Source: Tissierellales bacterium | GTDB lineage: Bacteria; Bacillota; Clostridia; Tissierellales; Sedimentibacteraceae | Length of the DNA: 64,000 nt | NCBI GenBank assembly: GCA_018433765.1 | Contig: JAHDQO010000008.1 | Span: 1 to 64,000 of the forward strand | Direction of reading: 5' to 3' | In this document: piece by piece, positions 1-64,000 of the stretch | Layout of the letters: each line of letters begins with the position of its first letter | How positions within the stretch are numbered: position 1 is the stretch's first letter | The notes under the pieces: generated by a model | Told to the model about the DNA's origin: nothing | Database searches by the model: none | What the model saw: the letters and a program-made list of their open reading frames with translations, nothing else | Translations under genes and position numbers: made by a program

Positions 1-12
1 AGTCAACAAGAT

Positions 13-137
13 GGCAGGCTTTTGAGAAACTCGAAGTTCGAGGCGTGCCGAAAGCGAGTAAGCGGAGCGTATATAGAAATACGTGAGCATTCTCGATTGA
101 GGCAACAACGATGAAATTCGGGTTTGTCAATAGCCTG
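13..137 (+). ncRNA. Putative structured element upstream of uvrC
   Basis: No gene is visible in the first 428 bases. Positions 13-137 instead show nested complementary segments: 15-20 with 132-137 (CAGGCT/AGCCTG), 30-35 with 117-122 (one G-T pair), 38-42 with 92-96 (TCGAG/CTCGA), and 68-72 with 79-83 (CGTAT/ATACG, six-base loop). This stretch is also clearly richer in G and C than its surroundings. It could be a small RNA, the 3' part of a leader or tail, or a folded DNA repeat; the window edge may cut it. I cannot assign it to a named family. The strand is a guess based on the direction of uvrC. Confidence 0.4.
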
Positions 138-138
138 A

Positions 139-376
139 GCTTTACTTACGTAAAGCAATAAAATAAGTGATGAGTTTAGAAATGTTACATAAATAATCAT
201 TTGGACAGTTGGAAATAATTAAGGCACGTCTTCCTGAGCGTAACGCACAAGAATCTTATGTTAGTTGGTATAGCATATTAAGACATAAGAAATTAGAAAC
301 GAGGAACAAGGATAGTTTTTATAAAGAAAATTTATACCATATTACTCGTTATTCGTTATTAATTATTCGTTTAAAT
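139..376. repeat. Palindromic repeat, hairpin core plus heptad arms
   Basis: A perfect hairpin, GCTTTAC-TTAC-GTAAAGC, lies at 139-156 right after the folded element. A second repeat block at about 291-376 has a left arm (TTAGAAACGAGGAACAAGG) and a right arm (ATTACTCGTTATTCGTT and similar) that are roughly reverse complements. Between them, at 157-290, I see no gene. A 67-codon open frame beginning with TTG at 209 has no ribosome site and no recognisable motif. The same core and arms recur throughout the window. Confidence 0.7.
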
Positions 377-428
377 TTAACAATCAAATATACACTATCA
401 ACTATTAACTGAATTAAAGGGTGAATCA

Positions 429-2282
429 ATGTTTAATATAAAAGAAGAGTTAAAAAAAATTCCTGATAAACCAGGCGTATATTTAATGAAAGACAATAGC
501 GGAGAAGTAATATATGTTGGTAAAGCTAAGAACTTAAAAAAGAGAGTTAAGCAGTACTTCCAGTCAAAAAATCATATTTTAAAAATTAAGAGTATGATAA
601 GCCATATTTACGAATTTGAGTATATAATTACTGATACTGAGATGGAAGCATTAATACTTGAAGCTAATCTAATAAAAAAATACTGGCCAAAATATAATAC
701 TTTATTAAGGGATGATAAGCAGTATCCATATATAAAGGTTTCAACAAATGAAGATTATCCTAGAGTTTATAAAGTAAGAGAAGTAAAAAAAGACGGTGGA
801 AAATACTTTGGTCCTTATGTGAGTAATTATGCAGTTAATGAAACTATAGCAGCTATACGTAGTTTGTTCAAAATTAGAAAATGTAGTAAAAAACTTGATG
901 GTACTAAGAAAAATAAAAGACCTTGCTTGAATTACCATATAAATAACTGCAGTGCCCCGTGCATGGGAAACATAGAAAAAAAAGAATATAGAAAAATTAT
1001 AAATGATGTAATTTCTTTCTTAAATGGAAAGGGAGACAAGCTAATTGAAGAATTAGAAGAAAAAATGAAAAGAGCGGCTAAAAATTTTGATTATGAGACA
1101 GCTGCAAAATACAGAGATCAAATAAATTCTATTAAAATAATATATGAAAAGCAGAAGATAGTGTCAACATCTTCTTCAGATCAAGATATAATTGGTGTGG
1201 CAATAGGAAAAGAAGAAGCATGTGTACAAATATTCTTTATAAGAAATGGTAAAATAATAGGAAGAGAGCATTATATACTAACAAATATAGAAGATAATAC
1301 AGAAAGAAACATAGTAGAATCATTTATTAAACAATTTTACACAGGAACAGTTTATATTCCAAAAGAAATATTTATTGAAACAGATATAGAAGATAGAGAA
1401 TTATTCGAAAGCGTCCTTTCAGAGATAAGAGGTACTAAAGTAAAAATAAAAGTACCTCTAAAAGGCGAAAAAAACATGCTTGTTAAAATGGTTAAGAAAA
1501 ATGCAATGGATGTATTAGAAAAAGGAAGCGAAAGAATAATAAAGCAGCAAGAACAAAGTAAGCAAGCACTTGTTGGATTAAGAGATGCTTTGCAATTATC
1601 TGAGATTCCAAATAGAATAGAAGCTTATGATATTTCTAACATACAAGGAGTCGAATCGGTAGGTTCTATGGTTGTATGTGAAAAAGGTCATCTAAAAAAA
1701 AGTGACTATAGAAGATTTAAAATTAAAACAGTAATAGGACCAGATGATTATAAAAGTATGGAGGAAATTTTAGAGCGGCGTATTAATAGAGGAATGTCAG
1801 AAATAAGCACGAAAAAAGATATTAATGGATTTAATAAAATGCCAGACCTAATTTTAATTGACGGAGGAAAAGGGCAAGTAGGTATTGTAGAAGAAGTTAT
1901 TAACAATTTCGGGTTAAATATTCCTGTATGCGGTATGGTAAAAGATGATAAACATACAACTAGAGGTCTCATGTATAAAGGCAAAGAAATAAGCTTAAAA
2001 AGAAATGATAATATATATAAGTTAATTTATAAGATACAAGAAGAAGCTCATAGATTTGCAATAAGTTACCATAGAAATCTAAGACATAAAAAAGTATTTA
2101 AATCAGAACTTGATTTTATTAATGGAATTGGTGAAAAGAGAAAACTCGCATTATTAAAAGAATTTGGTTCTGTAGAAAATATAAAAACAAAAACTGTTGA
2201 TGAACTATCACAAGCACCTAAGATGAATAAAAAATCAGCAGAAGAAGTTTACAATTATTTTAAAGAAAAACAAAAAAACTGA
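429..2282 (+). CDS. uvrC: UvrABC excinuclease subunit C
   Basis: UvrC makes the incisions on both sides of a DNA lesion after UvrA and UvrB have located it; it acts in the cytoplasm. The 617-residue length is usual for the family. The N-terminal GIY-YIG nuclease domain is clear (G16-V-Y18 and Y29-V-G31). A UVR domain that contacts UvrB lies near residues 200-236 (FDYETAAKYRDQI). The RNase H-like endonuclease domain starts near D401 in YDISNIQG and includes LILIDGGKGQ. Helix-hairpin-helix segments occupy the last 60 residues. ATG at 429 follows an AAAGGGTG ribosome site. The gene is followed by a palindromic repeat and then hprK, as in many clostridia. Confidence 0.97.
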   Translation: MFNIKEELKKIPDKPGVYLMKDNSGEVIYVGKAKNLKKRVKQYFQSKNHILKIKSMISHIYEFEYIITDTEMEALILEANLIKKYWPKYNTLLRDDKQYPYIKVSTNEDYPRVYKVREVKKDGGKYFGPYVSNYAVNETIAAIRSLFKIRKCSKKLDGTKKNKRPCLNYHINNCSAPCMGNIEKKEYRKIINDVISFLNGKGDKLIEELEEKMKRAAKNFDYETAAKYRDQINSIKIIYEKQKIVSTSSSDQDIIGVAIGKEEACVQIFFIRNGKIIGREHYILTNIEDNTERNIVESFIKQFYTGTVYIPKEIFIETDIEDRELFESVLSEIRGTKVKIKVPLKGEKNMLVKMVKKNAMDVLEKGSERIIKQQEQSKQALVGLRDALQLSEIPNRIEAYDISNIQGVESVGSMVVCEKGHLKKSDYRRFKIKTVIGPDDYKSMEEILERRINRGMSEISTKKDINGFNKMPDLILIDGGKGQVGIVEEVINNFGLNIPVCGMVKDDKHTTRGLMYKGKEISLKRNDNIYKLIYKIQEEAHRFAISYHRNLRHKKVFKSELDFINGIGEKRKLALLKEFGSVENIKTKTVDELSQAPKMNKKSAEEVYNYFKEKQKN

Positions 2283-2417
2283 ACGAGAAACGAGTAACTA
2301 GAAACATGGAAGTTTTACTTACGTAAAAACTTAAATAATAATATAAAATAAATTTTCTAAAAGAAAATTAACCATATTATTCGTTAATCGTTACTCATTA
2401 CTCATTACTCGTTTAGT
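2283..2417. repeat. Palindromic repeat with heptad arms
   Basis: The left arm is runs of ACGAGAA/ACGAGTA/ACTAGAA words directly after the uvrC stop. The core hairpin GTTTTAC-TTAC-GTAAAA is at 2312-2328. The right arm (TTATTCGTTAATCGTTACTC onward) is the approximate reverse complement of the left. The inner pair TTTTCTAAAAGAAAA also folds on itself. The block fills the whole uvrC-hprK gap. Confidence 0.75.
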
Positions 2418-2458
2418 TAATAGTAGCTAGACTAATGAAAAATAAAAGGGAGGAAGAT

Positions 2459-3385
2459 ATGAAATCAATAAGTATTGAAGAGTTAGTAGACTACTTAGAT
2501 TTAGAAGTTATATATATTCCTGATAATACTAATATAAGAATATATACTTCTGATCTTATAAGACCGGGAATGCAGTTAGCAGGTTATTTTGATTTATTTG
2601 CGTATGAAAGGATACAGATTATGGGTAGAACTGAAATTAACTACCTAAAAACATTGAGTGGAGGAGTTAAAGTAAATAGGTTAGATAAGTTTTTCAGTCA
2701 TCCAATACCTGCTCTTATTATTACATCAAATCTAGAAATTGACAAAACAATGCTTTATTGTGCTAAAAAACATAAAAGACCAATACTTAGAGCAAAAGAT
2801 AAAACAACCAAATTAGTTAGTAACCTAATAAATTATCTTGAAGATAAATTGGCACCTGAAGTAACAGTTCATGGAGTATGTGTTGAAGTATTTGGTATTG
2901 GTGTTTTACTTACAGGGAAAAGCGGAATAGGTAAAAGTGAAACAGCGTTAGAATTGATAAAAAGAGGTCATAGATTAATATCAGATGATGCTGTGATATT
3001 GAGAAGAGTAGATAATCAATTAAAATCTACTGCTCCTGAACTTACTAAGTATCTAATGGAAATAAGAGGCATAGGTATACTTGATATAAAACATTTATAT
3101 GGAGTAGGATCTATTCGGTTAGACAAAGTAGTTGAATTAGTTATAGAGTTAGAGGAATGGAGCGATGATAAAGAATACGAAAGACTTGGAATTGATGATG
3201 TATACGAAGAAATTTTAGATGTTAAAGTACCTAAATTAACAGTACCTGTAAAACCGGGGAGAAATATAGCTATAATAATTGAAGTTGCAGCTAAAAACTT
3301 AAGACAAAAGCTGTTAGGTCATAATGCTGCTGAAACATATAATTCAAGATTCTTAAATATGGCATGTGAGAGCGATAAATCATAA
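2459..3385 (+). CDS. hprK: HPr kinase/phosphorylase
   Basis: This bifunctional enzyme phosphorylates and dephosphorylates Ser46 of the phosphocarrier HPr, linking glycolytic flux to CcpA-type catabolite control. The 308-residue length fits the family. H138 in VHGVCVEVFGIG, the Walker A loop G153-KSGIGKS and the following SDD acidic pair (D176, D177) are all present, as is the family signature EIRGIGILDI. An upstream in-frame ATG at 2435 exists, but ATG at 2459 sits six bases after AAAGGGAGG and gives the usual protein length, so I use it. The gene is probably transcribed with uvrC or from a promoter within the repeat; no terminator follows. Confidence 0.96.
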   Translation: MKSISIEELVDYLDLEVIYIPDNTNIRIYTSDLIRPGMQLAGYFDLFAYERIQIMGRTEINYLKTLSGGVKVNRLDKFFSHPIPALIITSNLEIDKTMLYCAKKHKRPILRAKDKTTKLVSNLINYLEDKLAPEVTVHGVCVEVFGIGVLLTGKSGIGKSETALELIKRGHRLISDDAVILRRVDNQLKSTAPELTKYLMEIRGIGILDIKHLYGVGSIRLDKVVELVIELEEWSDDKEYERLGIDDVYEEILDVKVPKLTVPVKPGRNIAIIIEVAAKNLRQKLLGHNAAETYNSRFLNMACESDKS

Positions 3386-3651
3386 TAAATACTTTATAAA
3401 TCAAGAATAGATAAAATATTGTATAGATATTTGCTTATTTGAAATAATAGGATTATAAAAATTGATAGAAAAATGATTCAAATTATTTTTCAGTTGCAAA
3501 ATTTGCTTTAAAAAGAGTTTAATTTTATAAAAATTAATTGAAAATAGCTATAAAGAAAAATGAAAAAATAATAATCTTTATTGAAATAACATATATGCTA
3601 TTTTGACTTTCCTTTTTAAGGCTTAAACAAATATTTTTGTATTATTATTAG

Positions 3652-3680
3652 TTGCATTTTAAGTATAAATATTATATACT
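3652..3680 (+). promoter_or_regulatory. Promoter of the PFOR gene
   Basis: TTGCAT at 3652-3657 and TATACT at 3675-3680 are separated by 17 bases, placing a transcription start near 3687 and a leader of about 34 bases. The rest of the 335-base hprK-PFOR gap (3386-3651) is very AT-rich with no gene, terminator or repeat that I can see. Confidence 0.5.
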
Positions 3681-3720
3681 TATCGTGAATATTGTATACA
3701 ATGTTAAGGAGGATAAATAT

Positions 3721-6700
3721 ATGTCAAAAGTTATGAAAACAATGGATGGAAATACAGCAGCATCTCATGTAGCATATGCATTTACAGATGTAGCAGCAAT
3801 TTATCCAATTACGCCATCTTCACCAATGGCAGAGCTAGCTGACGACTGGGCAGCTCACGGACGAAAAAATATTTTTGGTCAACAAGTAAAAGTAACAGAA
3901 TTACAATCTGAAGCTGGAGCATCAGGAGCAGTACACGGTTCTTTAGCAGCAGGAGCATTGACAACAACATTTACAGCATCACAAGGTTTATTGCTAATGA
4001 TACCTAATATGTATAAAATAGCTGGTGAATTATTACCAGGAGTTTTCCATGTAAGTGCAAGAGCAATAGCTACTCATGCATTATCTATATTTGGAGATCA
4101 TTCAGATGTAATGGCAGCAAGACAAACAGGATTTGGATTTTTAGCATCAGGCAGTGTACAGGAAGTAATGGATTTAGCAGGTGTAGCACATTTAACATCA
4201 ATAAAATCTAGAGTACCATTTGTACATTTCTTTGATGGATTCAGAACATCTCATGAAATTCAAAAAGTAGAAGTAATCGACTACAAAGACTTAGAAAAAT
4301 TAGTAGATTTTGAAGCAGTAAAAGAATTTAGAAACAGAGCTTTAAATCCAGAACACCCTGTAACAAGAGGAACAGCTCAAAACCCTGATATATTCTTCCA
4401 AGCAAAAGAATCATCAAACAAATTCTATCAAGATGTACCTGACATGGTAGCAGATTATATGGAAGAAATAAGCAAAATTACAGGAAGAACTTATAAACCA
4501 TTTAACTATTATGGAGCTTCAGATGCAGAATATGTAATAGTTGCTATGGGTTCAGTAACAGAAACAATTGAAGAAACAGTAGAATACTTACAAGCAAAAG
4601 GTGAAAAAGTAGGTGTAGTAAAAGTACACTTATATAGACCATTCTCAGAAAAATATTTCTTTAACGTATTACCAAAAACAGTTAAAAAAATAGCAGTATT
4701 AGACAGAACAAAAGAACCTGGTTCATTAGGTGAACCATTATATCAAGATGTAGTAACTATGTTCTATGACAAAAAAGAAAAACCAGTAATCGTAGGTGGT
4801 AGATACGGTTTAGGTTCAAAAGATACAACTCCAACACAAATAAAATCTGTATTTGATAATTTAAAACAAAATGAACCTAAAAATGGTTTTACAATAGGTA
4901 TAGTAGATGATGTAACATTTACATCATTAGAAGAAAAAGAAAGAGTTACAATAAAATCAGAAGGAACAGTAAGATGTAAATTCTGGGGATTAGGTGCAGA
5001 TGGAACTGTAGGAGCAAACAAAAATGCAATCAAGATAATAGGCGATAACACAAATATGTATGCTCAAGGATACTTCTCATATGATAGTAAAAAATCAGGT
5101 GGAGTAACAGTATCACACCTTAGATTTGGAAAGAATCCTATAAGATCAACATATCTTATTCATGAAGCAGATTTTATATCATGCTCACAACAATCATATG
5201 TAAACAAATACAATGTACTAGACGGATTGAAAAAAGGTGGAATATTCCTTTTAAATACATTATGGTCACAAGAAGAAATAAACGAAAAATTACCTGCTGA
5301 TATGAAAAAATATATAGCAGAAAATGATATTAAATTCTATACAATTAATGCTACTAAAATAGCACAAGATATAGGACTTGGAAATAGAACAAACATGGTA
5401 ATGCAGTCAGCATTCTTTAAATTAGCTAATGTAATACCTGTTGATGAAGCTGTAGAATATCTTAACAAAGCAATAGTTAAGAGCTATGGTAAAAAAGGTG
5501 AAAAAGTAGTAAAAATGAATGAACAAGCAGTACAAAAAGGTATACAAGATCTTAAACAAATAGATGTACCTGCAGACTGGAAAGATGCAAAATCTTGCTC
5601 ATGTTGTGATTGCGACTGTGATCAAAATAAACCAGAGTTTATTAAGAATATATTAGAACCAATCAACAGACAAGAAGGAGATAAATTACCAGTAAGCACA
5701 TTTGTTGGAGCAGAAGATGGTACATTCCCTCAAGGAACAGCAGCTTATGAAAAAAGAGGAATAGCAGTTAATGTACCAGAATGGATAAAAGAAAATTGTA
5801 TACAATGTAATCAATGTTCTTTTGTATGTCCACATGCTACAATAAGACCATACTTATTAAACGAAGAAGAAAAGAAAAATGCACCTGAAGGATTTGAAAC
5901 TAAGAAAGCAACAGGTAAAGGCTTTGAAGGTTTAGAATACAGAATGCAAATAAGTCCATTAGATTGTACTGGTTGTGGAAACTGTGTAGATATATGTCCA
6001 GCTAAAGATAAAGCTTTAGTAATGAAACCTATAGCTACTCAAACTGAAAAAGAAGTAGCAAACTGGGAATATGCAGTAAACAATGTAGAAATTAAAGACA
6101 ATTTAATGAAAAAAGAAACAGTAAAAGGTAGTCAGTTCTGTAAGCCTTACTTAGAATTCTCTGGAGCTTGTGCTGGATGTGGAGAAACAGCATATGCTAA
6201 AACAGTTACACAATTATACGGAGACAGAATGATAATAGCTAATGCAACTGGTTGTTCTTCAATCTGGGGAGGTTCAGCACCAACAACTCCTTACTGTAAA
6301 GATAAGAATGGAAGAGGACCTGCATGGGCTAATTCATTATTTGAAGATAATGCAGAATACGGATACGGAATGGCAGTAGCTATAGATCAAGTAAGAGACG
6401 GAATAAAAGAAGCAATGGAAGCATTACTTGAAAAAGAAGTATCTAATGAAATCAAAGAAGCATTCAAAGCTTGGATAGCATCAATGGAAAATGCAGAAGA
6501 ATCAAAAGCTGCATCTAAGAAAGTACTAGAAGTATTAGAAGGCTATACTCCAAATTGTGAAGAATGTAAGACATTATTAAATAGAATAATAGATAATAAA
6601 GATTACTTAGTTAAGAAATCAGTATGGATATTAGGTGGAGACGGATGGTCATATGATATCGGTTATGGTGGATTAGACCATGTATTAGCATCAGGCGAAG

Positions 6701-7269
6701 ATGTAAATGTACTTGTATTTGATACAGAAGTTTATTCAAATACTGGAGGTCAATCATCTAAATCAACTCCAACAGCAGCTGTAGCAAAATTCGCAGCATC
6801 TGGTAAAAAAGTTAAGAAGAAAGACTTAGGAATGATTTCAGCAACATATGGTTATGTATATGTAGCACAAGTATCTATAGGAGCAGACAAAAATCAATTT
6901 ATGAAAGCTCTTACAGAAGCAGAAAGCTATAACGGACCATCACTAATAATCGCATATGCTCCATGTATAAATCATGGTATAAAAGCAGGAATGGGTAAAA
7001 CAGTTGAGCAAGAAAAGAAAGCTGTAGAAGCTGGATACTGGCATTTATACAGATATAACCCAAGATTAAAAGAAGAAGGCAAAAATCCATTCACATTAGA
7101 TTCAAAAGAACCAAAAGGATCATTTAAAGATTTCTTATTAAGTGAAGTAAGATACGCTTCATTACAAAAAACATTCCCTGAATTAGCAGATAGTTTATTT
7201 GAAAAAGCTGAAAAAGATGCTAAAGACAGATATGAAAGTTACAAAAGAATGGCAGAAATGAAGTATTAA
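3721..7269 (+). CDS. nifJ: Pyruvate:ferredoxin (flavodoxin) oxidoreductase
   Basis: This cytoplasmic homodimeric enzyme converts pyruvate and CoA to acetyl-CoA and CO2 and passes electrons to ferredoxin, the central step of clostridial fermentation. The 1182-residue single chain has all domains of the fused type: N-terminal YPITPSSPMAELADDW, a two-cluster ferredoxin domain (CIQCNQC from C693 and CTGCGNC from C749), a third cluster with CAGCGE, and the thiamine-diphosphate motif GDGWSYDIGYGG (D974) through YSNTGGQ. ATG at 3721 follows AAGGAGG. An odd feature is a cluster of five Cys in eight residues (C626, C628, C629, C631, C633), just before the ferredoxin half. Codon use is strongly biased to A-ending codons, suggesting high expression. 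Confidence 0.97.
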   Translation: MSKVMKTMDGNTAASHVAYAFTDVAAIYPITPSSPMAELADDWAAHGRKNIFGQQVKVTELQSEAGASGAVHGSLAAGALTTTFTASQGLLLMIPNMYKIAGELLPGVFHVSARAIATHALSIFGDHSDVMAARQTGFGFLASGSVQEVMDLAGVAHLTSIKSRVPFVHFFDGFRTSHEIQKVEVIDYKDLEKLVDFEAVKEFRNRALNPEHPVTRGTAQNPDIFFQAKESSNKFYQDVPDMVADYMEEISKITGRTYKPFNYYGASDAEYVIVAMGSVTETIEETVEYLQAKGEKVGVVKVHLYRPFSEKYFFNVLPKTVKKIAVLDRTKEPGSLGEPLYQDVVTMFYDKKEKPVIVGGRYGLGSKDTTPTQIKSVFDNLKQNEPKNGFTIGIVDDVTFTSLEEKERVTIKSEGTVRCKFWGLGADGTVGANKNAIKIIGDNTNMYAQGYFSYDSKKSGGVTVSHLRFGKNPIRSTYLIHEADFISCSQQSYVNKYNVLDGLKKGGIFLLNTLWSQEEINEKLPADMKKYIAENDIKFYTINATKIAQDIGLGNRTNMVMQSAFFKLANVIPVDEAVEYLNKAIVKSYGKKGEKVVKMNEQAVQKGIQDLKQIDVPADWKDAKSCSCCDCDCDQNKPEFIKNILEPINRQEGDKLPVSTFVGAEDGTFPQGTAAYEKRGIAVNVPEWIKENCIQCNQCSFVCPHATIRPYLLNEEEKKNAPEGFETKKATGKGFEGLEYRMQISPLDCTGCGNCVDICPAKDKALVMKPIATQTEKEVANWEYAVNNVEIKDNLMKKETVKGSQFCKPYLEFSGACAGCGETAYAKTVTQLYGDRMIIANATGCSSIWGGSAPTTPYCKDKNGRGPAWANSLFEDNAEYGYGMAVAIDQVRDGIKEAMEALLEKEVSNEIKEAFKAWIASMENAEESKAASKKVLEVLEGYTPNCEECKTLLNRIIDNKDYLVKKSVWILGGDGWSYDIGYGGLDHVLASGEDVNVLVFDTEVYSNTGGQSSKSTPTAAVAKFAASGKKVKKKDLGMISATYGYVYVAQVSIGADKNQFMKALTEAESYNGPSLIIAYAPCINHGIKAGMGKTVEQEKKAVEAGYWHLYRYNPRLKEEGKNPFTLDSKEPKGSFKDFLLSEVRYASLQKTFPELADSLFEKAEKDAKDRYESYKRMAEMKY

Positions 7270-7280
7270 GTTATAAATAA

Positions 7281-7312
7281 CCCGGCATATTGATTTGCCG
7301 GGTTTTTATTTT
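7281..7312 (+). terminator. Intrinsic terminator after PFOR
   Basis: CCCGGCA (7281-7287) pairs perfectly with TGCCGGG (7296-7302) around an eight-base loop, followed by a T-rich run. It ends a monocistronic PFOR transcript. Confidence 0.93.
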
Positions 7313-7537
7313 GTGCTTTTATAGTTTGTTGAAATAAAACATAGTAATACAATTCTAAAAATACTTGTAAAATTTTTAAATTCGAGGTAAAATAAAACAA
7401 AACCACGTACGGACATCCGAACTTCTGTTACATTTTTCTGACCCTATATTCTCACTCTTTTTCTTACTATAATCATAACTAAATTTATAAATTAAAATAG
7501 TAGGTGATATAAAATATTCAAAATTAATACTAATAGT

Positions 7538-7566
7538 TTGATATTTGATAATTGACTATATATAAT
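7538..7566 (+). promoter_or_regulatory. Promoter of the alcohol dehydrogenase gene
   Basis: TTGATA (7538-7543) and a perfect TATAAT (7561-7566) are 17 bases apart, so the transcript starts near 7573 with a very short leader before the AAGGAGG at 7577. The remainder of the gap, 7313-7537, shows no gene or repeat. Confidence 0.55.
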
Positions 7567-7588
7567 AAAAATAAACAAGGAGGAATTT

Positions 7589-8824
7589 TTGTTGTTAAGA
7601 AAAATATACTATAGGATTTATCAAAAGATTGTAAAAATAGTAACATTATTTCTTAGATTTCCAGAGCCTGATATTATTTCAGGATCAGACAGTGTAAAAA
7701 AATTACCTCAAACAATTAAAACTAAACAAGTAAAGAAAGTATTGGTTGTCACAGATGAAGTTTTACTAAAATTAGGATTACTAGAAGGTCTGTTTCAATC
7801 ATTAAAGGAAAATGAAGTTGAGTATATAGTATTTGATGGCGTTAGACCTAATCCAACTATTCAAAATATTGAAGATGCTAATAAAATGTATATAAATGAA
7901 AATTGTGAAGGGATTATAGCTTTTGGAGGCGGCTCTTCTATGGATTGTGCTAAAGTAGCTGCTGCAAGAGTAAGTAATCCAAATAAGTTAGTCAGTAAGA
8001 TGAGAGGTTTATTTAGAGTTAGAAAGAAGTTACCTCCCTTGTTTGCAGTTCCCACTACTTCAGGAACAGGTTCTGAAACAACAATAGCTGCTGTAGTTAC
8101 TGATCCATCTACGCATGAAAAATATGCAATAAATGATTTAAAACTTGTGCCAATAGCTGCAGTATTAGACCCTAATTTAATGACAGGTTTACCTAAACAT
8201 ATAACCTCTACAACAGGAATGGATGCATTGACACATGCAGTTGAAGCATACATAGGTTCATATGGTACCAAATTTACTAATAATATGGCTGAGAAAGCAA
8301 CAAAACTAATATTTGAAAATATAGAAAGAGTATATAAAAACGGAAAAGATATAGAAGCAAGAAATAATATGGCTTTGGCATCTTATTATGGAGGAGCAGC
8401 TTTTACAAGAGCATATGTTGGTTATGTGCACGCTATAGCACATACTCTTGGTGGATTGTACGGAGTGCCTCATGGATTAGCTAATGCTGTTATATTGCCG
8501 TATGTTTTAGAATATTCAAGAAAAAATGCTTGTGAAAAACTTGCTAAGCTTGCTGTAGCTGGGGGAATTGGAACTGAAAATGAGACAAATGAAGAGCTTT
8601 CTATAAGATTTATTAATCATATTAGAAAGTTAAATGAAAATATGGATATACCTACAAAGATTAAAGAAATAAAAGAAGAAGATATTACATTAATAGCTAA
8701 AAGGGCTTTAAAAGAAGCTAATCCTAATTATCCTGTACCAACTCTTATGCTTCAAAAAGATTGTGAAGGAATAGTAAGAAAGCTTGTAATAAGTGCTGAA
8801 CAAAATTCAGTATCTCAATTATAG
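7589..8824 (+). CDS. Iron-containing alcohol dehydrogenase
   Basis: This is a group III (iron-dependent) alcohol dehydrogenase that interconverts aldehydes or ketones and alcohols with NAD(P)H. The cytoplasmic product is 411 residues long. Family motifs are clear: the nucleotide-binding GGGSSMDCAK, TTSGTGSE, and metal ligands in MDALTHAVEAY (Asp and His) and HAIAHTLGGLYGVPHG (two His). The N-terminus has an extra basic segment of about 25 residues before the first strand, a form seen in several clostridial homologues. The start is TTG, either 7589 or 7592; both follow AAGGAGG at 7577-7583. Placed before AOR, it may recycle aldehydes to alcohols. The exact substrate cannot be read from sequence. 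Confidence 0.9.
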   Translation: MLLRKIYYRIYQKIVKIVTLFLRFPEPDIISGSDSVKKLPQTIKTKQVKKVLVVTDEVLLKLGLLEGLFQSLKENEVEYIVFDGVRPNPTIQNIEDANKMYINENCEGIIAFGGGSSMDCAKVAAARVSNPNKLVSKMRGLFRVRKKLPPLFAVPTTSGTGSETTIAAVVTDPSTHEKYAINDLKLVPIAAVLDPNLMTGLPKHITSTTGMDALTHAVEAYIGSYGTKFTNNMAEKATKLIFENIERVYKNGKDIEARNNMALASYYGGAAFTRAYVGYVHAIAHTLGGLYGVPHGLANAVILPYVLEYSRKNACEKLAKLAVAGGIGTENETNEELSIRFINHIRKLNENMDIPTKIKEIKEEDITLIAKRALKEANPNYPVPTLMLQKDCEGIVRKLVISAEQNSVSQL

Positions 8825-8962
8825 ATAAAAGTAAAAAGTGTAAGTTATAATAATAAATTAAAAATTTTGAAAGATAATATATTAACTTTTTAACTTAAGA
8901 ATTATTTATATAAATGATTTAATATTCTCGTTAATAAAAGGTTAAGTAAAAGGAGTTTAGAA

Positions 8963-10948
8963 ATGAAAGGTTACATTGGTAAAATTCTAATAGTAGATTT
9001 AACAACAGGTATCTTTGAAGAACAGAAAGTTGAAGATGAAGTATATGAAAATTTACTATCAGGTGTAGGGTTAGGAGCGTATACACTTTATAAGAATATA
9101 CCTAAAGGGGCAGACCCGTTAGGACCAGATAATATGCTTGGTTTTGTTAGTGGATTATTAACAGGTACAGGAAGCGTAATGACTGGTAGATGGATGGTTG
9201 TATGTAAATCTCCACTAACTGGTGGTTGGGGGGATTCAAATTGTGGAGGTACATTTTCACCTGCAATAAAACAATGCGGTTATGATGGTATTTTTTTTAA
9301 AGGAATCTCTGTATTCCCCGTATATTTATATGTAGATAATAGAGGAGCAGAACTTAGAGATGCTTCATACTTGTGGGGAAAAGATGCAGTTGAAACAGAA
9401 GATATACTAGAGAAAGAGAATTGGAACAATAAAAAACCTGCAATAGCTGTTATAGGCACTTCTTCTGAAAAAAAATCATTAATATCAGGTATATGTAATG
9501 ATAGAGGGCGTATTGCTGCAAGGTCTGGTGTTGGTGCTGTAATGGGTTCGAAAAGATTAAAAGCAGTAGTTTTAGCAGGTTCAAAACCTATAAAATGTCA
9601 TGATCCTAAAACGGTAAAGAAATATAGTAAAGAGTTCAGTAAAAAAATAAAGAAAACAAATATGCCTCAAATTATGACTGGCAGGATGCTTCCACTCATG
9701 GGAAAGGCATTAACTATCCCTAAAAATATTATACCAATAGATGGTATTGTTAGTGCTAGTATGATGAAAAAATGGGGTACGGGGTTTGGAAATACCATGG
9801 GCATGTATAATGGTGATGACCCTATAAAAAACTGGGCAGGATCAGTGGTAGATTATGATAAATCATATTACAATAATGTTAATCCTGACAAAGTTCTAAA
9901 AAGAGAATATAAAAAATATCACTGCTATTCGTGTGTCATAGGCTGCGGCGGAGTATGTGATATAAAAGGTATTGGAAATGGAGAATTTACACATACACAT
10001 AAACCTGAATATGAAACAGTAAATGCTTTTGGTGCTTTACTTATGAATAAAGATTTAGAATCAATATTTTATATAAATGAATTATTAAATAGGGCTGGAA
10101 TGGACAGTATATCAGCTGGAAACACAATTGCTTATGCAATCGAGTGTTATGAAAATGGACTTATAACAAAAGATGATACAGACGGACTGGAATTAACATG
10201 GGGTAATGCTGAAGCAATAGTAGAACTTGTGAAAAGAATGATAGCAAGACAAGGATTTGGAGATGTTTTAGCAGATGGAGTAAAAGTAGCTGTTAAAAAA
10301 ATAGGAGAAGAGACAAGTAAGTATGCAATGCACGCAGGAGGTCAAGAACCGGGAATGCACGACCCTAGGATGGATCCAGCTTTAGGAGTACATTACAGTG
10401 CTGATCCTACTCCCGGAAGGCATACAGTTGGTGCTTTTGGATATTATAACTATATGCATTTATGGACAAAAGTTTCATGGGTACCTAAATTAAAATTATC
10501 AACACCAAAAAAAGTAGAATTTGAAGCTTCTGATAGAAATGGAATAATTACAATGGCTAATAGCTGTATTAAGCAAATATTAGATGGTTCCGGAGGATGT
10601 TTATTTGCAATGATTTCAGGTGTACATAACTGGAAAATTTTCGAATGGCTTAATGCTGCAACAGGTTGGGATAAAACTCCAGACGAATATATGATAATAG
10701 GAAAGAGAATGCAAACATTAAGACAGATGTTTAATATACGTGAAGGAATAAATCCTATCGATTTCAAAATAAAAGATAGAATAGCAGGAAGACCTCCGTT
10801 AAAAGAAGGACCATTAAAAGGTAAAACTTTACCTATTGAAGGTATGATACAAAAACATTGGGAACACTTTGGATGGAATCCTGAAACTGGAGTACCTACA
10901 GAAGAAACTATTGAAGAATTGGGTTTGGATGAATTACTAAATAATTAA
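8963..10948 (+). CDS. aor: Aldehyde:ferredoxin oxidoreductase (tungsten type)
   Basis: Members oxidise aldehydes to acids, or reduce acids, with ferredoxin, using a tungsto-bis-molybdopterin centre and one [4Fe-4S] cluster in the cytoplasm. The 661-residue protein has the N-terminal MKGYIGKILIVDLTTG signature and the cofactor-binding glycine-rich stretch near residues 65-110. Cluster ligands are C321-x2-C324-x3-C328, with the distal Cys at C546 in GSGGCLFAM. The motif DPALGVHYSADPTPGRHT is also conserved. ATG at 8963 follows AAAAGGAG. A ferredoxin gene lies downstream, and a cofactor-sensing riboswitch 0.7 kb further on ties the region to tungsten or molybdenum. The preceding 138-base gap holds only A-rich sequence resembling the aaaagt-type repeat arms. 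Confidence 0.93.
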   Translation: MKGYIGKILIVDLTTGIFEEQKVEDEVYENLLSGVGLGAYTLYKNIPKGADPLGPDNMLGFVSGLLTGTGSVMTGRWMVVCKSPLTGGWGDSNCGGTFSPAIKQCGYDGIFFKGISVFPVYLYVDNRGAELRDASYLWGKDAVETEDILEKENWNNKKPAIAVIGTSSEKKSLISGICNDRGRIAARSGVGAVMGSKRLKAVVLAGSKPIKCHDPKTVKKYSKEFSKKIKKTNMPQIMTGRMLPLMGKALTIPKNIIPIDGIVSASMMKKWGTGFGNTMGMYNGDDPIKNWAGSVVDYDKSYYNNVNPDKVLKREYKKYHCYSCVIGCGGVCDIKGIGNGEFTHTHKPEYETVNAFGALLMNKDLESIFYINELLNRAGMDSISAGNTIAYAIECYENGLITKDDTDGLELTWGNAEAIVELVKRMIARQGFGDVLADGVKVAVKKIGEETSKYAMHAGGQEPGMHDPRMDPALGVHYSADPTPGRHTVGAFGYYNYMHLWTKVSWVPKLKLSTPKKVEFEASDRNGIITMANSCIKQILDGSGGCLFAMISGVHNWKIFEWLNAATGWDKTPDEYMIIGKRMQTLRQMFNIREGINPIDFKIKDRIAGRPPLKEGPLKGKTLPIEGMIQKHWEHFGWNPETGVPTEETIEELGLDELLNN

Positions 10949-11077
10949 AGGAGCAACTAGTAACGAGAAACGAGGAACATGGAAGCTTTACTACCGTAAA
11001 GCAAACAAATCTAAGAATGTGTGTCATTCTGAGGGATAGTCGAAGAATCTTGTGTGGAAGTAAGCAGTAAACTGCTT
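10949..11077. repeat. Composite palindromic repeats
   Basis: A left arm (AACTAGTAACGAGAAACGAG) leads to the core hairpin GCTTTAC-TACC-GTAAAGC at 10985-11002. A different unit follows near 11021-11051, GTCATTCTGAGGGATAGTCG then AAGAATC, which recurs at about 53808. AAGCAGT-AA-ACTGCTT at 11062-11077 is a short inverted repeat just before the ferredoxin gene. Confidence 0.65.
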
Positions 11078-11099
11078 GAATATAATATGGAGTGTAATT

Positions 11100-11309
11100 A
11101 TGGAGAAGAAAAAACCAATTATAAATTATAAAGAATGTATGGCATGTGGTATATGTGTGCAGGCATGCCCTTTCAGTTGTATAGACTTTGTTAAGATAAA
11201 TGTCAATAAAGATAAAAAAGCATATCCTGAACTAATTAATAATGGCAGATGTACTGGCTGTGGAATCTGCTCTAAAGAATGTCCTGTAGAAGCAATAGAA
11301 TTAAGATAA
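11100..11309 (+). CDS. 2[4Fe-4S] ferredoxin-like protein
   Basis: This small cytoplasmic electron carrier of 69 residues holds two clostridial cluster motifs, CMACGICVQACP and CTGCGICSKECP, with the final Cys of each followed by Pro. Between the two halves lies a Lys-rich insert, so it resembles ferredoxin-like subunits that accompany oxidoreductases. ATG at 11100 follows GGAGTG; the open frame could extend to TTG at 11076, but that lacks a ribosome site. It is probably the electron partner of the aldehyde oxidoreductase directly upstream, separated only by a repeat. This pairing is inferred from position. Confidence 0.88.
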   Translation: MEKKKPIINYKECMACGICVQACPFSCIDFVKINVNKDKKAYPELINNGRCTGCGICSKECPVEAIELR

Positions 11310-11560
11310 AAGTTAAAAGATAAAAGTGAAAAGTTATGGTAGTTTTACTAATGTCTTTTTTCGTGCGAAGCACATTTTCCGTGTTCTTCCATGTTCTTCC
11401 GTGGTTAAATTTGATAAAAATAAATTTACGAATTATATGAGTAAATTAACCATATTACTCGTTGCTCATTACTAGTTCTTCGTTTATCTAAGTGCGAAGC
11501 ACAATTCTGTGTTTTTCCGTGTTCTTTCGTGCTTTTCTGTGGTAAATAAAATTAAAAATA
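11310..11560. repeat. Array of three repeat types
   Basis: This 250-base stretch has no gene. It begins with arms of the AAAAGATAAAAGTGAAAAG type, then GTGCGAAGCAC at about 11364 with CCGTGTTCTTCC-type words, then a long ATTACTCGTTGCTCATTACT arm, and again AGTGCGAAGCACA near 11490 with CTGTGTTTTTCCGTGTTC. It looks like successive insertions of palindromic units into each other. Confidence 0.65.
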
Positions 11561-11570
11561 TCAATTTTAC

Positions 11571-11599
11571 TTGTAAATAACATATTTTTTTGCTAAAAT
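11571..11599 (+). promoter_or_regulatory. Promoter of the riboswitch operon
   Basis: TTGTAA (11571-11576) and TAAAAT (11594-11599) are 17 bases apart. The predicted start near 11606 is just upstream of the riboswitch aptamer. A TTGACA at 11599-11604 has no -10 at proper distance and is not favoured. Confidence 0.45.
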
Positions 11600-11620
11600 T
11601 GACATGTAATTTAAATATGT

Positions 11621-11716
11621 TGCTCCGATCTGTTTTTTCCTAAGGGGTTAAACTATGGGAAACAGACGATAGGGTATATTTGGAAACGATTATGCCTCCC
11701 ATTTGGAAAGGAGATG
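11621..11716 (+). ncRNA. Molybdenum/tungsten cofactor riboswitch
   Basis: The sequence carries the hallmark end of the Moco RNA motif, GCCTCCCATTTGGAAAGGAG (11694-11713), and the expected pairings. These are CTCC 11623-11626 with GGAG 11710-11713 (closing stem), TCTGTTT 11629-11635 with AAACAGA 11660-11666, and ATGGG 11655-11659 with CCCAT 11698-11702. AGG/CCT plus GTATA/TATGC form the remaining arm, with a GGAAACGA-type conserved loop. Rfam describes such RNAs upstream of molybdenum-cofactor genes and tungsten-cofactor variants. Whether this copy senses molybdenum or tungsten cofactor cannot be decided by eye; the nearby AOR favours tungsten. Confidence 0.88.
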
Positions 11717-11738
11717 AAAAAGTAGAATTTAAATCTAT

Positions 11739-11763
11739 TCCATTGGGTGAATGGATTTTTTTT
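11739..11763 (+). terminator. Possible expression-platform terminator
   Basis: TCCATT (11739-11744) and AATGGA (11750-11755) form a weak six-pair stem with loop GGGTG, followed directly by eight T (11756-11763). The stem is short for an intrinsic terminator, but the T run and the position between aptamer and gene suit riboswitch control of transcription. Confidence 0.4.
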
Positions 11764-11773
11764 ATTTAAAATC

Positions 11774-12298
11774 ATGAAAAAAAGTGCATTTATTATTTTA
11801 TTGAGTATGTTGTTGTTAGTTTCATGTAGTACAAGCTTTGAAGAAACATATGTTAAACAAAAATATGATGACTGCAAAGTAGTTAGAAAATATAAAATTG
11901 ATAACAGTATCAATTCAGATGGATGCTGTATTGAAAATGCTATGTTAATAGAGAAAGATGGACAAAAGTTATTATATCAATTCGTAAAGACAACTGGTTT
12001 TAATGAAGACATTTATTTAATGACTTCTATAGATGTTCAGAATAATAAAGTTTATGAAGTTGATGTAATAGAACATTCAGAAACTGATGATTATGGTGGT
12101 TATGTTTCTGAAAATTGGTTTCTTGAAAGATTTGCAGGTAAGTTAGTGGATGTACCGTTAAAAACTGTAATTATAATAGACAGAGAGCCTAATGAAGTAG
12201 TTGCTATTACAGGAGCTACAATGACCAGTAAGGCAGTAGTAAGAGCAGTAAATTTATGTATGGAAAACTTCACTAAATTAAAAATGCAAAATAAATAA
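11774..12298 (+). CDS. FMN-binding lipoprotein
   Basis: The 174-residue product has a lipoprotein signal ending in LLLVSC (C18), so it should be anchored outside the membrane. The C-terminal part is an FMN-binding domain of the RnfG/NqrC type: HSETDDYGGYV followed by T146-GAT149, the site where ApbE-type transferases attach FMN to the final Thr. It is therefore a candidate extracytosolic flavin electron carrier. ATG at 11774 gives a clean signal peptide but has no ribosome site; GTG at 11747 is the alternative and lies inside the terminator-like hairpin. An eight-codon frame, ATG at 11751 to TGA at 11777, overlaps this start by ATGA and might couple translation. It is the first gene after the cofactor riboswitch. 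Confidence 0.85.
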   Translation: MKKSAFIILLSMLLLVSCSTSFEETYVKQKYDDCKVVRKYKIDNSINSDGCCIENAMLIEKDGQKLLYQFVKTTGFNEDIYLMTSIDVQNNKVYEVDVIEHSETDDYGGYVSENWFLERFAGKLVDVPLKTVIIIDREPNEVVAITGATMTSKAVVRAVNLCMENFTKLKMQNK

Positions 12299-12367
12299 AA
12301 ATTTAAAATGCAAAATTAAAAATAGAATTACAAATATAAATTTGGAAAGATTAATTAGGAGGAGAGT

Positions 12368-13504
12368 ATGAAAAAAAGGTTAAGCAGTTTATTGGTATTA
12401 GCAATTGTGGTATTATTAGTATTGGCTGGATGTTCAAATGCAAACAATGAACCTGCAGATGCTGATAACCAAGAACCTGTAAAAAGTGGTGATGATGTAG
12501 GAACTCCTGCTGGAGAGTTTAAAATTGTTGGTCTTGAAGGTGGGGATGTAGTGATAACTGCAGAAGAAATATATAAAATGGAATCAGCAACTGAAAAAAT
12601 GACTAATATTTCATCAAGTGGAGAAATTACAGAAGCAGAAGTAACAGGTGTAAAAATAGATACTATTTTAAGTAAATACAATGTTTCTCAGAAAGATTTT
12701 GAAGGTGTAAGATTTTATGCAGCAGATGGATATTCTATTATAGTACCAAAAGAAATACTTCAACAGAAAGAAATAATGTTGATTTACAAACAAGATGGTA
12801 AACCATTACATGAAAAACATATGCCTTTAAGAGTTGCAGTTCCTGACGAAAGATCTATGTATTGGGTTGGTAATGTTGCTGGAATGGAAATTGTTCAGGA
12901 GGAAATAATAAACATATCAAAGGTTACATTATTAGAATCCTCATATAGTCTTTTAACTCAAGAAGATTATACATATTATGAAACTGTAGATAAAGCAGTG
13001 AAAACAGAGGAGTTATTTGAAAAATTTGCTTCTGTTAAGGAAACAGACGAGATTTCAGCCAAATGTGTTGACGGACTAGATAAAAATGAAAAGAAAAATG
13101 TTTTTTTAACAGGGTATATCAAAATAACTGGTGAATATGCACCATTGTTTTTATCTCCGGAGCTTCCAAAAGGCATGCATATGAAAGAATTACTTTGGTT
13201 TAATAATGCAGAAAATGCTTTCTTTAGTATTGAACAAGGATTAGTAAAATATGCTGACGAATTAGTAACAATAGGAGAAGACACAGGTATTTTGCTGACA
13301 AGTATAGAAGATTCAGTAGGATTAGAAAAAGGAAATAAATATAAGTTAACAGCTGATGATGGATACAGCTTAGAAATTACTAGAGAAGACTTTGAAAAAG
13401 GTATGATCTATCCAAGAAAAAAAGGTGGATATAGTACAGTATTTGAAGGTCTTGAAGACAATACAAAAGTTAAAGGCATATTAAGCATAGAAGTTACAGA
13501 ATAA
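12368..13504 (+). CDS. Lipoprotein with two molybdopterin-binding-like domains
   Basis: The signal peptide ends in LVLAGC (C22), followed by an acidic linker. Residues about 55-190 resemble the sulfite-oxidase-type molybdopterin-binding fold: an EEIYKM strand, a VTGVKIDTIL segment, a GVRFYAADGYSIIVP strand, then DGKPLHEKHMPLRVAVP and MYWVGNVAGMEI. A second, more diverged copy fills residues about 200-378. The Cys that coordinates molybdenum in sulfite oxidase is not evident in either copy. The protein may bind a cofactor without the usual ligand, or be a structural relative only. It follows the FMN-binding lipoprotein by 69 bases, has an AGGAGGAGAG ribosome site, and is probably in the same riboswitch-controlled transcript. 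Confidence 0.75.
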   Translation: MKKRLSSLLVLAIVVLLVLAGCSNANNEPADADNQEPVKSGDDVGTPAGEFKIVGLEGGDVVITAEEIYKMESATEKMTNISSSGEITEAEVTGVKIDTILSKYNVSQKDFEGVRFYAADGYSIIVPKEILQQKEIMLIYKQDGKPLHEKHMPLRVAVPDERSMYWVGNVAGMEIVQEEIINISKVTLLESSYSLLTQEDYTYYETVDKAVKTEELFEKFASVKETDEISAKCVDGLDKNEKKNVFLTGYIKITGEYAPLFLSPELPKGMHMKELLWFNNAENAFFSIEQGLVKYADELVTIGEDTGILLTSIEDSVGLEKGNKYKLTADDGYSLEITREDFEKGMIYPRKKGGYSTVFEGLEDNTKVKGILSIEVTE

Positions 13505-13576
13505 AAACTAGTTATTTATAGTTTAAAAAGCTATTAAATATAAAATAAAAAGAAAGTGAAAGGAAGAATATTAAAC

Positions 13577-14101
13577 ATGAAAAAGATAGTTAGTTTATTA
13601 TTAGTTTTAATGTTAGTTTTATCTTTAGGAGTTGGTTGCACAACAGACCAGCCTGCTGATGAACCTGATCAAGAACAAAATCAAGATGCAGACCAAGAAC
13701 AAGACCAAGATGCAGATCAAGAACCAGCAAAAGCTGAATTTAGTATTACCGTAAATGGTACAGAGTTTACAAATGAAAATGCAAAAGATTTAGAATTTGT
13801 AACAGTTACTATTAATAAAAAAGATAAAGACGATAATTTAAAGCCTGGACAATGGCAGGGCTATAGAATTAAAGATATATTAGAAGCAGCAGGTGTAGAA
13901 GAATACACTTCAGTAAAGGTAGCTGCAGCTGATGAATTTAGTGTTGATTTAACAAAAGATGTAGTAGATGCAGAAACAACTTTACTTGGCTTTATCAAAG
14001 ATGGAGAAGCTTTAAGTGAAGATGAATCACCAAGATTAACTGTTGAAGGTGAAGGATCAAGCGTTTGGATTAAAGGAGTAGCGTCAATAGAAACAAAATA
14101 A
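13577..14101 (+). CDS. Lipoprotein with one molybdopterin-binding-like domain
   Basis: The 174-residue protein has a signal peptide ending in LGVGC (C21), then a low-complexity linker of Asp, Gln, Glu and Ala (about residues 24-52) that would hold the domain away from the membrane. The remaining 120 residues repeat the pattern of the preceding gene: a FVTVTINKK strand, WQGYRIKDILEAAG, SVKVAAADEFSVDL, DESPRLTVEGEGSS and VWIKGVASIE. This matches the sulfite-oxidase-like fold as a single, shortened copy. No Cys remains in the mature protein except the lipidated one, so no metal ligand is visible. ATG at 13577 is preferred over GTG at 13556 because it begins the signal peptide. Co-transcription with its neighbours is inferred. 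Confidence 0.72.
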   Translation: MKKIVSLLLVLMLVLSLGVGCTTDQPADEPDQEQNQDADQEQDQDADQEPAKAEFSITVNGTEFTNENAKDLEFVTVTINKKDKDDNLKPGQWQGYRIKDILEAAGVEEYTSVKVAAADEFSVDLTKDVVDAETTLLGFIKDGEALSEDESPRLTVEGEGSSVWIKGVASIETK

Positions 14102-14163
14102 ATTTAAATAAAAGTAAAAAGTTAGTTTTACAAAATATTTATAAGAAGAAAGGATAGTTGGAC

Positions 14164-15609
14164 ATGTCAAAAAAAATAGCGATGTCGTTTTTGACTGCTC
14201 TTATTATCCTTTTTCTCTTTACTTCATGTAATAAAGAACAAGATATATTTTCTTCTGTAATCATAACGGGTGATGTGGAGAATCAATATACATTAGAAAG
14301 TTATAGTGAAGAATTCGAATGGAATCAAATAGAGAAAAAGGATATAAAATATAAGGGCGTTTTATTAAAAGATTTAGTAAATAAAAGTAATCCTATCAGT
14401 GACAATTTTTCTATACTATTAATGGGACAAGATGGGTTAATGGCAAAATTAAATGGAAATGAATTGGATGACTGTTATATAGTAAACAATGAAAAAGGCT
14501 GGTGTTCAGTTACATTTAATCATCCTGTTAATTCAAATATAAAAGGCTTAGAAAGTATAGTTATAATTAATAACATAGATGACATAGATAATTCAGTAAA
14601 TATTATTAGCAATAATAAAAATATTTTTTCAATTACACCGGGAAATTTCTTATTAACAAATTATAAAATATATAATTATCTTGATGGTGAAACATCAGTA
14701 GACCAAAAAAATGATATAATGTTGTACAAGCAAAAGAAAGTCATACCTTTAAATGAAATCACTAATAATATAAATAGAATTTTGGTAATGACAAGAGATG
14801 GAGGATATTATTATTTATCAAAGTCAGGATATATTCAACTTGATGGAAATAAAATAAATTTTATTATTCCTGAAGAAAGAATAATATATAATGATATTGT
14901 TGGAGTTCTTATTAATCCACCTCAAACAACTGTAATGGATACTTATTACGATGCAGAATATTACCTTAAAAAAAATGAAAAAGTAATGATTGTTTTTGTA
15001 GATGGTTTTGGATATCATCAATATAAATACGCTATGGAAAATGGATATGCTCCTTATTTGACAAGTCTGAATGAAGCAAAAATTGCGAACACTATTTATA
15101 GACCAGTTACAAATGCAGGGTATGCTGCCATGATAACAGGCAAACCACCTAAAGAAAACGGTATAAAAGATAGAGATGGAAGGCAGCCTTTAGTACCTAC
15201 CATATTTGAAAGGGCATTAGAGTTGGATAAAAAAGCTATGTTGGTAGAATCATATTCATGTGCAGTTAATACAGGTATAACTCCAATATTAAGCTTAGAT
15301 GATGATGGAGATAAGTATACAGATGATGAAGTTTTTGACAATGCAAAAATAGCTTTAAAGGAAAATCCAGATTTAATTTTAGTTCATTTTCACGGAGTAG
15401 ATGATGCAGGACATTGTTTTGGAGATTTTGATAATAGGACAATGGAAAAAATAAAAGAAGTAGATAGTTATGTAAAGGAAATAAGTTCAAATTGGGATGG
15501 AAAGATAATACTAACTGCTGATCACGGAATGCATAAAAAAGGTGACGAAGGTACACATGGATTCTTTAGATATGAAGATATAATTATTCCATATTTAATA
15601 TATGATTAA
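14164..15609 (+). CDS. Lipoprotein, pterin-fold domain fused to phosphodiesterase
   Basis: The signal peptide ends in LFTSC (C22). Residues about 35-150 resemble the molybdopterin-like domain of the two genes before it (YKGVLLKDLV, NFSILLMGQDGLMAKL, IKGLESIVIIN). Residues about 275-481 form an alkaline-phosphatase-superfamily (type I phosphodiesterase) domain. It has metal site VDGFG, a putative nucleophile Thr in RPVTNAGYAAMITG, then HFHGVDDAGH, TADHGMH and GTHG supplying the remaining Asp and His ligands. Such enzymes cleave phosphodiesters or phosphomonoesters outside the cell. The substrate is unknown; the fusion suggests a phosphorylated pterin or nucleotide. ATG at 14164 is chosen over TTG at 14158 by ribosome-site spacing. 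Confidence 0.78.
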   Translation: MSKKIAMSFLTALIILFLFTSCNKEQDIFSSVIITGDVENQYTLESYSEEFEWNQIEKKDIKYKGVLLKDLVNKSNPISDNFSILLMGQDGLMAKLNGNELDDCYIVNNEKGWCSVTFNHPVNSNIKGLESIVIINNIDDIDNSVNIISNNKNIFSITPGNFLLTNYKIYNYLDGETSVDQKNDIMLYKQKKVIPLNEITNNINRILVMTRDGGYYYLSKSGYIQLDGNKINFIIPEERIIYNDIVGVLINPPQTTVMDTYYDAEYYLKKNEKVMIVFVDGFGYHQYKYAMENGYAPYLTSLNEAKIANTIYRPVTNAGYAAMITGKPPKENGIKDRDGRQPLVPTIFERALELDKKAMLVESYSCAVNTGITPILSLDDDGDKYTDDEVFDNAKIALKENPDLILVHFHGVDDAGHCFGDFDNRTMEKIKEVDSYVKEISSNWDGKIILTADHGMHKKGDEGTHGFFRYEDIIIPYLIYD

Positions 15610-15610
15610 A

Positions 15611-15812
15611 TGTGCTGCGCAATTTAATAAACGAGGAACTAGAAATGAGAAACTATTAATATGGTCTTAATAAACGAGAAACTAGAAATGAGTAACGAGC
15701 AACAAGGTTAATTTACTCATTTAATTCGTAAATTTATTTTATAATTAAATGTTTTACGGAGTAAAACTTCCATGTTACTAGTTATTAGTTATTAGTTTTT
15801 CGTTCAATTTTG
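15611..15812. repeat. Palindromic repeats with heptad arms
   Basis: GTGC-TGC-GCA at 15612 is a remnant of the second core type. It is followed by two left arms (AACGAGGAACTAGAAATGAG and similar), an ATTTACTCATTTAATTCGTA segment, a core hairpin in reverse orientation GTTTTAC-GGA-GTAAAAC (15751-15767), and a right arm ATGTTACTAGTTATTAG and onward. No gene is present. Confidence 0.7.
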
Positions 15813-15828
15813 GAAGGAGTTGATTTTG

Positions 15829-16578
15829 ATGAAGGTGTTATCAGTATATGGGTATACAGGGTCGGGGAAAACAACTGTAGTTGAAACGTTGATAAAAGGC
15901 TTGAGAGCAAAGAGATATTCGGTAGGAAGTATTAAAGAGATACACTTTGAAGAATTTGCTATAGATACTCCGGGTACTAATACTTATAGGCACAGAGAGG
16001 CAGGTTCACAACTGGTCAGTGCAAGAGGTATGAAAGAAACTGATATTCTTTATGATGAAAAGTTGAAATTAACAGATATCTTAAAACATTATCACCATGA
16101 ATATGTAATATGTGAAGGGGTAACTGATTATAATCTACCTAAAATTTTAGCAGCCAAATCAGTTGATGAACTAGAGAAAAGATGGGAAAGAGGTATATTT
16201 GCTGTTTCTGGTGTTATTGCTGAAACATTAAACGAATATAAGGGAGTACCAGTAATAAATGCTTTGAAAGAACCAGAAAAACTTATTAATTTAGTTGAAG
16301 AAAAAGTATTTGAACTGCTGCCAGATGCTCCAATAGAATGCTGTTCAGCGTGTGGATATGACTGCAGAACATTAGCAGAAAAAATATTAAAGGGTGAAGC
16401 CAAAAGAGAAGATTGCGTGCAGACAAAATCAAAAGTAAAATTATATATAAATGATGAACCTATACAAATGGTACCTTTTGTTGAGAATATTCTGAAAAGT
16501 ACATGTTTAGGTTTGATTAGTCAATTTGAAGGATATGAAGATGAGAGTAGTATTAGAATAGAGATTAATAATAATTAA
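15829..16578 (+). CDS. mobB: MobB-like GTP-binding protein with Cys-rich C-terminus
   Basis: MobB proteins bind GTP and assist maturation of the molybdopterin guanine dinucleotide form of the cofactor. The N-terminal half (about 1-160) has the P-loop G8-YTGSGKT and the conserved segment with DTPGTNTYRHREAGS. The last 85 residues are not part of classical MobB: they carry C171, C172, C175, C179 and C196, a spacing that could hold an Fe-S cluster or zinc, followed by INDEPIQMVPFVENIL. The start is ATG 15829, nine bases after GGAAGGAG; a TTG at 15820 lies inside that site. The neighbours are cofactor-related lipoproteins and a cofactor riboswitch, which supports the assignment. Confidence 0.85.
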   Translation: MKVLSVYGYTGSGKTTVVETLIKGLRAKRYSVGSIKEIHFEEFAIDTPGTNTYRHREAGSQLVSARGMKETDILYDEKLKLTDILKHYHHEYVICEGVTDYNLPKILAAKSVDELEKRWERGIFAVSGVIAETLNEYKGVPVINALKEPEKLINLVEEKVFELLPDAPIECCSACGYDCRTLAEKILKGEAKREDCVQTKSKVKLYINDEPIQMVPFVENILKSTCLGLISQFEGYEDESSIRIEINNN

Positions 16579-16760
16579 CCACGGAATTACACGGAAGGAC
16601 ACTGAAATGTGCTACGCACTAAAAAAAGATAAAATATAACTAACCACGGAGGACACGGAAGGACACTGAAATGTGCTTCGCACTTTATAAACGAGAAGTT
16701 AGTAATGAGTAACGAGTAACATGGATAATTTACTTATATTAATTCGTAAATTTTATATAG
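16579..16760. repeat. Repeats with CCACGG arms and GTGC core
   Basis: Two near-copies of a unit, ACCACGGA..ACACGGAAGGACACTGA leading to ATGTGCTACGCACT or ATGTGCTTCGCACT, lie at about 16579-16622 and 16643-16685. They are followed by an ACGAGAAGTTAGTAATGAGT arm of the other family. The arms are degenerate eight-base words. No gene is present. Confidence 0.7.
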
Positions 16761-16772
16761 GAATAAAATGAT

Positions 16773-17438
16773 ATGAAGATATTGAAAGAATTTATAAGCA
16801 AAAAAAATAATGTGTTTTTGATTGTTGATGAAGATGATAAGAAATGCATTTATAAAAAATTTAGTTCTAAGGATAAATGTCATAGTGAAATATTATGTTT
16901 GGAAAACTTAAATATAGCTCAAGTAAATGTTCCTAGAATAATTAAAAAGGCTGATAATGCTTTGTTTTTAGAATATATAGAAGGCTGTAATTTATGTGAT
17001 TTCATAGACAATATGTTTTGTTATGATAGTTCTCAAATTTGTAATATAGCAGATATATTATCTAGTCACTTAATTAAGTTATATAGTACAAATTATTTTC
17101 AGAAAAATAATTATATTTTAAATGATGTTAATCTTAGAAATTTTATATTTTATAAAGACAAAATATACAGTATAGATTTTGAAGATATAAGAAAAGGTGA
17201 TTTGGAAGAAGATATTGCCGGCATAGTTTTTTATATTTTAACTAATAATCCACCATTTACAGAATGGAGAATAAAACTAGCAAAATGTTTTTATAATAAA
17301 ATCAATAGCTGTATCAATTTAAATAAAAATAAATCAATAAAATATGTTAACAATTGGATTAAAAAAATAGAAAAAAGAAGAAAATGTAAATTTACAGAAA
17401 TTCAAGTATCGCAGATTAACGATATCATATTTTTGTAA
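16773..17438 (+). CDS. Protein-kinase-like / phosphotransferase-fold protein
   Basis: The 221-residue product resembles a minimal kinase fold. It has a lysine in CIYKKF near residue 28, a Glu in HSEILCLENL, an ILNDVNLRNFIFY segment that matches the catalytic loop (Asp and Asn), and YSIDFEDIRKGD in place of the DFG metal-binding motif. The glycine-rich loop is weak. This pattern is closest to small RIO/aminoglycoside-phosphotransferase-like proteins. Whether it phosphorylates proteins, lipids or a small molecule is unknown. It lies between mobB and the fructosamine ABC genes with a weak AGGAA ribosome site; no operon partner can be assigned. Confidence 0.5.
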   Translation: MKILKEFISKKNNVFLIVDEDDKKCIYKKFSSKDKCHSEILCLENLNIAQVNVPRIIKKADNALFLEYIEGCNLCDFIDNMFCYDSSQICNIADILSSHLIKLYSTNYFQKNNYILNDVNLRNFIFYKDKIYSIDFEDIRKGDLEEDIAGIVFYILTNNPPFTEWRIKLAKCFYNKINSCINLNKNKSIKYVNNWIKKIEKRRKCKFTEIQVSQINDIIFL

Positions 17439-17497
17439 TTATTCACAATTGATTAATCATAGTAAAACTTATAGAATAACTGCAAGGAGGTAATATA

Positions 17498-18604
17498 ATG
17501 GCTAATTTATCATTAAAATCAATAAAAAAGGTGTATGCTAATGGATTTGAAGCAGTTAAAGATTTTACTATGGAGATAGAAGACAAAGAATTTATAGTTC
17601 TTGTAGGTCCTTCAGGATGTGGAAAAACAACTACTTTAAGAATGATTGCAGGGTTAGAGGAAATAACGAGCGGAGAACTTTATATAGGAGATAACTTAGT
17701 AAATGATGTTGCTCCAAAAAATAGGGACATAGCTATGGTTTTTCAAAACTATGCTTTATATCCACATATGACAGTCTATGACAATATGGCGTTTGGATTA
17801 AAATTAAAAAAAATCCCAAAAGATGAAATAGACAAAAAAGTAAAGAATGCAGCAAAAATACTTGAAATAGACAATTTATTAAATAGAAAACCAAAAGTTC
17901 TTTCAGGAGGACAAAGACAGAGAGTAGCTCTAGGAAGAGCCATTGTAAGAAATCCAAAAGTATTTTTAATGGATGAACCATTATCTAATTTAGATGCAAA
18001 GTTAAGAGTACAGATGAGAACCGAGATAGCTAAACTTCATAAAAGACTAAACACTACTTTTATTTATGTTACACATGATCAAACAGAAGCAATGACCATG
18101 GGTTCAAGAATAGTAATAATGAAAGATGGTGTAATACAGCAAATTGATAAACCTCAGAATGCTTACGATAATCCTGTGAACGTATTTGTAGCAGGTTTTA
18201 TTGGCAGTCCTCAGATGAATTTTTTAGAAGGAAAAGTTGAAAAAAACAATGATATTAGAATAAAAGTAAGCGAAAAAGTTATTTTATCATTACCAGAAGA
18301 AAAGCAAAATATATTAAATGAAAATGGATATGTAGGAAAAGATGTAATTATAGGTATAAGACCTTCACACATTAAAGAAGCTAAAGAAAATTGCGATAAC
18401 AGCTATTCTGTGTTTGAAAGTACAGTTGAAGTGAAAGAGCTTATGGGTGCAGAAACATACATTTATACAACTATTAATGATAGGCAAATTATTGCTAAAT
18501 TCAAAGCAAATACAGAAGTAGATTTTGGAGATACTGCAAAATTTATGGTAAAAGGCAGTAAACTGCATATCTTCGACAAAGAAACAGAATTAACAATATT
18601 TTAG
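17498..18604 (+). CDS. Sugar ABC transporter ATP-binding protein (UgpC/MsmX type)
   Basis: This cytoplasmic ATPase energises carbohydrate ABC importers. It is 368 residues long, with Walker A GPSGCGKTTT, Q-loop FQNYALYPHMTVYDN, ABC signature LSGGQRQRVALGRA, Walker B VFLMDEPLSNLDA and H-loop YVTHDQTEAMTM. The C-terminal 130 residues form the regulatory OB-fold domain of the MalK/UgpC group (IGIRPSHIKEA). In Bacillus one such ATPase serves several importers, including the fructosamine system. Here it lies 1 kb upstream of the cognate binding-protein and permease genes. ATG at 17498 follows GCAAGGAGG. Confidence 0.93.
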   Translation: MANLSLKSIKKVYANGFEAVKDFTMEIEDKEFIVLVGPSGCGKTTTLRMIAGLEEITSGELYIGDNLVNDVAPKNRDIAMVFQNYALYPHMTVYDNMAFGLKLKKIPKDEIDKKVKNAAKILEIDNLLNRKPKVLSGGQRQRVALGRAIVRNPKVFLMDEPLSNLDAKLRVQMRTEIAKLHKRLNTTFIYVTHDQTEAMTMGSRIVIMKDGVIQQIDKPQNAYDNPVNVFVAGFIGSPQMNFLEGKVEKNNDIRIKVSEKVILSLPEEKQNILNENGYVGKDVIIGIRPSHIKEAKENCDNSYSVFESTVEVKELMGAETYIYTTINDRQIIAKFKANTEVDFGDTAKFMVKGSKLHIFDKETELTIF

Positions 18605-18627
18605 TTAGCAGTATAAAGGGTGTTTAA

Positions 18628-19236
18628 ATGAAAAAGTATTATATGCATGTTTATGTTGAAAACGAAAATAGTACTTATAAAAAAATAATTGAACAAACCT
18701 TGCATTTGGAAGAAATTACTTTTGCTGATGAATATTTTATAGTAATAGCTAATTCAAATGATATTATTAATGATGCAAATATATTGTATAATAATATTCT
18801 TTTAGATGCTTACTATCAAACATTTATAGCAATTGCTGGACAAGTAAATAACATAGATAAATCAGAATTAAAAAAAAGATGTATTAATATTAAATCCTAT
18901 AGAGATAAAAATTTTCCTCAAAAAAATATTCTTAATTATAGTGAAATATTTCTTCATAATATTAGCAATACCATTGAAAAAAAAGATAGAGATTATCTAT
19001 TTAAAACTATTTTTTGTAGAGAATTTAATACCTTTCTTGATGATGAAATAATAAAGACTATAGATAGTTTATTTGAAAACAATTTAAATCTTACAGAAAC
19101 TTCAAAAAAAATATTTATTCATAGAAATACTCTTTTGTATAGAATCGAACGAATAAAACAAATAACGGGATATGATTTAAGAAAATTTAGTGATGCTATA
19201 ATATTTAAAATTGCTTGGGTTTTAAAAGACAAATAA
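18628..19236 (+). CDS. PucR/CdaR-type transcriptional regulator
   Basis: The 202-residue protein ends in a helix-turn-helix of the PucR type: TIDSLFENNLNLTETSKK then FIHRNTLLYRIERI and KQITGYDLRKFSDAI. The N-terminal 130 residues are a diverged sensory region with no recognisable signature. The gene begins 24 bases after the ATPase gene, so the two are likely co-transcribed, and it faces the fructosamine transporter operon. It may act as a second regulator of that locus, but no target is proven. It ends just before a long palindrome that could also terminate this transcript. Confidence 0.72.
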   Translation: MKKYYMHVYVENENSTYKKIIEQTLHLEEITFADEYFIVIANSNDIINDANILYNNILLDAYYQTFIAIAGQVNNIDKSELKKRCINIKSYRDKNFPQKNILNYSEIFLHNISNTIEKKDRDYLFKTIFCREFNTFLDDEIIKTIDSLFENNLNLTETSKKIFIHRNTLLYRIERIKQITGYDLRKFSDAIIFKIAWVLKDK

Positions 19237-19266
19237 TTGGTAAATAATAACATGATAAAAAATGTA

Positions 19267-19295
19267 TTGACAAAATTATTTTTATATTATAAAAT
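19267..19295 (+). promoter_or_regulatory. Promoter of the fructosamine transporter operon
   Basis: TTGACA (19267-19272) and TAAAAT (19290-19295) are 17 bases apart. The -10 overlaps the left edge of the 40-base palindrome, so a bound repressor would block initiation. Confidence 0.55.
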
Positions 19296-19330
19296 TACAC
19301 CATCTGGTATATACCAGATGGTGTAATTTT
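19291..19330. promoter_or_regulatory. 40-base perfect palindrome, GntR/UTRA operator
   Basis: Twenty-base arms are perfectly complementary with no spacer, centred on TGGTATATACCA (19305-19316). That core is the type of site bound by GntR regulators with UTRA domains (NagR/YvoA, FrlR), and a regulator of that class is encoded at 24660. As RNA it would also fold into a strong stem followed by seven T, so it may terminate the upstream transcript. The rest of the 19237-19560 gap shows nothing else. Confidence 0.8.
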
Positions 19331-19560
19331 TTTATATATCACAACACTGCTATATTAAACAATTTTATATAAATCTTTTATTACCTTATAGGAAAACGAT
19401 TGGAATAGTACAACCTACCTTTAAAACTAGAAACAATAAAAACATTAGTTTTAAAACTTAATTTATCCAATATGAAGAGATTGAATTTAATTAAGTTTTG
19501 AATATAAAAATTATCCAAAATTTATTAGAACGGATAATATTAAAAAGAGGGAGGAATAAA

Positions 19561-20859
19561 ATGAAAAAAAATTTATCTATTTTGCTCGTACTCATCATGG
19601 TAATGTCATTAATTTTTACAGGCTGCGGTGGTAATGATACTCCTGAAGTTAAAGATGAAGGAGAAGAAGTCGTAACAATCAAATTTTTACACAGATGGCC
19701 GCAAGAACCATACAATACTTTTTTTGAAGAAGTAGTTAGCGATTTTGAAGCAGACAATCCTAATATCAAAGTTGATATGCAGTCAATATCAAACGATCCA
19801 TTTAAAGAAAAAATAAAAGTTGTTTTAGGTACAGATGATGCACCAGATGTATTTTTTACTTGGCCCGGTGAATTTACAAATAGATTCATTAGAGCCGGTA
19901 AAGTATATGATCTTACAGAAGAAATGAATAGTAATGGTTGGAAAGAGTCTTATGTTTATTCTCAATTAGAGCCATTTGTTTTAGATGAGAAAATTTATGG
20001 AGCTCCTTTCAGAGTTGATGGTAAAATATTTGTTTATAATAAAGAATTATTTGAACAAGCAGGAGCGCAAGTTCCAAGTACATGGGATGAGTTTTTAACT
20101 ACATGTCAAAAACTTGAAGAAGCGAATATAGTTCCTATAGCTTTTGGTAATCAATCTCCATGGGCTGTTTCTCATTATATAGGAACGATTAATCAAAAAA
20201 TAATTGGAGAGAATATTTACAAGGCATATGATCCAGCAGTAGGAGATTTTTCTGATCCGGGGTTTGTAAAGGCTTTAGAAGAATTTGAAAAAATGGTTCC
20301 GTATTTTAATGCAAATGCAAATGCAATAAAGCATGATGAAGCTAGAAATAATTGGATGGCTGGAAAAGCTGCAATGATGTATGTTGAAATAGTTGAAATT
20401 CCAGAAATAGAATCAGTTTGCACTGATGAGTTTCGTGATAATTATGGAGTTTTTAATTTCCCAATTATTGAAGATGGAAAAGGTAATCAAAGTTATTTAA
20501 CAGGTTATCCTGAAGGCTTTGTAGTTTCAGGTACTACAAAGCATCCTAAAGAGGCAGTTGCATTTTTGAAATATTTAACAGGAAAAGAAGTAGGTAAAAA
20601 AGAGGCTTTAGAGTTAGGATATATAAATGGAGCTAAAAATGTAGTTGAAAAAGGTGAAATAGCTGATGTTGTATATGACAATACACAAATAGTTTTTGAA
20701 GCTGAAAGAATGGTGAATTGGTTAGACTCGGGACTTCATGCTAAAGTATGTAATGTTTATCTTGCTGAATTACAAAAACTGATGGATGGTATGACTACAC
20801 CTGAAGAGGTTATGCAGAAAGTTCAAGAAAAAGCTACAGAAGTTAAAGATGAATTCTAA
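19561..20859 (+). CDS. Extracellular solute-binding lipoprotein (FrlO-like)
   Basis: This substrate-binding protein of a carbohydrate ABC importer is 432 residues long. The lipoprotein signal ends in LIFTGC (C22). The mature chain shows the family pattern of the MalE/UgpB type: IKFLHRWPQEPYNTFFEEVV, DFEADNPNIKVDMQ, DDAPDVFFTWPGEFTNRF, APFRVDGKIFVYNKELFEQ and AAMMYVE. ATG at 19561 follows GAGGGAGG. Adjacent kinase and deglycase genes suggest the ligand is a fructosamine such as fructoselysine, or another Amadori amino acid. Ligand identity is inferred from context. Confidence 0.9.
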   Translation: MKKNLSILLVLIMVMSLIFTGCGGNDTPEVKDEGEEVVTIKFLHRWPQEPYNTFFEEVVSDFEADNPNIKVDMQSISNDPFKEKIKVVLGTDDAPDVFFTWPGEFTNRFIRAGKVYDLTEEMNSNGWKESYVYSQLEPFVLDEKIYGAPFRVDGKIFVYNKELFEQAGAQVPSTWDEFLTTCQKLEEANIVPIAFGNQSPWAVSHYIGTINQKIIGENIYKAYDPAVGDFSDPGFVKALEEFEKMVPYFNANANAIKHDEARNNWMAGKAAMMYVEIVEIPEIESVCTDEFRDNYGVFNFPIIEDGKGNQSYLTGYPEGFVVSGTTKHPKEAVAFLKYLTGKEVGKKEALELGYINGAKNVVEKGEIADVVYDNTQIVFEAERMVNWLDSGLHAKVCNVYLAELQKLMDGMTTPEEVMQKVQEKATEVKDEF

Positions 20860-20888
20860 TCTAAAAGGCTTAATGCCTTTTAGATTAG
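20856..20888 (+). other. Intercistronic stem-loop after the binding-protein gene
   Basis: CTAATCTAAAAGGC (20856-20869) pairs perfectly with GCCTTTTAGATTAG (20875-20888) around a five-base loop. It begins inside the final codons of the binding-protein gene and lacks a following T run. Such hairpins commonly protect the upstream message and keep binding protein more abundant than permease. Confidence 0.75.
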
Positions 20889-20906
20889 TCCAAAGGAGCG
20901 AGACAT

Positions 20907-21785
20907 ATGAAAAGGCTTAAACAGAAAAATTATTTAATTTATATGCTTCCAGCAATAATTTTAATAAGTGTATTTGTATATATACCTATAATACAAAACT
21001 TTTATTACAGTCTTTTTAGGATGAATAGCTATACTGATGAAATGGTTTTTGTAGGATTGTCAAACTATAAAAAAATATTTGCAGATGAAATTTTTTATAT
21101 TAGCTTAAAAAACAATATTTATTATGCTGTTATTTCTATAGTGTGTCAAGTAGGATTTGGAACTGTATTAGCAATACTATTAGAAAGTAAGCTTGCAGGT
21201 AAATTAAGAGTTTTTTTTAGAAATATATATTTTTTACCGTCAGTAATTTCTGTTACAGCAGTTGGGTTGCTTTGGTACTTTATATACAATCCTAACATGG
21301 GTATGCTTAATTCGCTACTTATAAAAATGGGATTAGAAAATTTTACACATGCTTGGCTTGGAGAGCCTAATATTGCTATATTTGCTATTATTGCTATGAG
21401 TCAATGGCAGTATGTTGGCTATATAATGATACTAATAATTGTAGCTATACAAAAAATTCCAATAGAACTTTATGAGTCAGCTCAAATAGATGGAGCAAAT
21501 GGACTACAAAAAGCATTAAAGATTACTATTCCAAATATAAAGGAAACACTTCTAGTAACTTCTGTTATTACAGTAATAGGATCATTTAAATTGTTTACAG
21601 AAGTATACGTAATGACTTCAGGTGGACCGTATAATTCTACACAAGTATTAGGAACTTATTTATACAATACAGCTTTTATGTATGATGAAATGGGATACGC
21701 AGCTGCTATTGCAGTAATAATCTTCGTTATTACTTTTTCAGTTTCTATACTTCAAATAAAAATATCTAATTCAGGAAAAGAATAG
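20907..21785 (+). CDS. ABC sugar transporter permease (FrlN/MalF-like)
   Basis: This 292-residue integral membrane subunit has six predicted membrane segments. The first begins YLIYMLPAIILISVFVYIP. The EAA loop that docks on the ATPase is IPIELYESAQIDGANGLQKA. ATG at 20907 follows AAAGGAG. It lies 19 bases after the intercistronic hairpin and ends 9 bases before the second permease. The pair forms the channel for the binding protein encoded upstream. Confidence 0.93.
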   Translation: MKRLKQKNYLIYMLPAIILISVFVYIPIIQNFYYSLFRMNSYTDEMVFVGLSNYKKIFADEIFYISLKNNIYYAVISIVCQVGFGTVLAILLESKLAGKLRVFFRNIYFLPSVISVTAVGLLWYFIYNPNMGMLNSLLIKMGLENFTHAWLGEPNIAIFAIIAMSQWQYVGYIMILIIVAIQKIPIELYESAQIDGANGLQKALKITIPNIKETLLVTSVITVIGSFKLFTEVYVMTSGGPYNSTQVLGTYLYNTAFMYDEMGYAAAIAVIIFVITFSVSILQIKISNSGKE

Positions 21786-21794
21786 GTGATTGTT

Positions 21795-22628
21795 ATGAAT
21801 AATAAAACTACAAAAACATTGTTAAAAACATTATTATACCTGTTTTTTATAGTATTGGCTACGATGGTAATTTATCCTTTAATATGGATAATAATAAATT
21901 CATTAAAGACTAATTCTGAATTATTTACTAATTCATTGGCACTACCTAAAAATCCCGTTTGGTCTAATTATATTAAAGCTTGGAAATTAGGTCTATCCAC
22001 TTATTTTCTAAACAGTTTGCTTGTTGGAGCAGTTTCTGTAACAGCAACAGTTTTTTTAGGAGCTGCATGTGCATACGGAGTGGTAAGGTCACAATCAAAA
22101 TTTAAAGATATAGTTTTTTATATGATATTAGGAGGATTACTATTGTCGCCTCAAGTAGCATTAATATCATTATATAAAATTATAGACAAAATCGGACTTT
22201 ATAATACTTATTGGGCAATGATTATTCCATATATAGCTTTTAAACTTCCATTTGCAGTATTTTTAATGAGATCATATTTTCTAGGTTTTCCAAAGGAACT
22301 AGAAGAATCAGCATATATTGACGGCTGTTCAAGTATACAAACATTTTTTAGAATAGTACTGCCAATTAGTAAACCTATATTAGCATCAACTGCAATAATG
22401 ACAGCAATATTTGTTTGGAATGAATTTCTATTTGCTTTAGTATTTATAGAAGATAAAATGAAAATGACTATTCCTGTAGGATTATCTAATTTTAGAGATG
22501 CACTTGTAACCGATTGGACAGTAATGCTAGCAGGTATAGTTATTGGATCATTACCAATGATTATTTTCTATCTATTGATGCAAAAGAACTTTATAAAAGG
22601 ATTAACTGCTGGGGGAATTAAGGGGTAA
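21795..22628 (+). CDS. ABC sugar transporter permease (FrlM/MalG-like)
   Basis: The second channel subunit has 277 residues and six membrane segments. It starts with a LYLFFIVLATMVIYPLIWII helix and has the EAA loop FPKELEESAYIDGCSSIQTF. ATG at 21795 is preferred to GTG at 21786: AGGTGA, which overlaps the stop of the previous gene, is then five bases upstream. Tight spacing implies translational coupling with the first permease. The product ends TAGGIKG, typical of the MalG group. Confidence 0.93.
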   Translation: MNNKTTKTLLKTLLYLFFIVLATMVIYPLIWIIINSLKTNSELFTNSLALPKNPVWSNYIKAWKLGLSTYFLNSLLVGAVSVTATVFLGAACAYGVVRSQSKFKDIVFYMILGGLLLSPQVALISLYKIIDKIGLYNTYWAMIIPYIAFKLPFAVFLMRSYFLGFPKELEESAYIDGCSSIQTFFRIVLPISKPILASTAIMTAIFVWNEFLFALVFIEDKMKMTIPVGLSNFRDALVTDWTVMLAGIVIGSLPMIIFYLLMQKNFIKGLTAGGIKG

Positions 22629-22672
22629 GAATATATTGAGGGTATAACCAAGTAATTTTATAGTTTATTTTT

Positions 22673-22684
22673 TGGTATATACCA
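22673..22684. promoter_or_regulatory. Second GntR/UTRA operator, before the kinase gene
   Basis: TGGTATATACCA here is identical to the core of the 40-base palindrome. A partial copy, GGTATAACCA, lies at 22641-22650. The site is 27 bases before the kinase ATG, so the catabolic genes may have their own regulated promoter or an internal roadblock. Confidence 0.75.
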
Positions 22685-22710
22685 GAAAACAAGTAGAAGG
22701 TGGTAGAAAG

Positions 22711-23556
22711 ATGCAAGTTATAGGAGTAGGCGATAATGTAGTAGATAAGTATAAACATATAAAAACTATGTTTCCGGGTGGCAATGCATTGAATTTTGCA
22801 GTTTACGCTAAAATTATTGGTGTCAAATCGGCATATATGGGGGTAGTGGGAAAAGATCAAGCTGGCTGTCATATTATGAAAACTTTAAGTGATTTAGGGT
22901 TAGATACTTCTAAATGTAAAATTTATGAAGGAGAAACCGGTTATGCTGAAGTTGATTTAGTTGATGGAGACAGAGTTTTTGTCGGTAGCAATAAAGGAGG
23001 AATTTCTAAAGATAGACCATTAAGATTTTCATCAGAGGATATCAATTATTTAAAAGAGTTTGATTTAATTCACACAAGTTGTTACAGCTTTATAGAAGAA
23101 GAAATGCATAAACTGAGTAAAATCGGCAATTTGATATCCTTTGATTTCTCAAATAAAACTGAAAACTCATATATTAAAAGAATTTGTAAAAATGTAGATT
23201 TTTCATTGTTTTCAGCTAGTCACTTAACATTAGAGCAAACTTATGAATTACTTAAAAAAGCACATTGTTATGGAAGCAGTTTAGTATTAGCTTCTAGAGG
23301 AGTTGATGGTCAGCTTTTCTATGATGGAGATAAATATTATAAGGGAGAAGTAGATTTAGTTAAACCACTAGATACATTAGGAGCAGGAGACTCTTTTGTT
23401 ACGAAATTTTTAATTACTTTGTTAGAGAATGGTTGGGAAAAAAATAATCTACCTTCTGAGGATACAATAAAAATAGGATTAAAAAAATCATCATTATTTG
23501 CTTCTAAAACTTGTCTTGTCCAAGGAGCATTTGGGCATGGTTTAAGTTTTGAATAA
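22711..23556 (+). CDS. frlD: PfkB-family kinase, fructosamine 6-kinase (FrlD-like)
   Basis: This cytoplasmic sugar kinase of the ribokinase family has 281 residues. The match to fructoselysine 6-kinase is by pattern: IGVGDNVVDKY at the start, GGNALNFAVYAK, GDRVFVGSNKGG, FDLIHTSCYS, ISFDFSNK, and the catalytic anion-hole motif DTLGAGDSF with the base Asp. It would phosphorylate a fructosamine at C6 before cleavage by the neighbouring SIS protein. ATG at 22711 follows GAAGGTGG. A longer frame reaches back into the operator but lacks a ribosome site. Amino-acid partner specificity is unknown. Confidence 0.85.
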   Translation: MQVIGVGDNVVDKYKHIKTMFPGGNALNFAVYAKIIGVKSAYMGVVGKDQAGCHIMKTLSDLGLDTSKCKIYEGETGYAEVDLVDGDRVFVGSNKGGISKDRPLRFSSEDINYLKEFDLIHTSCYSFIEEEMHKLSKIGNLISFDFSNKTENSYIKRICKNVDFSLFSASHLTLEQTYELLKKAHCYGSSLVLASRGVDGQLFYDGDKYYKGEVDLVKPLDTLGAGDSFVTKFLITLLENGWEKNNLPSEDTIKIGLKKSSLFASKTCLVQGAFGHGLSFE

Positions 23557-23577
23557 AAAAATATGGAGGAATTTAAA

Positions 23578-24588
23578 ATGGTAGTAAATGATAACAAAAT
23601 TTATATGAATGTATTACAAAATGGTCTTGATCAAGGAGAAGAAATTAATAAAGCTGTAGATGAAATTTGTAATAGAAATATAGAGAATGTGTTTTTAGTT
23701 GGATGTGGCGGTTCTCTTGCAGTTATGTATGCATGTAACTATATATTAGATACAAGGTCCAATATTCCTTCTTATGCATTTAATGCAAGTGAATTTAATG
23801 TTATTAATCACAAACAGTTTAGCGAGAATTCTTTAGTGATACTTTCGTCTTATACAGGCAGTACTAAAGAAACAGTAGAAGCGGCAAAAATTGCTAGAAA
23901 AGCAGGAGCTCCAACAATTGGTTTTATGGGTAAACTAGGAACTCCTTTAGCAGAAAATGTTGATTTTGCATTTGCTAATGATGCAGCAACAGGAGTAACT
24001 GACTCAAAATTGATTATGCTGTATCAAGTTATATTCAGATTAATGCAGAACAAAGGGCAGTGTGAAGACTACGATGAAATAATTAAAGCGCTAAAAACTT
24101 TACCTACAAATCTTGTTAAAGTTAAAGAAAAATATGAAAAAACAGCAGAAGAGTTTGCAATAAAATATAAAGATGAAGATTATTTTATGACTATAGGTGC
24201 TGGTATTCTTTGGGGTGAAACATATTCTTACGCTACTTGCATAATAGAAGAAATGCAGTGGATTAAAGCAAGATCGGTACATGCAGGTGAATTTTTTCAC
24301 GGCTCTTTTGAGATAGTTACAAGAGATACGAATGTATTACTGTTTAGAGGAGAAGATGAAACTAGACCGCTTTGTGATAGGGTAGAAAGGTTCTGTAATA
24401 AATACACAGATAAGTTAACAATTATTGATACTAAGGATTTTCCTTTAGAAGGTGTAAATGAAGAATATAGAGGATTATTTAGTCCATTAGTATTGTCAGC
24501 AGCTTTAGATAGAGTTAGTAAACATCTTGAAGATAAAAGAAATCATTCACTAAAAATAAGAAGATATATGGGAATTGTAGAGTATTAA
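23578..24588 (+). CDS. frlB: SIS-domain fructosamine 6-phosphate deglycase (FrlB-like)
   Basis: The FrlB family cleaves fructosamine 6-phosphate to glucose 6-phosphate and a free amine. The protein is 336 residues with two SIS domains. Features are VFLVGCGGSLAVMYA, the SSYTGSTKETVEA phosphate loop, a central ARSVHAGEFFHGSFEIV with the catalytic Glu/His region, and a C-terminus RRYMGIVEY that closely resembles FrlB. ATG at 23578 follows TGGAGGA by seven bases; ATG at 23563 lies in that site. It is 21 bases after the kinase gene, forming a two-step pathway whose product would feed pgi at 30.9 kb. Confidence 0.85.
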   Translation: MVVNDNKIYMNVLQNGLDQGEEINKAVDEICNRNIENVFLVGCGGSLAVMYACNYILDTRSNIPSYAFNASEFNVINHKQFSENSLVILSSYTGSTKETVEAAKIARKAGAPTIGFMGKLGTPLAENVDFAFANDAATGVTDSKLIMLYQVIFRLMQNKGQCEDYDEIIKALKTLPTNLVKVKEKYEKTAEEFAIKYKDEDYFMTIGAGILWGETYSYATCIIEEMQWIKARSVHAGEFFHGSFEIVTRDTNVLLFRGEDETRPLCDRVERFCNKYTDKLTIIDTKDFPLEGVNEEYRGLFSPLVLSAALDRVSKHLEDKRNHSLKIRRYMGIVEY

Positions 24589-24616
24589 TTTGACTTATAA
24601 TTTTAAATAATAAAAT

Positions 24617-24646
24617 TGGGGTTTAAGTATCTAAGCTTAAGCCCCA
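24617..24646. terminator. Bidirectional terminator between frlB and frlR
   Basis: TGGGGTTTAAG (24617-24627) pairs with CTTAAGCCCCA (24636-24646), one G-T pair, loop of eight. T-rich sequence follows on the minus strand (ATTTTATTATT), weaker on the plus strand. It separates two converging genes. Confidence 0.75.
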
Positions 24647-24659
24647 GTTAGTTTTATGA

Positions 24660-25421
24660 TTATTGTTTATTTACTTTTATATTTATTCCTAAATTGCTGT
24701 CATCTTCACGTCTAAGCATAGAATAAAATGAGCATCTATCTATTCTGTAATATGCTAGTAAATACTCAATTATTGAGCCATTATCATTATAAGTAGGACC
24801 ATTGTTAATAACTACAGGATACCCATTTTCAATTTCTAAGTATTTAGATATTTTTTCGTCACTAAATCCTACAGAAATAATTTGTTCGCCAGAAAATATT
24901 TTTGTATTATATACATTTTCTATAGTTTCATAAAGAGATCTTTGACTAAAATCAATATCTAATATGCCAGGAAACATTTTTGAAGGTAGATAGGCATATT
25001 CTACAGCTAAAGGCTCATCTTCAATACATCTTATTCTACCAATCAAGGATACTTTTTCATTAGGTTTTATATTTAATTTTTCAGCTAAATCGTTATCAGC
25101 TGTAAGTTCTTTATTTTCTATAATAATAGATTTATTGCTTTTGTAACCCTGTCTTTTTAGCATTGAAGAAAATCCTGAAAGAACTGAAGAGTTTTGAATT
25201 ATTTTATTTTTTTTAACGTAAGTTCCTTTACGTTCTATTCTTTCGACGTAACCTTCTTTTACAAGTTGATCTACTGCTTTTCTTGCTGTCATACGGCTAA
25301 CATTAAACTTTATGCTTAAATTTCTTTCTGAGGGTAGCAGACTATCTTCTTCATAGAAGCCATTGTTGATTTTTTCAATAAAGTAGTTTTTAATTTTTAT
25401 ATAAGCTGGCTCGTTTGCCAT
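24660..25421 (-). CDS. frlR: GntR-family regulator with UTRA domain (FrlR-like)
   Basis: The 253-residue repressor has an N-terminal winged helix (SERNLSIKFNVSRMTARKAV then QLVKEGYVERIERKGTYV) and a C-terminal UTRA effector domain (RIRCIEDEPLAVEYAYLPS onward). UTRA domains usually bind phosphosugars. The converging operon encodes a fructosamine kinase and deglycase and carries two TGGTATATACCA sites, so this is very likely its regulator, with the 6-phosphate as inducer. Start ATG at 25421 lies seven bases after TGGAGA; an in-frame start at 25445 has no good site. Its own upstream region lacks that operator but has ATACAATTTGTAT at 25459-25471. Confidence 0.87.
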   Translation of the reverse strand: MANEPAYIKIKNYFIEKINNGFYEEDSLLPSERNLSIKFNVSRMTARKAVDQLVKEGYVERIERKGTYVKKNKIIQNSSVLSGFSSMLKRQGYKSNKSIIIENKELTADNDLAEKLNIKPNEKVSLIGRIRCIEDEPLAVEYAYLPSKMFPGILDIDFSQRSLYETIENVYNTKIFSGEQIISVGFSDEKISKYLEIENGYPVVINNGPTYNDNGSIIEYLLAYYRIDRCSFYSMLRREDDSNLGINIKVNKQ

Positions 25422-25634
25422 TATCATCTCTCCAATAATAAACATAATTAAATAATTTATACAATTTGTATTATTTTGAATTATATAATATTTTATAGCT
25501 TAAATCAAATATTTATTTATTGTTAGTTTTTTAATCTTTGCCCTTTTTAAAACAACAAAAAAATGTTAAAATATAATAATATCATATAGGGAGTTAAAAT
25601 TAGGGGTATCATATAAGAAAGTGGGGGTTTTTCC

Positions 25635-26546
25635 TTGTATAATCAAGTTTATAAAGAATTAATAAATAATACTAAAAGTAAAGTATTAATAGATGAAAAT
25701 TTAAAGAAATATATATATTTTAAAATTGGAGGAACAGCAGATATTTTTGTTGAACCTGTAGATGTAGAAGATTTAATTAATACATTAGAAATATTTACAA
25801 AATATAATTATAAATTTTATATAATAGGTAATGGAACTAACTTACTTATTTCTGACGAAGGATTTAGAGGTGCAATTATACGTATAGGTGAGAAATTCAA
25901 TTATTCTAAAATTGAAGATACGTATATAAAAGCAGGTGCAGGAATTTTACTTTCAGCTTTATCAAAGGAAACTGCTAAAAAAGGATTAACTGGTTTGGAA
26001 TTTGCTAGTGGAATTCCTGGTTTTTTAGGTGGTGCAGTAGCAATGAATGCTGGTGCTTATGGTGGTGAAATGAAAGATGTAGTTACGAAAGTAAAATGTG
26101 TCGATTATAAAGGTATTATTTATGAGTACTCTAATGAAGAAATGCATTTGTCATATAGAAACAGCAGAGCTATAAAAGAAAATTTGATAATTATCGAAAC
26201 AGAAATGAATTTAAAGACAGGTAATAAAGAAGAAATTCTAAAGAATATAAAAGAGTTAACAAAAAAAAGAACAGAAAAACAGCCGCTTAATTTACCTAGT
26301 GCAGGTAGCACATTTAAAAGACCAAAGGAAGGATATGCATCAAAGCTTATAGAAGATGCTGGTTTAAAAGGACTTAGATATGGAGACGCTATGGTATCGG
26401 ATAAACATAGTGGTTTTATTGTAAATTGTGGAAATGCTACATGTGATGATGTATTAAGTTTAATGAGAATAGTAATAAAAACAGTTAAAGATAAATATGA
26501 TATAATCTTAGAGCCTGAAGTAAAAATTATAGGATGTAAATTGTAA
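25635..26546 (+). CDS. murB: UDP-N-acetylenolpyruvoylglucosamine reductase
   Basis: This FAD enzyme reduces UDP-GlcNAc-enolpyruvate to UDP-MurNAc with NADPH, the second step of peptidoglycan precursor synthesis. The 303-residue chain has YFKIGGTADIFVEP, the FAD-binding IGNGTNLLISDEGF, GLEFASGIPGFLGGAVAMNA, the Ser-containing SAGSTFKRPKEGYASKLIE and ILEPEVKIIG at the end. The start is TTG at 25635, eight bases after GTGGGGG. The gene opens a cluster (murB, PHP, rapZ, yvcK) that is conserved in clostridia next to hprK. The 213-base gap before it holds no gene. Confidence 0.96.
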   Translation: MYNQVYKELINNTKSKVLIDENLKKYIYFKIGGTADIFVEPVDVEDLINTLEIFTKYNYKFYIIGNGTNLLISDEGFRGAIIRIGEKFNYSKIEDTYIKAGAGILLSALSKETAKKGLTGLEFASGIPGFLGGAVAMNAGAYGGEMKDVVTKVKCVDYKGIIYEYSNEEMHLSYRNSRAIKENLIIIETEMNLKTGNKEEILKNIKELTKKRTEKQPLNLPSAGSTFKRPKEGYASKLIEDAGLKGLRYGDAMVSDKHSGFIVNCGNATCDDVLSLMRIVIKTVKDKYDIILEPEVKIIGCKL

Positions 26547-26552
26547 AACAAT

Positions 26553-26757
26553 TTAAGCGAGAAACGAGGAACGATGAACTAGTAACATGGTAGCTTTACT
26601 AACGTAAAGCTTTATGAATTGAGAAATGAGAAATGAGAAATGAGAATTAATGGAAGTTTTACTCCGTAAAACAATTATTAATATATAAATTTACGAATTA
26701 ATATGAGTAAATTAACTATATTACTCGTTACTCATTACTAGTTTTTCGTTCAATTAT
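26553..26757. repeat. Two nested palindromic repeats
   Basis: Left arms GCGAGAAACGAGGAACGATG and GAGAAATGAGAAATGAGAAT lead to two cores: GCTTTAC-TAAC-GTAAAGC (26593-26610) and GTTTTAC-TCC-GTAAAAC (26656-26672). They share one right arm, TTACTCGTTACTCATTACTA onward, ending just before the ribosome site of the next gene. Confidence 0.75.
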
Positions 26758-26774
26758 AAAAGAGGGATGAATTT

Positions 26775-27518
26775 GTGAACATGAAAACATATGCTGATTA
26801 TCATATACATTCTGAATATTCAAGGAATAAGCACGGCAAAGGTACACTAGAAGATATTACAAAAAGAGCTGTTGAATTAGGGTTAGAAGAAATAGCTGTA
26901 TCTGATCATGGACTTAAACATTTTATGTTCGGAATAAGAACTAAAAATGTTAAGAAAGCAAGAGAAGAGATAAATGAGCTCAATAAAAAATATCCTCAAA
27001 TTAAAATTCTGCAAGGAATTGAGGCTAACCTAACAAGTATGGATGGGCATTCTGATATTAACGAAGTAATAACAAAAAATTGTGATATTGTTCTTTTAGG
27101 TTTTCATTATGGGGTTACATTTAGAACTATAAAAGATGCTTTTGTGTTATTAGTGTTAAACTATTTTGCTAAATATTCTGATAAGCTAAGAAAAAAAATG
27201 ATTGAAATTAATACAAAGGCATTGGAAGAGGTAATGCATAAATATGATATAGATGTTTTAACTCATCCGGGAGATAAAATATTTGTTGATATAGAAAGAA
27301 TAGCTAAAGCAGCAGAAGAGACCAACACAATACTAGAAATAAATGACAGCCATGGACATTTAAATATAGAAGAAATTAAGAAAGTATCAAAATACAATGT
27401 TAAATTTATAATTGGCAGTGATGCACATTCAGTTGAAAATATAGGTAATTGTGATAATTCTATAGAGAGGGCTGTAAAAGCAGGACTAGATTTTAAAAGA
27501 ATTATAAATATTAAGTGA
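26775..27518 (+). CDS. PHP-domain metal-dependent phosphoesterase
   Basis: The 247-residue cytoplasmic protein has the PHP signature ADYHIHSEYS with metal-binding His, followed by AVSDHGLKHF, GIEANL, VLLGFHYG, VLTHPGD, EINDSHGH and IGSDAHS. These supply the nine ligands of a trinuclear metal site in the YcdX/histidinol-phosphatase group. The substrate is not known; the gene is conserved between murB and rapZ in clostridia, so a role in cell-wall or carbon signalling is possible. The start is GTG at 26775, eight bases after AGAGGG; ATG at 26781 is the alternative. Confidence 0.85.
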   Translation: MNMKTYADYHIHSEYSRNKHGKGTLEDITKRAVELGLEEIAVSDHGLKHFMFGIRTKNVKKAREEINELNKKYPQIKILQGIEANLTSMDGHSDINEVITKNCDIVLLGFHYGVTFRTIKDAFVLLVLNYFAKYSDKLRKKMIEINTKALEEVMHKYDIDVLTHPGDKIFVDIERIAKAAEETNTILEINDSHGHLNIEEIKKVSKYNVKFIIGSDAHSVENIGNCDNSIERAVKAGLDFKRIINIK

Positions 27519-27612
27519 TAGTGATGTAAAAAATACAAAATTTAAATTATTGTTAATCTTATTAAAAAACAGGGTACAAATATAATATATTAAATAGAAA
27601 GATGAGGGTATT

Positions 27613-28467
27613 ATGGAGTTTGTAATTATTACAGGATTATCTGGTGCAGGAAAAAGCCAGGCAGTTAAGATTTTAGAAGATATGAGCTACTATTGTATGG
27701 ATAATTTACCTCCAGCATTACTGCCTAATTTTGCTGAGCTGTGCATAGAATCAAAGAAGCTTGTTGATAAGTCAGCAGTAGTTGTTGATATTAGAGGGGG
27801 CATATTTTTTGATGATTTATTTAAAAGTTTACAAATATTAAAAGAAAAAGGTTTAAAATATAGTATTTTGTATCTTGATGCAACTGATGAAGTTCTTGTT
27901 AATCGGTATAAGGAACTTAGAAGACCCCATCCATTAAGTTCTGGGGGAAGAATAATAGATGGAATAAAAACAGAAAGAATAAAACTGAGGGAAGTTAAAC
28001 AAAAAGCTGATTATATTATTGACACTACAAATATGAACCTTGGCAGATTAAAAGAAGAAATTAAGAGTATCTTTTTGAAAGGTAAAATTTCACACAATTT
28101 AACTGTATCTATAATTTCATTTGGGTACAAATATGGTATTCCTAATGATGCAGATCTTATATTTGATGTTAGATTTATGCCAAATCCTCATTATATAAGT
28201 GAATTAAGACCGCTGACAGGTAATAATAAAGAAATTCAAGATTATGTTATGAAACATGAAGTAAGCAGAATATTTGTAGAAAAACTAGTAGATATGCTTA
28301 AGTTCTTACTGCCACATTATACTAAAGAGGGTAAAAGTCAACTAGTTGTTGGTATAGGATGTACAGGTGGAAAGCATAGATCAGTAACTATTGCAAATGT
28401 CTTGGCAGATATACTAGGGGAACAAAATTACAGAATATTGTTATCACATAGAGATGAACATAAATAA
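27613..28467 (+). CDS. rapZ: RapZ/YvcJ nucleotide-binding protein
   Basis: This is a GTP/ATP-binding protein of 284 residues. In enterobacteria RapZ guides small RNAs to RNase E for control of GlmS; in Bacillus YvcJ affects competence. The Walker A GLSGAGKSQA lies at residues 8-15, followed by YCMDNLPPAL. The C-terminal RNA/metabolite-binding domain contains DVRFMPNPHYISELRPLTG and IGCTGGKHRSV. ATG at 27613 follows a weak GATGAGGG. It precedes yvcK as in most Firmicutes, although a repeat cluster separates them here. Confidence 0.95.
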   Translation: MEFVIITGLSGAGKSQAVKILEDMSYYCMDNLPPALLPNFAELCIESKKLVDKSAVVVDIRGGIFFDDLFKSLQILKEKGLKYSILYLDATDEVLVNRYKELRRPHPLSSGGRIIDGIKTERIKLREVKQKADYIIDTTNMNLGRLKEEIKSIFLKGKISHNLTVSIISFGYKYGIPNDADLIFDVRFMPNPHYISELRPLTGNNKEIQDYVMKHEVSRIFVEKLVDMLKFLLPHYTKEGKSQLVVGIGCTGGKHRSVTIANVLADILGEQNYRILLSHRDEHK

Positions 28468-28715
28468 GATAAAAGTGAAAAGTGAAAAGATAAGAGTTAA
28501 GGTAGCTTTACTACCGTAAAGTAAACAAAATAAAAGATAAAAGTGAAAAGATAAAAGTTAGGGAAGTTTTACTCAATAAAACATTAAATATTAAAAGATT
28601 TATGAAGTATGAACAAATCAACCATAACTTTTAACTATTAACTTTTAGTTTTTAACTTAAAATGTGAGCACAATTCAGTGTTTTTCCGTGTAGTTCCGTG
28701 GTTAATTAATTATAA
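28468..28715. repeat. Composite palindromic repeats
   Basis: Left arms of the AAAAGTGAAAAGATAAGAG type lead to a core GCTTTAC-TACC-GTAAAGT (28505-28522) and a degenerate GTTTTAC-TCA-ATAAAAC near 28566. The right arm is AACCATAACTTTTAACTATT and onward. A partial GTGAGCACA core with CAGTGTTTTTCCGTG words ends the block near 28700. No gene is present. Confidence 0.7.
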
Positions 28716-28733
28716 AATAGAGGTAGTTTAAAA

Positions 28734-29690
28734 ATGAAAATTGTTGTTTTTGGCGGTGGAACAGGACTGTCAATTTTGTTAAGAGGATTAAAGAAATACA
28801 CAAAAGAAATAACTGCTGTTGTAACAGTTGCTGATAACGGTGGAGGTTCTGGTGTTTTAAGAGAAGATTTAGGTATGCTTCCTCCAGGAGATATGAGAAA
28901 CTGTATTGTAGCTTTATCTGATATAGAACATGTAATGGTTCAGTTAATGCAGTATAGATTTAAGGAAGGATACTTGAAAGGACAAAGTTTTGGAAATCTT
29001 CTTATTGCTGCTATGTATGAATTTTTTGGCGATTTTGAGCATGCATTAAAAGAGATAGGAAATATCTTTAGACTTTCAGGCAAAGTTCTCCCTATGACTT
29101 TAGAAGACACAAATTTGAAGGCAGAACTAGTAAATGGAGAATATATTTTTGGTGAAAAAAGTATACCTGAATATGTAAGAAAAACTAAAAATTCTATAAA
29201 AAAAATACAACTCATTCCTGACAACTGCAGCCCTTTAGAAGAAACTATTCAAGAAATACATCAAGCAGATATCATAATACTTGGTCCAGGAAGTTTATAT
29301 ACTAGTGTAATACCAAACCTTTTAATAGATACAATTCCGACTAATATAAAAAAATCTAAAGCTAAAACCTTTTATATATGCAATATTATGACTCAACCGG
29401 GTGAAACAGATGGATATGATGTAAAAAGACATGTAGATTCAATATTAAGTCACATAGATGAAAATATTTTAGATTATGTAATAGTAAATGATACAAAAGT
29501 ACCTGCAAATGTTTTAGATAAATATAAATACGAAGGTTCACAGCAAGTATTACTTGATGATAGACAAAAAAGGGAACTAAAAGAAAATAACATAGAAATA
29601 ATTAGTGGTAATTTTATAGATATTGAGAAGAATTATATTAGGCATGATGCAGATAAAATAGGTGAAGTTTTGGAACAGTTTAATAGTTAA
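28734..29690 (+). CDS. yvcK: YvcK gluconeogenesis factor (CofD-like)
   Basis: YvcK binds UDP-sugars and is needed for growth and normal cell shape on gluconeogenic carbon. The 318-residue protein has VFGGGTGLSILLRGLK, TVADNGGGSGVLREDLGMLP, PGDMRNCIVALSD and LGPGSLYTSVIPNLL, all typical. The start codon is clear and follows AGAGGTAG. In most Firmicutes the next gene would be whiA; here a PAS-PP2C phosphatase follows instead. Confidence 0.95.
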   Translation: MKIVVFGGGTGLSILLRGLKKYTKEITAVVTVADNGGGSGVLREDLGMLPPGDMRNCIVALSDIEHVMVQLMQYRFKEGYLKGQSFGNLLIAAMYEFFGDFEHALKEIGNIFRLSGKVLPMTLEDTNLKAELVNGEYIFGEKSIPEYVRKTKNSIKKIQLIPDNCSPLEETIQEIHQADIIILGPGSLYTSVIPNLLIDTIPTNIKKSKAKTFYICNIMTQPGETDGYDVKRHVDSILSHIDENILDYVIVNDTKVPANVLDKYKYEGSQQVLLDDRQKRELKENNIEIISGNFIDIEKNYIRHDADKIGEVLEQFNS

Positions 29691-29738
29691 AATGGTTATA
29701 GACCATTAAATAATTATAAAAACATTAGAGGTATGAAC

Positions 29739-30848
29739 ATGAAAAATAGTATTAAAGATATTATTGAAAAAGGAATAAGTATAGAAGGTACACAAATAAA
29801 TATTATTGGTGAAATGATTGACTGGGTAAGAGTAATAGATAAAAATTCTATTGTTAAATATGCAAATAAAAAAATGAAAGATGATTTAGGAAATAATATA
29901 GAAGGCAAAAAGTGTTATGAAGTTTTAGGAAGGAAAGAAAAATGTTCAGTCTGCGTTTCTAGTTATACATTAGAAACAGGTAAAATATCAAAAAAAGAAG
30001 AAAAGATTGGTGAAAAAATATATAATATTATCTCTTCACCTGTAAAAACAGATAAAGGTGAAATAATTGCGGCAGTTGAAGTATTTAGAGATATTACTAA
30101 AGAAAAAGAATTAGCTATGAATCTTGAGAATAAGAATAAAATAATGAGCAGTGATATACAATTTGCAAAAAATATGCAGGAAAGAATGCTGCCTATTATA
30201 GGAATTTATAATGGATTGATGATAAACTATCTCTATAAACCTTCAGAAATGTTAAGCGGTGATATATTTGATGTATACAAGATTGACCATAACCATACAG
30301 GTATTTATATATGTGACGTTGTTGGTCATGGAGTGACTGCATCTTTGCTTACAATATTTGTTAGACAGTCTCTTAGAGCAATAAGCAAAAACGAAACAAA
30401 TATAAATAAAATTATTGGAGAATTACATAAAACCTTTTTAACCTTAAATCTTGAAGCTGATAAATACTTTTCAGTTTTTTTTGGTATTTATAATAATAAT
30501 TCAAATGAGTTTAAATATATTAATGCTGGTCATAATGCTATACCAATACTTTTAAGAAATGGTAATATTACATTGCTAGAAGCGAGAGGTTACCCAATAA
30601 GTAATATATTTGATACTGTAAATTATGATATTAATACTGTAAATTTACAGGAAAAAGACAGATTGATTTTGTATTCAGATGGTATAATTGAAGCAAGAAA
30701 TAATGAAGGAATACAATTTGGTATGGATAGATTTTTAGAAATAGTTAAAAAAGAAAAAAATATTTTAAATAAAATTGGAGAAAGTGTTGAAAGTTATACG
30801 AACAAGCAAACTGATGATTATGCTGTTTTAATGATGGATGTAGTTTAA
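29739..30848 (+). CDS. PAS-domain PP2C (SpoIIE-type) serine phosphatase
   Basis: The 369-residue protein combines an N-terminal PAS domain (about 20-130, DWVRVIDKNSIVKYANKKM) with a SpoIIE/RsbU-type PP2C phosphatase domain (about 155-369). Phosphatase motifs include FAKNMQERMLP, PSEMLSGDIFDVY, YICDVVGHGVTASLL, INAGHNAIPILL and LILYSDGIIEARN, giving the Asp metal ligands. Such enzymes dephosphorylate anti-sigma-factor antagonists. The PAS region has Cys in KKCYEVLGRKEKCSVC, which may bind metal or heme. ATG at 29739 follows AGAGG by seven bases. No anti-sigma partner is encoded nearby. Confidence 0.87.
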   Translation: MKNSIKDIIEKGISIEGTQINIIGEMIDWVRVIDKNSIVKYANKKMKDDLGNNIEGKKCYEVLGRKEKCSVCVSSYTLETGKISKKEEKIGEKIYNIISSPVKTDKGEIIAAVEVFRDITKEKELAMNLENKNKIMSSDIQFAKNMQERMLPIIGIYNGLMINYLYKPSEMLSGDIFDVYKIDHNHTGIYICDVVGHGVTASLLTIFVRQSLRAISKNETNINKIIGELHKTFLTLNLEADKYFSVFFGIYNNNSNEFKYINAGHNAIPILLRNGNITLLEARGYPISNIFDTVNYDINTVNLQEKDRLILYSDGIIEARNNEGIQFGMDRFLEIVKKEKNILNKIGESVESYTNKQTDDYAVLMMDVV

Positions 30849-30877
30849 AAAAATTGAAAGAAAGGAACTGAAAAGAT

Positions 30878-32182
30878 ATGGACTGTAAAAATATTATTAT
30901 TGATATGGAAAGAAGCTTTATTACAAAGGATGAAATTAGAAATAATAAAGAGAAGACTTTGGAATCATATGAATTATTATATAACAAAACAGGAGAAGGA
31001 AACAACTTTTTAGGATGGGTAAATTTACCTGATTCATATGATAAAGAAGAACATAAAGAAATAAAAGAAACAGCCCATTACATAAGGAAAAATAGCAATG
31101 TTCTAATTGTTATAGGAATAGGAGGTTCTTATCTAGGTGCAAAAGCTGCAATAGAAGCACTAAAAGGGAATTTTTACAATGAGTTAACAAAAGACTTTCC
31201 GCAAATATATTTTGCAGGGAATAATATAAGCGGCAGTTATTTAAAAAGATTATTAAGAGTTATAGAAGATAAAGATATTTGTTTAAATGTTATCTCTAAA
31301 TCAGGTACTACTACAGAACCTGCTATAGCATTTAGAATATTAAGAGAATATATTGAAAGAAAATATGGAAAAAAGGAAGCTTCAAAAAGAATTTTTGTAA
31401 CTACAGATAAACAAAATGGAGCTTTAAAAAAACTTTCAGAAAAAAAAGGATATAAAACATTTATAATACCAGATAACGTAGGAGGTAGATTTTCTATTTT
31501 TACACCTGTAGGACTTTTACCTATGGCTGCTGCTGGTATTGATATAGATGCTGTAATGAATGGTCTAAGAGATGCTTATAAAGAATATAGCAAGAAAGAC
31601 TATGAAGAAAATATATGCTGTCAATATGCTTCAGCAAGAGACATACTTTATAGAAAGAACAAAGGAATAGAAATATTGGTAAATTATGAGCCTTCGCTAT
31701 CATTTATCTCTGAATGGTGGAAACAGCTTTATGGAGAAAGTGAAGGTAAAGATGGCAAAGGTATTTTTCCTGCTTCAGTGAACTTCTCTACTGACTTACA
31801 TTCCATGGGACAGTATATACAAGATGGCAGACGGCATTTATTTGAGACAGTATTAGTTTTACAAGAAAACGAAGAAGACTTAGTTATACCTGAAGATAAA
31901 TATGATTTGGACAAGCTAAATTATTTAGCTGGAAGAAAATTAAACTATGTAAATAGTAAAGCATTAGAGGGAACTGTATCAGCACATGTAAGTGGAAATG
32001 TTCCTAATATACTAATAAATATTCCAAGAATGAATGAATATTATTTTGCAAAATTACTCTATTTTTTTATGCTATCTTGTGGAATAAGTGGATACATGTT
32101 AGGTGTTAATCCATTTAATCAGCCTGGCGTGGAAACATATAAGAAGAATATGTTTTCTTTGTTAGGTAAACCTTCGATATAA
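30878..32182 (+). CDS. pgi: Glucose-6-phosphate isomerase
   Basis: This cytoplasmic glycolytic enzyme interconverts glucose 6-phosphate and fructose 6-phosphate. The 434-residue length and motifs match the bacterial family: [74 protein letters not shown] and [19 protein letters not shown] at 30878 follows GAAAGGAACTG. It begins 30 bases after the phosphatase gene, so the two may be co-transcribed. It would process the glucose 6-phosphate released by the frl pathway. Confidence 0.96.
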
Positions 32183-32242
32183 TTAATCTATAATAGTAAG
32201 CTAAAACTAATACTGAAAATTATATAAATATGGGGTAAAAGA

Positions 32243-33721
32243 ATGAAGAAAATATTGATATATATAATTATATATGAAATTTTGTTTAATAATAAATTCG
32301 TTTTTGCTACCAATGGATTAGAATTAATTAAATCTAAAGTAACAATATATAACACTTATTTAGTTTTAGGTACTTCAATTATTTTGTTTATTACTACGAT
32401 AGTTCAGAAAGTCAATTTAAACAAGAAAGCAAGAGATATTGCCAAAGAAAAAGAAAAAGTAACTTATTTGGCATATTATGATCAGCTTACTAGACTAAAG
32501 AATAGGACAAGTTTCTATAAAGAAGTTGAACAATTATTAAGTCAAAAAAGTAAGTTTATCTTATATTTTCTTGATATAGATGATTTTAAAAGCATAAATG
32601 ATATTTATGGTCATCAAGAAGGAGATTGTTTTCTTATTAAAATTGCAAAACAATTAAAAAATAATTTTCCTAAATTAGAGATTTTCAGATTAGGCGGAGA
32701 CGAGTTTACTTTAGTAATGAAAGACAATGTATCTTTTGAAAGTATTACTAATAACGCAGAGAATATAATTAATACTTTAATGAAGCCTATGGTTCACAAT
32801 GAAATAAAAGCGAGTGTTACTGCTAGTATTGGTATTTCTATATATCCTCAACATGGACAAAGTGTTGGAGAACTGTTAAAAAATGCAGATATAGCAATGT
32901 ATAAATCAAAACAACTTGGTAAAAATAGATATTTTATCTATACTGACGAACTTGGAAATGAAGTAAAAACATTTGAATCAATAAAAGATCAAATTCATAT
33001 TGCAGCGGATAATTTGAATCAGATACATATGCATTATCAACCAATATATGATATAGATGGACAAGTAGTAGCAGTTGAATCTCTAATGCGTTTAACTCAT
33101 CTTAGCGAAAAAATGTTATATCCTAATGACTTTATTACTTTGGCAGAAAAAACAGGTATTATACATAAATTAGGTTTAACTGCTATAGAAAAAACACTAA
33201 TAGATATTAATAAATATAATATTAGTAAAACCGTTAGTATAAATATATCTACTTTACAGTTACTAAATGATGAATTTGTTAATGAAATAAAAAAATTGAT
33301 ATCAAAATATAATATAAATACAGATAAAATACTTTTTGAGATAAAAGAAACTAAAAAGATATATGATATCAATAAAGTTATTGTTGTAATGGAAAAAGTT
33401 AAAAAATTAGGTATAAGAATAGCAATAGATGATTTTGGTATAGGTTTTACGTCTATTGGATATTTATATAAATTTCCTATAGATTTTATTAAAATTGATA
33501 GAAGTTTAATTCAAGAAATAAGTAAAAATCAAAGAATTGAACAATTAATCAAAGATGTATTAAAATTAGCTGAAAATGCTAATATAAAAGTAATAGCAGA
33601 AGGTGTAGAAAATAACAAGCAGTTAGAATTCCTGATTAAGAATGATTGCCAATATTTTCAAGGATATTTAAAGACAAAACCGTTTCCTTGGTATGATTTA
33701 AAAAAAATAATAAATTTTTAG
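32243..33721 (+). CDS. Membrane-anchored GGDEF-EAL protein
   Basis: The 492-residue protein has two N-terminal hydrophobic segments (a signal-like first helix and YLVLGTSIILFITTIV), then a short helix and a GGDEF domain with intact RLGGDEF motif, DIDDFKSINDIYGH and ASIGISIYPQHG. The EAL domain shows ESLMRL in place of EAL, keeping the catalytic Glu, with IDDFGIGFTSIGYL, IKIDRSLI and AEGVENN. It could both make and degrade cyclic-di-GMP; which activity dominates cannot be read. No periplasmic sensor domain is large enough to name. It converges with the next gene, overlapping by four bases. Confidence 0.9.
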   Translation: MKKILIYIIIYEILFNNKFVFATNGLELIKSKVTIYNTYLVLGTSIILFITTIVQKVNLNKKARDIAKEKEKVTYLAYYDQLTRLKNRTSFYKEVEQLLSQKSKFILYFLDIDDFKSINDIYGHQEGDCFLIKIAKQLKNNFPKLEIFRLGGDEFTLVMKDNVSFESITNNAENIINTLMKPMVHNEIKASVTASIGISIYPQHGQSVGELLKNADIAMYKSKQLGKNRYFIYTDELGNEVKTFESIKDQIHIAADNLNQIHMHYQPIYDIDGQVVAVESLMRLTHLSEKMLYPNDFITLAEKTGIIHKLGLTAIEKTLIDINKYNISKTVSINISTLQLLNDEFVNEIKKLISKYNINTDKILFEIKETKKIYDINKVIVVMEKVKKLGIRIAIDDFGIGFTSIGYLYKFPIDFIKIDRSLIQEISKNQRIEQLIKDVLKLAENANIKVIAEGVENNKQLEFLIKNDCQYFQGYLKTKPFPWYDLKKIINF

Positions 33722-34119
33722 AATTTATTATTTTTTTCATCGTCTATTTTAATAATTTCAGCCTCTACAGTTTCAATTTCTTCATCAGAATTTTTATCAA
33801 TAATAGTACTGTCTTCATTTTTAATCATTTCTATTTCTAATTCTTTTTGTTTAATATCTTCTAGATATGAGTCTATTTTATTAAAAAATTCTTTTAATTC
33901 TTCTATATCAGATAAGCTGCTGTTTCTTAAGGCATAAGCTTCTTTTCCTAAGTCACAGTATACTCCTTTAATTTTACTGTTTATACTCATAATTTGCGCT
34001 TTATTCTTTTGAATTTCTATAGTCTTTGAAGATTTTTCAGCTGCAAATTCAATACCATCTTTTGCAGTTTCAAGTCCATCTTTCAATCCTCTTTTTATTT
34101 TATCAAAATTAATAGGCAT
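33718..34119 (-). CDS. Coiled-coil protein of unknown function
   Basis: I do not recognise a named family. The 133-residue protein is highly charged with a predicted long helix (about residues 30-105) and an acidic C-terminus rich in Glu, Asp and Ile. The segment GVYCDLGKEAYALRN in the middle is the only distinctive feature; similar segments occur in small clostridial proteins with zinc ribbons, which this one lacks. The start is well supported by GGAGG. No signal peptide or membrane segment. It is separate from the histidine kinase gene upstream on the same strand. Confidence 0.6.
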   Translation of the reverse strand: MPINFDKIKRGLKDGLETAKDGIEFAAEKSSKTIEIQKNKAQIMSINSKIKGVYCDLGKEAYALRNSSLSDIEELKEFFNKIDSYLEDIKQKELEIEMIKNEDSTIIDKNSDEEIETVEAEIIKIDDEKNNKF

Positions 34120-34189
34120 AGTTATTCCTCCATAAATTAATGTATATTTATTCCCTCATTTTAATTTTAACATAATATTTTATGAAAAT

Positions 34190-36001
34190 CTAATTAATTA
34201 TTTTAATTTCAAAACAGAACATTGAACCTTTTCTAAATATTGATTTAAATTTTATATTTTCTCCATGAGCTTCAATTATGGATTTAGATATAAAAAGTCC
34301 TAATCCATAACTTTTTTTATTTTTAAAGTTACTAGTGTAAAACATATCAAAAATGTTGTCTTGATCTTCTTTTTTTATACCTATTCCAGTATCTATTATT
34401 TTAAATATTAGCTTATTATTGTCATTATATAGCATGACTTTTATTTCATTATTTTCTGGAGTATATTTAACAGCATTGCTTAAAAGGTTGTTCCAAACTC
34501 TTCTTATTTTTATTGGATCAATGTTTATATAACATTCTTGACAGTTAAATTCACCAATGAATTTTCTATTTGCATTCTCAATATAATGCTTTGATTTATT
34601 AAATAATTCTTCTGCATAAGTTTTGCCATTAATCTTCTGCTTATGAAGTTTTTGACTGTATTGTGCTTCATAGGTAGAATCTAATATATCATAAGTTATT
34701 TTTTCTAAATATTCAGCACTATTATATATTTCTTTTAAAAACTTCTTATTTACCTGTTCATCTGTTATAAGACCTGAAATTAATCCTTTAGCATATCCTT
34801 TAATCAAAGTTATTGAAGTTCTTAAATCATGAGATAATGTTGATATAAACCGTGCTGTTAAATATGATTTTTTTTGCAAAGAAGTCGTTAAATCATTTGA
34901 AGTTTTAATTAATTCTTGACTTTCTTTATCAAAATGTTTTTTTAGGTTAAGAAATGACTTATTAAGGTTTTTTATTTCATCATCATTTTTAATTAAAATA
35001 TCAGAACTTTTATTTTCTCTAAAGGCTTTAAGAGTATTATCTATAGTGTTATCAATATATTTATTACTGTTAGTCATACTGTTAATATAATTTGTTATTG
35101 ATATAATAGGGGCAGATATACTATTTGAAATAATAATACTTATGAATATAGATATTACTATAATTATGCTCCCGAATATTATTACATAGGATAATAGACT
35201 CATGGATTTTTCATTTAACTCTTTTTTGGGATAATTAGCCATAAGTATCCAGTTATTACTACTCATTTTTTTATATGTTTTTAAGTTGTCATAAGATTTT
35301 TCATAATTTTCAATATTATACTCTGTTTCGTCAACATATTTCCCAATAAATTGTGGATTTTTATGCGATAATATATAATTGTTAGAATCTATTATTACAA
35401 AATAACCTGATTCACCTAATTTATAATCCTTGATAAAATTAACAAATTGCTCAGCTTTTATTGCAATACCTGATAAAGCAATAATATTACCATTAGTATC
35501 ATATATTGGAGATACAGTATTTACAATCATTGTACCGTCAGAACGTGCGTGAAGGATATCACTTGTAACTGTTTTATTAATTTCTTTACATTTAAGTATA
35601 TATTTTCTGTCTGTTAAATCTAGCTCTATTGCTTCAGGCATCGTTGTAGCTTTTATATATCCTTCTAAATTTAAAATGAATAAGTCTTTATAATAGTTAC
35701 GATCTTTATTCATCTTTTCCATTTTATTTGTTAAATAAAAGTTAAGCTCGTCCATAGTAATCTCATTATTTAAAAACTGCTCAACTTTTTTATCTCGTGC
35801 TAATATAATAGATTCCAATTGTATAGTTTCAACTAGTAAATCTATTTTCTCTTGAGCACGTAAAATTTGTGCTTCCATGTATTCTTCAGCGTTTTCATTA
35901 AGTATAAAAGCTGATTTCATATATATAGATAAGCTTAATAGAACTAGTAGAATAATTACAATAATGCATATGGTTAAAGTAATTTTCTTTTTTAAACTCA
36001 T
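34190..36001 (-). CDS. Cache-domain sensor histidine kinase
   Basis: This 603-residue membrane sensor has a first membrane helix (ITLTICIIVIILLVLLSLSI), an extracellular double-Cache ligand-binding region (about 45-270, including GESGYFVIIDSNNYILSHKN), a second helix (about 275-300), a HAMP-like linker, then HisKA with H391 in LSHDLRTSITLIKG. The ATPase domain has NLLSNAVKYTPE, DTGIGIKKED and SYGLGLFIS. ATG at 36001 is chosen because it begins the basic MSLKKK stretch; the frame extends to 36046, neither start has a strong ribosome site. The probable partner is the response regulator at 37.7 kb on the opposite strand. Confidence 0.9.
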   Translation of the reverse strand: MSLKKKITLTICIIVIILLVLLSLSIYMKSAFILNENAEEYMEAQILRAQEKIDLLVETIQLESIILARDKKVEQFLNNEITMDELNFYLTNKMEKMNKDRNYYKDLFILNLEGYIKATTMPEAIELDLTDRKYILKCKEINKTVTSDILHARSDGTMIVNTVSPIYDTNGNIIALSGIAIKAEQFVNFIKDYKLGESGYFVIIDSNNYILSHKNPQFIGKYVDETEYNIENYEKSYDNLKTYKKMSSNNWILMANYPKKELNEKSMSLLSYVIIFGSIIIVISIFISIIISNSISAPIISITNYINSMTNSNKYIDNTIDNTLKAFRENKSSDILIKNDDEIKNLNKSFLNLKKHFDKESQELIKTSNDLTTSLQKKSYLTARFISTLSHDLRTSITLIKGYAKGLISGLITDEQVNKKFLKEIYNSAEYLEKITYDILDSTYEAQYSQKLHKQKINGKTYAEELFNKSKHYIENANRKFIGEFNCQECYINIDPIKIRRVWNNLLSNAVKYTPENNEIKVMLYNDNNKLIFKIIDTGIGIKKEDQDNIFDMFYTSNFKNKKSYGLGLFISKSIIEAHGENIKFKSIFRKGSMFCFEIKIIN

Positions 36002-36103
36002 AAGATCACGTCTTTTTTTATTTTTAGAGTAAATAAGAACATCCACAAAATGGTTTTGAGAAATTTAGTGAATGTTCTCATTATACCATAGATTAATCAA
36101 TAG

Positions 36104-37426
36104 TTAAAATATGAGAAATGCAACAGGTGTTGCAATAATTAGTGTTAGGATAGTTCTTTCAATCCATATTATTATAATTTCTCTTATAGATATTGGTATT
36201 TCAGTTGATAATATACAAGGTATAGAAGCAGAGAAAAATAATATAGAAGAAATAGAAGTAACGGCTATAACAAATTTTGTTATAATACTTGAACCTGTAA
36301 CGAGTAGTGCTGGTAAAAACATTTCTGCTATTTCTAATGAAGCTGCTTTTGCTGCGAGCATAGGTTCAGGTATTTGAAGTAGAGCAGTAAAAGGATAAAA
36401 TATATAGCCAATTATATCAAATACAGGAGTATATTTAGTTAATAACAAGCCAAACAAACCTACTGATAGAATAGTAGGAAGAATACCCATTGCCATATTA
36501 AATCCATCTTTTAAGTTGTCTTTTATGTTAAGTAGAAATGGTTTTGAATTAGAAGCTGCTTTTAAACCTTCTTTCCAAGCATTAAAAAAGATATTTCCTT
36601 TTTGTTTTATTTCAGGCTCTGGGTTATCTGTAATGTAGGAGTTGCTCTTTTTACTTAGAGGATAAATACGTACAGTTATAGCAGTTACTATAAATGTAAT
36701 AATAAGTGAAGACCAAAAATATATATTCCAAATGTCCATTAAATTTAAAGTATCTGCAACAACAATCATAAATGTAGCAGAAACTGTAGAAAATCCTGTT
36801 GCTATGATACAAGCTTCTTTAATAGTGTATTTTCCTTCTTTAAAAACTCTGTTAGTAATTAATAATCCTATTGAATAACTTCCAACAAAAGAAGCTACTG
36901 CATCAATTGCAGAACGACCGGGTGTTTTCCAGATAGGCCGCATTATTGGCTGCATAAGAATACCTATAAACTCCAATAGACCATAACTTATTAAAAACGC
37001 AAGAAAAACGGAGCCTATAGGAACTATAAGGCCTACTGTTATAACAAGATTATTAAATAAGAAAGGTACCATGTCTGGCTCAAAAAATACTTTAGGACCA
37101 AAATTAAAGACAGCCATGAAAGCTACAATAATACCAAATAATTTAAAAATAGAAAAGACCGTATCAATTTTTGTTTTATTCCATGTCTTTTTAATAAAAG
37201 GCATAATACCACCAAGAAGTATAACAATCAATCCATAATATGGTGTTAAACTAGAAGCGGAGTTTCGTATGCCAGTTACAATATGATCTAACAAAATAGA
37301 AGAATCACCATTAATCTTTATAGGAATAAAAAACATTAAAATTCCAATAAAGCTAAAGAATAAAAACTTAAATATTACTCGTGAATTGTAAGTAAACTTG
37401 TTTTTGTCTAAAGAATTATTGCTCAT
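36104..37426 (-). CDS. YjiH-type membrane protein with nucleoside-recognition (Gate) domain
   Basis: The 440-residue integral membrane protein has about ten hydrophobic segments. Motifs are of the YjiH/Gate class: SAIDAVASFVGSYSIGLLIT, EACIIATGFSTVSATFMIVV and MAMGILPTILSVGLFGLLL. Substrate is unknown. ATG at 37426 sits five bases after GGAGGTG. It is transcribed in the same direction as the histidine kinase, 100 bases upstream of it, and away from the response regulator, so the three may form one sensing and transport module. Confidence 0.8.
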   Translation of the reverse strand: MSNNSLDKNKFTYNSRVIFKFLFFSFIGILMFFIPIKINGDSSILLDHIVTGIRNSASSLTPYYGLIVILLGGIMPFIKKTWNKTKIDTVFSIFKLFGIIVAFMAVFNFGPKVFFEPDMVPFLFNNLVITVGLIVPIGSVFLAFLISYGLLEFIGILMQPIMRPIWKTPGRSAIDAVASFVGSYSIGLLITNRVFKEGKYTIKEACIIATGFSTVSATFMIVVADTLNLMDIWNIYFWSSLIITFIVTAITVRIYPLSKKSNSYITDNPEPEIKQKGNIFFNAWKEGLKAASNSKPFLLNIKDNLKDGFNMAMGILPTILSVGLFGLLLTKYTPVFDIIGYIFYPFTALLQIPEPMLAAKAASLEIAEMFLPALLVTGSSIITKFVIAVTSISSILFFSASIPCILSTEIPISIREIIIIWIERTILTLIIATPVAFLIF

Positions 37427-37503
37427 AATAACACCTCCAATTTTTTTATATTCTAGCATAATAATACTTAAAATCTTAATTTTTCATAATACTACAATTA
37501 AAT

Positions 37504-37519
37504 TGACATTAAATTGTCA
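37504..37519. promoter_or_regulatory. Inverted TGACA/TGTCA repeat in divergent intergenic region
   Basis: TGACA (37504-37508) and TGTCA (37515-37519) are separated by six bases between the divergent YjiH and response-regulator genes. TGTCA half-sites also appear as an 11-base direct repeat at 39975-39990. The rest of this 261-base gap is AT-rich with no gene. Confidence 0.4.
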
Positions 37520-37687
37520 TTCATTATATATGAATTTGAAATATAATTTAAGCAGTTAAACAATTAAATCATATTGTTCCATTATTCACTATATGTAAAA
37601 AATATGTTATTCTATATATATTGTACAAAGCTAAATAAAAAAATTAACTATTATAACAATAATTAAATAAAAGGTTAGGTGGTTTAT

Positions 37688-38383
37688 ATGGATGAAAATA
37701 AAATCATGATTGTTGATGATGATAAAAGAATTGTTGATATGATTGAAGAATATATGAAGCTGTATAATATTAAAACTTTACCAGCTTATTGTGGGAAAGA
37801 TGCTCTAGCTTTTATTGATGATACTATAAAATTAGTAATTTTAGATATTAATATGGATGATATAAATGGAATAGAAGTATGTAAAAAGATAAGAAAAAGT
37901 TATAATATACCAATAGTACTATTAAGTGCGAATGCAACACAGTATGATAAGGTAAGAGGACTAGGCGTTGGTGCTGATGATTATATAACTAAACCATTTG
38001 ACCCAATGGAATTAGCTGCAAGGGTTAAAGCTCATATTAGACGAGCTGAAGAATATAATCAAAATAGGATATATGATAAACCTATAAAATTTGATAATAT
38101 AGTAATTATGAGAAATGCTCATAAAGTTATTAAAAATAATGAAACTATACACCTTTCAAATACAGAGTATAAGCTTCTTTTATATTTAGTAGATAATGCA
38201 TATACAGCTTTAACAAGAAAACAAATCTTATATAATGTTTGGGAAAGCGATATCTATGATGAAAGTGTTGTAACTACCTATGTTAAAAGACTAAGAAATA
38301 AGATAGACTACAGTAGTGATAAGGAAAAATATATAAAGTCAGTAAGAGGAGTAGGGTATATATTTGAAGCTGAAATTGAATAG
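37688..38383 (+). CDS. OmpR-family response regulator
   Basis: The 232-residue regulator has a receiver domain with acidic pocket D10-D12, phosphoacceptor D53 in VILDINMDD, the switch Ser and conserved Lys in ADDYITKPFDPMEL, and a C-terminal winged helix (LSNTEYKLLLYLVDN, VVTTYVKRLRNKI, SVRGVGYIFE). ATG at 37688 follows TTAGGTGG. The likely kinase partner is on the other strand at 34.2-36.0 kb. TGTCA half-sites nearby are candidate binding sites. Confidence 0.93.
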   Translation: MDENKIMIVDDDKRIVDMIEEYMKLYNIKTLPAYCGKDALAFIDDTIKLVILDINMDDINGIEVCKKIRKSYNIPIVLLSANATQYDKVRGLGVGADDYITKPFDPMELAARVKAHIRRAEEYNQNRIYDKPIKFDNIVIMRNAHKVIKNNETIHLSNTEYKLLLYLVDNAYTALTRKQILYNVWESDIYDESVVTTYVKRLRNKIDYSSDKEKYIKSVRGVGYIFEAEIE

Positions 38384-38402
38384 AAATAGATAAGATTTTT
38401 AA

Positions 38403-39839
38403 CTAGTATCCTATGTAATAACCGAAAATTAATAAAGCACAAGTTACAATAAAAATTGTAATTTGAAGTTTGAAAGTAAACTTAAACCATTTTGGATAAC
38501 TAGTATCTGTTAGTCCTAAAGAAATTAATAATACTGGATTTGTTGGGAAAAACACATTACTAAATCCATCTCCAAAAACAAATGCTAGTACAGTTAATTG
38601 TTTACTCAAGCCTATTAAGTCACCAAGAGGAACTATAATAGGAATAAGAAGAAAAGCTTTAGCTGAACCAGATGCAATAAAGAAATTTAGTATAATTACT
38701 AAAAGATAAACTAATAAAGGAGCTATAACAGGATTAGCACTAGCAATTTTATTTGATGAGAAATATAATATTGTATCCATTATTCCACTTGAGGCAATTA
38801 TATGTTTTATACTGCCTGCCATAAGTATTAAAATAATACCGGGTGCCAAAGATGAGGCACCTTCTATAAAAGATTTAAAAAGTTTCTTAGATTTTAATCC
38901 ACCACGATAACCGGATATTAATCCACCCAATAAAAAAATCACACCAACTACAGGCAGTGAATAATCTTGCAGTCCTTTTATAAAAGGCATACTGATTAAT
39001 AGAATAAAGACAAGCAAGATAGTTGAAACAAAAGAAACAGAGGCTCGTTTTGCGTTAGTTGAATCATTTATTTTGAAGGAAGAGTCATTTAAGTTATTCT
39101 TTTTATTAATGTCATTTTGATATGAAAGAGATAGTTTTGGATTCTTTTCAATTCGTTTAGTAGATGTATATATAAAAAAACATAATATACTATATATTAA
39201 TATAAAGCTAATAATCCTAAGCCATGAACCAGAAAGATAAGGAAGACCAGCTAATCTTTGTGCAACACTTACTGTAAAAGGGTTTGAAATAGCTGTAGAA
39301 AAACCAAAACCAATAGCAAGTGTACTCATAGCAAGTCCAATCATTGAATCCCAACCAATAGATAATGAAAGTGTAGCAATAATAGGTACTAAAGGTATAA
39401 CTTCTTCAAAAATTCCAATGGTGGATCCAATAAGCATAAATACAAAAACTACTGCCATCATCATGTAATATTTATGGTCAGATAGACTGTTAATTATTTT
39501 TCCTATAATATATTTAAACACATTACATTTATTTAATATACAAAACGATCCACCTATAACGAGAATAAATATTATAATTGCAATTATTATTATTGAGTCA
39601 TTACCTGCAAGTATTTCAAAAGGTGCTGTGAACCATCTCCAAACAGGATAATTTATATCTGATATATATTGAAAGCTGTCTCTTATAACTACTGTATCAC
39701 CATTAACTAATTCTCTTTCATAAGAACCTGCTGGAATAATAAAAGTTAAGATTCCGGATAAAATCATAAGCGCAAGAAGTATAATAAATGAAGTCAGAAA
39801 CGATTTTTTGCTGATGTTTAAACTAGAATTGTTATTCAT
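38403..39839 (-). CDS. YfcC-family (C4-dicarboxylate/amino-acid type) transporter
   Basis: The 478-residue membrane protein has about twelve hydrophobic segments and the family pattern: ILTFIIPAGSYER near the start, GSTIGIFEEVIPLVPI, GFSTAISNPFTVSVAQRLAG, and near the end FIASGSAKAFLLIPIIVPL with FGDGFSNVFFPTNPVLL. Relatives carry C4-dicarboxylates, short-chain acids or amino acids. The arginine deiminase genes 4 kb away raise arginine/ornithine exchange as an option, but this is not supported by the sequence. The start has GAAAGGATG upstream. It converges with the response regulator and diverges from the secreted repeat protein. Confidence 0.85.
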   Translation of the reverse strand: MNNNSSLNISKKSFLTSFIILLALMILSGILTFIIPAGSYERELVNGDTVVIRDSFQYISDINYPVWRWFTAPFEILAGNDSIIIIAIIIFILVIGGSFCILNKCNVFKYIIGKIINSLSDHKYYMMMAVVFVFMLIGSTIGIFEEVIPLVPIIATLSLSIGWDSMIGLAMSTLAIGFGFSTAISNPFTVSVAQRLAGLPYLSGSWLRIISFILIYSILCFFIYTSTKRIEKNPKLSLSYQNDINKKNNLNDSSFKINDSTNAKRASVSFVSTILLVFILLISMPFIKGLQDYSLPVVGVIFLLGGLISGYRGGLKSKKLFKSFIEGASSLAPGIILILMAGSIKHIIASSGIMDTILYFSSNKIASANPVIAPLLVYLLVIILNFFIASGSAKAFLLIPIIVPLGDLIGLSKQLTVLAFVFGDGFSNVFFPTNPVLLISLGLTDTSYPKWFKFTFKLQITIFIVTCALLIFGYYIGY

Positions 39840-39973
39840 GATAAGACATCCTTTCTTTTCGACTAGTATAGATACTTATATTTTACCATAATAAAACAGA
39901 AATTTCTACAAATTAGATATTTTAAAATTTTTTAGTGTAAAATATATTTATTTTTTACACAAACTATATTTTT

Positions 39974-40007
39974 TTGTCACTCATTTGTCACAAAGCTAAG
40001 TTACAAT
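39974..40007 (+). promoter_or_regulatory. Pho-box-like promoter with 11-base TTGTCAC direct repeat
   Basis: TTGTCAC occurs at 39974-39980 and 39985-39991, exactly 11 bases apart. TACAAT at 40002-40007 is a -10 candidate, but there is no -35 at normal spacing. The direct repeat sits about ten bases before the -10, the arrangement of PhoB-type activated promoters, so the promoter probably depends on an OmpR-family activator. Confidence 0.55.
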
Positions 40008-40041
40008 ACCATTAACAAATTAAAAAACTAAGGAGGAAAAA

Positions 40042-40983
40042 ATGAAGAAAATTATAGCTTTAGGTTTAGCATTAGCACTTGTTTTAGGATTAGGAGTAAC
40101 AGCTTATGCAAGTACATGTGATGGTGATGTATCAGATATTATGACAGGAGTATTCAATGCTTTTGGCAGAAATTCTGAAGAGAAACAAAATATGCTCGAT
40201 AAAAAATTAGAAAGTGGACAAATTTCACAAGATGAGTATGATGAAATTAATGATAAAATTGAAAATGGATGCCCAATTAATTCACAAAAGGGTAGAAAAG
40301 GATTAGGTAAAGGTCCAGTACAAGTAGATGAGAATGTGATTAATGAATTAAAAGATTTAACAACAGATGAAAAATTAAATTTAATAGATGATAAACTAGC
40401 AAATGAAGAAATCACACAAGACGAACATGATAAACTTGTTAACATGACAGAAAACGGTTGTACATTTGACCCAGCACAAGATGGTAAAAAATTAAGTAGA
40501 GGTCCAGTACAAGTAGATGAAAATGTGATTAATGAATTAAAAGATTTAGAAAAAGACGAGAAATTAAATCTTATAGAAGATAAATTAGCAAATGAAGAAA
40601 TCACACAAGACGAACATGATAAACTTGTTAATATGACAGAAAATGGTTGTACATTTGACCCCGCAAAGGATGGAAAGAAATTAAGAAAATTTCAAAATCA
40701 AGCAGGCAATAATGTAATCAATGAAATAAAAGATTTAACAACTGAAGAACAACTAGATGTAGTAGAAGATAAATTAGCAAATAATGAAATTGTACAAGAA
40801 TGTTATGATAAGCTTGTTAGTATTATTCAAAATGGATGTGCATTAAATACTATATCAGGTGGATTAAATAACAGTGTAGATAGTGGAAGTATACTTAATA
40901 CAATATCAGCTGGATTAAATCAATGTAATAACAATTCATTAAATAATGGATGTACAAATGGTATATTTAGCATAGGACTTTAA
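40042..40983 (+). CDS. Secreted tandem-repeat protein
   Basis: The 313-residue protein has a Sec signal peptide (MKKIIALGLALALVLGLGV then TAYA) and no membrane anchor. After it comes a series of about 63-residue units with pattern VINELKDLTTDEKLNLI, DDKLANEEITQDEHDKL, VNMTENGCTF. The helical part resembles SHOCT-like segments (short, K/E rich, G-x-IT-x-E-x-D). Each unit ends with one Cys in ENGC, and the C-terminal 55 residues are Asn, Ser, Gly and Ile rich. Function is unknown; disulfide cross-linking of units outside the cell is possible. AAGGAGG precedes ATG. Confidence 0.8.
   Translation: MKKIIALGLALALVLGLGVTAYASTCDGDVSDIMTGVFNAFGRNSEEKQNMLDKKLESGQISQDEYDEINDKIENGCPINSQKGRKGLGKGPVQVDENVINELKDLTTDEKLNLIDDKLANEEITQDEHDKLVNMTENGCTFDPAQDGKKLSRGPVQVDENVINELKDLEKDEKLNLIEDKLANEEITQDEHDKLVNMTENGCTFDPAKDGKKLRKFQNQAGNNVINEIKDLTTEEQLDVVEDKLANNEIVQECYDKLVSIIQNGCALNTISGGLNNSVDSGSILNTISAGLNQCNNNSLNNGCTNGIFSIGL
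40312..40878 (+). repeat. Three tandem 189-base units inside the secreted protein gene
   Basis: GGTCCAGTACAAGTAGATGA begins at 40312 and again at 40501. The third unit aligns 189 bases further on (CAAGCAGGCAATAATGTAAT at 40699). Units one and two are nearly identical in DNA, pointing to a recent duplication; the third is diverged. Confidence 0.85.
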
Positions 40984-40994
40984 TTTGGAAAGTA

Positions 40995-41027
40995 AAAAAG
41001 AGCTGTATTTCAGCTCTTTTTTATTAT
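40995..41027. terminator. Bidirectional terminator
   Basis: AAAAAGAGCTG (40995-41005) pairs with CAGCTCTTTTT (41011-41021), loop of five, with T runs on both strands. It ends the secreted-protein gene on the plus strand and may end the cold-shock gene on the minus strand. Confidence 0.92.
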
Positions 41028-41104
41028 CCTAAGTTTCTACGAAGATATCAAGTATTAATATAATCTATATTTACTATTATATTTCTACAAAACTTAAAAA
41101 TAAA

Positions 41105-41305
41105 TTAAGCAAGTCTTACATTTCCTGCTTGAGGTCCTTTTTGACCGTCAATGATTTCAAACTCAACTTTTTGTCCTTCTTCTAAAGTTTTGAATCCATC
41201 AGATTCGATAGCTGTGTAATGTACGAATACATCCTCACCATCATCAGCTGATATAAAGCCAAATCCTTTTTTTGAGTCAAACCATTTTACTGTTCCTGTT
41301 TTCAT
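41105..41305 (-). CDS. csp: Cold-shock protein (CspA family)
   Basis: This 66-residue single-strand nucleic-acid-binding protein begins [18 protein letters not shown], with RNP1 (KGFGFI) and RNP2 (VFVHYTAI) and ends [10 protein letters not shown]. The start is ATG at 41305, seven bases after GGAGGA; the frame could extend five codons to TTG, which is inside that site. Csp proteins act as RNA chaperones; this one is a single-gene unit. Confidence 0.97.
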
Positions 41306-41404
41306 TTGAAAATCCTCCAATTATTAAATTACTCAATTGATTTTATCAGTTTTTTCACAACTTATCAACTTTTTTTTCAAAATTAATAATAAAATTAAAA
41401 AAAA

Positions 41405-41488
41405 TTGAAATATTAAAATAATAATGATATAATTTATTAGCCTTAAAATCTATAAGGCGTGACATCCAATAATAGGCTTTTTAAGCCT
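41405..41488 (+). promoter_or_regulatory. Promoter and hairpin leader of the LCP gene
   Basis: TTGAAA (41405-41410) and TATAAT (41428-41433) are 17 bases apart, so the RNA starts near 41440. The leader then has two hairpins: GCCTTA 41440-41445 with TAAGGC 41453-41458, and AGGCTT 41474-41479 with AAGCCT 41483-41488. AAGGC 41454-41458 could instead pair with GCCTT 41485-41489, so the folds are partly exclusive. I cannot match this to a named riboswitch. Confidence 0.55.
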
Positions 41489-41518
41489 TTACGAATAGCG
41501 AAAGGAATGTATTTTTAT

Positions 41519-42478
41519 ATGAAACATTTTTTTAAAGTGTTTTTTATAGCACTTTTATGTTTTGGACTGATGATAGGAGCTGGAACCTACACATACATCA
41601 AATTTTTTGATCCTAATAGTATAAAAAATTATACGGATGATCCCGTGAATATTGACCCACTAGATATAGATTCTGAAGAGAAAAATAAAGAAAAAACTCC
41701 ACTTGAGGAAGCTATAGAAGATAGCAAAAGAATTAACATACTGCTTCTTGGATTGGAAGATGTAAGAACTGATACTATAATGGTAGTAAGTTTTGATAGA
41801 AAAACAACAGAAACTAATATAATCTCTGTTCCAAGAGATACGTATTTTCATAGAGCTGGTCATGACAATTTAGGCGCAAAAAAAATAAATGCTGTTTATT
41901 GTGATTCAGGTGCTGCAGGTGTAAAAGCAGCTGTTGAAAATGTTCTAAAAATACCTATACACAATTATGTAACTGTAGATTATGATGGTGTAAGAGGAGC
42001 TGTTGATGTAATAGGAGGAGTCGAAGTAGATGTACCGTTCCACATGTACTATAAAGATCCATATGATGACCCCCCATTATTTATAAATATTCCTAAAGGT
42101 AAACAAGTACTAGATGGGGATAAAGCAATACAATATCTGAGATTCAGACATAATAATGATTTAACTGTTGGTTATCCTGATGGAGATATTGGAAGGATAA
42201 AAGCTCAGCAGGAATTTATAAAATCAGCTATAAGTAAAACTATGGGATTCAAACTTGTTTCAGTTGCAAAAAAAGTTTTTCCTTATGTTAAAACTGATTT
42301 TACTTTACCAGATATTTTACTTCTGGTATCAGATGCATTAAGTTTTTCTACAGATAATTTGACAATGGAAGTATTACCAGGAAGAGGTAAGTATATAGAT
42401 GAAATATCATTTTATGTACATGATCCTGAAAAAGTAAATAAATTAGTATATGATTTATATGACGTTGAATATGAATAA
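41519..42478 (+). CDS. LytR-CpsA-Psr (LCP) family cell-wall polymer ligase
   Basis: LCP enzymes transfer teichoic-acid-like or other anionic glycopolymers from a polyprenyl carrier onto peptidoglycan at the outer face of the membrane. The 319-residue protein has an N-terminal membrane helix (FFIALLCFGLMIGAGTYTYI), then ILLLGLEDVRTDTIMVVSFD with the conserved Asp/Arg, ISVPRDTYF, YVTVDYDGVRGAVDVIGGV, and LRFRHNNDLTVGYPDGDIGR with Arg residues binding pyrophosphate. ATG at 41519 gives a normal membrane start; GTG at 41459 lies in the leader hairpins and is unlikely. The AAAGGA ribosome site is 12 bases away, somewhat long. Confidence 0.9.
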   Translation: MKHFFKVFFIALLCFGLMIGAGTYTYIKFFDPNSIKNYTDDPVNIDPLDIDSEEKNKEKTPLEEAIEDSKRINILLLGLEDVRTDTIMVVSFDRKTTETNIISVPRDTYFHRAGHDNLGAKKINAVYCDSGAAGVKAAVENVLKIPIHNYVTVDYDGVRGAVDVIGGVEVDVPFHMYYKDPYDDPPLFINIPKGKQVLDGDKAIQYLRFRHNNDLTVGYPDGDIGRIKAQQEFIKSAISKTMGFKLVSVAKKVFPYVKTDFTLPDILLLVSDALSFSTDNLTMEVLPGRGKYIDEISFYVHDPEKVNKLVYDLYDVEYE

Positions 42479-42484
42479 AAAAAT

Positions 42485-42516
42485 GAAAGCTTCCCTAAAA
42501 TGGAAGCTTTCTTTAT
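42485..42516 (+). terminator. Terminator after the LCP gene
   Basis: GAAAGCTTCC (42485-42494) pairs perfectly with GGAAGCTTTC (42502-42511), seven-base loop, followed by TTTATT. The gap to 42656 holds no gene; it contains GGGGGAGTGGGG at 42541 whose meaning I cannot tell. Confidence 0.85.
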
Positions 42517-42656
42517 TTGCAGTATTAACTGCTTGATTAGGGGGAGTGGGGACTTTGTTAATATTAATGTACCCCTTAAGCACGAGTTTTAGTCGGTATC
42601 AAATGTTAAATAAATGTAATAAATTTAAAATATGTTATGTAATCAAAATAAAAAAC

Positions 42657-42686
42657 ATTGAAACGCTGTTTCAATAATGTTATAAT
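42657..42686 (+). promoter_or_regulatory. Promoter with IclR-type operator
   Basis: The inverted repeat ATTGAAAC-GCT-GTTTCAAT (42657-42675) matches the TGAAAC-N3-GTTTCA form of KdgR/IclR-family sites. It covers the -35 TTGAAA (42658-42663) and most of the 17-base spacer before TATAAT (42681-42686). Autoregulation of the following IclR gene is expected. Confidence 0.75.
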
Positions 42687-42810
42687 AGATTAAATTAATA
42701 CTAATTACTTACTTGATTATCAATTATAACTATAAAATCATAAATTTAATATGGTTACAAGTAACTTGTTATTAATTGATAGTCTAAATTGGAAGGAATG
42801 TCTTATTAAA

Positions 42811-43581
42811 ATGAAAGAACAATATAATTATATTACTATGATTGAAAGATCAAGCAGCATAATAGAAGAACTCTATAAATCATCAGTTCCATTGGGAATA
42901 TCGGAGATAGCAAAAACTTTAGATTTGCCTAAGGCTACTATATACCGAATTTTAATAACTTTAGCTAAAAGTGGATTTGTAGAGAAAGATGAAAATGACG
43001 ATAAATATAAATTAGGAACAATATATATTAAATATTCTGATAAAGTTAAATCACAAATTGATATACATAATATAGCAGAACCTTTTATGGAGGAGCTTGC
43101 AAAGGAAATAGGTGAAACAGTAAATCTAGCCATCTCAAGAGAGAATTCAGCACTTAATTTAAGTAGAATAGAAGGTGAAGAAACAGTGCTGGTTTCTAAA
43201 TTAATAGCTATAGCACCCTATTACTGTTCATCAGTTGGTAAAATACTATTATCGTATAAAAGTAAAGAAGAAATTGAAGAATATTTTAAAGAAAGCAAGA
43301 TAAAAAAAAGAACAATAAATACTATAGACAATTACGGAGAATTTCTAGAAGAAAGAGAGAAAATACTGAAAAATAAGTATGCAGTAGATGATGAAGAATA
43401 TGATTATGGATTATTTTGTGTAGCATGTCCTATAATAAATTCAAAAAAGGAAATAATAGCTGCTGTAGGATTTTCTGGACCTAAGAGTAGAATAGAATAT
43501 AAAGGTAAAGAAAATATGATTAAAAAATTAATACTATATACAAAAAGTATAAATGATAAAATAGGTATAATTGGCATATAG
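42811..43581 (+). CDS. IclR-family transcriptional regulator
   Basis: The 256-residue protein has the N-terminal winged helix (IERSSSIIEELYKSSVPLGI, then EIAKTLDLPKATIYRILITL) and the C-terminal IclR effector domain (ETVNLAISRENSALNLSRIE, PYYCSSVGKILLSY, YDYGLFCVACPI). ATG at 42811 is the most likely start; the frame extends to 42751, giving an unusual extra tail. GGAAGGA is 13 bases upstream of 42811, a long spacing. It precedes arcA by 133 bases in the same direction, suggesting control of arginine catabolism. Effector unknown. Confidence 0.88.
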   Translation: MKEQYNYITMIERSSSIIEELYKSSVPLGISEIAKTLDLPKATIYRILITLAKSGFVEKDENDDKYKLGTIYIKYSDKVKSQIDIHNIAEPFMEELAKEIGETVNLAISRENSALNLSRIEGEETVLVSKLIAIAPYYCSSVGKILLSYKSKEEIEEYFKESKIKKRTINTIDNYGEFLEEREKILKNKYAVDDEEYDYGLFCVACPIINSKKEIIAAVGFSGPKSRIEYKGKENMIKKLILYTKSINDKIGIIGI

Positions 43582-43656
43582 CAATATGTATGCAGAATAA
43601 CAAATTAAATAATAAATGAATAATTATACATAGAGCTAATATTTATAAATTTTATC

Positions 43657-43685
43657 TTGACTTCGTATAAAATTAATCATAAAAT
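43657..43685 (+). promoter_or_regulatory. Promoter of arcA
   Basis: TTGACT (43657-43662) and TAAAAT (43680-43685) are 17 bases apart, with a start near 43692. No copy of the IclR-type palindrome is visible here, so control by that regulator would need a different site or read-through. Confidence 0.5.
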
Positions 43686-43714
43686 ATAACTATAGTAATA
43701 GACAGGTGGTGTTT

Positions 43715-44932
43715 ATGATTAATAAAATTTATGTAAATTCAGAAATAGGAAGATTAAAAAAAGTACTTCTCCATCGTCCGGGAAAAGAAATTGAAAATCT
43801 CATGCCGGAATATCTAGAAAGATTGTTATTTGATGATATACCTTATTTAGAAATAGCACAAAAAGAACATGATGCATTTGCTGAAATATTAAAAAATAAT
43901 GGTGTTGAAGTTGTCTATTTAGAAAATTTAGCATCAGAAGCAATAATTAATGAAGAAGTAAAAGATAAACTGATAAATGAATTTTTAAAAGAAGCAGGTA
44001 TACAAAATTCTCATAGATTTGATTCTTTGAAAGAATTTTTCAAATCTTTTAATAATAATAAAGATATGATATTAAAAATGGCAGAAGGTATTAGAAAAAA
44101 AGAAATTAAGGATTATGACAAAAGGAATCTTACTGATTATCTAGAAGATGATTATCCGTTTTTAATAGATCCAATGCCTAATTTATATTTTACGAGAGAT
44201 CCATTTGCTAGTATAGGAAGTGGTATATCTCTACATAAAATGCTAACAGAAACTAGAAATAGAGAAACTTTGTTTGCTAAATTTATATTTAATTATCACC
44301 CAGACTATAAAAACACACCGTTTTGGTACAGTAGAAAAGATGAGTTTTCTTTAGAAGGCGGAGATATATTAATACTTAATAATGAAACTATTGCTGTAGG
44401 TATATCTCAACGTACTCATCCAATTGCTATAGAAAAGTTTGCAGATAATATTCTTAATGAAGAAAGTAAATTTAAAAGAGTATTAGCTTTCGATATACCA
44501 AAACATAGATCATTTATGCATTTAGACACTGTATTTACAATGGTTGATTATGATAAATTTACTATACATCCTAATATACAAGGCAATATAATTGTTTTTT
44601 CAATAACTAAAAAGGATGGAAAATTAGAAATAGATAAAGAAAAAGGTATACTTGAAGATATACTTAAAAAGTATTTGAACCTAGACAATGTAGATTTAAT
44701 AAAATGCGGCGGTAAAAGTGTAATTGATGCAGCCAGAGAACAATGGAATGACGGCTCTAATACTCTTGCAATAGCTCCGGGTGAAGTTGTAGTTTATTCA
44801 AGAAACTATGTAACTAATAAAATCCTTCAGGATTATGGCATTAAAACTCACATAATGCCAAGTTCAGAGTTGTCAAGGGGTAGAGGTGGTCCAAGATGTA
44901 TGAGCATGCCTCTTATAAGAGAAGATATTTAG
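43715..44932 (+). CDS. arcA: Arginine deiminase
   Basis: This enzyme hydrolyses arginine to citrulline and ammonia, the first step of the ATP-yielding arginine deiminase pathway. The 405-residue protein has [62 protein letters not shown] and the C-terminal [12 protein letters not shown] with nucleophile C395. ATG at 43715 follows AGGTGG; GTG at 43706 is in that site. The next two genes complete the pathway. Confidence 0.97.
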
Positions 44933-44933
44933 G

Positions 44934-44957
44934 AGCCTGCTACTTGCAGGCTTTTTT
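44934..44957 (+). terminator. Terminator between arcA and argF
   Basis: AGCCTGC (44934-44940) pairs perfectly with GCAGGCT (44946-44952), loop TACTT, then a run of T. It starts right at the arcA stop, so argF needs read-through or its own promoter. Confidence 0.9.
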
Positions 44958-45004
44958 AAATAAAAAAATAATATAAATAATAAAATATTAAGGAGGATTT
45001 AATA

Positions 45005-45994
45005 ATGCCTGTAAATTTAAAAGGAAAAAACTTCATAACACTTAAAGATTTCACACCAGAAGAAATTAATTATTTACTAGATTTATCTATGGATTTAAAA
45101 AGAAAAAAAAGATCTGGAATCAAAGGAAATTTACTTGAAAGAAAAAACATAGTTCTTTTATTTGAAAAAACTTCAACCAGAACGAGATGTGCATTTGAAG
45201 TTGCAGGATTTGATGAAGGTGCAAGTGTAACTTTTTTAAGCAACAGCCAAATGGGTAAGAAAGAATCAATAGAAGATACAGCAAAAGTTTTAGGAAGATT
45301 TTATGATGGCATTGAATTTAGAGGCTTTAAGCAAGAAACAGTTGATACATTGGCAGAGCATGCAGGAGTACCTGTATGGAATGGTCTTACTGACTTATAT
45401 CATCCAACACAAATATTAGCCGATTTTCTAACAATAAAAGAAAACGTAGACAAACCATTAAATAAAGTTAAGCTAGTTTATGCTGGAGATGCAAGAAATA
45501 ACATGGGTAACTCATTAATGATAGGTGCTGCAAAATTAGGTATGCATTTTGTAGGAGTTGCACCTAAAGAATTATTTCCAGCTGAAGAATTAGTAGCTGA
45601 AATGAGAGAAGTTGCTAAGGAAACAGGTGCTGTAATAGAATTTACTGAAAATATAGCTGAAGGAGTAAAAGGTGCAGATGCTATTTATACAGATGTATGG
45701 GTTTCAATGGGTGAAGAAGATAAATTTGAAGAGAGAATTAATCAATTGAAACCATACCAAGTAAATATGGACATGATAAAGATGGCTCAAAATGAAGATG
45801 TTATTTTCTTACACTGTTTACCATCATTCCATGATTTAAATACTATAGTTGGTAAAGAAATAAGTGATAAATACGGTTTAGATGAAATGGAAGTAACAGA
45901 TGAAGTATTTAGAAGTAAATATTCTAAAGTCTTCGATGAAGCGGAAAATAGAATGCACACAATAAAAGCAGTAATAGTAGCTACAATAGCTTAG
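45005..45994 (+). CDS. argF: Ornithine carbamoyltransferase
   Basis: In this context it probably works catabolically (arcB role), splitting citrulline with phosphate into ornithine and carbamoyl phosphate. The 329-residue sequence has the carbamoyl-phosphate motif [22 protein letters not shown], and the ornithine-binding [13 protein letters not shown] at 45005 follows AAGGAGG. Codon use is like its neighbours. Whether the enzyme is biosynthetic or catabolic cannot be told from motifs; flanking arcA and arcC favour catabolic. Confidence 0.95.
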
Positions 45995-46190
45995 ATTAAA
46001 AGATAAAAGTTTAAAGTGAAAAGATAAGAGTTGTGGTAGCTTTATGAAATGAGAAATGAGAAATGAGAATGGAGAATTAATGGAAGCTTTACTAACGTAA
46101 AGCAATAAAAAATTCGTTAGAAAAACGAATTTAACCTTTAACTATCAACTATCAACTTTCATTTTTAACTATTAACTATTAACTATTATC
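45995..46190. repeat. Composite palindromic repeats
   Basis: Arms of the AAAAGATAAAAGTTTAAAGT type, a partial core GGTAGCTTTATG, an arm of GAGAAATGAGAAATGAGAAT, then the full core GCTTTAC-TAAC-GTAAAGC (46086-46103) and a right arm TTTAACTATCAACTATCAAC and onward. TTCGTT-AGAA-AACGAA is an inner hairpin near 46112. No gene is present. Confidence 0.72.
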
Positions 46191-46235
46191 TTGACAGAAT
46201 AAGCTAGACAGTATCAGATTTTAGGAGGAGTGGCT

Positions 46236-47165
46236 GTGAAAATAGTGTTGGCATTAGGTGGAAATGCTTTAGGAAAAACACCAGAAGAACAGTTAAAGTT
46301 AGTAAGAGAAACAGCTTTACCAATAGTAGATTTAATACAAGATGGAAATCAGGTAATAATTGCTCATGGAAATGGACCGCAGGTTGGAATGATAAACCTT
46401 GCTATGGAAACATCATCAAAATCTGATGCAAATACCCCTGAAATGCCTTTTCCTGAATGCGGAGCAATGAGCCAGGGATATATAGGTTATCATCTTCAAA
46501 ATGCAATACGAGAAGAATTACTCAATAGAGGAATGAATAAATCAGTATCAACAGTAATAACACAAGTAGTTGTTGACGAAAATGATGATGCTTTTAAAAA
46601 TCCTACTAAACCTATAGGGCAATTCTACTCAAAAGAAGAAGCTGAGAAACTTATAGAAACAAAAGGCTATGATATGGTTGAAGATGCAGGAAGAGGATGG
46701 AGGAGAGTAGTTCCATCGCCATTACCTATTGATGTAGTCGAAAAAGATGTAATAAGAGCATTAGTAGAAAAAGAGTATGTAATTATAACTGTTGGAGGAG
46801 GAGGAATTCCGGTTATAAAAGATGGGAATTCGCTTAAAGGAGTTCCAGCAGTAATTGATAAAGATTTTGCAAGTGAGAAAATAGCAGAAATATTAGATGC
46901 AGATTACTTTGTAATTCTTACAGCAGTAGATAAAGTTTGTATAAACTTTAATAAACCTAATCAAAAAGATTTAGATAAAATTACAGTGCAAGAGGCTAAA
47001 CAATACATAAAAGAAGGACATTTCGCACCTGGAAGTATGCTTCCTAAAGTAAGAGCAGCTATGAAATTTGCAGAATCTAAAGAAGGACGTAGATCAGTAA
47101 TAGCATCACTTGAAAAAGCAGAAGCAGCATTGAAAGGACAAAGCGGTACATTAGTAATTAAATAA
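46236..47165 (+). CDS. arcC: Carbamate kinase
   Basis: This enzyme makes ATP from carbamoyl phosphate and ADP, the energy-yielding last step of the arginine deiminase pathway. The 309-residue protein shows LALGGNALGKTPEEQ, IAHGNGPQVGMI, PFPECGAMSQGYIGYHLQNA, RRVVPSPLPI, TVGGGGIPVI and LTAVDKVCINF with GHFAPGSMLPKVRAA. The start is GTG at 46236, five bases after AGGAGGAG; GTG at 46230 overlaps that site. Confidence 0.96.
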   Translation: MKIVLALGGNALGKTPEEQLKLVRETALPIVDLIQDGNQVIIAHGNGPQVGMINLAMETSSKSDANTPEMPFPECGAMSQGYIGYHLQNAIREELLNRGMNKSVSTVITQVVVDENDDAFKNPTKPIGQFYSKEEAEKLIETKGYDMVEDAGRGWRRVVPSPLPIDVVEKDVIRALVEKEYVIITVGGGGIPVIKDGNSLKGVPAVIDKDFASEKIAEILDADYFVILTAVDKVCINFNKPNQKDLDKITVQEAKQYIKEGHFAPGSMLPKVRAAMKFAESKEGRRSVIASLEKAEAALKGQSGTLVIK

Positions 47166-47172
47166 ATTATAG

Positions 47173-47208
47173 AAACAGCTGATAAATAAAATATCAGCTG
47201 TTTTTATA
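47173..47208 (+). terminator. Terminator after arcC
   Basis: AAACAGCTGATA (47173-47184) pairs perfectly with TATCAGCTGTTT (47192-47203), seven-base loop, followed by T. It closes the arginine cluster. Confidence 0.92.
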
Positions 47209-47276
47209 TTTTTTGATAATTAATTAAGTACACATAAATATAGTAAAAATTTCATAAACATAAATATAAAACGATA

Positions 47277-47305
47277 TTGACAATTGTTATCAATTAGAAT
47301 ATAAT
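47277..47305 (+). promoter_or_regulatory. Consensus promoter with Fur box (site 1)
   Basis: Perfect TTGACA (47277-47282) and TATAAT (47300-47305) have a 17-base spacer. TGACAATTGTTATCA at 47278-47292 matches 13 of 15 positions of the Fur consensus TGATAATNATTATCA and covers the -35, so repression by iron-loaded Fur is expected. Confidence 0.85.
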
Positions 47306-47380
47306 ATATTAAAGTATCAATTTTAATATTAATGGTTATACATTTACAAATTAATATAAATATAAATAGGAGGTAATTTT

Positions 47381-47659
47381 ATGCCTTTAGCAATGATTAA
47401 TTTAGGGACTAGTGCAGTTGTAACAGGATTTAATGGTAAAGACTCTATTAAAAGACACTTAGAGAGTCTAGGACTAGTAATAGGTACTGTAATTACAGTT
47501 CTATCTGAAACTCAGGGTAATTTAATAATAAGAGTGAAAGATGCAAGAATTGCCATAAATAAAGGGATAGCTCAAAGACTAGTTGTTGAAGAAATAAATG
47601 ATACAAATAATTTGTGTCATAAAAGGCATCGAAGATGCAACAGAAGAGGACATAGGTAA
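47381..47659 (+). CDS. FeoA-like SH3-domain protein with His/Arg/Cys tail
   Basis: The first 72 residues form a FeoA-type domain: LGTSAVVTGFNGKDSIKRHL, ESLGLVIGTVITVLS, LIIRVKDARIAINKGIAQRL. FeoA domains support the ferrous-iron channel FeoB. The last 16 residues (NLCHKRHRRCNRRGHR) are rich in His, Arg and Cys and unusual for FeoA; they may bind metal or nucleic acid. ATG at 47381 follows TAGGAGG. The gene is under a Fur-box promoter and is followed four bases later by an HD-GYP gene rather than feoB. Confidence 0.85.
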   Translation: MPLAMINLGTSAVVTGFNGKDSIKRHLESLGLVIGTVITVLSETQGNLIIRVKDARIAINKGIAQRLVVEEINDTNNLCHKRHRRCNRRGHR

Positions 47660-47662
47660 AAA

Positions 47663-48247
47663 ATGGCTGAGTTCTTTCATGATATTATAGAATGTTTAAC
47701 AGCTGCACTTGATGCAAAAGATAGATATACAAGTGGACATTCAACTAGAGTAGGAAATATGGCTTATGATATTGCAAAAAAAATTAAACTTACTAATGAA
47801 CAATGTGATAACATTCATATAGCAGGACATCTTCATGATATAGGTAAAATAGGTGTTTGTGAACATGTATTAAATAAGAAAGAAAAACTTAATACAGACG
47901 AATGGTTGCAAATCCAGACACATCCACAAATAGGTTATAACATATTAAAGAAATCGGACAAGCTTACAGAAATTGCACTGATGGTTTTATACCATCATGA
48001 AAGATGGGATGGATATGGGTATCCTAAAGGGCTCAAAGGAATCCAAATTCCTTTAGGTGCAAGGATTATTGCTATTTGTGATGCTATAGATGCAATGACT
48101 TCTAATAGACCATATAGAAATGCATACAGCTGGGAATACTGTCAAAATGAAATTTATATCAATAAAGGAAAACAATTTGATCCAGTTTTAGTAGATGAGA
48201 TAAGTGATTTATGGCCTTTATGGGAAAAAAATCTAAATTTTCATTAA
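47663..48247 (+). CDS. HD-GYP phosphodiesterase
   Basis: The 194-residue protein is a single HD-GYP domain: SGHSTRVGNMAYDIAKK, HLHDIGKIGV, HHERWDGYGYPKGL and ICDAIDAMTSNRPYR are present, so metal-binding His and Asp are intact. Such domains hydrolyse cyclic-di-GMP. It lacks any sensor domain. It starts four bases after the FeoA-like gene, with only a weak ribosome site, indicating translational coupling and co-regulation by iron. No terminator follows. Confidence 0.88.
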   Translation: MAEFFHDIIECLTAALDAKDRYTSGHSTRVGNMAYDIAKKIKLTNEQCDNIHIAGHLHDIGKIGVCEHVLNKKEKLNTDEWLQIQTHPQIGYNILKKSDKLTEIALMVLYHHERWDGYGYPKGLKGIQIPLGARIIAICDAIDAMTSNRPYRNAYSWEYCQNEIYINKGKQFDPVLVDEISDLWPLWEKNLNFH

Positions 48248-48395
48248 AAAATGTAGACAATGATGAGTATAATAGATTATAATAATATATATCAATAACT
48301 AGAATAACAATATTATAAATATCCAGTTACTAATGACAATAAAATTTTTATTATTGCTGCTAGTTACTATTTTTATATAAAAAGGAGTGGTAATA

Positions 48396-48860
48396 TTGCA
48401 AAATTATACGACTCAATTAAAAGAATATTTAAAAGAAAAAGGGTACAGATTAACAGAACAGAGACTAGTTATTTTAGATACAATTTTAAATAATACTGGA
48501 AAACATCTAAATAGTCAAGAAATATATGATCTTGTTAAGGAAAAACACCCTGAAGTTGGTGTAGCTACTGTATATAGAACAATATCTCTTCTTGAAGAAA
48601 TTGGAATAATTTACGGTGGCGACTTTGGCGATGGAAGTGTAAGATATGAAGTAGCTAAAGAACACGAACAACACAGGCATCATCATCTCATTTGTATAGA
48701 ATGTGGTTCTATTGAAGAATTTGAAGATGATTTGTTAGGACCTGTAGAAAATGAGATTTATAAGCAGAAGCAATTTAAAACTACTGATCATAGAGTTAAA
48801 TTTTATGGGTATTGTAAAAATTGTTTAGCAAAAAAAGAAAAAAAAGAAGTACAAGAATAA
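48396..48860 (+). CDS. fur: Ferric uptake regulator family protein
   Basis: The 154-residue regulator has the Fur winged helix (GYRLTEQRLVILDTILNN and ATVYRTISLLEEIG), the metal-site region EHEQHRHHHLICIECGSIEEFED and a C-terminal CKNC zinc site. Fur uses ferrous iron as corepressor; PerR and Zur share the fold and cannot be fully excluded. Fur boxes before feoA genes on both sides favour Fur. The start is TTG at 48396, nine bases after AAAGGAG; GTG at 48387 overlaps that site. Confidence 0.9.
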   Translation: MQNYTTQLKEYLKEKGYRLTEQRLVILDTILNNTGKHLNSQEIYDLVKEKHPEVGVATVYRTISLLEEIGIIYGGDFGDGSVRYEVAKEHEQHRHHHLICIECGSIEEFEDDLLGPVENEIYKQKQFKTTDHRVKFYGYCKNCLAKKEKKEVQE

Positions 48861-48861
48861 A

Positions 48862-48885
48862 GAAGAGGTTAAACCTCTTTTTTAT
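48862..48885 (+). terminator. Terminator after fur
   Basis: AAGAGG (48862-48867) pairs with CCTCTT (48873-48878) with a five-base TTAAA loop, then a T run. It isolates fur from the feoAB operon. Confidence 0.8.
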
Positions 48886-48905
48886 TTTTTAACAAATAAA
48901 GCATA

Positions 48906-48934
48906 TTGACAATCATTATCAATTAATATATAAT
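48906..48934 (+). promoter_or_regulatory. Consensus promoter with Fur box (site 2)
   Basis: TTGACA (48906-48911), 17-base spacer, TATAAT (48929-48934). TGACAATCATTATCA at 48907-48921 matches 14 of 15 Fur consensus positions and overlaps the -35. Confidence 0.9.
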
Positions 48935-48985
48935 AAGAGTCAATTGAGAATGAATATTAATTTGTTAAGTAAGGAGGTAAAATAT

Positions 48986-49213
48986 TTGGAAAAGACCTTG
49001 AAAGATTTAAAAAAAGGGCAAACAGCTATTATAAAGAGGATTAACGGAAAAGGAGGAGTTAGAAGAAGATTAATGGATATGGGAGTGACAAAAGGAGAAA
49101 AAGTGTTTGTTAGGAAAGTAGCACCTTTAGGAGATCCTATTGAAGTTAATTTAAGAGGATATGAATTAACATTTAGAAAAGAAGAAGCTGAAAGGATTAT
49201 TATTGAGGGATAG
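48986..49213 (+). CDS. feoA: Ferrous iron transport protein A
   Basis: FeoA is a small cytoplasmic SH3-like protein required for FeoB function. The 75-residue protein has LKKGQTAIIKRINGKGGVRR, RLMDMGVTKGEKVFV, GDPIEVNLRGYELTFRKEEA. The start is TTG at 48986, eight bases after AAGGAGG; upstream in-frame ATGs at 48944 and 48950 lack a ribosome site. It is 57 bases from feoB with another Fur box between. Confidence 0.93.
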   Translation: MEKTLKDLKKGQTAIIKRINGKGGVRRRLMDMGVTKGEKVFVRKVAPLGDPIEVNLRGYELTFRKEEAERIIIEG

Positions 49214-49230
49214 TTTTTTTACACATTAAA

Positions 49231-49245
49231 TGATAATGATTATTA
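49231..49245. promoter_or_regulatory. Fur box (site 3) between feoA and feoB
   Basis: TGATAATGATTATTA matches 14 of 15 consensus positions. It is inside the operon, 26 bases before feoB. No strong promoter elements surround it, so it may be a roadblock site or serve an unseen internal promoter. Confidence 0.8.
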
Positions 49246-49270
49246 AAATCTAAATAAGGGAGGCGTGTTC

Positions 49271-51331
49271 ATGTCAAACATAACAGCTGTAAAGGACAGT
49301 ACAAGAACCTACACAATTGCATTAGTAGGAAATCCAAACAGTGGAAAAACTACATTGTTTAATGCATTAACAGGGAGTACGCAATATGTAGGTAACTGGC
49401 CTGGAGTTACAGTAGAAAAGAAAGAAGGAAAAGTAAAAAGAACTAAAGAACAAATAAAGATTGTAGATTTACCGGGTATATATTCTTTATCACCATATAC
49501 ATTAGAAGAAGTAATAGCAAGAGATTATATAATTGAAGATAAACCTGACGCTATTATAAATATAGTTGATGCTTCAAATATTGAAAGAAACTTATATTTA
49601 ACAACGCAGTTAAAAGAAGTTGGAATACCTGTTATTGTAGCATTAAATATGATGGATATAATAAATAAACGGGGAGATAAGATAAACATAGAGCTATTAG
49701 AAGATCAAATTGGTATGCCTATTGTTCCTATATCAGCTAATAAGGGAACAGGAATTAATAACATAATAGCAGAATGTATTCAAAGTATTAATTTAATTGA
49801 AGAAAAAAAAGACAATTTAGACATCTTTAATAAAGAAATAGAAAAATGTGTTAATGAATTAGATGAAAAAGTTAAAGACATAGCTCGAGATAACAATTAT
49901 AATAGTAGATGGTTAGCTGTAAAACTTTTAGAAGAAGACGAGAAAGTTATAGAAAAAATAAAAATTAATAATGATGTAAAAAATACCATTAATGACATGG
50001 TACAAAAACTAGAAAAACAGTTGGACAATGATATAGAAAGTATTATAGCAGATCAGCGTTATAAATATATAGCAAGCATTGTTAAGAAATCGGTTAAGAA
50101 AAAGAATCAAGGAAATATGAGTAATTCTGACAAAATCGACAAGATTGTTACTAATAGAATATTAGCGATACCTATATTTTTAGTTGTTATGTGGGTTGTA
50201 TACTATGTATCAATTCAAACTTTAGGAGATTATACAATTGGATGGGTAGAAGGTGGAATTGGTTTTTTAGCTCAGCAAGTTGAAACATTGTTAATTAGTT
50301 TAAATGCATCAGATTGGCTGCTTTCACTAGTTATTGATGGTATATTTGGTGGAGTAGGGGCTGTGCTTATATATGTTCCCCAAATAATGATTCTATTTTT
50401 CTTTATATCAATATTAGAAGATAGTGGATATATGGCAAGAGTAGCATTTGTTATGGACAAATTTTTTAGGAAATTTGGATTAACTGGAAAGTCGTTTATA
50501 CCAATGTTAGTAGGTTCTGGATGTTCAGTTCCTGGTATCATGGCAACTAGAACTCTTGAAAATGATAAGGATAGAAAATTAACAATATTATTGACTCCTT
50601 TCATATCATGTGGTGCTAAGATGCCGATTTATGTAATGTTTGCATCAGCATTTTTCCCTAATAATAGAGGATGGGTCGTATTTACAATATATATACTTGG
50701 AATAGTAGTAGCAATATTATCTGGAATACTCTTAAAAAATACAGTTTTTAAAGGCGAAAGTGCTCCTTTTGTAATGGAACTTCCTCCTTATAGAATACCT
50801 ACATTAAAAGGCCTTTTAATTCATATGTGGGATAGAGGTAAAGCATTCATAAAAAAAGCAGGAACATTAATATTTGCAGCGGTAGTTGTTATTTGGTTCT
50901 TACAATCTTTTGGTCCATCATTAGCTTTCATAGAAGATCCTGCAAAAAGTATACTAGCATCAATTGGAAGATTCATAGCACCAATATTCAAACCTTTAGG
51001 TTTTGGCGATTGGATTTCTTCAGTAGCAATATTTACAGGATTAGTAGCAAAAGAAGTTGTTGTTGCAACACTTGGTGTATTACAGGGATTAGGTGAAGTA
51101 ACAGAAGAATCAGTAGAACTTATTGCAAGCATTCAAGTTATGTTTACACCATTAAAAGCTTGGGCCTTTATGGCATTTAACCTTCTAGCGTGTCCGTGCT
51201 TTGCAGCAATTGGAGCAATGAAGAGAGAATTCAACTCAGCAAAATGGACATTGTTTGCTATAGCATATCAAACTGGAGTAGCTTATATAGTAGCAATGTT
51301 AATTTATCAAATAGGAAGATTGGTAATATAA
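49271..51331 (+). CDS. feoB: Ferrous iron transport protein B
   Basis: FeoB is the main ferrous-iron importer. The 686-residue protein has an N-terminal GTPase domain with G1 GNPNSGKTT (about 20-28), GNWPGVTVEKKEG, G3 VDLPGIYSL and G4 NMMD. A helical GDI-like region follows, then a membrane part with two Gate domains (VGSGCSVPGIMATR, SCGAKMPIYV and ATLGVLQGLG, LLACPCFAAIGAMKRE). The conserved Cys residues of both Gates are present. ATG at 49271 is seven bases after GGGAGG; GTG at 49265 is the alternative. Confidence 0.97.
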   Translation: MSNITAVKDSTRTYTIALVGNPNSGKTTLFNALTGSTQYVGNWPGVTVEKKEGKVKRTKEQIKIVDLPGIYSLSPYTLEEVIARDYIIEDKPDAIINIVDASNIERNLYLTTQLKEVGIPVIVALNMMDIINKRGDKINIELLEDQIGMPIVPISANKGTGINNIIAECIQSINLIEEKKDNLDIFNKEIEKCVNELDEKVKDIARDNNYNSRWLAVKLLEEDEKVIEKIKINNDVKNTINDMVQKLEKQLDNDIESIIADQRYKYIASIVKKSVKKKNQGNMSNSDKIDKIVTNRILAIPIFLVVMWVVYYVSIQTLGDYTIGWVEGGIGFLAQQVETLLISLNASDWLLSLVIDGIFGGVGAVLIYVPQIMILFFFISILEDSGYMARVAFVMDKFFRKFGLTGKSFIPMLVGSGCSVPGIMATRTLENDKDRKLTILLTPFISCGAKMPIYVMFASAFFPNNRGWVVFTIYILGIVVAILSGILLKNTVFKGESAPFVMELPPYRIPTLKGLLIHMWDRGKAFIKKAGTLIFAAVVVIWFLQSFGPSLAFIEDPAKSILASIGRFIAPIFKPLGFGDWISSVAIFTGLVAKEVVVATLGVLQGLGEVTEESVELIASIQVMFTPLKAWAFMAFNLLACPCFAAIGAMKREFNSAKWTLFAIAYQTGVAYIVAMLIYQIGRLVI

Positions 51332-51332
51332 A

Positions 51333-51690
51333 AAACGAGAAACGAATAACTAGGAACTAGAAACATGGTAGCTTTACTAACGTAAAGCAAAAAACGAATG
51401 ATAAAAAACTAGGAACAATTAACAAGGATAGTTTTTATAAATAAAAACTTTGTAATATAAAAAACGAGAGACGAATAACTAGGAACTAGAAACATGGTAG
51501 CTTTACTAACGTAAAGAAAAAAACGAGAAACGAATAACTAGGAACTAGAAACATGGTAGCTTTACTAACGTAAAGCAATAAAACGAATAATATAAACAAA
51601 TAAATTTTCTAAAAGAAAATTTATACCATGTTACTCGTTATTCGTTACTAGTTACTCGTTATTTATTACTAGTTACTCGTTTAAATTATA
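51333..51690. repeat. Triple palindromic repeat array
   Basis: Three near-identical copies of a unit (arm AACGAATAACTAGGAACTAG, then AAACATGGTA and core) have GCTTTAC-TAAC-GTAAAG cores at 51371-51388, 51500-51516 and 51559-51576. One long right arm (ATGTTACTCGTTATTCGTTA and onward) ends the array. This is the longest array in the window and lies inside the feo cluster, between feoB and its accessory genes. No gene is present. Confidence 0.82.
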
Positions 51691-51707
51691 AAAGGGGAGG
51701 TATTGAA

Positions 51708-51866
51708 ATGATAAACTATATAGTTGGAGGAGCTATAATAGGAGCTGTAATATATATTATAGTAAAAAAGATAAGAAAAACAATATCTGGTGAAGGATGT
51801 AGTGGCTGTTCAAGTTGTAGTTCATGTAATGGAACATGCGAATACACTACTAAGCATAATATATGA
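51708..51866 (+). CDS. FeoB-associated Cys-rich membrane peptide
   Basis: This 52-residue product begins with a membrane helix (YIVGGAIIGAVIYIIV), then a basic stretch and a Cys cluster GCSGCSSCSSC followed by NGTC. That pattern is the one described for FeoB-associated Cys-rich membrane proteins, thought to bind iron at the pore. ATG at 51708 follows GGGGAGG. It ends with an ATGA overlap with the next gene. Confidence 0.9.
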   Translation: MINYIVGGAIIGAVIYIIVKKIRKTISGEGCSGCSSCSSCNGTCEYTTKHNI

Positions 51867-52156
51867 GCATTGTTTTAGTAGGAGGACATGACCGAATGCA
51901 TAGTGAATATGAAAGAACATGTAAGCAATTAGGTCATAAGATAAAAATATTTACACAAATGAAAGCTAGATTTAGCAAAGCAATTGGATGTCCTGATGTG
52001 CTAGTTATTTTTACTAATACAGTTTCTCATAAAATGGTAAAAGCAGCGAGTATTGAAGCTAAAAGAAGAAATATACCAATTGTTAGATGTCATACTAGCA
52101 GTAAATGTGCTCTTGAAAATACAATTAAAAACATACAAAATACTAAAGCCGTCTAA
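51863..52156 (+). CDS. DUF2325 family protein
   Basis: The 97-residue cytoplasmic protein has the pattern of DUF2325: SIVLVGGHDRMHSEYE at the start, GCPDVLVIFTNTVSHKMV in the middle and IPIVRCHTSSKCALENTI at the end, a Rossmann-like half. The two conserved Cys could bind metal. Such genes often sit beside feoB. Function is not known. The start overlaps the previous stop by four bases, so translation is coupled. Confidence 0.82.
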   Translation: MSIVLVGGHDRMHSEYERTCKQLGHKIKIFTQMKARFSKAIGCPDVLVIFTNTVSHKMVKAASIEAKRRNIPIVRCHTSSKCALENTIKNIQNTKAV

Positions 52157-52185
52157 GCTCAAAGCCTAGACGGCTTTACTTTTTA
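52144..52185 (+). terminator. Terminator overlapping the DUF2325 stop codon
   Basis: TAAAGCCGTCTA (52144-52155) pairs perfectly with TAGACGGCTTTA (52167-52178), eleven-base loop, followed by CTTTTT. The left arm includes the last codons and stop of the gene, so ribosomes finishing translation would interfere with hairpin formation. Confidence 0.88.
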
Positions 52186-52229
52186 TACATTGCATGGTAA
52201 AATAAACCAAAATACAAGGAGGAGAAAGT

Positions 52230-52940
52230 ATGAACTATTTTGATACAGCAAATAGTAATTTTATATTTATCGTATGTGGATTAGCAATTTTATTTGTATT
52301 ATCACAAGCAGTAGTATTTCTTGTACTAGCATGGAAAAGGGGTATAGTGTTAGGTATGAGTAAAAATACTATGAAGAGTACTATAAAATCGAGTGCAATT
52401 TTTTCAATAGTTCCATCCTTACCAATCGTATTGTCTTTAATGGCCATGGTTCCAATACTAGGTATACCATTTCCGTGGCTTAGATTATCAATAGTTGGCT
52501 CAGCACCTTATGAGTTAATTTCTGCAGATATTGGAGCAAAAAGTATGGGAGTTGCAGGTTTAGGTGGAGAAGGGTATACAGCTCAAGTATTTGCAAATTC
52601 TATGTGGGTAATGTCTATAGGGATAATTTGGGGATTAGTATATTGTATTTTTTTTATGAAAAAGTATCAGAAAAAACTTAGAAATGTAAAAAAGAAAGAT
52701 TCTTCTTGGGCTGCAATACTAGTGTCAGCATTATATTTTGGAATGCTTTCAGTATATATAGGTCCACCTGTTATTGAGGGAGGTCTTCCTCTTATTACAT
52801 TAATATGCGGTGCATTAATTATGATAATAATAACTTCTATAATAAAAAAAACTAAGGCAGAATGGCTTTCTAATTTTTCACTTGCATTAAGTATGATTGG
52901 TGCAATGGCGTTTTCAGTTATAGCTAATTTCATTATATAG
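52230..52940 (+). CDS. DUF5058 family membrane protein
   Basis: The 236-residue protein has about six membrane segments. It matches DUF5058 by pattern: VVFLVLAWKRGIVLGMSKNT, SSAIFSIVPSLPIVLSLMAM and WLRLSIVGSAPYELISADIG. These proteins are thought to be transporters but no substrate is established. ATG at 52230 follows AAGGAGGAG. It is nine bases before a second membrane gene, likely the other half of a two-subunit carrier. Confidence 0.8.
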   Translation: MNYFDTANSNFIFIVCGLAILFVLSQAVVFLVLAWKRGIVLGMSKNTMKSTIKSSAIFSIVPSLPIVLSLMAMVPILGIPFPWLRLSIVGSAPYELISADIGAKSMGVAGLGGEGYTAQVFANSMWVMSIGIIWGLVYCIFFMKKYQKKLRNVKKKDSSWAAILVSALYFGMLSVYIGPPVIEGGLPLITLICGALIMIIITSIIKKTKAEWLSNFSLALSMIGAMAFSVIANFII

Positions 52941-52949
52941 GAGGAAAAA

Positions 52950-53642
52950 ATGAAAATAACAGATAAATATGCAAATGAAAACTTTAATGATTATATACAT
53001 AAGATGGGTAGAATTATTTTAAGCTGTACATTAATAATAATATTGCTAGTACCAACGTTAATTTGCTTGAAATTTGATATTTTTCCACCTTTAAAGAACT
53101 TTTTTAATGGTTTTATACAAGTAGCTATGGTTTATATACCATTGTGTATAGCTGAATTTCTTACATTTGTACCTATGCTTGGAAGTGGGGCATCATATCT
53201 TGCCTTTATAACAGGAAATTTAACAAACTTAAAAATACCATGTGCTAGCATGGCTGTAGAAAATGCTGGAGTAGAGCCTAATACTGATGAAGGTGATGTA
53301 ATTTCAATGCTGTCAGTTGCTTCATCATCAATAGTTACTATCTTAATAATTATTGTTGGTATGGTAGCTTTAGTTCCATTAAAGCCAATACTTAGTTCTG
53401 AAGTATTAAAACCTGCATTTGATAACATTCTTCCGGCACTTTTTGGAGCACTAGGAGCTTATTGGTTTGTAAAACAGTGGAAACTAGCAATAGTACCTGT
53501 AGTTACTTCAATAATCTTTGCAGTTATAATTATTAATATTCTAAAAATGGAAATAGGGTCACTTCAAGGTGTATTAATACCAATTTTAGGTATCATTTCA
53601 GTATTATCAGCAAGAATAATGTATAATAAAGGAAAACTATAA
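52950..53642 (+). CDS. Membrane protein, partner of the DUF5058 protein
   Basis: The 230-residue protein has about six membrane segments, with LCIAEFLTFVPMLGSGASYL and AFITGNLTNLKIPCASMAVE as distinctive polar motifs inside the membrane part. I do not recognise the family. It follows the DUF5058 gene by nine bases with its own AGGAGG, and is followed by a peptidase gene. A peptide or amino-acid derivative is therefore a plausible substrate, but this is only contextual. Confidence 0.7.
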   Translation: MKITDKYANENFNDYIHKMGRIILSCTLIIILLVPTLICLKFDIFPPLKNFFNGFIQVAMVYIPLCIAEFLTFVPMLGSGASYLAFITGNLTNLKIPCASMAVENAGVEPNTDEGDVISMLSVASSSIVTILIIIVGMVALVPLKPILSSEVLKPAFDNILPALFGALGAYWFVKQWKLAIVPVVTSIIFAVIIINILKMEIGSLQGVLIPILGIISVLSARIMYNKGKL

Positions 53643-53644
53643 TA

Positions 53645-53856
53645 ATAAAACGAGTAATGAGAAACTAGTAACGAGAAACATGGTGGCTTTACTAACGTAA
53701 AGCAGTGATGAGAAACGAGTGACGATTTTCTTAAAAATTTTGATCATTAATTATCAATTATCAAGTATAAATTAATAATTGTATTACTTTAAGAGTAGTT
53801 ATCGGTCATTCTGAGTGGAGCAGAGCAGAATCGAAGAATCGTCTAATTTAAATAAA
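53645..53856. repeat. Palindromic repeat and CATTCTGAG-type unit
   Basis: Left arms ACGAGTAATGAGAAACTAGT lead to core GCTTTAC-TAAC-GTAAAGC (53686-53703). Then come TTATCAATTATCAAGTAT-type words and, near 53807-53840, GTCATTCTGAGTGGAGCAGA with GAATCGAAGAATCGTC, related to the unit at 11021. No gene is present. Confidence 0.68.
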
Positions 53857-53877
53857 AAACAAGGGAGTGTTTTAATA

Positions 53878-55326
53878 ATGAGTATTGCATTAATTATAAT
53901 AGCAATTTTTATTGGGGTTCTTTTATTTAATACAGCTAAGTTTAAACCTTCAATTATAGACAAAAATTGTGGAATAGTTCCTTATACAGATGATAAAATA
54001 GATATAGAAAAGGCGGCAAGAAATTTATCAGAGGCAGTAAAAATAAAAACTATTTCAAATATTGATTACACTAAGTTTGATTTTGACAAATTTGAAGAAT
54101 TTATAAGTTTTATTGAAAGAACATATCCTCTTGTACATCAAAATCTCAGTAAAGAAAGGGTAAACAAATATAGTCTTGTATTCAAATGGAAAGGTAAAGA
54201 TACAAATAAAAAACCCATACTGCTTATGGGGCATTACGATGTAGTGCCTGTAGAAAGAGGTACTGAAAAAGATTGGACATATGATGCGTTTAGCGGCGAA
54301 ATTGCAGAAGGACAAATATGGGGAAGAGGAACATTAGATGATAAAATTTCAGTAATTTCAATACTTGAAGCTGCTGAGACCTTACTTAAACAAGGATATA
54401 TTCCTGAAAGAAACATATATTTTTCTTTTGGACATGACGAAGAAGTTGGAGGAAATCAGGGAGCTTCAAAAGTTGCAGAAAAATTTAAAAAAGAAGGATT
54501 AGAATTTGACTTTGTACTAGATGAAGGCGGAGCCGTTATAGAAAAACCTATGAATATTGATAAAACAGTTGCAACAATTGGCATTTGCGAAAAAGGTTCT
54601 ACAAATGTTAAAATAACAGTTAAGGGAGATGGAGGGCATTCATCTACACCACCAAAAAATACAGCTCTTGGTAAATTATCAGTAGTTATTACAAGATTAG
54701 AAAAGAACCAAATGAGACCTGAAATTACTAAACCTCTAGAGGATTTTTTAAATATTATTGGAAGAGAAATGGGTTATGGAGCTAGATTTGCAATATCAAA
54801 TATTAAAATTTTAAAGCCTCTTTTATATAAAATATTTGAAAAAAATTCAATGACAAATGCTATGATAAGAACAACTACAGCAGCAACCATGGCTAAAGCA
54901 AGTGATGCTCCAAATGTACTTCCTCAAAAAGCAAGTGCAGTAATCAATTGTAGAATAAGACCCGGAGATACTGTAGAAGATTTAATATATCATATTAAGA
55001 AAATTGCTGGCGATATAGAAGTAGAAATAGAGGTTTTATTAAAAGAAGTGGCATCTGCTGTTACAGATGTTAATTCAAAGCAGTATATAAATCTATGTAA
55101 AGTAATTAAAAAGATTTATCCTAATGTTATTATTTCTCCTTACCTTATGCTGGGAGGCACCGATTCCAGAAAATATGAAAAAGTGTGTAAAAACATATTA
55201 AGATTTTCACCTTATAAGTTAACAAATGAAGAACTTGCAACTATGCACAGTACAAATGAAAGAATAACATTAGAGAACTATAAAAGATTCATAACTTTTA
55301 TAAAAGTCATTATTGAAAATAATTAA
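53878..55326 (+). CDS. M20-family metallopeptidase with N-terminal membrane anchor
   Basis: The 482-residue protein has an N-terminal membrane helix (MSIALIIIAIFIGVLLF), then an M20/PM20D1-type carboxypeptidase: LMGHYDVVPVERGTEKDWTY with metal His and Asp, WGRGTLDDK with bridging Asp, FGHDEEVGGNQGA with catalytic Glu, VLDEGG, dimerisation domain with DGGHSSTPP and C-terminal MLGGTDSRKYE and MHSTNER. It likely cleaves N-acyl amino acids or dipeptides at the outer face. ATG at 53878 follows AGGGAGTG by eight bases; the longer frame runs into the repeat. Confidence 0.9.
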   Translation: MSIALIIIAIFIGVLLFNTAKFKPSIIDKNCGIVPYTDDKIDIEKAARNLSEAVKIKTISNIDYTKFDFDKFEEFISFIERTYPLVHQNLSKERVNKYSLVFKWKGKDTNKKPILLMGHYDVVPVERGTEKDWTYDAFSGEIAEGQIWGRGTLDDKISVISILEAAETLLKQGYIPERNIYFSFGHDEEVGGNQGASKVAEKFKKEGLEFDFVLDEGGAVIEKPMNIDKTVATIGICEKGSTNVKITVKGDGGHSSTPPKNTALGKLSVVITRLEKNQMRPEITKPLEDFLNIIGREMGYGARFAISNIKILKPLLYKIFEKNSMTNAMIRTTTAATMAKASDAPNVLPQKASAVINCRIRPGDTVEDLIYHIKKIAGDIEVEIEVLLKEVASAVTDVNSKQYINLCKVIKKIYPNVIISPYLMLGGTDSRKYEKVCKNILRFSPYKLTNEELATMHSTNERITLENYKRFITFIKVIIENN

Positions 55327-55342
55327 TGAAATGAGGATAAGT

Positions 55343-56302
55343 ATGAAAGTAGGATTTAAAATTGTAGGTTATAAAAAGTATTGGATTAATTTAATATCAG
55401 AACTAAAAATAAAATATCCTGATATTATTTTTGAAGAAATGGATAAAGAAAATATATCAGAATATAACGTTTTAGTTTCAGGTTTTTTAAAGCCAGAAGA
55501 TGTTAAAAAATCTCAGAAGTTGAAAGCGGTTTTTGTACCATTCACAGGTATTAATGGATTACCTATAAAGGAACTTTTAGATAGGGGTATAATAGTGAGT
55601 AATTCTCATACTAAGGCAGATACTATTGCAGAAAAAGCATTAGGATTAACATTAGCTGTTTTAGGTAAAGTTGTATATTATGATAAAAAATTAAGAAAAG
55701 GAAGATGGTCAGGCTTTTATTCTGAAGAGACTGGTCAGGGATGGAATACTCTCTACGGAAAAAAGGTTGGTATTTACGGTATGGGTAATATAGGAACTAA
55801 CATATGTAAGTTACTTAAGCCATTTAAATGTGAAATATATTCAATAAAAAGAGACAAAACAGATAAATGTGTAGATACATATGTCTGTGATTTGACAGAA
55901 TTAGCTGAAAAAGTTGACATTTTATATGTTTGTGTTCCTATGACTTCAGAAACAAAAGGAAGTGTAAATAAAGAAATTATTGAAAAAATGACAGGAGGAT
56001 ATATAATAAATGTAGCTCGTGGGAAAATAATAGATGAAAAGGCACTTTATGATGGATTGAAGAATAACATACTTGAAGGTGCAGGAATAGATACTTGGTA
56101 TCTTTATCCTAGAAGTAATAAAGAACAATTTCCTTCTAAATATCCAATACATGAGCTTAAGAATGTAGTAATGTCACCTCATGTGGCAGGAGATTCAAAT
56201 GAAAATAGATATGCAAATGCAAATGATGCAAAAGATCAATTAATACATTACATAGAAACAAATGAAGTTAAAAACGCAGTAGATTTAAGCAAATATCTAT
56301 GA
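55343..56302 (+). CDS. D-isomer-specific 2-hydroxyacid dehydrogenase
   Basis: This NAD-dependent oxidoreductase has 319 residues. The nucleotide-binding motif is GKKVGIYGMGNIGTNICKLL, with the catalytic Arg in INVARGKIID, Glu in ILEGAGIDTWY and the His in MSPHVAG. The N-terminal catalytic part is diverged. Substrate could be 3-phosphoglycerate, hydroxypyruvate or another 2-hydroxy acid. ATG at 55343 follows TGAGGA; it is 16 bases after the M20 peptidase gene, so the pair is probably co-transcribed. Confidence 0.88.
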   Translation: MKVGFKIVGYKKYWINLISELKIKYPDIIFEEMDKENISEYNVLVSGFLKPEDVKKSQKLKAVFVPFTGINGLPIKELLDRGIIVSNSHTKADTIAEKALGLTLAVLGKVVYYDKKLRKGRWSGFYSEETGQGWNTLYGKKVGIYGMGNIGTNICKLLKPFKCEIYSIKRDKTDKCVDTYVCDLTELAEKVDILYVCVPMTSETKGSVNKEIIEKMTGGYIINVARGKIIDEKALYDGLKNNILEGAGIDTWYLYPRSNKEQFPSKYPIHELKNVVMSPHVAGDSNENRYANANDAKDQLIHYIETNEVKNAVDLSKYL

Positions 56303-56303
56303 T

Positions 56304-56460
56304 AAAAAAACGAGGAACGAAAAACGAGAAACGAGAAATATGGTAGTTTTACTAACGTAAAATAAAATAAAAAAGAACTTTAATATAATACTAATAAATT
56401 TTCCTAAAAGAAAATTTATACCATGTTACTCGTTACACATTACTAGTTACTCGTTTAGAT
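56304..56460. repeat. Palindromic repeat with heptad arms
   Basis: Left arm ACGAGGAACGAAAAACGAGA with further ACGAG words, core GTTTTAC-TAAC-GTAAAAT (56346-56363), inner TTTTCCTAAAAGAAAA, and right arm ATGTTACTCGTTACACATTA and onward. The block fills the gap between two genes. Confidence 0.75.
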
Positions 56461-56475
56461 TACTGGGGGATAAAG

Positions 56476-57321
56476 ATGAAGAAATTTATAAGTATACTAT
56501 TAGTAATTGCAATTGTATTGGGAGTATTAATTTTTTTAATTTCACCAAACAATGTTGAAACATTTAGTACAGCTAAAGATTTTTCTATAGAAGAAAAAAT
56601 AAATGATTTAGAGTTAGATGTGTTTGGCAAGAATAAAATAGAATTGACAGAATATGAATTAAATCAATTGGCAGTTCCTATTATTTATGATAAATTAGAC
56701 AAACTTTATTTAAAAGACAAAGATATAAAAATAAACAATTTGTATATTGATTGTCAAAAAGATAAATTTTGCATTCAATCTGATATGCGAATATGGAAGA
56801 TTAATTTAGGTGTTCGAGCTTATGGATTGGTAACTCATCAAAATGGAAAGCTTAAATTCATATTATCTGAATTCAAAGTAGGCAAAATTAAAATAGGATT
56901 AAATATAATCAAAAAAATAGCAGGTATTGAAAGTGAAGATTTTACTATAGATATTGATAATGAAGAGCTTGAAACAATTAATATTAATTCATTATCAATA
57001 GATGAAGAAGGTATAGAGTTACAATTTACAACCAATAATAAAAAAGGAATAGAACAATTGATACATCCATCAGAAAGAGAATTTGCAAATGAAGTACTGT
57101 ATATTTTGCAAAAAGATGAAGAAAGCAAAGAATTTGGTAATAAACTTTTTAAAGTATTAATAAAAAAGAGACTAGAAATTAAAATAAATGAAGAAGATAT
57201 GTTTAAAGTAATAGATACATTTACTAAAATTGATAACAGCCAAAAATTAAGAATAATCTTTGCTCTAAGTAAATTGCATATAGACTTAGAAGATATAATA
57301 GAGCAATTGGGTGAAATTTAA
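56476..57321 (+). CDS. Membrane-anchored protein of unknown function (YpmS-like pattern)
   Basis: The 281-residue protein has one N-terminal helix (FISILLVIAIVLGVLIFLIS) and an extracellular domain of alternating beta strands (about 55-200): KIELTEYELNQLAVPIIYDK, FCIQSDMRIWKINLGVRAYG. The last 80 residues look helical and charged. The start of the domain recalls YpmS/DUF2140, but the match is loose. No catalytic motif is visible. ATG at 56476 follows a weak GGGGGAT. A terminator follows it. Confidence 0.6.
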   Translation: MKKFISILLVIAIVLGVLIFLISPNNVETFSTAKDFSIEEKINDLELDVFGKNKIELTEYELNQLAVPIIYDKLDKLYLKDKDIKINNLYIDCQKDKFCIQSDMRIWKINLGVRAYGLVTHQNGKLKFILSEFKVGKIKIGLNIIKKIAGIESEDFTIDIDNEELETININSLSIDEEGIELQFTTNNKKGIEQLIHPSEREFANEVLYILQKDEESKEFGNKLFKVLIKKRLEIKINEEDMFKVIDTFTKIDNSQKLRIIFALSKLHIDLEDIIEQLGEI

Positions 57322-57340
57322 TATTTGCAATGTGAAAAAT

Positions 57341-57372
57341 AGCATAGTAAGAATTTTTACTGTGCTTTTTTA
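57341..57372 (+). terminator. Terminator
   Basis: AGCATAGTAA (57341-57350) pairs with TTACTGTGCT (57357-57366), one G-T pair, six-base loop, then a T run. Confidence 0.88.
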
Positions 57373-57548
57373 TTAATAAATTATAAATATATATTGTAAT
57401 AATTTACAAAAACATATAGAATTACAAAATAGAGCAAATATTATTTTAATTTTAGTGAATTTATTATATATTTATGTATAAGAAAATGTTATATTATTCG
57501 TTATATACGTGATATTATAAAAAAAATAAAAGAATTTAGTATATAAAA

Positions 57549-57570
57549 ATATAATTGGAAACAATTATAT
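57549..57570. promoter_or_regulatory. Inverted repeat ATATAATTG-GAAA-CAATTATAT
   Basis: Nine-base arms are perfectly complementary around GAAA, 60 bases before the PAS-GGDEF-HD-GYP gene. It may be an operator or an RNA hairpin with a GNRA loop. The rest of 57373-57629 is AT-rich with no gene and no clear promoter. Confidence 0.4.
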
Positions 57571-57629
57571 AGAAAACAAAAATAAAATATGATAAAATAA
57601 AAAAAATTATAAAATCAGGGAGGCTTTTC

Positions 57630-59432
57630 ATGATTATCAATGAAAAATGCAGCAATCAAAACAGAAAGAGTATTAGCTTGGAACAATATGTTAAGCTCCT
57701 TGAATTAACTAATGATATTTTATTTATCTTAGACAATACAGGTAAAATATTAGAGTTCATAACAAATAAAGAAAAATTTTTATATTTATCAAAAGAAGAC
57801 ATGATAAATAAAAATATAATAGATGTTTTACCTCAAAAACTAAAAAAATTATCAATATTAATTATTAAAAAAGCTATAGAAAGCAAACAAATTCAAGAAT
57901 ATAGTAATGATATATTAATAGATGGTCAGGTAATGTATTTTCAAGCAAGATTAATTAGTTGTTCCGAAAACAAAGTTTTAGCATGTATTAGAGATATCAC
58001 TAATATAGTAAATCAAGAAAGAGACAAAAGAAAAATAGAAGTAAATTATAGAAAGATATTTGAAGAGAACTTTGTAGGTATAGAAATATACAATAAAGAA
58101 GGTAAGCTTACTGCTATTAACAATGCTTGTTTAGAAATGTTCGGCATAGATGATAAAAAAGAAGTACTTGGTTTTAGTCTTTTTAATGATCCTAATATTC
58201 CAGAGGAAGAAAAGCAGAAAATTATTAAAACTGGTAAAACAGATTTTGTTATAGATTTTAAATTTGATCTTGTAGAAGAGAAAAAATTGTACAAAACTAA
58301 TGAGACAGGAACTAAACATTTATTTGTTAAAATAAGAAAGATAAATTTTGAACAAAATGAAATTGGGTATATGGTCTTTGTTACAGATGTTACCTATATA
58401 TATAATAAAGAAAAAGAATTAGATTATCTAGCTAATCATGATATATTGACTAATCTAAAAAATAGATATTATTTTGAAAAGTATTTAGAAAAAGAAATTA
58501 ATATAAAAGATTATCCTATAACGCTAATTATGGGAGATATAGACGGGCTTAAAATTATAAATGATTCATTAGGACATACAGAGGGAGATAGATATATAAA
58601 AGAAATCAGTAAAAAGCTTACAAAAACTTTTCATAGTGCTGAATGTATTTCAAGAATAGGTGGAGATGAATTTATAATAATTTATAAAAACTTTGACGAA
58701 GAATACATTAAAACAGTAATTAAAAAAGCAGTAGATGAAATAAGTACTATACACTATGACATAGTAAAACCTACTGTAAGTTTTGGTTATAGCATTTTAT
58801 ATAATGATGCCAAAGATATTTATTTTGCATATAAAGAAGCAGAAAACAAGATGTATAAAACAAAATTATTTAAAAAAGCAAGCAGCAGAAACGATACATT
58901 AAAAAGTTTGTTAAAGGTTCTTGAACATAGAACTCATGAGAATGCAAAACATGGTCGCCAAATAGAAAATTTAGCAGTTAAAATAGCCCTCAAAATGGGA
59001 CTTTCATATCAAATAATAGATGAAATTCGTATTCTGTCTAAGCTGCACGATATAGGTAAAATAGGCATTCCTGATAGTATACTTAATAAAAAAGATAAAT
59101 TGAATGAAGAAGAATGGAAAATTATGCAGACACATAGCGAAATAGGATTTAGAATTGCATCAAGTATTAACCAAATTCATACTATAGCTAAAGGAATACT
59201 TCATATACATGAATGGTGGAATGGAAATGGATATCCAACTGGTCTAGAAGGTGAGCAAATACCAATAATATCACGAATAGTCTCAGTAGCGGATGCATAT
59301 GATTCTATGACATCTAATAGGGTATATAGGACTAAATTAACAGAAGAGCAAGCTGTAAATTTAATAATATCAGAAAGTGGAACTCATTTCGATCCAATTA
59401 TTGTTGATTACTTTGTTAAGGTTATTAATTAA
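57630..59432 (+). CDS. PAS-PAS-GGDEF-HD-GYP signalling protein
   Basis: The 600-residue cytoplasmic protein has two PAS domains (about 20-130 and 135-265; LELTNDILFILDNTGKILEF and FEENFVGIEIYNKEGKLTAI), a GGDEF domain with intact SRIGGDEFIIIY and GDIDGLKIINDSLGH, and an HD-GYP domain with LSKLHDIGKIGIPDS, HIHEWWNGNGYPTGL and VADAYDSMTSNRVYR. Both cyclic-di-GMP synthesis and breakdown are possible. No membrane segment. ATG at 57630 follows GGGAGG. Confidence 0.92.
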   Translation: MIINEKCSNQNRKSISLEQYVKLLELTNDILFILDNTGKILEFITNKEKFLYLSKEDMINKNIIDVLPQKLKKLSILIIKKAIESKQIQEYSNDILIDGQVMYFQARLISCSENKVLACIRDITNIVNQERDKRKIEVNYRKIFEENFVGIEIYNKEGKLTAINNACLEMFGIDDKKEVLGFSLFNDPNIPEEEKQKIIKTGKTDFVIDFKFDLVEEKKLYKTNETGTKHLFVKIRKINFEQNEIGYMVFVTDVTYIYNKEKELDYLANHDILTNLKNRYYFEKYLEKEINIKDYPITLIMGDIDGLKIINDSLGHTEGDRYIKEISKKLTKTFHSAECISRIGGDEFIIIYKNFDEEYIKTVIKKAVDEISTIHYDIVKPTVSFGYSILYNDAKDIYFAYKEAENKMYKTKLFKKASSRNDTLKSLLKVLEHRTHENAKHGRQIENLAVKIALKMGLSYQIIDEIRILSKLHDIGKIGIPDSILNKKDKLNEEEWKIMQTHSEIGFRIASSINQIHTIAKGILHIHEWWNGNGYPTGLEGEQIPIISRIVSVADAYDSMTSNRVYRTKLTEEQAVNLIISESGTHFDPIIVDYFVKVIN

Positions 59433-59475
59433 TAAAACTAAAATACAAATAATTATTTTAACATGCAAAAAATGG

Positions 59476-59504
59476 TTGCGATATAATAAATGATGTGTTA
59501 TAAT
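59476..59504 (+). promoter_or_regulatory. Promoter of the TetR gene
   Basis: TTGCGA (59476-59481), 17-base spacer, TATAAT (59499-59504). GGAGG at about 59520 is the ribosome site. No TetR palindrome is obvious. Confidence 0.55.
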
Positions 59505-59533
59505 AATTTAAAAATAAACGGAGGTTTATTATT

Positions 59534-60154
59534 GTGGCTCAAGTTTTGAAAGAAGAAGTTAAAGATAAAATTATAAAATCAGCAGTTGATGAGTTTATTG
59601 AAAAGGGTTATGAATATGCTTCAATGAGAAACATAGCAAAAAAAGCAGGAATAACTGCAGGTAATATTTATAGATATTTTGAAAGCAAAGAAAAGTTACT
59701 CGTTCAAATTGTAGATCCTGTATTAGTTAAACTTGATTTTTTTATGAAGGATATTACTAATAATCAACTAGATTTAAAAGTGTTTCCAAATAATAATAAT
59801 AAGATTTTGTTTGAAAATACAAAGATGAATTCGTTAACTCTAGTAACTGTGTTTTCAAGGTTTATAATATCCCTTTTCAAAGAGTTTAAAAATGAAATTA
59901 TTATTTTATTATCTAATGAAAGGACTTTAAGTAATCTAGAAATAAAAATTGATTTAAATAATTGGCTTATAGAATTATTCAAAGTAAACTTTAAATTTCA
60001 GATGAACAAGAAAGAACTAGCGGAAGAAGATATAACGTATATACATGCTGTGGAAAGAGGTTTCATTTCAGGAATTGTTGAAATTGTAAGAAAGTGTGAC
60101 GACACTATAAATGTTCAAGAAATTTTAGAAAGATATATAAATTTTTACTTCTAA
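59534..60154 (+). CDS. TetR-family regulator
   Basis: The 206-residue protein has a typical N-terminal DNA-binding domain: IKSAVDEFIEKGYEYASMRN, IAKKAGITAGNIYRYFESKEKLL. The ligand-binding half is not recognisable. The start is GTG at 59534, after GGAGG. It precedes an adaptor and RND pump, so it is likely their local repressor with a drug or lipid as ligand. Confidence 0.9.
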   Translation: MAQVLKEEVKDKIIKSAVDEFIEKGYEYASMRNIAKKAGITAGNIYRYFESKEKLLVQIVDPVLVKLDFFMKDITNNQLDLKVFPNNNNKILFENTKMNSLTLVTVFSRFIISLFKEFKNEIIILLSNERTLSNLEIKIDLNNWLIELFKVNFKFQMNKKELAEEDITYIHAVERGFISGIVEIVRKCDDTINVQEILERYINFYF

Positions 60155-60164
60155 TAATGAACAC

Positions 60165-60240
60165 TTGTTTAATAAAAGATTTACGAAGTATGAGTAAATC
60201 AACAATGTTGCTAGTTTCTCGTTATTCGTTTATCGTTCTA
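60165..60240. repeat. Palindromic repeat fragment
   Basis: AAAGATTTACGAAGTATGAGTAAAT-like core and a right arm TAGTTTCTCGTTATTCGTTT of the heptad family are present without a full left arm. The block ends just before the ribosome site of the adaptor gene. Confidence 0.55.
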
Positions 60241-60262
60241 AAAAAGAAAGGAATGATGTCCT

Positions 60263-61483
60263 ATTAAATTCAAAATTCGAAATTCTAAGTATAAAATTTT
60301 AATTGTAGTAATTTGTATATTATGTTTATGCGGATGTCAAACGAAGAAAGATATATTAAAAGAAGAAAAAGCAGTGCCTGTTAAAGTAAAAGAAATAGAG
60401 ATTGAACAAAATAACGAATTACTTTCATATATAGGTATAGTTAATAGTGATTTAACTAAAAAGTATTCGTTTAAATCAGCAGGTAAAATTGACAATATAT
60501 ATGTAGCGTCAGGACAATATGTTGAAAAAGAAAATGAGTTAATTAGCATTGATAAGACTGATTTACAACTTCAAGCAAATGCAGCAAAAAGTCAAATGGA
60601 TGCTGCTTATGCTCAATACGAAAAAGCATTAAATGGTGCATTAGATGAAGACATAAGAACAGCAGAATTAAATGTAGAAAAAGCTCAAGCTTCTTATGAC
60701 TTTGCTTCTAAAACCTACAATGATATGAAGACTTTGTTTGAACAAGGAGCTGTATCTGAAAGCAAGCTGAAAGAATCAGAACTTAGTTTTAAAGTAGCTG
60801 AAAGTGAACTAGAACAAGTAAAAGAGCAGTACGAAAAATCCATATCTGGAACAAGAAACGAGGATATAGATTCATCAAAAGCAGAATATGAAGCAGCTAA
60901 AATAGTATATGATACGCAAATTGAGCTTGTTGAAAATGCAGTAATAAAATCAGATGTGAATGGATACATAGTGGATATTTTATATGAAAAAGGAGAAATA
61001 ATAAGTGCAGGATATCCAGTTATAGTCGTAAGAAGTGAAGTGCAGGTAGTGAACATAGGAGTTTCTCAAAAGGATGTTAAAAATATTGAAGAAGGACTAG
61101 AGTCTATTGTAGAAATAAATAATGAAAAATATAAAGGTATAGTAAGTAGTATTGATCAAACACCAGATGCAACAACAAAGACATTTAATGTTGAAATAGC
61201 TCTTGAAGAATATGATGATAAAATTTATATGGGTTCAACTGCAAGAGTAAAGATTATTATTGGAATACGAGAAGGTATATGGGTAGATATTCCATACATT
61301 TTAAGTGATGATCAGAATTATGTTTATATTTGTAAAAATGATAGAGCTATTAGAAAGAATGTTACTCTTGGTTCTATATTTGAAGATAAAGTTTATGTAG
61401 ATGGGTTAGCAGAAGGTGATTTGCTGATAATAAAGGGAATTAAAAATTTAAAAGATGGATATAAAGTAGTTATTACAGAATAA
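60263..61483 (+). CDS. RND efflux periplasmic-adaptor-like lipoprotein, N-terminus anomalous
   Basis: The open frame without stops begins at 60257 and reads a clear lipoprotein signal (YKILIVVICILCLCGC then QTKKD) before the adaptor. After that come a lipoyl-like half-domain (YSFKSAGKIDNIYVASGQYV), a coiled-coil hairpin (about 100-185), the second half (NAVIKSDVNGYIVDILYEKG) and beta-barrel strands. No ATG, GTG or TTG exists in this frame before the signal. AAAGGA at 60247 points to ATG 60253 or 60256, which are in another frame and stop at TAA 60265. Either ATT at 60263 initiates, or one base too many lies in TATTAAATTC. The internal GTG at 60374 would lose the signal. Confidence 0.82.
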   Translation: MKFKIRNSKYKILIVVICILCLCGCQTKKDILKEEKAVPVKVKEIEIEQNNELLSYIGIVNSDLTKKYSFKSAGKIDNIYVASGQYVEKENELISIDKTDLQLQANAAKSQMDAAYAQYEKALNGALDEDIRTAELNVEKAQASYDFASKTYNDMKTLFEQGAVSESKLKESELSFKVAESELEQVKEQYEKSISGTRNEDIDSSKAEYEAAKIVYDTQIELVENAVIKSDVNGYIVDILYEKGEIISAGYPVIVVRSEVQVVNIGVSQKDVKNIEEGLESIVEINNEKYKGIVSSIDQTPDATTKTFNVEIALEEYDDKIYMGSTARVKIIIGIREGIWVDIPYILSDDQNYVYICKNDRAIRKNVTLGSIFEDKVYVDGLAEGDLLIIKGIKNLKDGYKVVITE

Positions 61484-61620
61484 TCTTTTTAAATTTATTA
61501 ATGTTAAACAATTTAAACAAAAATTAACAAGTTATAAAGTTGCTAATAAAATTACAGTAATTTCACAAAATAAGGATGTTAAGAATCAAATAATTGTCTA
61601 GAAAATGTGTAGTGAAAGGG

Positions 61621-64000
61621 ATGACTGTTAGCTTGAACAAATTAATAAAAAATGCAGTAAGAGGAAGAAAAGTAACTATACTTATTTCTATTGTAATACT
61701 ATTATATGGTATTTTTTCATATTATTACTTACCACGTCAAGAAAATCCTGATGTAACAAGTCCTTCTGCTTTAATAACTACAGTTTTTCCTGGTGCTTCA
61801 GCAGAAGATATAACAGAATTAGTTACAAAAAAAATAGAGGACGAAGCTGCAAAAATAGATGGGATAGAATATATTGAATCTATATCTAGTAACAGCTTTT
61901 CAGCTGTTATTGTAACGATTAATTATGATGTAGACAAAGAAGAACAATGGGATAAATTACGGAATGTAATAGAAGCTGTGCAACTTCCAGAAGGTTGCTA
62001 CAATCCTGTTATAGATACTGAGAGCATAGTTGAAACAGCTGGAATGATTATAAGTATTTCTGGTGAAAATTATTCTTACGATCAATTAGAAGATTTTGCA
62101 CAGGAAATTAAATATTCACTAATGAACATTGAGGGCCTAAGAAAAGTAGATATAGAAGGAAAAGTTGACAAAAAAGTTTTTGTTAAAATTGATATTGAAA
62201 GACTAAACCAATATGCTGTGTCTATAGAAGATATATATAATCTTTTAAAAGCTCAGAATGTTGAAATACCTTCAGGTTCTATTGAAACAGATTCAACTAA
62301 GATAGATGTTAAGATACCCGGAAGTTTTCAAAGCCTAGATGATATTAAGAATTTAATAGTTACTGCATCCCAAAATGGCAGTGTATTAAGGCTTAGTGAC
62401 ATTGCCGATGTGTATTTTGGAGAGCAAGATAGTAAAAAATATTTAAATAATGGTGACAATGCTGTTCTAATAACAGGATATTTTAACGAGAATAAGAATA
62501 TTGTACTAATTGGTGATAAGATAAATGAAAGTATTGAAAAAGCTAAAGAAGCATTACCAGATAATGTAGAAGTTTATAATGTAACATTTCAACCTCAAGA
62601 TGTTAAAAAATCAATAAATGATTTTATTTTCAATCTTATAGAAGGTATTGCATTTGTAATAATAGTAGTATTAATTGGTATGGGTTTGAGAAATGCACTT
62701 ATTGTTTCTACTGCTATACCTTTAAGTATATTAGCAGCTTTTATTGTGATGAAATTAATAGATATAGAGTTACATCAAATTTCCATTGCAGCTTTAATTA
62801 TTGCACTGGGTATTTTAGTTGATAACTCTATAGTTATAGCTGATGCCATTCAAGTTAAAATAAATGAAGGCATTGACTTAAAAAAAGCATCAATTGAAGG
62901 TGCAAAAGAATCTTCGGGACCTGTTTTTTCTTCAACATTAACTACTATTGCAGCGTTTGCCACTCTGATAGTCCTTCCCGGTGAAGCAGGGGAATTTGCT
63001 AAATCTCTTCCCATAGTTGTTATAATTGCCTTAATAGCTTCATATGTAACTGCTATGTTTATTACACCAACTTTAGCAAGTGTGTTTTTTAGGGAAAATA
63101 AAAAAATGAATAAACAAAATAGTAAGAGCAGAAGGCTATTTAACAAGATGCTAAACATAGGATTAAAACACGGCAGACTTAGCGTTATAAGTGTGTTTAC
63201 GGTTTTAATAATAAGCATTGGAGTAGGAATATGGGTGCTGCCCCTTGAAATATTTCCTTATACAGATAAAGATTACGTATATATAGATATAAAAAATGAA
63301 AAGAAAGGAGATATAAAAAGTACCGCAGACTTAATAAAAGATATAGAAGGATTATTAAATGAAGAGAAGGCTATAGAAAATATAACATCATCTATAGGAG
63401 GGTATCTACCTAAGTTCTATTTAACAGTATCAACAGGTGCCTCATCAGATGATTTTTCTCAATTGTTATTGAATATTGATTTAAGTAAAGATAAAGAATT
63501 CAATGATAAAGAAAAATATGCTCTGCATCTACAAAAGAAATTAGAAGATAATGTACCGGGTGCAGAAATAAATGTAAAATTGCTAGCTATAACTGCACCG
63601 GGTTCAGATATAGAAGTTAGGTTATCAGGCAACAATAGAGATGACTTAAACAAAGCAGCTGAAATGATTAAAAGTGAACTTACATTATTAGAAAGCACTT
63701 ATAATGTGAACTATGATATAACTAAAGAAGAATATGAATATTATTTAAATGTGAATACTGATGAAGCTTCTCTTTTAGGGTTAACTAGATATGATATACA
63801 AAGGCAGATAAATATTGCTTTGAATGGAGCAGCGGCAACAATTTATAAGAATGATGGAAAAGAATATGATATCTATTTAAAATCAAACATATCAGATATA
63901 AATATGCTTGAGAACTTAGCTATTAAATCTTCTGTTACTAATAATAAGATTTTATTAAAACAAGTAGCTGATATTGAACTTAGAAATGTAATGCCAACTA
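61621..64000 (+). CDS. RND-family efflux permease (cut by window end)
   Basis: About 793 codons are visible and the frame is still open at 64000; the family is usually near 1000-1050 residues. It has an N-terminal helix (TILISIVILLYGIFSYYYL), porter domain motif FPGASAEDITELVT, and membrane segments after about residue 330. The motif GILVDNSIVIADAIQ is the place of the proton-relay Asp pair of AcrB-type pumps; the second Asp is Asn here. A second porter half begins with YLPKFYLTVSTG. The start is ATG 61621 or TTG 61633 (GAAAGGG touches the first). With the adaptor upstream it forms an export pump typical of Gram-negatives but also found in clostridia. Confidence 0.9.
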   Translation, partial: MTVSLNKLIKNAVRGRKVTILISIVILLYGIFSYYYLPRQENPDVTSPSALITTVFPGASAEDITELVTKKIEDEAAKIDGIEYIESISSNSFSAVIVTINYDVDKEEQWDKLRNVIEAVQLPEGCYNPVIDTESIVETAGMIISISGENYSYDQLEDFAQEIKYSLMNIEGLRKVDIEGKVDKKVFVKIDIERLNQYAVSIEDIYNLLKAQNVEIPSGSIETDSTKIDVKIPGSFQSLDDIKNLIVTASQNGSVLRLSDIADVYFGEQDSKKYLNNGDNAVLITGYFNENKNIVLIGDKINESIEKAKEALPDNVEVYNVTFQPQDVKKSINDFIFNLIEGIAFVIIVVLIGMGLRNALIVSTAIPLSILAAFIVMKLIDIELHQISIAALIIALGILVDNSIVIADAIQVKINEGIDLKKASIEGAKESSGPVFSSTLTTIAAFATLIVLPGEAGEFAKSLPIVVIIALIASYVTAMFITPTLASVFFRENKKMNKQNSKSRRLFNKMLNIGLKHGRLSVISVFTVLIISIGVGIWVLPLEIFPYTDKDYVYIDIKNEKKGDIKSTADLIKDIEGLLNEEKAIENITSSIGGYLPKFYLTVSTGASSDDFSQLLLNIDLSKDKEFNDKEKYALHLQKKLEDNVPGAEINVKLLAITAPGSDIEVRLSGNNRDDLNKAAEMIKSELTLLESTYNVNYDITKEEYEYYLNVNTDEASLLGLTRYDIQRQINIALNGAAATIYKNDGKEYDIYLKSNISDINMLENLAIKSSVTNNKILLKQVADIELRNVMPT

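Follow-up and report, generated by a model that had tools for sequence, protein, structure and literature searches.

The locus described here raises the question of why a riboswitch for the molybdenum or tungsten cofactor (Moco/Tuco) should lead into genes for surface lipoproteins. We analyzed a stretch of 64,000 nucleotides of a Tissierellales bacterium, here referred to as the window. A first-pass annotation, made from the sequence alone, had proposed a module that "binds, salvages, or uses" molybdopterin or tungstopterin. Our analysis favors a riboswitch-controlled system for the scavenging or import of a molybdopterin-type cofactor, probably tungstopterin (Tuco) or parts of it. This reading is likely, with the ligand, the transport and each enzyme step being inferred. 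The window likely carries the extracytosolic and processing half, with the importer half elsewhere in the same genome behind a riboswitch of its own. The features of the region are:

8963..10948, + strand: aldehyde:ferredoxin oxidoreductase (AFOR), probable W-enzyme, context (Pfam AFOR_N 1e-66, AFOR_C 7e-96)
11100..11309, + strand: ferredoxin with two 4Fe-4S motifs, context (Pfam Fer4 1e-14)
11571..11599, + strand: promoter-like site TTGTAA-17-TAAAAT with extended -10, directly 5' of the aptamer (consensus scan only)
11611..11729, + strand: Moco/Tuco riboswitch aptamer RF01055, P3-less form (cmscan 65.9 bits, gathering score 36, E 1.2e-13)
11731..11763, + strand: terminator-like hairpin (11731-11758) and U-run, putative expression platform (fold -8.1 kcal/mol, function inferred)
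11774..12298 (ORF from 11747), + strand: FMN-binding lipoprotein, RnfG/NqrC-like, motif TGATMT (Pfam FMN_bind 8e-14)
12368..13504, + strand: lipoprotein with probably three SUOX-type domains, without the metal-ligand Cys (Pfam Oxidored_molyb 3e-10, above cut-off)
13577..14101 (ORF from 13556), + strand: small SUOX-like lipoprotein with non-canonical lipobox (Pfam Oxidored_molyb 3.8e-5)
14164..15609 (ORF from 14158), + strand: lipoprotein with SUOX-like N-domain and NPP-type phosphodiesterase domain (Pfam Phosphodiest 5e-14)
15829..16578 (ORF from 15820), + strand: MobB P-loop protein fused to a putative Fe-S domain (Pfam MobB PF03205 5e-20, FeS 3e-6)
16773..17438, + strand: small kinase, APH/RIO/Bud32-like (Pfam RIO1 4e-5)

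The RF01055 match spanned the full model (positions 1-135) and was the only Rfam match over the gathering score in the whole window. A chance riboswitch is ruled out by this score and by the confirmation of RF01055 by Rfam in 16 of 16 other loci, which were chosen among riboswitch-model matches. The P3 hairpin of the model is missing from the aptamer, and this form has been associated with Tuco-using organisms (Regulski 2008, PMC2408646). Binding of Moco or Tuco and control of the genes are inferred, as there are no binding or reporter data. The folding energy of the hairpin between aptamer and first gene was unremarkable (z -1.25 against shuffles), and the promoter consensus scan of the region gave no excess of sites (43 versus 40.8 expected by chance). 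The same earlier study mentioned "other genes of unknown function" in an operon of S. wolfei that contains three RNAs of this kind. Its main text does not use the word lipoprotein, and its passages on the riboswitch name no ECF importer. The window aptamer resembles that system in its score above gathering and its lack of P3, whereas the surface lipoproteins and the ECF importer are features of the present loci.

The first gene product carries a lipobox (LVSC) and fulfills both marks looked for, an FMN_bind domain and an S/T-G-A-T-x-S/T-type motif. This motif is a mark of flavinylated FMN_bind proteins. NCBIfam rnfG matched as well (2e-14), under the cut-off of that model.

For the 12368 protein the SUOX fold of domain 1 is predicted by a structure model (pLDDT 85.8). 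Residues 44-180 matched PruR (7kom; Z 15.6, rmsd 2.8, 123 residues), the nearest structure, tied with sulfite oxidases and SoxC; the matches to PruR, SoxC, sulfite oxidases and YedY ranged from Z 10.8 to 15.6. Domains 2 and 3 are likely of the same type, which rests on profile-profile comparison only. The fold searches barely probed the parts of the 12368 and 14164 models outside the best-matching domain. The 13577 protein is related in sequence to the 12368 protein and fell just short of the Oxidored_molyb cut-off (23.8 versus 24 bits), so its SUOX type is inferred from sequence alone.

A Cys ligand to the metal, as in enzymes of the sulfite oxidase family, was not found in the 12368 protein. 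Ser occupies the Cys-motif position here and in 20 of 21 alignment rows in total, the position being taken from the sequence motif without a superposed pocket. The alignment used 20 of 25 listed relatives (L091, L094, L107, L108 and L117 were left out). The single non-lipobox Cys of the protein, Cys233, is located in domain 2. The 13577 protein has its lipobox Cys only, and the lipobox pattern itself was unmatched. Ordinary enzymes of the sulfite oxidase/YedY type are ruled out because the ligand Cys is missing.

PruR (7kom, 7kp2, 7kos, 7rkb) is likewise exported and has a SUOX-fold domain from which the Mo-ligand Cys is missing, and it binds tetrahydromonapterin (PMC13259868). This supports a rival explanation, namely a PruR-like surface sensing of small reduced pterins without any cofactor uptake. 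We consider it very unlikely. PruR is a single domain of about 170 aa with Trp at the Cys-motif position and dcpA beside it. In contrast, the 12368 protein has 378 aa, several domains and Ser at this position, and the present proteins are lipid- or membrane-anchored. No DcpA-like partner is found at the window locus, where a Pfam scan of ten neighbours gave no GGDEF/EAL gene. The recurring partners are instead MobB, a kinase and, in relatives, an importer. The PruR pocket has been described as truncated and unlikely to accommodate Moco (PMC13259868), and a pocket thought too small in the nearest solved structure also stands against the uptake reading.

The model of the 14164 protein (pLDDT 91.8) matched NPP 2gsn (Z 21.4, rmsd 2.1, 200 residues), tied with phosphonoacetate hydrolase. 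D282, T318, D415, D455, H456 and H467 were kept in all 27 alignment rows and H419 in 26 of them, with 26 of 27 listed relatives used (L101 was left out). The NPP criteria of an alkaline-phosphatase-superfamily fold, a bimetal ligand set and a Thr nucleophile are met, based on those conserved residues which we take to be metal ligands. Fusion to a SUOX-like domain and lipoprotein anchoring distinguish the protein from the NPP family with which it shares fold and ligand-type residues, and its substrate is not established. The N-domain resembles SUOX repeats by profile comparison only (94.7% and 95.3%), and residues 140-256 had no clear fold by this method.

After 210 bp with repeats follows MobB-FeS, which meets the criterion of a MobB P-loop domain and has the Walker A motif GYTGSGKT. 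The small kinase also matched NCBIfam Bud32 (4e-6), under the cut-off of that model. Upstream, AFOR carries CxxCxxxC at residues 321-328.

The first-pass annotation was confirmed at this level, with all components that it named being present. The riboswitch was confirmed by the Rfam scan it had proposed, and the FMN-binding lipoprotein, the fused phosphodiesterase followed by MobB, and the upstream AFOR and ferredoxin were all supported by Pfam, the phosphodiesterase also by its fold match. That the riboswitch leads into surface lipoproteins held for the components, and shared transcription is not established. The three SUOX-like proteins are two lipoproteins and the N-domain of the phosphodiesterase, with structure-model support for one of the three. 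The absence of the ligand Cys held for the 12368 and 13577 proteins. Pterin binding and the passage of electrons through FMN remain inference only.

The importer half became visible outside the window. On another contig of the same genome (C7) a further RF01055 precedes genes for EcfS, a SUOX-type protein, two EcfA and EcfT (EcfS PF09819 4e-16, EcfA PF00005 5e-28, EcfT PF02361 1e-25; the second EcfA was assigned by homology). All parts that define an ECF importer, namely an S component, EcfT and a pair of EcfA ATPases, are present there and not within the window. In relatives, orthologues of the phosphodiesterase domain, MobB-FeS and the kinase, the latter again adjoining MobB, share one operon with EcfS, EcfA1, EcfA2 and EcfT, and the FMN and SUOX lipoproteins of the window correspond to two halves of one fused protein. 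RF01055 was present in seven of nine fetched stretches with that operon (absent in L047 and L048). The joined cluster of relatives, found in many of the loci described below, reads riboswitch, FMN, SUOX, EcfS, phosphodiesterase, SUOX, EcfA-A-T, MobB and kinase. A cluster limited to the window is ruled out by these relatives and by the second locus.

EcfS matched PF09819 (YkoE-type) above the Pfam cut-off; a profile search of the PDB gave no relative at E 1, and NCBIfam gave no match at E 0.001. YkoE, the studied member of the family, reportedly serves thiamine-type compounds; EcfS shares the family but differs in neighbours and riboswitch. Queuosine salvage by QueK-QrtT-QueL in C. difficile (PMC11477304) also places a ligand-sensing riboswitch before an S component and salvage enzymes. 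It concerns another ligand class, whereas the present system has EcfA/A'/T of its own and many surface proteins.

The importer could alternatively serve tungstate, molybdate or a metal chelate, with the SUOX-type domains binding an oxyanion or metallophore and not the cofactor. In favor of this, the riboswitch class is the same: another RF01055 of this genome leads into a Big_5 protein and FecB/FecCD/ATPase-type ABC genes, and one cluster (L137) includes genes that, as read from the sequence, resemble the permease, the ATPase and the binding protein of an ABC system of this type. However, the S component belongs to the family of the thiamine-type YkoE, and phosphodiesterase, kinase and MobB would not be needed for oxyanion uptake. 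Metal uptake alone also fails to account for the genomes, described below, that have AFOR but in which MoaA, MoaC and MoeA were undetected. We regard this rival as unlikely.

The operons of relatives also hold a NapH-like Fe-S/FMN membrane protein and an FAD/FMN reductase. Together with the FMN_bind proteins, they would fit an extracytosolic redox module. In this rival, the SUOX-type domains would hold a pterin that receives electrons from flavinylated FMN proteins, and the ECF transporter would move flavin for the flavinylation; in Listeria, ECF subunits handle flavin traffic for this purpose (PMC9973259). This is likewise improbable. The redox genes look variable, as no FMN-type gene was labelled in 21 of 73 loci, and four of these with 10 kb upstream (L077, L113, L114 and L119) do have ECF, SUOX and MobB labels. 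A missing FMN label is weak evidence, since the FMN profile was built on one sequence. Moreover, the Moco riboswitch, MobB and the link to W-enzymes are ill-suited to a flavin importer.

Returning to cofactor scavenging, 73 system loci were found in other genomes, mostly Bacillota, including Alkaliphilus and Sedimentibacter species and strain M8S5. The S-component scan favors close relatives because it was based on two conserved peptides. For 37 loci the available sequence reached 6 kb or more upstream and 7 kb or more downstream, the remaining 36 lying outside this full-window set. Within the set profile labels were assigned for SUOX (35), EcfA1 (33), EcfA2 (34), EcfT (32), MobB (31), kinase (24) and phosphodiesterase (24), and a same-strand upstream riboswitch was present in 29. 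No upstream riboswitch was detected in 21 of all 73 loci, 13 of them with less than 8 kb upstream sequence. In the variant L135 a P3-containing RF01055 is followed by three proteins, one weakly related to EcfS, one faintly SUOX-like and one resembling MobA, adjoining a PF00384 oxidoreductase. The aptamer of the M8S5 locus (L093) lacks P3 like that of the window and unlike that of L135.

A class sample of 293 genomes, with the own genome among them, was scanned for the S component (counted at ≥185 bits), which was present in 14 of 43 AFOR-positive and 0 of 250 AFOR-negative genomes (Fisher p 2.7e-13; 1.9e-12 without the own genome). Counting two weak matches in AFOR-negative genomes gave 2.7e-11 and 1.6e-10, respectively. 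L136, a weak EcfS in an AFOR-negative genome, had no riboswitch-model match, and none of the genes in its fetched stretch was labelled SUOX.

Synthesis genes (MoaA, MoaC and MoeA; MoaE/MoaD were outside the search) were sought in 51 system genomes, obtained from 50 of the 73 loci plus the own genome. Twelve had AFOR with MoaC, MoaA and MoeA undetected. One of them, Clostridiaceae bacterium M8S5, is represented by a complete chromosome and carries a full cluster; the other 11 are labelled as MAGs, with completeness figures available only for some (95, 87 and 88%). Several findings count against the uptake reading: a further five of the 51 had neither AFOR nor any of the three genes, and most carriers also hold synthesis genes. 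In the class sample, where the MoaC search covered the 43 AFOR-positive genomes alone, 12 of 14 strong carriers had it, the genome of the window included, and therefore the system is not limited to non-makers. The simple prediction that absence of MoaC goes with the system among AFOR-positive genomes was not borne out (2/5 versus 12/38, p 1.0; 2/5 versus 11/37 without the own genome). MoeA was searched only in the five AFOR-positive genomes lacking MoaC and the own genome, MoaA only in the latter. Also against the uptake reading, two of the five, G286 (100% complete) and G353 (98%), carried AFOR, while MoaC, MoeA and EcfS were all undetected; G265 had neither MoaC nor EcfS, yet two MoeA matches.

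As the surface genes cluster with a vitamin-type importer and are kept where no synthesis genes were found, the cofactor is probably taken up from the surroundings. The first-pass proposal is supported and shifts towards "salvages", because in many other genomes orthologues cluster with ECF importer genes that follow a riboswitch of this class, and because they track W-enzymes and occur without detected synthesis genes. The ECF importer and the membership of the kinase had been missed.

We propose that scarcity of the cofactor would let the genes be read through the P3-less riboswitch; the aptamer is shown, ligand and logic are inferred from Regulski 2008. Surface SUOX-type lipoproteins without the enzyme-site Cys may then capture the pterin, where the fold is supported and the ligand inferred. 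The NPP-type phosphodiesterase, whose catalytic residues are conserved, would trim a dinucleotide form as its inferred substrate, and the FMN lipoprotein, in relatives with the NapH-like protein, may keep the pterin/dithiolene reduced, which is inferred. A membrane-anchored SUOX-type protein would pass the ligand to the YkoE-type S component and EcfA-EcfA'-EcfT would power import; these components are shown, their substrate is inferred. In a last step, the kinase is inferred to put phosphate back and MobB-FeS to ready the cofactor for enzymes.

Moco is unstable outside proteins, which counts against uptake and is the reason why Moco/Tuco is usually seen as a cofactor that each user must make. 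Some proteobacterial T11SS outer-membrane proteins have been suggested for cobalamin or molybdopterin uptake (PMC12282271). No bacterial ECF importer for molybdopterin or Moco was described in the open-access literature searched (titles and abstract openings; most subscription journals and bioRxiv were outside the search).

A bolder reading, for which we see as much chance of being wrong as right when its parts are taken jointly, is a dedicated uptake of the intact Mo/W cofactor. Its parts would be a capture layer built of SUOX folds, a pyrophosphatase, a chain for reduction, an importer of the YkoE type and a kinase for repair, and P3-plus and P3-minus riboswitches would mark its Mo- and W-cofactor versions. 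Bacteria that have lost MoaA and MoaC, and even MoeA, which inserts the metal, would run W-enzymes on the cofactor of their neighbours, and molybdopterin would therefore be a shared, scavenged "vitamin" like B12. The named carriers, Alkaliphilus and Sedimentibacter species and M8S5, make the clusters testable. If true, the system would offer a handle for delivering or blocking the cofactor.

An Rfam scan of the 64-kb window placed RF01055 (Moco/Tuco riboswitch) at 11611-11729 on the forward strand, with 65.9 bits against a gathering score of 36, and no other family exceeded its gathering score. The riboswitch claimed by the first-pass annotation was thereby confirmed and its class is well supported. 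The P3 hairpin positions of the RF01055 model were unmatched; P3-less Moco RNAs are associated with Tuco-using organisms (Regulski 2008, PMC2408646). AOR and ferredoxin genes were located upstream, and the following genes downstream of the aptamer.

Genes downstream of the aptamer (start coordinates)
11774 (ATG), FMN_bind lipoprotein
12368, lipoprotein of 378 aa, Oxidored_molyb family
13577, 174-aa relative of the 12368 protein
14164, lipoprotein with a Phosphodiest domain
15829, MobB with a putative Fe-S domain
16773, small RIO/APH-type kinase

The gene content is well supported; the FMN lipoprotein, the sulfite-oxidase-type (SUOX-like) lipoproteins, the phosphodiesterase fusion and MobB, as well as the upstream AOR and ferredoxin, had been predicted from sequence alone, the kinase being additional. 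Imperfect repeats occupy spacers around the cluster (10941-10995, 11375-11560, 15623-15720 and 16589-16737), their copies being 69-90% alike to their reference.

The model of the 12368 protein was built from 21 sequences (pLDDT 85.8). In a structure search its residues 44-180 matched PruR (7kom, Z 15.6, rmsd 2.8, 123 residues); SoxC and sulfite oxidases matched as well, the best rows being tied within one Z unit. Profile comparison linked domain 1 with residues 272-378 (96.4%), and the third domain with residues 178-274 (93.1%); the protein therefore probably consists of three SUOX-like repeats, of which the second and third rest on profile comparison. The earlier claim of SUOX-like folds without the metal-ligand Cys is supported by the model for domain 1, and the Cys-motif position was Ser in 20 of 21 alignment rows. 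PruR lacks this Cys too, but carries Trp at the position (PMC13259868). The PruR fold would favor a PruR-like sensing function, which we consider very unlikely in view of the combined evidence weighed below; PruR binds tetrahydromonapterin and its pocket is regarded as too small to hold Moco (PMC13259868). The model of the 14164 protein (pLDDT 91.8, from 27 sequences) contained an NPP-type domain matching 2gsn (Z 21.4, rmsd 2.1, 200 residues), with a set of residues conserved in the alignment which we take to be the metal ligands. Its N-domain was related to SUOX repeats 2 and 3 (94.7% and 95.3%, profile comparison). The folds of one SUOX domain and of the phosphodiesterase domain are well supported as model predictions.

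The genome carries five RF01055 in total. On contig C7, such a riboswitch is followed by genes for a YkoE-family ECF S component (EcfS), a protein of SUOX type, a pair of ATPases and EcfT. In relatives this importer set and the window set are joined in one long operon, a synteny that is well supported. Its products include SUOX proteins with SLH anchors, giant SUOX-like proteins, a SUOX lipoprotein and an FMN-SUOX fusion, the counterpart of the window FMN lipoprotein joined to the window SUOX lipoprotein. It further encodes a membrane protein of NapH-like Fe-S/FMN type, a second, small lipoprotein with SUOX similarity, EcfS, the phosphodiesterase, an anchored SUOX protein, EcfA1, EcfA2, EcfT, MobB and the kinase; an FAD/FMN reductase is often present. 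The giant protein matched SUOX families by profile comparison and gave no SUOX match in the Pfam scan. The FMN proteins favor a flavin/electron-transfer module as a second alternative, considered unlikely on the same combined evidence. The operon was present in 9 of 10 stretches from relatives and RF01055 in 7 of these 9; it was not found in the operon-bearing stretches L047 and L048. The 12368 protein was matched in 13 of 27 family genomes, our own included; in genome G026 the match covered only 94 residues and the fetched stretch contained neither operon nor RF01055.

Further riboswitches of the genome lie on contigs C23 and C30. On C30, RF01055 at 12100-12208 of stretch L039 (47.7 bits, the weakest of the five) precedes a ferredoxin-type protein and AOR, hence a cofactor-using enzyme bears the riboswitch too. 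In L038 (C23), RF01055 at 8157-8279 lies about 280 bases ahead of an aldehyde dehydrogenase (8561-10180; PF00171, 5e-99), which may be a metal-free enzyme induced under shortage of the W-cofactor that AOR requires. In L037 (C23), RF01055 at 7963-8080 is followed by a Big_5 protein, a FecB-like binding protein, a FecCD permease, an ATPase and a TiaS-like protein; the cluster of locus L137 contains similar transporter genes, a TiaS-like gene and a DUF364 gene. FecBCD-type genes behind the same riboswitch class favor uptake of a metal or metallophore, a third alternative also regarded as unlikely on the combined evidence.

A search of genome contigs for the S component, with two conserved peptides as seed, yielded 73 EcfS loci, judging by record titles mostly from Bacillota, with two loci each in at least two genomes. 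Same-strand neighbors were counted with our own profiles (E 1e-4); counts over all loci are lowered by short contigs, and values for the 37 loci with at least 6 kb upstream and 7 kb downstream are given in brackets. SUOX-type genes were found in 71 (35), EcfA1 in 60 (33), EcfA2 in 62 (34), EcfT in 59 (32), MobB in 48 (31), the kinase in 41 (24), the phosphodiesterase in 41 (24) and an upstream same-strand RF01055-like RNA in 52 (29). An Rfam check of 16 loci, picked among those with RNA-model matches, verified RF01055 in all 16; L117 has it downstream of EcfS. Loci of the Alkaliphilus type (L062 and L063, as well as L093 and L103) share the window gene forms (FMN lipoprotein, ~370-aa SUOX, ~500-aa SUOX-phosphodiesterase, MobB, kinase), but ECF genes are interposed and the small SUOX lipoprotein is missing from the corresponding place. 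RF01055-like aptamers occur in tandem pairs or triplets ahead of the cluster at L097:8183-8647, L094:9384-9680, L085:6096-6368 and L070:3435-3713, the L094 pair being confirmed by Rfam; tandem Moco aptamers were likewise described by Regulski for S. wolfei.

Among 293 tool-drawn class genomes (at least 90% complete, our own included), AFOR_N, marking AOR-type W-enzymes, was detected in 43 (E 1e-20) and the S component in 16 (E 1e-6). All 14 strong S components (at least 185 bits) were in AFOR-positive genomes, both weak ones (84.5 and 106 bits) in AFOR-negative genomes. This co-occurrence is well supported (Fisher p 2.7e-13, or 2.7e-11 if the weak matches are counted; 1.9e-12 and 1.6e-10, respectively, when our own genome is left out), even though p overstates certainty because related genomes are not independent. 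Of the two weak carriers we judge L135 telling. Here a P3-containing RF01055 (87.6 bits) leads into an EcfS relative with 24.2 bits to PF09819, slightly below the cut-off of 25.2, then a small protein faintly resembling SUOX (23 bits against one of our profiles, no Pfam match to SUOX) and a MobA-like protein; a PF00384 oxidoreductase adjoins. None of these signs was found in the fetched stretch of the other, L136.

In 51 system genomes (our own and 50 from the 73 loci), MoaC was detected in 32, the MoaA C-terminal domain in 31, MoeA in 32 and AFOR in 44. All three synthesis genes were undetected in 17, twelve with and five without AFOR; the twelve are, by record title, MAGs except the complete chromosome CP118523.1 (M8S5) and include G032 (95% complete). 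We infer that an organism which has a pterin W-enzyme but can neither make the pterin nor insert the metal should depend on cofactor from outside. MoeA was not found in G006 and G016 (97%; MoaC was outside this search), and neither MoaC nor MoeA in G229 (92%) and G125 (98%), the latter with seven AFOR matches and the full cluster in L137. Yet the majority of carriers also have synthesis genes; uptake would therefore supplement synthesis in most and be the sole route in some. Among AFOR-positive genomes, absence of MoaC did not predict the system (2/5 versus 12/38). G265 had MoeA, with MoaC and EcfS not found. In the near-complete, AFOR-bearing genomes G286 and G353 (contigs C89 and C166, respectively; L139, L140), MoaC, MoeA and EcfS were not found; another cofactor source or a missed pathway is possible.

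None of the three alternatives covers the importer, phosphodiesterase, kinase and MobB together with the W-enzyme link and the undetected synthesis genes. The cluster is real, widespread and, as inferred from its aptamers, riboswitch-controlled; the preferred and likely interpretation is a system for acquiring molybdopterin/tungstopterin, ligand and transport being inferred. In this acquisition model, the SUOX domains would capture the cofactor, the phosphodiesterase would remove the nucleotide, FMN/Fe-S proteins would keep the cofactor reduced, EcfS would carry it, the kinase would rephosphorylate and MobB would prepare it. The order is modeled on other ECF salvage operons, e.g. for queuosine in C. 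difficile (PMC11477304).

Reports of such a system were not found in the open-access literature searched, and term searches found neither molybdopterin nor pterin in the main text of two flavinylation surveys (PMC8238504, PMC11334425). Nematodes take up dietary Moco (PMC9793310), and cofactor uptake therefore has precedent in principle; an earlier importer for a molybdopterin-type cofactor is not known to us. On this interpretation the cluster represents ECF-type cofactor uptake in a form not found described in the literature searched. If the ligand is confirmed, it would be, to our knowledge, the first known importer for this molybdopterin/tungstopterin cofactor.
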